Shown here: positions 1 through 21,730 of the stretch, piece by piece
How the letters are laid out: every line of letters begins with the position of its first letter
How positions within the stretch are numbered: position 1 is the first letter of the stretch
Virus record (IMG/VR): IMGVR_UViG_3300010299_000076
Location: 1 to 21,730 of that record
DNA from: a virus
Length of the DNA: 21,730 nt
Direction: 5' to 3' (one strand)
The notes under the pieces: generated by a model
Told to the model about the DNA's origin: nothing
The model's database searches: none
Seen by the model: the letters and a program-made list of their open reading frames with translations, nothing else
Position numbers and translations under genes: made by a program

Positions 1-133
1 AAAAACCACCTTGTGCTTGATTATCTCCTGTTAGTGTGTACTCTAGTGACCATGTAATGTCATTATATGCATTATATAGATTTGTGCTTGCTATTATACA
101 AGCTGATCCTAAAGCTGGTTGTATAAAACTCAT
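1..133 (-). CDS. Partial virion-type protein, N-terminal 44 residues only
   Basis: The ATG at 133-131 overlaps the stop of the upstream fibre gene as TAATG, which suggests coupled translation. The frame stays open to the window edge, so only the first 44 residues are seen (MSFIQPALGSACIIAS..., then ...WSLEYTLTGDNQAQGGF). The sequence is small-residue and aromatic rich with no membrane segment or signal peptide. Its place as the next gene of the minus-strand tail-fibre run suggests another structural or adsorption protein, but this is inference from position. I do not recognise a family with certainty. Confidence 0.6.
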   Translation of the reverse strand, partial: MSFIQPALGSACIIASTNLYNAYNDITWSLEYTLTGDNQAQGGF

Positions 134-2673
134 TAAAAATCAACTTTTACTGGGTTATATCTGATATTATTTACAAAATTTTGTGAATAATGGTGTTGAA
201 ACGGATATTCACCCCAAGTATATAATTCACCGCCCGAAGTTATTGCAAATACTGTTTTATTGTTAGCGTCCGTCCCCCGCCCAACAAAAAAATCACTGTA
301 TTTTATATTATATGGTTGCTTTGCTTTGACAAAAATAGTAGACGCAGTGTTATTACCTATTCCCAATTCACCTTTTATATTTTCACCAGCACCCCATATT
401 TCTCCACTTGAATTTAGTGCATAGAGTGTTGTGCGTGCATCGTAGCCATGTGCTTTTATTTTTATTATTCCTGAATTAGTAAAATCACCACTAAATGCTG
501 CTGTCGGTGCAAGTACATTAGTATTATTTCCTATACCACACGCACCATCTATATTATACCCCCACGTTCTTATCGTGTTATCTGTCATTAGTGCCATAAT
601 TGTGCTGCGTGAATTGTCAGAACAACTTATAGTACTTACACCAGTTAATTGAGTGTTAGTTGTTCCATCTGCACAAACAGGCGTAAATGTCGTTACATCA
701 CTTGTGCTATTAATACCCAGCTGCCCCACACCGTTATATCCTGTTGACCACAATTTTCCTCCAGACAATAAAAACGTTGAGTGTACAGAGCCGTTTGATT
801 GAACTGTGCTGTATATCTCATCTGCTGTATGTACTGACTGCGTCCAGCCTGTAATTACATCTGTAGTTGTTCCGTTGCCGAGGTTGCCGCGACCGTTGTA
901 TCCACAATAATGCACCGCTGATAGTGTATCAATAGCAAATGAGTAATTGTAAGTATTACCACAAAATGAATATATATTCCTAATTAGCAAGCCACTTAAC
1001 GAATTTGCATTGACATTTACAGGTGAATTAAATTGTGTTGTAGTTGAGTTTAAGCCACATTGACCGAAGCCGTTATATCCCCAAGCAAACGCACTTCCAG
1101 ACTCTGTTAAAGCAAATACGTGCATATTTGATGAATACAAAGTACCGCCACTTCCACCTACACTAATTTTAGTTACCTTGCCCGCTGCGGACGGTATTTC
1201 TACCTTTACAAAATTTGTAACGTATAATTCACCTGATCCTTGGCCACTTCTACCGAATATGTTTTCTCCCGAGCTATATACATTACCGCTATTTGTTAAA
1301 ACAAACGTGGTTCCGTTGGCACCGTATATCTGCACCGGAATTTCATCTGCGTCATCAAATTCAATCGGCACGTGTTCGAGATTATAATAATCACCACCCC
1401 TATAATAACCAAGCCCTGCAGATCCTCTATGATCAATTCCGGAGTAGATGACATGATTATTACGTCTATCTATAAACATGAAGTAACCAGGCGAATTGCT
1501 ACCATTGCTTCCATTAACTTCCGACATTATAGGAAGTGTTAATACTGTATTTTCAAAACCTATACTATTAAACAATGTATCTACGTAAGTTTTACTCACG
1601 TAATCAGGTACTCTTATAAGATATTCTTTTAGTTCAGATTGAGGCGTCTCGAATGATGTAACAGCCTCTGCTGCTGTTACATCCCAGCACGATAAACTTT
1701 CACCAAACGAAATTGTTGTTGGGTAAATAATACTATCTTCAAGATATTTGATTATATATACATAATCGCTCGATGACAAATTAGGTATACTAAAGGTATT
1801 GGTTCCTGTTGTACCGTAATATGTGCTAATTGCAGCTGATAATTCTGGATAATCGACACCGTTTAATGTTCTTCCATCACATATAAAATATCCATATGGA
1901 ACTTCATATGCTGAAACTTCATTACCTATACTTCCACCCGAACCATATTGAAGAATTGTACCTACTGGCACCTGATTTCCTGAAAGAACAAGATATTGTG
2001 TAATTGAATTGCCTGGTTTCCACGATATAGTACCATTACCATCGGTTACCATTGAGTATCCGTTAGGCCCATCAAACTGAGGTAAATTATAAGCAGTAGC
2101 ACCTCCAACATTACCAAATTTTAATGTTGCAGGAATGCGTAAAAATGTACTATTGCGTGTGGTAATGGTATCAAACTCCTGAGCTGCGGTTGTTTGAATT
2201 GTGGTACCGCTTTTCTCAAGCCCGACACCAGCTACACCATCATCAATTTGAGCGGCACTAATAGTATTTACTTGTAATACATTTTTTGTACCATTATATG
2301 CTTCTAACTTTATTGTGGTGCCATCTACTCTATTAGCTGCTGCACCTAAAAATACAGTCCAATTAGAAATATCTGCTGGGTTATCGGTTGTTAAGCGGTA
2401 TAGTGCACCTGCATCCGCATCAAATGCTAAATCACCAATAACAGCCTGTGTATATTGGTTCGGGCTGACGCTACCGTAAAATAAATTATATGATACAGGA
2501 TTACCGCCAGAAGTTGCTCCATCACCTATAAATAATCGCGTTGTATCTACAGCATATCCTAGCTCACCTTCGGAGAGTACAATATTTCGACGTTCAATAT
2601 CTGAACCACGCCTAATTAATAACTTTAATAGTGTTGATTGTGTAAGTGTTATTTGGTTTGCACCGTTACTCAT
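133..2673 (-). CDS. Tail fibre with Mtd-type N-terminus, tail-collar domain and C-terminal RCC1-like propeller
   Basis: An 846-residue protein, probably a distal tail fibre that contacts the host. Residues 20-57 carry the RRGSD..R...L..GE.GY..DT.RLFIGDG motif found at the start of many phage fibres (the Mtd N-terminal/hyaluronidase-type attachment module). Residues 236-300 (VPVGTI...GYFICDGRTL...YPELS...F.IPNL) form a phage tail-collar domain. Residues 450-830 hold repeated G-[YE]-N-x-x-G-x-x-G motifs (466, 531, 590, 644, 704 and 761, with a closing WGE at 820), the pattern of a seven-bladed RCC1-like beta-propeller. There is no signal peptide or membrane segment. The start is preceded by TTAAATA with a 5-base spacer and no Shine-Dalgarno sequence. 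It shares its N-terminal module with the next upstream fibre (2701-4029). Fibre identity is well supported by the domains; the receptor is unknown. Confidence 0.88.
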   Translation of the reverse strand: MSNGANQITLTQSTLLKLLIRRGSDIERRNIVLSEGELGYAVDTTRLFIGDGATSGGNPVSYNLFYGSVSPNQYTQAVIGDLAFDADAGALYRLTTDNPADISNWTVFLGAAANRVDGTTIKLEAYNGTKNVLQVNTISAAQIDDGVAGVGLEKSGTTIQTTAAQEFDTITTRNSTFLRIPATLKFGNVGGATAYNLPQFDGPNGYSMVTDGNGTISWKPGNSITQYLVLSGNQVPVGTILQYGSGGSIGNEVSAYEVPYGYFICDGRTLNGVDYPELSAAISTYYGTTGTNTFSIPNLSSSDYVYIIKYLEDSIIYPTTISFGESLSCWDVTAAEAVTSFETPQSELKEYLIRVPDYVSKTYVDTLFNSIGFENTVLTLPIMSEVNGSNGSNSPGYFMFIDRRNNHVIYSGIDHRGSAGLGYYRGGDYYNLEHVPIEFDDADEIPVQIYGANGTTFVLTNSGNVYSSGENIFGRSGQGSGELYVTNFVKVEIPSAAGKVTKISVGGSGGTLYSSNMHVFALTESGSAFAWGYNGFGQCGLNSTTTQFNSPVNVNANSLSGLLIRNIYSFCGNTYNYSFAIDTLSAVHYCGYNGRGNLGNGTTTDVITGWTQSVHTADEIYSTVQSNGSVHSTFLLSGGKLWSTGYNGVGQLGINSTSDVTTFTPVCADGTTNTQLTGVSTISCSDNSRSTIMALMTDNTIRTWGYNIDGACGIGNNTNVLAPTAAFSGDFTNSGIIKIKAHGYDARTTLYALNSSGEIWGAGENIKGELGIGNNTASTIFVKAKQPYNIKYSDFFVGRGTDANNKTVFAITSGGELYTWGEYPFQHHYSQNFVNNIRYNPVKVDF
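184..1326 (-). repeat. RCC1-type propeller repeats inside the fibre
   Basis: Residues about 450-830 of the 846-residue fibre repeat every 50-65 residues with cores such as WGYNGFGQCG, CGYNGRGNLG, TGYNGVGQLG, WGYNIDGACG and GAGENIKGELG, followed by GN.TT- or N.T-like turns. Six full cores plus a final WGEYPF segment fit a closed seven-bladed propeller. The repeats are protein-level; the DNA copies are diverged. Confidence 0.8.
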
Positions 2674-2678
2674 GTCAT

Positions 2679-2685
2679 TATTTAA
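2679..2685 (-). promoter_or_regulatory. NTAAATA motif (TTAAATA) before the 846-residue fibre
   Basis: Read on the minus strand: CATTAAATA, then ATGAC, then the ATG start. It is the same core at the same 5-base distance as at eight other genes here. It is either a late promoter giving a nearly leaderless transcript or a non-Shine-Dalgarno translation signal. Confidence 0.55.
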
Positions 2686-2700
2686 TGCATGAGATTAAAT

Positions 2701-4029
2701 TTACACTGTTAAAGTATCAAATGTAAGTTCTTGTATTTCTGCTGGAACATTAAAGACTGGAATTGCCTTTTTACCGATAGGACTGCCAAAATCAACCATT
2801 AAAAATCCGCCCGATGATAATGTGAATACCTGTGAGTCAGACGAAATACCACCAGTTGCTGTAGCAGTTATTACTTGATATGTAGTTTCGTAGTGTGGCG
2901 GAGGTGCAATTGAAACAGATGGCGCAACTGTATACCCGTCGCCTGAAAATGTTACTATAATGGATATAACCTCGCCATCTATAACACTCGCTACAGCTGT
3001 TGCTGTAGTTCCACCACCTGTTGGACCATCTATAGTTACAACAGGTGCTTCAACGTAACCTGCTCCTACAAAATCAGGCCCGTCAATTAAACTTATACCG
3101 CTAAGCCCGACATCTAAAATTGCTTCAGCGCCTGTTGCTGCTTGGTAGTTTACAAATCCGGTAAAGGTAGCATCATTTGAGCTTAGTGGAATTTTGGTTG
3201 CATTGTAGAGGCTTTTTAGTGTCAATTTGCCACCATCAGTTAATTCTAAGCTCTCGCTGTGTGACTTAACACTTACTTGTACACCATTTCCGCCTTGAAG
3301 ACCGCTACCAAATGCAGAACTATCTAGTCTACCTGCAGTAAAGCGACCAGACGTAACAGCAGATGCATCTATTACACCAACAGTAAGCTTATTACTATTA
3401 TTAATAACAATAGATGTATTATCTACATTTACGTGTAATTGTCCATCAGCTGAGCCTGATAAGCCAGCGCTCGCAATGCTTGTTGAACTAAAATTATCCT
3501 TGTCTATGCGCCCAAGAATACTACTTGCATACACTGCGCTTACTGCAAGTTGATTAGCTCCATTTATAACAATTGTTGTCCTATCAACATTTGCACTCAA
3601 CCCACTCGTTTCATTAAGCGCTAAACCACCCTGTGAGTATACAATTGAACCTAGCTGATTAACACCTACACCACCATCTTTTATTTTTAATATGTTTGTC
3701 GATGCTGCATATTCTAGCGTCGAATCATCTACCTCTGCACTAATTTGCTTCCATGCAGATAATTGAGAGCTATTTGTACCGGTTAACTGATATACGAGAT
3801 TGTTTTCATATACTATATCACCTGTCTGCGCATTTAGTGTTGTTTTATTTGATACTGGTGTAAAGTTTTTAGAACCAACTACAATACCTCCTGTTGTTGA
3901 TCCGTCTCCAATAAACAATCTCTTATAATCTGTAGTAAATCCGGGTTCACCCTGATCTAATACAACTTGTTGACGCTGCGCATCAGTGCCGCGACGAACT
4001 TTCATTTTTACAATTTCTATATCTGCCAT
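2701..4029 (-). CDS. Tail fibre protein with Mtd-type N-terminal module
   Basis: A 442-residue fibre if started at the ATG at 4029 (MADIEIVKMKVRRGTD...). The frame extends 26 residues further to 4107, but that stretch overlaps the upstream gene, so 4029, four bases after that gene's stop, is preferred. Residues about 10-48 (VRRGTD.QRQ.VVLDQGEPG...RLFIGDG) are a close relative of the N-terminus of the next fibre, pointing to a shared attachment site or to duplication. The middle has two related units (VDRTTIVINGANQLAVS... and VDNTSIVINNSNKLTVG...), then a GxGYxxxPxVxIxGPxGGG-type unit seen in many phage fibres. No catalytic motif is visible. Translation may be coupled to the upstream fibre, as no NTAAATA motif or Shine-Dalgarno sequence precedes this start. 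Confidence 0.75.
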   Translation of the reverse strand: MADIEIVKMKVRRGTDAQRQQVVLDQGEPGFTTDYKRLFIGDGSTTGGIVVGSKNFTPVSNKTTLNAQTGDIVYENNLVYQLTGTNSSQLSAWKQISAEVDDSTLEYAASTNILKIKDGGVGVNQLGSIVYSQGGLALNETSGLSANVDRTTIVINGANQLAVSAVYASSILGRIDKDNFSSTSIASAGLSGSADGQLHVNVDNTSIVINNSNKLTVGVIDASAVTSGRFTAGRLDSSAFGSGLQGGNGVQVSVKSHSESLELTDGGKLTLKSLYNATKIPLSSNDATFTGFVNYQAATGAEAILDVGLSGISLIDGPDFVGAGYVEAPVVTIDGPTGGGTTATAVASVIDGEVISIIVTFSGDGYTVAPSVSIAPPPHYETTYQVITATATGGISSDSQVFTLSSGGFLMVDFGSPIGKKAIPVFNVPAEIQELTFDTLTV

Positions 4030-4033
4030 TGTA

Positions 4034-5590
4034 TTAAGGAGTGTAATAAGTGTTAATTGAGTTTGTTGAAACAAATCCACCATAACACGGGCCGCCATAA
4101 GCACCAAAATGTGTTTGTGTAAATGTGGAGGAGTTTATTTCTTTAAATTTGTCAAAATTACTATTAAAAAATTCTGTCAACCAATTCGAGTTGCTCGAGC
4201 CGAGACCAGATGTACTACAGTTAGTATAGATAGCTTGATCAGATCTTATACCTTGATATATTGTATTTGCAATATCATATGAATCATAATCATAATCACT
4301 ATTCACTGTTTTAATTGCGTAGTTTCTATTATAGCTATAAAAATGCCCATAATACAACCTATTTGCATAATAGAGATAAACACTATAAGATAAAAAATCA
4401 GCCCACGATTCACCACTAGTCGAGACTTTTAATTGTGTCGTCACACCGTCAACTGTAATAGTGCGCTCTGATGAAGACCCACCGTTACGGCAAACATGCC
4501 ACATAAATGTACCAGCGATAATTGCATTGTATTTATTAGATGCCATATATGCTGGTGTAATGGTGCGAGTTTTGGTTCCTGTATTGCCGTTGCAGGATTC
4601 TGATGCAAAAGCATACTCATACTCAAAGTTATTAAATTGAAGCGGTACTGTTGTTGTAGCAGCAGAAATTTTACTATTACCAACACACAACACTCCTATT
4701 TCACCGTCTTCATATTCAATTATCTGATCAGTATTTGATGAATAAAATGCTCTTATAATTACATAATCTTTGTCTTGCGATTTTACGTTCGCACGCAAAC
4801 CATCCACATTTGTAGAAGTATCTACAGTTGCGCCACAATTTGTAACATAATATGGGTTATTATATTTTGTATTAAAGGTTAGTTTAAAGAGCCCAGAACC
4901 AACCTTTTCCACCTTTTCAATATTATATGAAGCTACTATCACTATATCAATTGTTAGTGATCCCTGAAGCACAGAGCCGGTACGGTTAGCAAATGTAAAT
5001 TCATTACCAGATGATGTTTGAACAACATATGTACCGTTAAGGTCAGATTCAGTAGCATTTTTTACAGTTATAATTTGTCCTGCTTCTATAGTACTACCAA
5101 ACAACACACATGAAACAACCAGGCTAGTAGAAGTATATGTACATTGTCTATCTTGACCGTTAAATTTTGCCCAAGATATTAAATTGTTGCCGCCAGTAAT
5201 ATTAGTAACCAGTCCCTTTGAATTTACAGTAATGTTCTCCACACTACTATATGTTCCAGCCGGACTTGGCACTAAATCTATTAGAGCTCTACTTGTCATT
5301 TGACCGAATACAACAGATTTGTTTCCATCTGATATAAGAGGAAAATATGCACCAGATAGGCTGTCTGTTTCTGTATACTTTAATTCACCAGCTGACAATT
5401 GACGAGAAATTGAAAATCCGCCCGAAATAGCACCACCATTTCCGCTTAATCCTAAACTCAGTGAAGATTGCTGTCCACCACCATCGTACACATCTACTGT
5501 GCCTGTCGATGGTAATGATTCACCTTGTGCATGCAAGACACCCTTATATGTATCTTTTACAAGCTTATCTGTAAGTGTTACTGTTCCCAT
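4034..5590 (-). CDS. Tail fibre/virion structural protein with a nested domain
   Basis: A 518-residue protein. The N-terminal 130 residues (TYKGVLHAQGE..., YDGGGQQSSLSLGLSGNG, PSPAGTYSSVENITVNSKGLVTNI) are typical of aquatic phage fibres, with a short VNSKGLVT fibre repeat. From residue 140, WAKFNG begins the fibre module that also ends the 296-residue fibre (WVRFNG), but a roughly 70-residue insert (about 149-217) separates FNG from its continuation ASYNIEKVEKVGSGLFKLTFN at about 220-240. The C-terminal 200 residues are rich in Tyr, Ser, Asn and Cys and are unrecognised; they may be the tip. It has an AATAAATA motif six bases before the ATG. Fibre identity is inferred from modules and neighbours. 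Confidence 0.72.
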   Translation of the reverse strand: MGTVTLTDKLVKDTYKGVLHAQGESLPSTGTVDVYDGGGQQSSLSLGLSGNGGAISGGFSISRQLSAGELKYTETDSLSGAYFPLISDGNKSVVFGQMTSRALIDLVPSPAGTYSSVENITVNSKGLVTNITGGNNLISWAKFNGQDRQCTYTSTSLVVSCVLFGSTIEAGQIITVKNATESDLNGTYVVQTSSGNEFTFANRTGSVLQGSLTIDIVIVASYNIEKVEKVGSGLFKLTFNTKYNNPYYVTNCGATVDTSTNVDGLRANVKSQDKDYVIIRAFYSSNTDQIIEYEDGEIGVLCVGNSKISAATTTVPLQFNNFEYEYAFASESCNGNTGTKTRTITPAYMASNKYNAIIAGTFMWHVCRNGGSSSERTITVDGVTTQLKVSTSGESWADFLSYSVYLYYANRLYYGHFYSYNRNYAIKTVNSDYDYDSYDIANTIYQGIRSDQAIYTNCSTSGLGSSNSNWLTEFFNSNFDKFKEINSSTFTQTHFGAYGGPCYGGFVSTNSINTYYTP

Positions 5591-5596
5591 TAAGTG

Positions 5597-5603
5597 TATT
5601 TAT
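5597..5603 (-). promoter_or_regulatory. NTAAATA motif (ATAAATA) before the 518-residue fibre
   Basis: Minus-strand order is AATAAATA, CACTTA, ATG, a 6-base spacer. It lies in the 19-base gap between two genes, so the motif is not forced by coding sequence. Confidence 0.55.
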
Positions 5604-5609
5604 TGCGTA

Positions 5610-7499
5610 TTATGTTAAATCGATTGTTTGTGAACCAGTACTTGAAAAAAGAGTGTTATTTTTCTTTGTCTTTATTGCGTTTATTAATTTATACTGAATA
5701 TCGTAAATCGATTTAAAACACCTATTTAAAACAGCAGGGTTACTAGCATGTTCATTTTCATGAATTAAAAAATTATAGTCCGTACTAGTAGAAATATCAC
5801 TGAATTCCTGCTCATTTAGAACTTCAGTTCCTTTATATACAAGATTATTAAGATAGTCATATTCAGCAATATATTTTTTTGATATTTGACGTGCAAGTGT
5901 TAATATATTAAATGTTGTTTTATATAGTTCTTTATTGATAGCAATGCCAGATATCATTTCATCATTGGCTACATTAGCCTCTAAAATATTATACACAGGT
6001 AAGTTTGAAGTTCCTAAAACAGAATTAAAAACATTGCGTTCATTATAATGAAGAATTTTATTAAAATTATACGATGTTGTACCCGCTAATACAAATATAT
6101 CTTCTCTACTATCAGCATCATAAGAAAAAGAAAATAGTGATTGTACCTTTGTGTTTTCAGCCACCGATGCATCACCCTCATTCCAAAACCACGACGCCTC
6201 ATTGTATTTGGATGTTTCATAATTCCAAATATGTGTTGTATTAGCTCCCCCCTTATAAAACAGCCATTTACCAATTGTTTTATCAGGCTTGGTTATAAAT
6301 TTTTTATATACACCCGTATTAGTATACATATAAAAAATATTTGAATCGGTTTTCGAGAATACCACACCCCTAATATACTCATTTGATGTAAGTATATCTT
6401 TCAGTATGTATGTCTCTTTTATCTTGAGATTTCTATCACATATCCACAACTCATTGCTACCTAAAGTTTTATTTTCTATAAAGACATAAACATATTTGTT
6501 TATGTTATTATATCCAAAAGCACGTGCCGCAATAGTTTGCTTTCTTGTAAAAAATATTGTAGTAATATATGATAAATTAAAATCATAAATCTTTATACAT
6601 TTATTGCCGCTATCATGAACAAATACTCTATCTATTTCTTTATTAGCAAATATCTTTTGCGGTCCACTAAATTTTGTTCTTGCTAAACCTGTTCCTGTGC
6701 CACCAATCGTTTTTATAAGCTGTTTTCTATTTTGAATCGTCTTATCATCAATAATGTACCCCGAAACATCGTACTTGTAAACTAAATTTGTCGCTGAATC
6801 ACATAAAAATATGTGATTGGAATCATAGCTTATACTAGTGAGTGATTTATAAGTCAAATCGGTATTTTCATCAACATATTGTGTTGATTTAATAATAGAA
6901 ATATCTGAAAAATCACTAGCACTAGAAATAGTTGAAAAATTGGTCGGCGATATACCCATAAAGACATAATTATCACTTTTAGTTTTTACACCTATACCGT
7001 CAATAATATCTGACATTTCACTATAACCGATTGTAGATAGTGAATTAAACGTTATACTACTGTACTCCGTCTGTGGTACCCATTGCAATTTATTTGAAAT
7101 TCTATCAACACCCGCTGCATAATTATATCCGTTAGGAATATCATTGCTTGCTAAAAACGATTGCGAGTATATGTACAGTGTATTATTATAAAGTTTTTGT
7201 AATCTGTCATTTATTAGACGTGAAGAAAGTAGATCATTTGTATGAATCGCAATATGTTGGTCATAATTAAAAGGTAAAATTGAAATATCATCAATTAATC
7301 TATCGCGAAAAAAATCAGATAATACTATATTGGAAAAAAATCTATTAGTTACTGTAAGCGGCGCGTTTTTATTATCAATATTTTTACCCGCATATACATC
7401 AGTATTATCAGTAAAATAGAAACCTGTATACGATTCGCCAGATAATGTAAAATCATTACCTGCTGTATAACCGACTTTTACGCTGTAGTAATCAAGCAC
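5610..7499 (-). CDS. Virion protein with NHL-type beta-propeller
   Basis: A 629-residue protein starting at GTG (7499-7497), 8 bases after the preceding gene. Residues about 150-480 have repeating beta-propeller features; the clearest is an NHL-like blade at 265-307 (GGTGTGLARTKFSGP..., DRVFVHDSGNKCIKIYD). The N-terminal 130 residues and the C-terminal 130 residues (helical, with Lys- and Asn-rich stretches) are unrecognised. No signal peptide, membrane segment or enzyme motif is visible. It lies between the LamG/propeller protein and the fibres, and its propeller echoes that of its upstream neighbour, so both are probably tail-surface parts, perhaps glycan-binding. The function is inference; the propeller is moderately supported. 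Confidence 0.65.
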   Translation of the reverse strand: MLDYYSVKVGYTAGNDFTLSGESYTGFYFTDNTDVYAGKNIDNKNAPLTVTNRFFSNIVLSDFFRDRLIDDISILPFNYDQHIAIHTNDLLSSRLINDRLQKLYNNTLYIYSQSFLASNDIPNGYNYAAGVDRISNKLQWVPQTEYSSITFNSLSTIGYSEMSDIIDGIGVKTKSDNYVFMGISPTNFSTISSASDFSDISIIKSTQYVDENTDLTYKSLTSISYDSNHIFLCDSATNLVYKYDVSGYIIDDKTIQNRKQLIKTIGGTGTGLARTKFSGPQKIFANKEIDRVFVHDSGNKCIKIYDFNLSYITTIFFTRKQTIAARAFGYNNINKYVYVFIENKTLGSNELWICDRNLKIKETYILKDILTSNEYIRGVVFSKTDSNIFYMYTNTGVYKKFITKPDKTIGKWLFYKGGANTTHIWNYETSKYNEASWFWNEGDASVAENTKVQSLFSFSYDADSREDIFVLAGTTSYNFNKILHYNERNVFNSVLGTSNLPVYNILEANVANDEMISGIAINKELYKTTFNILTLARQISKKYIAEYDYLNNLVYKGTEVLNEQEFSDISTSTDYNFLIHENEHASNPAVLNRCFKSIYDIQYKLINAIKTKKNNTLFSSTGSQTIDLT

Positions 7500-7504
7500 A
7501 AAAA

Positions 7505-7511
7505 TATTTAA
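7505..7511 (-). promoter_or_regulatory. NTAAATA motif (TTAAATA) before the GTG start at 7499
   Basis: Minus-strand order is GATTAAATA, TTTTT, GTG. The motif overlaps the TAA stop of the upstream gene. It supports the GTG as the true start because the 5-base spacing matches the other genes. Confidence 0.5.
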
Positions 7512-10500
7512 TCAAAATCTACAAATTCAACATCTAAAATATTAATGTTGATTGGTAAAACTTCTTTTATATCCTGCGTTATTTGTGTTTTCAGATCTTC
7601 CTTTAACTCACCATTAATAAGTGCAGCATTTTTTATATTAATTTTAATGCTGTTACTCTTATATCCAGGTGTACCCCATTCAAAAAAGTGCTTAATTATA
7701 TCAAGATTATTTCTTTGTCCACACGGCAAATGAAAAGTTAGCAGTGTGGGCGGAGATTTTTTCATATAAAGCAATCTAATATCGTTATTTGTTAGTGCCT
7801 TACTAAAAATATATGGTTGTTCTATTGATATATTAGATGCAAAGAATTTATTTGGTTGTTGTAAGTATTGTGACAGTGTAATTCCATTAAAAAACTGTGT
7901 CGCTCCAAAAACTATCGCACTTGTTAGTATATCTAACTGTTCAAATTTACCCTGTCCAATATTTACATCGTATTTTTTATTGCCATCAACAAAAACACTT
8001 ACATTTCCTTGAAGACCGTCAATTCTTATTGCAAAATGATGAGCGCCAGGTACAAAATTCTTTTTATAAAGTTGATAAGTATATGCTGTATAATCAAGAT
8101 TATTGTATTTGTTTGGTAATTTTAAATTAAATGTAATATAATCCGCACTACTACTATAATTTTGTTTTATATATTTAACATTAGTGAGATCGTTAATAGC
8201 TCCACTATACTTTGCGGGTGTATAAACAGTATTTACTATAGTACCTGTATTGCTATTAATTTTAGAAACGTATATTTGTTCATCTCCGTTAATAGATTGA
8301 AGTATTAGCGACTCTTTTCTTACATTCTCGTCATATTCGTAGTGATAACCGAGCGATACTCCGCTTAAGCTAGTTGAACTAAGTGAATTTTTAAGTGATG
8401 TGTTGTAGATTAACTGCCTATCACTATTATATTTTACTAATTTATACGATCCATATAATATATATATATTATCATCAATATCTATTACAAAATCGTTAAT
8501 ATTATCAAATCCTGTACTTGATGAAAGGGTCTTAAACATTGTAAAACTATCACCTGTTTTATAATTACTGTACACAAGCTGATTATCATTATAAAGCGTT
8601 ACAACTGCATCGTCTTTATAAGTGTATGTTTTTGACCCAATAAATCCTGTTATTTCACCATTAACGTACATAATAGTACTTGAAGCACTATTCAATATCT
8701 GTGTTGAAATTGTTTCAGTCAATGTATCGAAAAGTGTCACAGTGTACCTGTCACTATGTAACAGATATAATATATTATTATGTACAGTTGCGTCAATAAC
8801 ATCAATATTCAGTATTTGTTTATCAGTAATACTGCAGTTACTATCTAATTTATATATATCACCATTTGTAGTAATGGAAAAAAACGTATCTAGTGCGCCC
8901 TGATATGCAATAATATGAGAACCGCTCAGCGGAGTAGAATTAATTAAATTTAAATCACTATTATATGCATAAAGTGTTGATGCACTTTGAACTATTATTT
9001 GAGGAGTTACAGCCCTATCATTTATAACACCAAAGCCTATATTATTGTAATTTCCCAATATCTGATATCCATGTGGCTCATTCCAGTTGTTACTATTAAG
9101 CCAAAAAGATAATGTTACTTGAGAGTTAGCATTTATATCACTATAGTTTTCGACTACACTGTAATGCTTTCCATCACAATCGTATGTGTTGCTTGTATTT
9201 TCTTTAACATCACCATAGTAAGTAGTCCATTCTAATGAACTCAATATTAAAAATTTAGTATATGACTGTAATTTTTGCTCTATTCTCTTTTCACCTACAC
9301 GGTAATAGATGTATTCTTTATTTGGCTCAAAAACCACATCACTTTTTTTATCAAAAAAATCATATGTTAAGTTATTGGATTGGAGATATGTATTGACAAA
9401 ATCTACATAGTTGGGATGGTCACTATTTACCGCTTTTGCTGCATCAAGTGGAGTGATTTTATTATTATTATAATATCTATCTACCCATATATTGTTTATT
9501 TCTCCCGCAGAAAGCCACGTACATAGATATTGGCCATTTTTGCCTTGAGCGTAATTTTTTTCTGCAAAAATTTGATCTGAAGTATACGGAGAATCACCTG
9601 CATATGCTCCATTTGCAGCAATCGTCGTGTCATTTATGTTAATTTGTGTATAAGGATATAAACTTTCTGATGTTTTAAAAACACTGTAACTATCAGGTTG
9701 AGCAATATAATCGTTTGAATAAAAGGTATAATTTATATGTATAGAATCATTTCCCTTTTCTTGATCATTACCTGTAAAAAGTGCATTATATTGCCTGTTT
9801 GCAACACTTGGCTCACTATTGCGTAAATCTGTATAGTTTGATTTATTTGTGGTGTTTGTTAGTGTGTGTTGATTCTTTAAAATAATTGGCTTTGTCGGAA
9901 TACTATGATTTGATACGTTGTGATATTGAGATAAAAATAGTATGTTACTTTTTAAATCAAAAATAGAATTACTCTCATCTATTTTTAAAGCATTAATATC
10001 ATCTGTATCATATGTAGCCCACGATGTATTAATTTTTTGTATAGCCTTTGTTGGGTTGACGCGAATTTTAAACGAAAATCGACTAAAATTAAAATAACTG
10101 GTCGTGTTGCTGGCTGATAATAATTGTAATGCACTACTATCTTCACCTGATATTCCTAATATATATGTGCTGTTAATTTGCGGCTTTATAAAAAATATTT
10201 GCCCCGATGCTTCATCAAGTACATAATAAAACACCGTTTCATCAATATAATTAAATTTTAAATTATTGAATGTTTTATATTTTAGCGGATCTGATACAAA
10301 TGCAATTTGATTAGAAGTATTTGCTGCAAGATAGTAATCAGCATTATTATAGTTATAATTAATTCTTGCGTGTTTATTATCTAATATTTCTATGTTAAAG
10401 TATCGTTGTGCATCAAAAGAGATATTCTCTTTTGTTATCATTTGATGTGAGGTTAAAAATTCAAATGTTTCTGAATCTGTTTCACGATCATTATTAAAAT

Positions 10501-10807
10501 ATAAAAATTTTGTTTCACCGTCTATCTCGCCGTTTAGTGAGATAGCTAAATAAGTAGCAATTGTTCTTTTTTTCTGTTCCTCTAATATGTTTAGTGCGAA
10601 AACATCTTCTGATAGGGTATTATTAGAAAGAATTATTGAGCTGTAATTGTTTGAACGGATATCACATACATTATAAAATCCTGGATGTAAAAACGCATTA
10701 ATACCTTCAACTGTTATTAATTTATCGCCTATAATCGAAAAATCAGTATCAGTCTGGTATTCACAGCTTAAGCTGCGAGTAAAATTAGCATAATCGAGGA
10801 CCTGCAT
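7508..10807 (-). CDS. Large tail/baseplate structural protein with LamG-like domain interrupted by a propeller
   Basis: A 1099-residue protein. Residues 1-250 begin MQVLDYANF and are beta-rich. A LamG/concanavalin-like fold appears split: its first strands at about 560-600 (SQVTLSFWLNSNNW) and its second part at about 888-1015 (HHFAIRIDGLQGNVSVFVDG..., then SIEQPYIFSKALTNNDIRLLY). Between them, about 605-870, lie propeller-like repeats (ITTNGDIYKLD, VNGEITGFIGSKTYTY, DIDDNIYILYGSYKLVKYN). The last 80 residues (1020-1099) form a separate end domain with NSIKINIKNAALINGELKED and a terminal ILDVEFVDF strand, as seen in some T4-like virion proteins. No signal peptide is visible. It lies between a small fibre-assembly type gene and the NHL-type protein. 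It is probably a tail-surface, carbohydrate-binding component; the exact role is unknown. Confidence 0.68.
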   Translation of the reverse strand: MQVLDYANFTRSLSCEYQTDTDFSIIGDKLITVEGINAFLHPGFYNVCDIRSNNYSSIILSNNTLSEDVFALNILEEQKKRTIATYLAISLNGEIDGETKFLYFNNDRETDSETFEFLTSHQMITKENISFDAQRYFNIEILDNKHARINYNYNNADYYLAANTSNQIAFVSDPLKYKTFNNLKFNYIDETVFYYVLDEASGQIFFIKPQINSTYILGISGEDSSALQLLSASNTTSYFNFSRFSFKIRVNPTKAIQKINTSWATYDTDDINALKIDESNSIFDLKSNILFLSQYHNVSNHSIPTKPIILKNQHTLTNTTNKSNYTDLRNSEPSVANRQYNALFTGNDQEKGNDSIHINYTFYSNDYIAQPDSYSVFKTSESLYPYTQININDTTIAANGAYAGDSPYTSDQIFAEKNYAQGKNGQYLCTWLSAGEINNIWVDRYYNNNKITPLDAAKAVNSDHPNYVDFVNTYLQSNNLTYDFFDKKSDVVFEPNKEYIYYRVGEKRIEQKLQSYTKFLILSSLEWTTYYGDVKENTSNTYDCDGKHYSVVENYSDINANSQVTLSFWLNSNNWNEPHGYQILGNYNNIGFGVINDRAVTPQIIVQSASTLYAYNSDLNLINSTPLSGSHIIAYQGALDTFFSITTNGDIYKLDSNCSITDKQILNIDVIDATVHNNILYLLHSDRYTVTLFDTLTETISTQILNSASSTIMYVNGEITGFIGSKTYTYKDDAVVTLYNDNQLVYSNYKTGDSFTMFKTLSSSTGFDNINDFVIDIDDNIYILYGSYKLVKYNSDRQLIYNTSLKNSLSSTSLSGVSLGYHYEYDENVRKESLILQSINGDEQIYVSKINSNTGTIVNTVYTPAKYSGAINDLTNVKYIKQNYSSSADYITFNLKLPNKYNNLDYTAYTYQLYKKNFVPGAHHFAIRIDGLQGNVSVFVDGNKKYDVNIGQGKFEQLDILTSAIVFGATQFFNGITLSQYLQQPNKFFASNISIEQPYIFSKALTNNDIRLLYMKKSPPTLLTFHLPCGQRNNLDIIKHFFEWGTPGYKSNSIKINIKNAALINGELKEDLKTQITQDIKEVLPININILDVEFVDFD

Positions 10808-10812
10808 GCTTA

Positions 10813-10819
10813 TATTTAA
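10813..10819 (-). promoter_or_regulatory. NTAAATA motif (TTAAATA) before the 1099-residue gene
   Basis: Minus-strand order is CTTAAATA, TAAGC, ATG. The motif overlaps the TAA stop of the 141-residue gene and has the common 5-base spacer. Confidence 0.5.
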
Positions 10820-11241
10820 GCATTATTTAAAACATCAGGCCACAGTTCTTTTAATTTTTGAATATTCGATGGCAATTTTGTCTTTGTTATATCGCGCAAT
10901 TTGTTTTTCTTCGCAACAATTTTTTTCTGCTCCTTTACATCGCCTGATTCAAGAGCTCTGATAAAATCTCTATCAAGTGCACTCATTATAGGTGCGCGTG
11001 CTACCCTAAATTGATTTCGCTTTAGCTCTTTAGCTTTTTTTATGTCGATCTTTACACTACCATTTGATAGTGTCCAACAGTTGCGAAAAAAAGGATCTGG
11101 CAATTTTTCATTATCGATAATATACCACTCACATCCCTCTGGCACGTCTTTTTTGCCAAGATCTTCCAATGTGCCCCTCCATTCCGGTGAAGGCATGAGA
11201 GTTGCAACAGTTCCTTTATAATTATATACAATAATTTTCAT
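10816..11241 (-). CDS. Small tail-fibre-associated protein, possible fibre assembly factor
   Basis: A 141-residue protein directly after the repeat fibre gene (two-base gap). Residues 17-43 (PSPEWRGTLEDLGKKDVPEGC.WYIID) and 88-120 (ALDRDFIRALESGD...IVAKKNKLRDIT), ending with LKELWPDVL, match a pattern I know from small proteins next to phage tail-fibre genes, often annotated as hypothetical or fibre assembly. The second half is charged and helical. The chaperone role is inferred from position and size, not from a catalytic or binding motif. It has no NTAAATA motif, so it is probably co-translated with the fibre. Confidence 0.6.
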   Translation of the reverse strand: MKIIVYNYKGTVATLMPSPEWRGTLEDLGKKDVPEGCEWYIIDNEKLPDPFFRNCWTLSNGSVKIDIKKAKELKRNQFRVARAPIMSALDRDFIRALESGDVKEQKKIVAKKNKLRDITKTKLPSNIQKLKELWPDVLNNA

Positions 11242-11243
11242 AA

Positions 11244-12134
11244 TTAATATCCAAATGCTACGATGTGTACACTTTCGACAGGTCTATTACTTCCATTTTC
11301 ATATTCTGTCTCTACGATTACGTGATCCGTACTAACTTTCGAAGGATTTACACCAACGAAAATACCTACATTCGGTGGTTCTCCCGAATATAGAGCGTCA
11401 CCTGCATTTCCCACCACAACATAATTAACCGTGTCAAATGACTGCGCCCAGTTAATTCGAAACATACCTTGACCCTCCACAGCAACACTACTCACATTAA
11501 AGCTTGCACTTATTCCAGCTGTTCCTGTTGTTCCTCGACCATTAAAGCGTACCCATGCTTTTGCAACCTGTGGGCCGTAAAATGTACCAGCGCTAAGTAC
11601 ACTTGCTGTTAAATTTCCAGTAACTGTTCCACCAGTAAGTGGAAGATAAGCACCGTCTCCAACTAAATTATCGACATATTGTTTTGTAACAGCTTCGAGT
11701 GCACTTACTGGATCGCCTGAAAGTGATAAAGGACCAACTAGTGCGCCACCACTAAGTGATAAAAAATTATTATCAACATATCCCTTTGCGGCAGCCTCAT
11801 AATCATCAACTGGCGTTACGGTATATAATGATAATGGACCGGTCATCGTGCCACCTGCTAGAGGTACAAATCCATCTACATATCCTTTTGCAGCAGCTTC
11901 ATAATCGTCGCTTGGTGTTACAGTATATAGAGACAGCGGCCCTGTCATTGTGTCGCCTGTTTCTTTTATAAAATTATATTCCGCACTTGCACTTGTATAT
12001 AGTGTTTCAAAAGTCACTTTTTTAGTGTAACCATCTCCACCCACTTGATCAAGCATAAAGACATCAGTGTTATTCAAGGATATTGCAGGAGGCAAATCGT
12101 CTATTGATATAGGAATATAAATGCTTTCAGGCAT
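11244..12134 (-). CDS. Short tail fibre with GGTMTGPL repeats
   Basis: A 296-residue tail fibre. Residues about 57-175 hold four copies of the tail-fibre shaft repeat (GGTMTGPLSLYTVTP..DYEAAAKGYVD and variants such as GGTVTGNL). The C-terminal 100 residues begin KAWVRFNGRG and continue ASFNVSSVAVEGQGMFRINWAQSF, the common phage fibre tip module. The N-terminal 45 residues (IPISIDDLPPAISLNNTDVFMLDQ) probably attach to the baseplate or another fibre. CATAAATA lies five bases before the ATG, and the next gene is the small putative assembly factor, a usual fibre plus helper pair. Confidence 0.85.
   Translation of the reverse strand: MPESIYIPISIDDLPPAISLNNTDVFMLDQVGGDGYTKKVTFETLYTSASAEYNFIKETGDTMTGPLSLYTVTPSDDYEAAAKGYVDGFVPLAGGTMTGPLSLYTVTPVDDYEAAAKGYVDNNFLSLSGGALVGPLSLSGDPVSALEAVTKQYVDNLVGDGAYLPLTGGTVTGNLTASVLSAGTFYGPQVAKAWVRFNGRGTTGTAGISASFNVSSVAVEGQGMFRINWAQSFDTVNYVVVGNAGDALYSGEPPNVGIFVGVNPSKVSTDHVIVETEYENGSNRPVESVHIVAFGY
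11610..11966 (-). repeat. Four tail-fibre shaft repeats in the 296-residue fibre
   Basis: Cores in order are GDTMTGPL, GGTMTGPL, GGALVGPL and GGTVTGNL, the first three each followed about 20 residues later by AAAKGYVD, AAAKGYVD and AVTKQYVD. The first two units are nearly identical in protein (both LSLYTVTP.DDYEAAAKGYVD), suggesting recent duplication, though their DNA differs at many third positions. Confidence 0.85.
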
Positions 12135-12139
12135 AATTA

Positions 12140-12146
12140 TATTTAT
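12140..12146 (-). promoter_or_regulatory. NTAAATA motif (ATAAATA) before the short fibre
   Basis: Minus-strand order is CATAAATA, TAATT, ATG. The TAA inside the motif is also the stop codon of the 216-residue gene. Confidence 0.55.
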
Positions 12147-12793
12147 GTGGTTGGTTGTGGAACTATAACACCGCCCTGTTTTGGTGCGATTAAGAAATTA
12201 CTTAGTGTCTTTACACCAATTGCTGTAATATTTTGTGTTACTGTTTCTGCAGAAGTAATAGGTGGAAATTGAGTGCGACTTAATAACATATTAAAAGCGC
12301 TCCCATCTTTTGTTGTTGCAACGGCAAATATATCGTTCGTTGATACAGGAACTATTTGAGTTGTATTGTAGTGAATGTATTGAATGCTATCGTAGTAAGA
12401 GCTTTGCAGTAGGTTAATTGGAATATTAAATATACCTTTTCTATTTGATGTGTAGGTTAGCGCAAACGATGCTGTAATACTATCACTATAAGTGTTTCCT
12501 GTTTTTTGATATTCGTGTGAAAAAGTTTGCGGTGTGCTGTAAACCTTTCCTGTATTAGCGACTTTGATTATATCGTAATTTACAAGAGAGACGTTGACAT
12601 TTAGCGAGCTACTATACGTGCTTCCATCGCCAAAAACACCCTCAACAACAATAACGGGGTCATTTTCCTCATCAACACTCGTTAAATCAAAAACAACTAC
12701 ATCACCATCACGTATATCAATTGACGGATAATTAATTGTGTAGTCGCCTGCTGATCTATTAGCGGAAAAGTCTACTGTAATTGTATTGCTCAT
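12143..12793 (-). CDS. Hypothetical beta-rich virion protein
   Basis: A 216-residue protein whose ATG overlaps the stop of the 982-residue gene (TAATG), implying coupled translation. It is rich in Thr, Ser, Val and Asn with alternating hydrophobic strands (TITVDFSANRSAGDYTINY, DGDVVVFDLTSV) and no signal peptide, membrane helix or cysteine. I do not recognise a family. Its place between a large structural protein and a fibre suggests a small baseplate or fibre-linking component; this is inference. Confidence 0.6.
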   Translation of the reverse strand: MSNTITVDFSANRSAGDYTINYPSIDIRDGDVVVFDLTSVDEENDPVIVVEGVFGDGSTYSSSLNVNVSLVNYDIIKVANTGKVYSTPQTFSHEYQKTGNTYSDSITASFALTYTSNRKGIFNIPINLLQSSYYDSIQYIHYNTTQIVPVSTNDIFAVATTKDGSAFNMLLSRTQFPPITSAETVTQNITAIGVKTLSNFLIAPKQGGVIVPQPTT

Positions 12794-15741
12794 TAGTTAA
12801 AAAAGACAAAATTGTTATTTTGAATTGCCGTGGTTTGTGTTGTGCTGAGATATGTAAAGTCACTGAGAGCGCTTAACGGGTAATAAAAATTGTATGTAAT
12901 TGGCGTTGTACTTTGTTTGTATACAGCAATCTGATCTGAATCGATTATAACAGTGTCATTATAATAATTAAACCAAATAGAAAAAGTATAACACATGTTA
13001 TTTAAATCAGTACCCGTCCATAACAAATTAAATTTATCGTTATATTCTGCATACGATATTCTTACATCATCTATACCCAATATATTCACACCTGTAAGGC
13101 CGCTAGCAAAAGTTGCTGTAAGTGAATCTGTAATTGTAAGTGGATATTTTTGCTCAAGTGTGTTATTATTTGTGTTATACTTATAAATTTTTGGAATAAA
13201 TGTTTTAACATTACTTGCAGAAAGCGTACTCAATAATGTAATAGTGCTAAACCACACATCACTTGTCTCTTCAATTAAAAATTGATTAGATCTTCTTGAG
13301 AAATTAGATGGAACATGTTCAATATAATTATTTCTCGTACCAGGTTTAGTAAATGCTCCTGCATTATTGATAAGTATTTTATCAAATACTGTATAATTTG
13401 TAGTATTAATAATAATTGAATCAAAGTAAACATTTGCTGTTAGAATATTATTGCTGTAAAGTTCATCTTTAACTGCTTGCGGATATTTTGAGAATGTTGC
13501 CGATAATGACGCTGATAACGTGCCTACTGTATTTGTCGCTACATTTTTTACAAGTAATATACCCTCCATTCTATTAATTTCGTTAATAGTATCATCACCT
13601 GTTAGTGTTTCTGTAGCGAGTACTGTTACACAATCATCATTAACCGCATCAATATAATTTGTAATAGCACTGCCATAATAATTATCTGGCGCAACTGTGC
13701 ACTTCAAATTAAATAATCTGCCATCAAATAAACGGGAATTACTACTGGATAGTGTTACAAATGCAGTAAAATCGCCACTTAATTTGGCAGGTGTCATTGA
13801 ATATGTCGCGCTAATAGCTGCATCACATAATGTATTATAATAAACAGGTGTATCTACGCTCCACAAATTACTATCTGATGAAAAATCAAGAATTGTTTCA
13901 TCACCTGCTGTAAAAAAACCACCATCACGTATTATGCATTTATATGATGTTTGTATAGTACAATCAATATATGGTATAAATTCTCTAAAGTATATTGTAT
14001 AAAAAGAACTCGACAGAGTAAACATATTCGCACTTGTGGTGGTATATCCTGTGCTGTACGAGCCTTCACCTGGCGGAAATAATTCGACTGTTTGTGAAGT
14101 TAATCCCGTCCGAATAGATCCATCATAGTTAGTACCTGTCGTAGAATAATTAAACGAGTAAGATTCGTAAGGATCAAAAAAACTGTAACCATCAATAACT
14201 ATACACTGCCCCTGAAACACATTACTATTCGTTTGTGTTTTATTATATCGCTGAATTTGCTTTATAACACCATATTCATTTCCATAAACATCTTGAGCAT
14301 AGCTTGAAAAAGAGCCGCGATCAAAAACGCGCATAAGATGCGGATCAAATGATGATAAATTTATTTTTGTTGTATTTGTATAGAGTGGTTCTGAAAAATA
14401 AGCAAAATAGTTCTGAAAGTGGTCATTATTTATAATCTGACCATACGCTATCCCCTTATCAATTTTATTAACATTAACACCTCCATCTATAATATGAATG
14501 AGTGGATATTCAAAATTGCCATTATAAAAATTTGATACGTTACCGTAAATTGCAGGATCTGGAAATATGTATATTTTATCTGGTTCAATCAGATCTTTAT
14601 CAACTATGTAGTGGCTTTTGGCGTTATTAAACTGTATTATACTTCTCTTAGATGGCTTAAAAAATAGACCAATTTGCTGAAGAGATATTAACTGATCCTC
14701 GGGTATAGATGCGGTTGTTACAAATCGCTTATTAAGTAAATTTCCACTTGGATTAGCTGCTTTAAATAGGCTTCCAGATACAAACTGATTTATGCTATTT
14801 GATGATAAAAAATAAAAATCAGCACCTATATATTTTTCAATTAATTGTTTTTTGAGAGATTGAGTCCCTGAAAGTTCATTAATAAAGCTATCTATATTCT
14901 GTTGCAAACTTTGTACGTCACATGCTTCAGTTTGTGCTTTATCTATAAGCAGTTTGGGATTTATTTTTAGCCCCTCACCTATTTCTTTTAAGTAGAATGA
15001 ACTAGTAGCAACTTGATTTAAAATAGTATTGTCAAAATCAAGAAATAAAGAAGCAGAAATAGGATTTGTGTTACTTGTTAAATATTTTTTTCTCTTTTCA
15101 TTTTCAATACCTAACGTTTGTGGTGAAATTTCCTGCTCTACATCGAAATAATCATTATATTCATCGTAGTACTCTACAATATTAATACTTAATGCGCTTG
15201 CAACATGATTTAACGTGCCCTGTACTTGCACATCTGTTGAAATATTAATATAGTCGGTAATGATCTGAAAAACCGCTCTTTCAATCGAGAAAGCCGATCC
15301 TTTAACCTTTATTTCTTGCACACGGTTTTTTAAACTATCACGCTTTTTTGCATAAAATAAGCAAATTTCTTTTAGTTTTTGCGCATAAAATGGTACTGCT
15401 ATTGATAAATCTGACGGATTATCATAATCAAGATTAGAAAGAAAACGTCTTTCTTCAGCGGTTGTATAGTTAAATGCAACATCCTTTAGCAATTCAATAT
15501 ATCTTGTTTTTATTTCATCTTCTGCTTCTGATACTTCAAGATTTTTTAAACGATGCCAGTCATGTATATACTGATTGTACGAAACAGTGAACAATTCAGG
15601 AGTGGTTGTAAGTTTTGCATGTTTAAGAAATTCAAAAAATGTAAATGGTGTAAAGTTATCCAATGCAGTAGATGTATTGGATGAGCTTGTAATGGATTGA
15701 TCAATGTCGATCGAACCAGCACTAAAAACATTGTTTGACAT
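12793..15741 (-). CDS. Large virion structural protein, probably baseplate or tail
   Basis: A 982-residue protein, first gene of the minus-strand tail run. Residues 30-170 are helical and charged (TFFEFLKHAKLTTTPELFTVSYNQ..., TRYIELLKDVAFNYTTAEERRFLSNLDY, YAQKLKEICLFYAKKRDSLKNR), resembling N-termini of large structural proteins of T4-like aquatic phages. The rest is beta-rich with many Ser, Thr, Asn and Tyr residues. No enzyme motif, signal peptide or membrane segment is visible. CATAAATA lies six bases before the ATG, in the divergent region shared with the plus-strand run. As the leading gene of a tail-fibre operon it may join the fibres to the baseplate, but this is inference from order and size. 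Confidence 0.62.
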   Translation of the reverse strand: MSNNVFSAGSIDIDQSITSSSNTSTALDNFTPFTFFEFLKHAKLTTTPELFTVSYNQYIHDWHRLKNLEVSEAEDEIKTRYIELLKDVAFNYTTAEERRFLSNLDYDNPSDLSIAVPFYAQKLKEICLFYAKKRDSLKNRVQEIKVKGSAFSIERAVFQIITDYINISTDVQVQGTLNHVASALSINIVEYYDEYNDYFDVEQEISPQTLGIENEKRKKYLTSNTNPISASLFLDFDNTILNQVATSSFYLKEIGEGLKINPKLLIDKAQTEACDVQSLQQNIDSFINELSGTQSLKKQLIEKYIGADFYFLSSNSINQFVSGSLFKAANPSGNLLNKRFVTTASIPEDQLISLQQIGLFFKPSKRSIIQFNNAKSHYIVDKDLIEPDKIYIFPDPAIYGNVSNFYNGNFEYPLIHIIDGGVNVNKIDKGIAYGQIINNDHFQNYFAYFSEPLYTNTTKINLSSFDPHLMRVFDRGSFSSYAQDVYGNEYGVIKQIQRYNKTQTNSNVFQGQCIVIDGYSFFDPYESYSFNYSTTGTNYDGSIRTGLTSQTVELFPPGEGSYSTGYTTTSANMFTLSSSFYTIYFREFIPYIDCTIQTSYKCIIRDGGFFTAGDETILDFSSDSNLWSVDTPVYYNTLCDAAISATYSMTPAKLSGDFTAFVTLSSSNSRLFDGRLFNLKCTVAPDNYYGSAITNYIDAVNDDCVTVLATETLTGDDTINEINRMEGILLVKNVATNTVGTLSASLSATFSKYPQAVKDELYSNNILTANVYFDSIIINTTNYTVFDKILINNAGAFTKPGTRNNYIEHVPSNFSRRSNQFLIEETSDVWFSTITLLSTLSASNVKTFIPKIYKYNTNNNTLEQKYPLTITDSLTATFASGLTGVNILGIDDVRISYAEYNDKFNLLWTGTDLNNMCYTFSIWFNYYNDTVIIDSDQIAVYKQSTTPITYNFYYPLSALSDFTYLSTTQTTAIQNNNFVFFN

Positions 15742-15787
15742 TGATATTATTTATGTAGAGTGCTTATAAAGTGACATAAATAAGTGT
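15742..15787. promoter_or_regulatory. Divergent late-type promoter region
   Basis: The 46 bases between two divergent starts contain one ATAAATA on each strand: minus at 15754-15748 (CATAAATA, 6-base spacer, ATG at 15741) and plus at 15776-15782 (CATAAATA, AGTGT, ATG at 15788). Both are extended by the same C. Because transcription must diverge here, this is the best place to read the motif as a T4/cyanophage-type late promoter. No -35-like element or Shine-Dalgarno sequence is seen. Confidence 0.6.
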
Positions 15788-16216
15788 ATGGTGAGTTTTG
15801 AAGAATTTTTCTACGAGCAGACATTTGATCGTCAGTCATTTACTGCTGCAAATACCCCCGGATATAATAATTCTAGTCATATTCGTGATAATAGACTGAC
15901 CAATCCAACGGGCAATAGAACTGGCAGCAAAAATAATCCCGGTGCTACTAACACAGTCTCGCAGAGCAATATTAACACATCTACACAAACAAAAAATAAA
16001 ATAGATAGAGTGACACAAAATCCAGCATCTGAAGAAATTTTAGGTGATATGGATATACAAGAAATTCAAAATACAAACGGAATTGATCTCAATGGAATTA
16101 ATGACAATGAACCTGTTCAAGTCAATTCTAAACTTCCAGTAGCTGTTGTACGTACTCTAAATCCGGCTAATAATCAGCCGGTCTATAAGCTTATACATTA
16201 TAAATCTGTACAATGA
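15788..16216 (+). CDS. Hypothetical protein, Asn/Thr-rich, in the neck gene run
   Basis: A 142-residue protein beginning MVSFEEFFYEQTFDRQSF. Residues 20-90 are low-complexity and rich in Asn, Thr, Gln and Ser, likely disordered; the last 30 residues (KLPVAVVRTLNPANNQPVYKLIHY) look folded. Its last four bases overlap the start of the gp14-like gene (ATGA), so the two are probably made together. No known domain is visible. A small neck or virion protein is possible from context only. Confidence 0.6.
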   Translation: MVSFEEFFYEQTFDRQSFTAANTPGYNNSSHIRDNRLTNPTGNRTGSKNNPGATNTVSQSNINTSTQTKNKIDRVTQNPASEEILGDMDIQEIQNTNGIDLNGINDNEPVQVNSKLPVAVVRTLNPANNQPVYKLIHYKSVQ

Positions 16217-17010
16217 GTTCTTATTACCAAGTTCAAACGTACCCTGTTCCAGGATGCGGTAGTAATTATTATTCCGGTGCTAATAATAATAATTTGGATT
16301 GTACTGTAAATGTAAATGATAACAACACACTTAATTCGGAAAAAGAGCTTATCTCGAATACTATCTTAGAAGCAATTAACAGGTATGGTATACCTGTAAG
16401 TTATTATGTTCATACATATAATCTTTCAAGCGCTGATAACATATATGGAGAAGATCCAACAAGTACGTTTTTTGGTCCGACCAATGTAATAATGTATATT
16501 CAACTTGATGAATCTTCTGTTACTTTAAAGCGGTTTGGATTCGATAGTGGAGACGAACTGACCGCATACGTGCACATCAGTGCATATCAAAACACATTCT
16601 CACCACTTTCAGTTTACCCCACACTAGCACAAGCTGTGGAACCTAAAGCTGGCGATGTATTTCAACTAACACAATACGGTGTGGATAGGCCGGGCGATAG
16701 AAATGGTAAGTTTTTTGAGATTACTGAGCGTGTTGATCAAGATATAAGTAATAATTTAAATATACTCGGTGGACATTATATGTGGAAGTTGAGAGCACGT
16801 CGTATGGATTATAGTTTCGAGCCTGGCCTTTCAGGGGAAGCAGGAAAAGATCAAGTATTTGAAAATTTATTTAACGGTCTTTTAAGTGGCGGCCAACAGG
16901 CAGAATCTGATTCAAAAGCATATCCTGGAGATATTGATGAAATTAGTGCGCAAACAGTTTTTGATCAAAGTATTTATAACACTGGAATTTATGGAGATTA
17001 TGACTATTGA
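16213..17010 (+). CDS. Neck/head-closure protein, T4 gp14-like
   Basis: A 265-residue protein, close to the roughly 256 residues of T4 gp14, which closes the head after packaging and joins the tail. Shared features are ISNTILEAINRYGIPVSYYVHTY at 47-69 (family: a helix, then G-x-x-x-YY), the IYGEDPTSTF block at 77-86, MYIQ...KRFGFDSGDELTAYV at 94-120, and KAGDVFQL followed by GKFFEITERV at 145-174, the family's EGDLIYFP...LFEI pattern. The N-terminal 40 residues and the Asp/Tyr-rich tail are specific to this protein. It overlaps the preceding gene by 4 bases. T4 also keeps gene 14 on the same side of the genome as terminase gene 17. Assignment is by pattern memory, not by search. Confidence 0.72.
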   Translation: MSSYYQVQTYPVPGCGSNYYSGANNNNLDCTVNVNDNNTLNSEKELISNTILEAINRYGIPVSYYVHTYNLSSADNIYGEDPTSTFFGPTNVIMYIQLDESSVTLKRFGFDSGDELTAYVHISAYQNTFSPLSVYPTLAQAVEPKAGDVFQLTQYGVDRPGDRNGKFFEITERVDQDISNNLNILGGHYMWKLRARRMDYSFEPGLSGEAGKDQVFENLFNGLLSGGQQAESDSKAYPGDIDEISAQTVFDQSIYNTGIYGDYDY

Positions 17011-17039
17011 TTTCTGTAATGTATAGAATATATTTTTAA

Positions 17040-17750
17040 ATGGTTACTTTTAGAGAAGAAGATCACAAGTATTTTAATGAGCACGGTGTTGAATATATAA
17101 GCACCACTACTTTTTTAAATAAATTTAAAAAGCCGTTCGATACAGAATATCACGCCGCGCGTGTTGCAAAAAATAAAGATACTACTCCAGAAGCCGTAAA
17201 AGCAGCATGGAAGCAGTTAACAGTTGATGCACAAGAAAAAGGCAAGAGTGCGCATAAAGCAATGGAAAATTATATCAAATATGGTGAAACAGATACAGAC
17301 TATCTTGATCTTATTAAAGGTCTCAATAGATCGATTGAAAACTACACATATACTGAAAAACACGCAGAGAGTCTATTATGGAATGACAACGCTCGTATAG
17401 CGGGTACAGCTGATATTATACTTGAAAACAAAGACACATTCTATATTCTCGATTTTAAGACAAATAAGCGGTTTAATTTTAGAAATAGATACGGTGAACG
17501 ATTACTACCACCACTCGATCATCTTGATTATTGTGAATTCACCATATACACACTTCAGCTTTCCCTGTATGCGTATATGAAGCAGGAATTAACAGGAAAA
17601 CATTGTGGTGGTATGAAAATTTTATATTTGTCTCAAAATTCTTTTGAGAAAAGTAGATATTGGAGAGATATAAATATATTTTATTGTCGTGAAACTATTG
17701 AAAATCTACTCAAACAACGAAAAGCAGAACTAATAAATGCAAATACATAA
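17040..17750 (+). CDS. PD-(D/E)XK (Cas4/RecB-like) nuclease
   Basis: A 236-residue protein of the PD-(D/E)XK nuclease superfamily. Visible elements: the N-terminal HKYF...GVEYISTTTFL...KPFD at 9-34; GKSAHKAMENY at 68-78 with His72; Glu110 in AESLLW; GTADIIL with Asp125; and the catalytic Asp-x-Lys in YILDFKTNK (Asp138, Lys140). A helix TLQLSLYAYM follows (171-180), carrying the Gln-x-x-x-Tyr signature of RecB/Cas4-like members. No Cas4 cysteine cluster is seen. It sits between the neck protein and an unknown gene that overlaps it by 14 bases. It may trim or resolve DNA during late infection or recombination, but its substrate cannot be read. There is no NTAAATA motif or Shine-Dalgarno sequence at its ATG. 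Confidence 0.8.
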   Translation: MVTFREEDHKYFNEHGVEYISTTTFLNKFKKPFDTEYHAARVAKNKDTTPEAVKAAWKQLTVDAQEKGKSAHKAMENYIKYGETDTDYLDLIKGLNRSIENYTYTEKHAESLLWNDNARIAGTADIILENKDTFYILDFKTNKRFNFRNRYGERLLPPLDHLDYCEFTIYTLQLSLYAYMKQELTGKHCGGMKILYLSQNSFEKSRYWRDINIFYCRETIENLLKQRKAELINANT

Positions 17751-18144
17751 ACTTGCAGAGGAGCGATTCTCTCCAGAAGCTGTTAATAATTTCTGGAATA
17801 TCATAACGCATATTAATTGGAACGAAGAATCGTCCACACAGATTGTAAAGACGGAGTTAATGAAACTTTTAACACCGAATACAGCAGAACAGATGAGGCG
17901 AATTTGTTTTTTCTATGCATATGCACTAACTGGTGCATATGTCGACTATTGTAAGTCTGTAGAGGAAGAATATAATACTCGAGAGGTTGAATGTGCGTCA
18001 AGTAATGTTATATCAGGCGGCAAATATCATTATGATGAGTATCTCGCTAATCCACGATACATGAAAACTGATATCGATAACATTTCTTTAACGGATAATG
18101 TGCTACTCAGCATACCGTCCGAAGATGATTATTATGCTATGTAA
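17737..18144 (+). CDS. Hypothetical protein after the nuclease
   Basis: A 135-residue protein overlapping the nuclease gene by 14 bases, hence probably translated with it. The first 85 residues are predicted helical (LAEERFSPEAVNNFWNII..., VKTELMKLLTPNTAEQMRRI, FFYAYALTGAYVDYC); the last 50 are acidic and flexible, ending SEDDYYAM. No family is recognised. In T4 the small terminase gene 16 lies just before gene 17, and this gene is of a possible size, but no DNA-binding or coiled-coil signature supports that, so I leave it unnamed. It ends 22 bases before the terminator. Confidence 0.6.
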   Translation: MQIHKLAEERFSPEAVNNFWNIITHINWNEESSTQIVKTELMKLLTPNTAEQMRRICFFYAYALTGAYVDYCKSVEEEYNTREVECASSNVISGGKYHYDEYLANPRYMKTDIDNISLTDNVLLSIPSEDDYYAM

Positions 18145-18166
18145 TTAATTTCTAATAGTTTCAGAC

Positions 18167-18202
18167 AAAAAAAGAGCTGTGAAATTCACAGCTCTTTTTT
18201 TT
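18167..18202. terminator. Strong bidirectional intrinsic terminator
   Basis: A run of seven A, then GAGCTGTG, loop AAATT, CACAGCTC, then eight T. The 8-base-pair perfect stem (extendable by the A/T arms) with U-runs on both strands lies between convergent genes ending at 18144 (+) and 18222 (-), so it can stop transcription from both sides. Extra T-rich sequence follows to 18211. Confidence 0.92.
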
Positions 18203-18221
18203 GTTTTTTTTTTGATTATAC

Positions 18222-18995
18222 TTAATCAAACATTCCGTGGCCTGTTTTAAGATTGCCGACTTTATTATCTTTGCCGGTCATATCTTTGCCCTTATGTGGC
18301 TTTGGCTGTGGCTCTACATCAACTTTTGCTTGACCTGAAGCCTTACCTCTTGAGTTAAGTGCAGCTTTCATGTTGCCTTTACTCATCATTTTTGTGCCTT
18401 TACCCTTTTCGATTGCTTTTGGTTCTGGCTGTACTTCAACATTTTCGCCGAAATTGTCCTCACCTTCATCTTCGAAATCATCATCGATATCAGCGCCAAG
18501 ATCTTCTGCACCTAATTCTTCATCACTAAATTCATCTTCCTCGCCCATGTCCATATCTGAATCAAGTGCAGACATAAGAACATCGTGAAGCTGTTGTGCT
18601 ACGTCTCGTGGAAGTGTAAAAGTAACGTCACCCTCCGTATCTTCACCTTCATCGGTATCGATATCAAGAGCTTCAAGGTCATCTGATTCACCGCCCATAG
18701 GGTCAGGAGAAATATCAGCAGGGTTGTCCATTACTTCTTCGTATAATGTATCGAAAGCAGATTTTTTAATCATATACTTATTTAGAGCTGTGTTTGTGAC
18801 TTTTTCGACTCCGAGAGAAAATTTTTCAGGTTTATACAGGTTGTCCTTCTTTTTTTTCATTTTAAGTGGATCAATCATTTTTATCTCACCAGGACCACCA
18901 CTTGAATCAAAGTCCATCGGCTCTGTTGTAGGTAGTGGCTTTCCACCCTTACCCTTTTTGAGTTTTAAGCTTACGTTTCTGGTCTTTTTGCGCAT
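18222..18995 (-). CDS. Acidic low-complexity protein, possible prohead core/scaffold-type
   Basis: A 257-residue protein with three charge zones: a basic N-terminus (MRKKTRNVSLKLKKGKGGK, then KMKKKKD at 45-51), a strongly acidic middle (about 98-190, with EEDEFSDEE and DIDDDFEDEGED), and a basic, Gly- and Lys-rich tail (195-257) ending HGMFD. A short segment (VTFTLPRDVAQQLHDVLMSAL, about 124-144) looks folded. Such composition occurs in T4-like prohead core and other internal head proteins, but no sequence motif proves it. It stands alone between the terminator and the divergent terminase promoter, with CTAAATA six bases before the ATG. A regulator or DNA mimic is an alternative. Confidence 0.62.
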   Translation of the reverse strand: MRKKTRNVSLKLKKGKGGKPLPTTEPMDFDSSGGPGEIKMIDPLKMKKKKDNLYKPEKFSLGVEKVTNTALNKYMIKKSAFDTLYEEVMDNPADISPDPMGGESDDLEALDIDTDEGEDTEGDVTFTLPRDVAQQLHDVLMSALDSDMDMGEEDEFSDEELGAEDLGADIDDDFEDEGEDNFGENVEVQPEPKAIEKGKGTKMMSKGNMKAALNSRGKASGQAKVDVEPQPKPHKGKDMTGKDNKVGNLKTGHGMFD

Positions 18996-19029
18996 ATTAC
19001 TTATTTAGTCTTATGTAATAAATAACTAC
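18996..19029. promoter_or_regulatory. Divergent late-type promoter region before terL
   Basis: In 34 bases between divergent starts there is CTAAATA on the minus strand (19008-19002, 6-base spacer to the ATG at 18995) and ATAAATA on the plus strand (19018-19024, ACTAC spacer to the ATG at 19030). The layout is the same as at 15742-15787. No Shine-Dalgarno sequence is present for either gene. Confidence 0.6.
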
Positions 19030-19950
19030 ATGGCAAAAAGAAGTAGAGAATTTTATTTAGGTAATCCTAATCTACCCACAAGCACTGCAACGTATGAATA
19101 TACGCCGAAGATGATTAAAGATCTTCAAAAGTGTGCAAATAATCTATTATTCTTCGCAGAGAATTTTTTCTATATAATCGACCCTGATAAGGGCCGCACT
19201 TTAATTAAATTATACAAATATCAAAAAGAAGCTCTTCGAATGATGAGAGACAATCGATATAATATTTTGTTAGCATCCCGACAACTCGGCAAAACCGTAA
19301 TGTTAACAATATACGCACTCTGGACAGCTTGTTTTAATATTGATCAGAATATAATGATTGTTGCTAATAAGGAGAGCACAGCAATTGAAATTTTTAGACG
19401 TGTTAGATTAGCATATGAACAGCTTCCAAATTATATTAAGCCTGGTGTGGTTGAATATGGAAAGACGAGCATGATTTTAGATAATGGATCTAGAATAGGT
19501 ATATCTACAACAACTGGATCTGCTGCTCGTGGTCAAGCGCTCAATGTTCTTTTGCTTGATGAGCTTGCATTTATTGAACCTGCATCAATTATGGAAGATT
19601 TTTGGCGCTCGGTATGGCCAACAATTTCACGTTCAAAATTCTCTAAAGTATTAATTGCTTCAACACCAAATGGCACTGAAAATTTATTTTATAAATTATA
19701 CGACGGCTCACAAAAAGGTGAAAATGGATTTGCGTCAATGACAATTCCGTGGGACCAGGTGCCGGGAAGAGATGAAAAGTGGAAGCAATCACAAATTAAG
19801 GCATTAGGTAGTGTTGAAGCGTTCGAACAAGAGTTTAATTGCGTCGTGGGCGAAACTGACATTAGTGTAATAAATACAGATAATGATTACACTGAAACAA
19901 TGCAAATTAAAGAAGCGTACAAAAGGCTGGAACTCGGGAAAGTATCGTAA
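19030..19950 (+). CDS. terL: Large terminase, ATPase half fused to N-intein (split gene, part 1)
   Basis: A 306-residue protein. Residues 1-270 are the packaging ATPase domain of a T4 gp17-type large terminase: Walker A SRQLGKT at 83-89, TTTGSAARGQ at 160-169, Walker B LLLDE with Asp177 and Glu178, and the coupling motif STPNG at 211-215. This domain hydrolyses ATP to drive DNA into the prohead. After EQEFN (266-270), Cys271 starts an N-intein and the protein ends 36 residues later, so the nuclease domain is missing; it is encoded separately from 20808. Full gp17 is about 610 residues. The conserved Cys of the family motif (EF-x-C-x-F) marks the insertion point. The start has ATAAATA with a 5-base spacer. 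A sequencing frameshift is unlikely because both intein halves are intact. Confidence 0.93.
   Translation: MAKRSREFYLGNPNLPTSTATYEYTPKMIKDLQKCANNLLFFAENFFYIIDPDKGRTLIKLYKYQKEALRMMRDNRYNILLASRQLGKTVMLTIYALWTACFNIDQNIMIVANKESTAIEIFRRVRLAYEQLPNYIKPGVVEYGKTSMILDNGSRIGISTTTGSAARGQALNVLLLDELAFIEPASIMEDFWRSVWPTISRSKFSKVLIASTPNGTENLFYKLYDGSQKGENGFASMTIPWDQVPGRDEKWKQSQIKALGSVEAFEQEFNCVVGETDISVINTDNDYTETMQIKEAYKRLELGKVS
19840..19947 (+). other. N-intein (36 residues) of an atypical split intein
   Basis: Residues 271-306 of the first terminase gene. It begins with the catalytic Cys (CVVGETDISV, intein block A, where G-[DE]-T is typical) and ends near IKEAYKRLELGKVS. Block B is absent here and is found in the C-part, so the break lies far nearer the N-end than in canonical split inteins (about 100 residues). 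The known AceL-TerL intein also has a very short N-part (about 25 residues) ending in a YKRL-like helix, as I recall it. The last 22 codons overlap the endonuclease gene in another frame. Confidence 0.88.
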
Positions 19951-20827
19951 AGATCCTAAAAAGAATCAAATAGCGATTCAAAAATATAAAAAGACACTTG
20001 CTTTAAAAGGTATTACTAGATCTAGTATAACTAAGAGTAGCTATATAAAAGAACAACTAACAATCGACAATGCAAGTGTGTATGCGCTTGAAGAGACTAT
20101 TGATAAACTAACATATACTTATACTAATTTTTTTGGTAGATCTGGCAACCGTAAATTAAAAAAGTACGACATCTCATTGTTCAAAAGTCTATCACACCAT
20201 ACGAGCAGATATAATGTATATTTTAGTAACGGTAAAGTTCCCTTTAGCTGTCAGTTACTAATTATAGGCAAGTATGGCTGTAAACCACCCAAATCAATTT
20301 TTTGTTATTGTGGAAAAAGGATTTGCTATAATAAAGTCACACAACAATTCAATCATAACTCAATATGTAGAGAGTGTGGTATTCCTATGAATAGCAAGAA
20401 ATATTTTATGCACCGGTATGGTGACATATGGGAGGAAGAATACGAAAAATATTTTAAGCGGCCCTACATGCAGAAGATTATGTCTGCGCGTGGTCGCCGC
20501 GCAGTTCAAGTTCGTAGAGAGCGTGGTGATATAGGATTGGTAGCTAAAGGTAAATATGAAAAGGTAATATTAGATCATATTGAACAAAAGCATCAGATTA
20601 AAATAGATAGAAATTTTACTGTCGAAGGATTTTATCCTGATGGGTACTGTCACGAAACAAATACAATTTACGAAGTATATGAGCCTTATCATAATTATAG
20701 AGTAGAGAAAGACAATGTACGCCAGAAAATTATAACTGACGCATTAAATTGTAATTTTATTATAATACGTCACGAATCAAAATTTGATATAAATAAAATA
20801 AAAATTGATGAATTTTATAGAAAATAA
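19883..20827 (+). CDS. Free-standing homing endonuclease, Vsr/EDxHD-like, between intein halves
   Basis: A 314-residue protein. The N-terminal 45 residues are very basic (KLKKRTKGWNSGKYRKDPKK), likely DNA-binding. A Cys cluster (Cys141, Cys143, Cys148, then Cys162 and Cys165 in ICRECG) suggests a zinc knuckle. The C-terminal domain (about 222-300) has KYEKVILDHIEQK, FYPDGY with Asp253, YEVYEPYH (Glu264, Glu267, His270), KDNVRQKII and NCNFIIIRHE, the pattern of Vsr-like nucleases including the EDxHD family reported with split inteins in fractured phage genes. The usual Asp two residues after Glu264 is Tyr266, which may affect activity. The gene overlaps the N-intein gene by 68 bases and the C-intein gene by 20. 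The ATG at 19883 is the only Met before residue 169; a later non-ATG start is possible. The expected role is cutting intein-less terL alleles to spread the intein. Confidence 0.82.
   Translation: MITLKQCKLKKRTKGWNSGKYRKDPKKNQIAIQKYKKTLALKGITRSSITKSSYIKEQLTIDNASVYALEETIDKLTYTYTNFFGRSGNRKLKKYDISLFKSLSHHTSRYNVYFSNGKVPFSCQLLIIGKYGCKPPKSIFCYCGKRICYNKVTQQFNHNSICRECGIPMNSKKYFMHRYGDIWEEEYEKYFKRPYMQKIMSARGRRAVQVRRERGDIGLVAKGKYEKVILDHIEQKHQIKIDRNFTVEGFYPDGYCHETNTIYEVYEPYHNYRVEKDNVRQKIITDALNCNFIIIRHESKFDINKIKIDEFYRK
20788..20795 (+). promoter_or_regulatory. Exact TATAAATA late-promoter core before the C-intein gene
   Basis: TATAAATA lies inside the 3' end of the endonuclease gene, 12 bases before the ATG at 20808. 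It is identical to the T4 late-promoter core and could give the C-intein/nuclease gene its own late transcript, so that both terminase halves are made at the same time. The spacing differs from the usual 5-6 bases. Local A/T richness makes chance occurrence possible. Confidence 0.45.
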
Positions 20828-21134
20828 GAAATATAAAATACTAACACCTACCGGGTATCAGTTTTTTGATGGTATACGCAAAACAGAAAAAGATTGTGTT
20901 GAGATAACCACAGACATGTATACACTTTCTTGCAGTACAGATCACTTGGTGTTTATTAGTGACGAAATATATAAGCCTGTAAGTCAACTGTTTATTGGTG
21001 AGCCTATTTTAGATAGAGAAGGAAAGAAGACGTATGTAACGAGTATACGCCGAATAGGAAAGTTAGAGGTATATGATGCAGTAAATGTTGCAAGTGGTTC
21101 AAAGTATTATACAGGTGATATTTTATCGCATAAC
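20808..21134 (+). other. C-intein (109 residues) of the atypical split intein
   Basis: Residues 1-109 of the second terminase gene. After MNFIENKKYKILTPTGYQFF it has the block B motif SCSTDHLVFI at 41-50 (Thr-Asp-His), block F LEVYDAVNVASGSKYYTGDI at 86-105, and block G ILSHN at 105-109 ending in the His-Asn needed for cyclisation, followed by Cys110 as the +1 residue. All splicing motifs not in the N-part are here, and no endonuclease domain is embedded. Confidence 0.9.
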
Positions 21135-21730
21135 TGCCAGTTCCACCATAAAGGAGAAGCATCAATCGATGTAGAGTTATTTGAAGAATTTAAAAAGCAT
21201 TGTAGAGAGCCAGAATTTGAACTTGAACAGGACATATATAAAATATGGGCACCACCATCCGAAGATAAGATATATGTTGTGGGTGTCGATATTTCTGAAG
21301 GTGTTGGACAGAATTATTCTGTCATACAAGTGTTAGATATAACTGATCTTACAACTATAGAGCAAGTTGCTGTATATAGAAATAATGTAATTGATCCTTC
21401 TAACTTTACAACAAAGCTCAACGAGGTTTTGCAGCAGTGGGGAAAACCGCTAGTTATAATTGAGCGTAATAATTGTGGTTCTCAGGTTGTTGATAATTTA
21501 CGTAATATGCATCAGTATGAAAATATTGTAAGCTACGGTGCTGAACTTGCAGGCAGAAAAAAGAATTTACTTGGAGCTGTTGCACATACAAATACTAAGG
21601 GACGCGGTGTTTTGAATATGCGGTATTGGGTTAATACATTAAAAGCAGTACGCTTTAATGATATTCAAACATTAATGGAGATGAAGGATTTTGTTCGCAA
21701 GCCTAATGGAACATGGAGTGCACGTGGTAC
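20808..21730 (+). CDS. terL: C-intein fused to large terminase nuclease half (split gene, part 2; partial)
   Basis: The frame opens at ATG 20808, 20 bases before the endonuclease stop, and runs past the window end (307 codons seen). Residues 1-109 are the C-intein; Cys110 begins the C-extein CQFHHKGEASIDVELFEEF. The extein is the RNase H-fold nuclease domain of a T4 gp17-type terminase, which cuts concatemeric DNA during packaging: VVGVDISEGVGQNYS (Asp161, first metal ligand), then LVIIERNNCGSQVVDNL (Glu219 region), then FVRKPNGTWSARG just before the expected third acidic ligand, which lies outside the window. Trans-splicing with the first part would rebuild terminase. An exact TATAAATA lies 12 bases upstream; no Shine-Dalgarno sequence is visible. 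Confidence 0.92.
   Translation, partial: MNFIENKKYKILTPTGYQFFDGIRKTEKDCVEITTDMYTLSCSTDHLVFISDEIYKPVSQLFIGEPILDREGKKTYVTSIRRIGKLEVYDAVNVASGSKYYTGDILSHNCQFHHKGEASIDVELFEEFKKHCREPEFELEQDIYKIWAPPSEDKIYVVGVDISEGVGQNYSVIQVLDITDLTTIEQVAVYRNNVIDPSNFTTKLNEVLQQWGKPLVIIERNNCGSQVVDNLRNMHQYENIVSYGAELAGRKKNLLGAVAHTNTKGRGVLNMRYWVNTLKAVRFNDIQTLMEMKDFVRKPNGTWSARG

What the first reader, a model, noticed from the sequence alone, without database searches (positions are those of the whole stretch)
19030..21730. Terminase gene fractured by an atypical split intein with an endonuclease gene in between
Seen: the ATPase half of a gp17-like terminase ends in a 36-residue N-intein (Cys271, block A only). A separate gene supplies a 109-residue C-intein with blocks B, F and G (TDH, HN, then Cys+1) followed by the nuclease half. 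Known: AceL-TerL/VidaL-class split inteins break close to the N-end, and 'fractured genes' have an endonuclease between halves. This locus combines both in one terL. The break separates the two catalytic domains of the motor, so packaging would depend on protein trans-splicing.
Basis: partly seen in the sequence, partly recalled or inferred. Interest (0 to 1): 0.93.

Follow-up and report, generated by a model that had tools for sequence, protein, structure and literature searches.

The report
Split-intein terminase carrying a homing endonuclease
An uncultured T4-like phage encodes its DNA-packaging motor as two proteins that a split intein should weld together, with a selfish DNA-cutting gene between them; the arrangement is real and mobile, but it is one more case of a kind that turns out to be common in phages.

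Summary
TerL residues 1-270 (ATPase) end in a 36-residue N-intein. A second gene carries a 109-residue C-intein, then Cys+1 and the nuclease half, which the contig end cuts off. Joined, the exteins align to an uninterrupted TerL at 78% identity with no gaps over 468 residues.

The intein belongs with the AceL/GOS/Cat-TerL atypical split inteins. The middle ORF belongs to an uncharacterised zinc-ribbon, PD-(D/E)XK-like endonuclease family. All 12 distinct full-length members found lie at this one site, between N- and C-intein genes.

A near-identical virus lacks the element (clean GAA|TGC junction). Intein and endonuclease trees agree with each other and conflict with the extein tree. So this is a mobile cassette, acquired separately by the window and by its closest extein relative.

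The claimed novelty, atypical split plus endonuclease in one terL, is not new: cultured Salmonella, Yersinia, Providencia and Vibrio phages show it. Trans-splicing and homing are inferred, not tested.

The surprise lies in relatives. TerL is fractured at four recurrent positions. Two contigs encode it as four polypeptides joined by three split inteins, one extein being 11 residues with Walker B.

The parts
19030..19839 (+). TerL N-extein, residues 1-270, T4 gp17-like ATPase half (Walker A SRQLGKT, Walker B LLLDE)
   Evidence: 3ezk E=6.5e-48; Terminase_6N; gapless alignment of the joined exteins to uninterrupted TerL
19840..19947 (+). N-intein, 36 aa, Cys1, block A only, stop at 19948-19950
   Evidence: aligns in register with the N-inteins of relatives
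19883..20827 (+). Endonuclease ORF, 314 aa, starts inside the N-intein gene in another frame, ends 20 nt into the C-intein gene
   Evidence: family of 12
20303..20377 (+). Invariant CxC...CxxC zinc-ribbon-like region of the endonuclease (C141, C143, C162, C165)
   Evidence: invariant in 12 of 12; zinc binding inferred
20549..20770 (+). PD-(D/E)XK-like C-terminal domain of the endonuclease (residues 223-296; PDGYC...YEVYE..H...D..R)
   Evidence: invariant residues; DUF559 sub-threshold E=0.021; model and fold comparison
20808..21134 (+). C-intein, 109 aa, blocks B, F and G, ends HN
   Evidence: 6dsl; model pLDDT 91, intein fold
21135..21730 (+). TerL C-extein, Cys+1 onward, RNase H-like nuclease half, cut off by the contig end
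   Evidence: 3c6a/3cpe gp17 nuclease; Terminase_6C E=9.8e-6
19840..21134 (+). Whole mobile cassette (1295 bp) between codons AAT and TGC
   Evidence: equivalent 1256-bp element in L001 is absent, with a clean junction, from near-identical L004

Best explanation
A mobile split-intein cassette sits in the linker between the ATPase and nuclease domains of a T4-type TerL. Three overlapping genes are translated separately: ATPase-IntN, endonuclease, IntC-nuclease. IntN and IntC should associate into one HINT fold and splice: Cys1 N-S acyl shift, transfer to Cys+1, Asn cyclisation, S-N shift. This gives full-length TerL with no trace of the element. The free-standing PD-(D/E)XK-like endonuclease most likely cuts uninterrupted terL alleles at the same site in co-infecting phages, so repair copies the whole cassette. 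Shown by sequence: anatomy, intein family, precise insertion, and horizontal acquisition with intein and endonuclease moving together. Inferred: trans-splicing, DNA cutting, homing, and dependence of packaging on splicing.
For: Intein identity with the splice residues (C1, block-B His, HN, C+1) intact and H46/HNC invariant in 13 C-inteins. Joined exteins 78.0% identical, 0 gaps over 468 aa, to uninterrupted TerL. Empty allele: L001 and L004 flanks 97.5% and 93.6% identical with the 1256-bp element cleanly absent from L004. All 12 full-length family endonucleases lie between IntN and IntC at this site. Trees: exteins group window+L001 (100/98) and reject L001+L034 (p-AU 0.003); endonuclease and C-intein group L001+L034 (100/100, 97/95) and reject window+L001 (p-AU 0.0008, 0.004). 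Pairwise identities agree: window-L001 exteins 72%, element 33%; L001-L034 exteins 53%, element 65-68%. Purifying selection for L028/L029: dN/dS 0.16 endonuclease, 0.04 C-intein. No intron family at this locus.
Against: No splicing, cutting or homing assay exists here. The endonuclease has only a sub-threshold DUF559 hit and no credible sequence match in the PDB; its fold match is not decisive (Z about 8, tied with other nucleases). IntN and IntC were not modelled as a complex. The contig end hides the last part of TerL. No ribosome-binding site is obvious at the endonuclease or C-intein start.
Confidence: 0.88

Rival explanations
1. The two halves work without splicing, as a gene-in-pieces terminase whose subunits associate non-covalently; the intein parts are decaying.
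For: The break lies at a domain linker, where separate domains could work; a split ribonucleotide reductase that keeps function is cited in PMC10448857.
Against: All splice residues and blocks intact in window and relatives; C-intein under strong purifying selection in L028/L029; at other sites related cassettes split the ATPase domain itself, once isolating 11 residues, where unspliced function is hard to imagine.
Confidence: 0.06
2. Assembly or sequencing frameshift: in reality one uninterrupted cis-intein with a nested endonuclease domain.
For: Some relatives have the endonuclease fused in frame to IntC (Vibrio Va1) or to IntN (Vibrio VP-1, Escherichia TB34).
Against: 12 distinct loci keep the three parts in separate frames, with overlaps of varying length; cultured phage genomes show the same three-gene layout.
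Confidence: 0.02
3. The break is removed at the RNA level by a group I or II intron, the middle ORF being an intron-encoded endonuclease.
For: Phage ICP1 terL is RNA-spliced (PMC10448857).
Against: No Rfam intron match in the window at gathering score, nor at relaxed threshold over 19500-21400; the flanks of the middle ORF code for conserved intein halves that an intron would not need.
Confidence: 0.01
4. Split intein real, but the middle ORF is no longer, or never was, a homing endonuclease for this site (passenger nuclease or regulator).
For: No experimentally known member of its family; weak family matches; split inteins persist without any endonuclease at this site in L079 and L081.
Against: Strict association of the family with this site in 12 of 12 loci; phylogeny congruent with the intein; purifying selection; conserved nuclease-like motif.
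Confidence: 0.08

Closest known systems
AceL-TerL, GOS-TerL and engineered consensus Cat intein (atypical TerL split inteins)
   Same: TerL gene, short N-intein (25, 37 and 30 aa in PMC11766414; 36 here), S2-type split, Cys+1; best profile match Cat C-intein E=1.4e-24. L001 and L034 fit Ser1/Cys+1 as in GOS-TerL
   Different: New sequence (C-intein 34% identical to Cat in the fold alignment); here with an endonuclease gene in place. Whether the original AceL/GOS loci carry one could not be checked (papers not held)
Fractured genes (Dassa et al. 2009, NAR 37:2560)
   Same: Essential phage gene broken by a split intein with a free-standing endonuclease gene between; features recalled, paper not held
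   Different: Host gene TerL; N-proximal split; endonuclease family outside Pfam/NCBIfam/PHROGs thresholds
Fractured terL of cultured phages: Salmonella SG1, Yersinia phiR1-RT, Pseudomonas PspYZU05, Providencia PSTRCR_127, Serratia 92A1, Vibrio Va1, Vibrio VP-1
   Same: TerL in two genes with C-intein-led second half and an endonuclease between or fused
   Different: SG1-type split in the ATPase domain (DE|CAF) with a TnsA-like nuclease; PSTRCR/92A1 one codon away with GIY-YIG; VP-1 same site with GIY-YIG fused to IntN; Va1 same site with a nuclease sharing the N-terminal zinc-ribbon region (hhalign 96.9%) fused to IntC
I-Bth0305I / Vsr-like homing endonucleases
   Same: PD-(D/E)XK-type catalytic domain; 3r3p aligns at Z 8.1, 85 residues, 19% identity
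   Different: Other nucleases tie in score, no sequence-level hit, different N-terminal region

Membership tests
AceL/GOS/Cat-TerL atypical split intein | Inserted in TerL before Cys+1 with native Cys+1 extein residue | tested here: met
   EQEFN|...|CQFHH; gapless joined exteins
AceL/GOS/Cat-TerL atypical split intein | Split close to the N-end, N-intein about 25-37 aa, block B in the C-intein | tested here: met
   36 + 109 aa; block-B His (H46) in the C-intein, invariant in 13
AceL/GOS/Cat-TerL atypical split intein | Homology to the family | tested here: met
   Cat C-intein 6dsl E=1.4e-24, full length; fold
AceL/GOS/Cat-TerL atypical split intein | Trans-splicing activity | not testable with these tools
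   needs protein expression
VidaL class | S1 split, N-intein about 16 aa | tested here: not met
   N-intein 36 aa; VidaL values from PMC13014065
Fractured genes (Dassa 2009) | Conserved gene broken by a split intein with a free-standing endonuclease gene between the halves | tested here: met
Fractured genes (Dassa 2009) | Mobile: empty alleles and discordant phylogeny | tested here: met
Vsr-like (I-Bth0305I) homing endonuclease family | Sequence match to Vsr or a related family model | tested here: inconclusive
   only DUF559, E=0.021, below its cut-off; 4 of 12 members
Vsr-like (I-Bth0305I) homing endonuclease family | Fold of the catalytic domain | tested here: inconclusive
   3r3p Z 8.1, tied with tRNA-splicing endonucleases and resolvases
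Homing endonuclease | Cuts the empty cognate site and promotes its own copying | not testable with these tools
   association with the site 12 of 12 is indirect

The most novel reading that the evidence does not exclude
The window is the simple form of a wider state. In these phages terL is a hot spot for split-intein cassettes at four recurrent positions (near residues 89, 173, 179-185 and 271). In some viruses several cassettes stack, so the packaging motor is assembled from up to four polypeptides by three non-cross-reacting split inteins. One middle fragment (L028, L079) is C-intein + 11-residue extein CLVIDEMAFIE, holding Walker B, + N-intein.
Probability: 0.75. Interest if true: 0.75.

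Novelty: new member of a known kind. Interest (0 to 1): 0.42.

Why it matters
It adds a natural atypical split intein whose homologues fall into Cys1 and Ser1 types with strongly diverged sequences, useful for labelling and for orthogonal protein ligation. It also defines a site-specific endonuclease family tied to one short stretch of terL, with empty, full and endonuclease-free alleles that make the homing cycle of fractured genes testable. The stacked relatives pose a sharper question: how several split inteins in one protein pair correctly, and why an essential motor gene tolerates being in four pieces.

Tried and rejected
Intron explanation: no Rfam match at gathering score over the window nor at relaxed E over 19500-21400, apart from one chance-level sRNA hit. 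PDB sequence search with the endonuclease, single and profile: chance hits only. PADLOC and NCBIfam: nothing for the endonuclease. Foldseek with the endonuclease: no match at E<=0.001; the second look gave many PD-(D/E)XK nucleases with tied Z, so no family assignment. Dassa 2009, the GOS-TerL paper and the Cat paper are not in the held library. A literature search for natural multi-split genes found nothing, which does not show absence. dN/dS for more distant pairs is unusable because dS is saturated.

Full report
Observation. The window is a whole IMG/VR record of 21,730 bases. ORF 19030-19950 is the ATPase half of a T4 gp17-like TerL (3ezk E=6.5e-48) ending in a 36-residue N-intein that starts at Cys271. 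ORF 20808-21730 is a 109-residue C-intein followed by Cys+1 and the RNase H-like nuclease half, truncated by the contig end. Between them, overlapping both by 68 and 20 nt in a third frame, lies a 314-codon ORF. Joined in silico, the exteins align to the uninterrupted TerL of L004 with 78.0% identity and no gap over 468 residues. Walker A, Walker B and the first two nuclease acids are present; the third lies beyond the contig end (assignment of these motifs rests on established knowledge of gp17).

Intein. The C-ORF hits the Cat C-intein (6dsl, E=6.8e-9) and VidaL (E=0.009). A 13-member C-intein profile hits Cat at 1.4e-24 over the full length, gp41-1 at 4e-12 and VidaL at 8e-8. The AlphaFold model (pLDDT 91) matches gp41-1, VidaL and Cat. 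The 36-residue N-intein fits the S2 split of AceL-TerL and GOS-TerL (PMC13014065; lengths 25, 37 and 30 aa for AceL, GOS and Cat in PMC11766414). Two relatives, L001 and L034, fit Ser1 rather than Cys1, because for L001 only then does the joined product match the empty allele LQEYE|CVFHH. That is the Ser1/Cys+1 pair described for GOS-TerL.

Endonuclease. A scan with the window and L001 proteins found 26 loci; 11 distinct full-length relatives plus the window form alignment A3. All 12 lie at this TerL site between an N-intein and a C-intein gene (the L027 C-intein is cut off by its contig end). Invariant features are CxC...CxxC and PDGYC...N..YE..E..H...D..R. DUF559 is hit below its cut-off. 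The model (pLDDT 84) places residues 223-314 among PD-(D/E)XK nucleases, including the homing endonuclease I-Bth0305I (Z 8.1), but without a decisive best match. Cultured Vibrio phage Va1 carries a related N-terminal region (hhalign 96.9%) fused in front of the C-intein at the same site.

Mobility. L001 (occupied) and L004 (empty) are 97.5% and 93.6% identical on the two sides of a clean 1256-bp difference. Most other relatives found with the extein query are empty at this site. The extein tree groups window and L001 (100/98); the endonuclease and C-intein trees group L001 with L034 (100/100; 97/95); each data set rejects the other grouping (p-AU 0.003, 0.0008, 0.004). The window and its closest extein relative therefore carry separately acquired elements. 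Intein and endonuclease trees agree on the well-supported groups tested, so they travel together. Endonuclease and C-intein are under purifying selection where dS is measurable (L028/L029 dN/dS 0.16 and 0.04).

Mechanism. The most likely working is protein trans-splicing of the two TerL halves plus homing by the middle gene. Splicing chemistry follows from the conserved residues and from the characterised relatives; it was not tested here. Cutting and homing are inferred from strict site association, congruent trees and empty alleles. In the window the endonuclease and C-intein genes start inside the preceding gene with no clear ribosome site, which suggests translational coupling (inference).

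Comparison with the known. Combining a split intein with an endonuclease in terL is common. A tblastn of the C-intein hits 106 phage records. Salmonella SG1, Yersinia phiR1-RT and Pseudomonas PspYZU05 have terL-N / middle ORF / terL-C gene triplets, annotated as endonuclease in the first two; Providencia PSTRCR_127 and Serratia 92A1 have GIY-YIG versions. The window is therefore a new member of a known kind, with an uncharacterised endonuclease family.

Beyond the finding. Scans with the neighbouring pieces and a TerL profile survey (automatic junction calls, a few spurious) gave about 60 distinct viral loci with C-intein-led TerL pieces: about 35 at Walker A, 12 near residue 173, 9 at 179-185 and 16 at 271, with two or more detected breaks in about ten. 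L028 encodes TerL in four polypeptides with three split inteins and three endonuclease types (GIY-YIG, TnsA-like, window family); L079 has four with an endonuclease at one break only. The joined exteins of both align to uninterrupted TerL without gaps at the junctions. One middle fragment carries an extein of 11 residues containing Walker B. L080 and L083, 99.97% identical to each other, repeat the two upstream breaks with site d empty. No natural precedent was found in the held literature, but the search was narrow.

Noticed in passing
L028:366-6246 (IMGVR_UViG_3300022187_001873); L079:1-4250 (IMGVR_UViG_3300044724_007116): TerL in four polypeptides with three split inteins; the second fragment is C-intein + 11-residue extein CLVIDEMAFIE (Walker B) + N-intein. 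L028 has a different endonuclease type at each break; L079 keeps one only at the middle break and also has a cis-intein at Walker A.
   Followed up: partly
L002:3830-3850 versus L003:6190-6215: Two contigs 99.66% identical over 6.2 kb differ by a single indel: a 9-nt in-frame deletion exactly at the empty site d (EAFEQEYN|C to EAFDN|C), as an imprecise repair scar or a resistant allele would look.
   Followed up: partly
L079:3015-3027 and L081:4394-4550: Split inteins at site d with no endonuclease gene between the halves: the endonuclease-lost stage of a homing cycle.
   Followed up: no
L002, L003, L005, L032, L079, L080 TerL near residue 90: Cis-intein at the Walker A motif (GK|T/S), LAGLIDADG-type where scanned (L080), sometimes in the same gene as split inteins further down.
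   Followed up: partly
Salicola phage SCTP-2 (MF360958.1) 256428-257321 (+) and 215993-218077 (-): A cultured phage with TerL pieces about 38 kb apart on opposite strands: one piece is C-intein + extein + N-intein, the other C-intein + extein with a further cis-intein. The N-terminal piece was not located.
   Followed up: partly
L030, L032, L033 versus the window; Providencia PSTRCR_127 and Serratia 92A1: The linker insertion site slides by one codon between lineages (QEFN|CQF, QEFGN|CF, QEH|CAEF), within one endonuclease family in the first two cases.
   Followed up: no
window 133-2673 (-): 846-aa protein with RCC1-like repeats (PHROG 'regulator of chromosome condensation') near tail-like genes; a similar repeat ORF lies in L027.
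   Followed up: no
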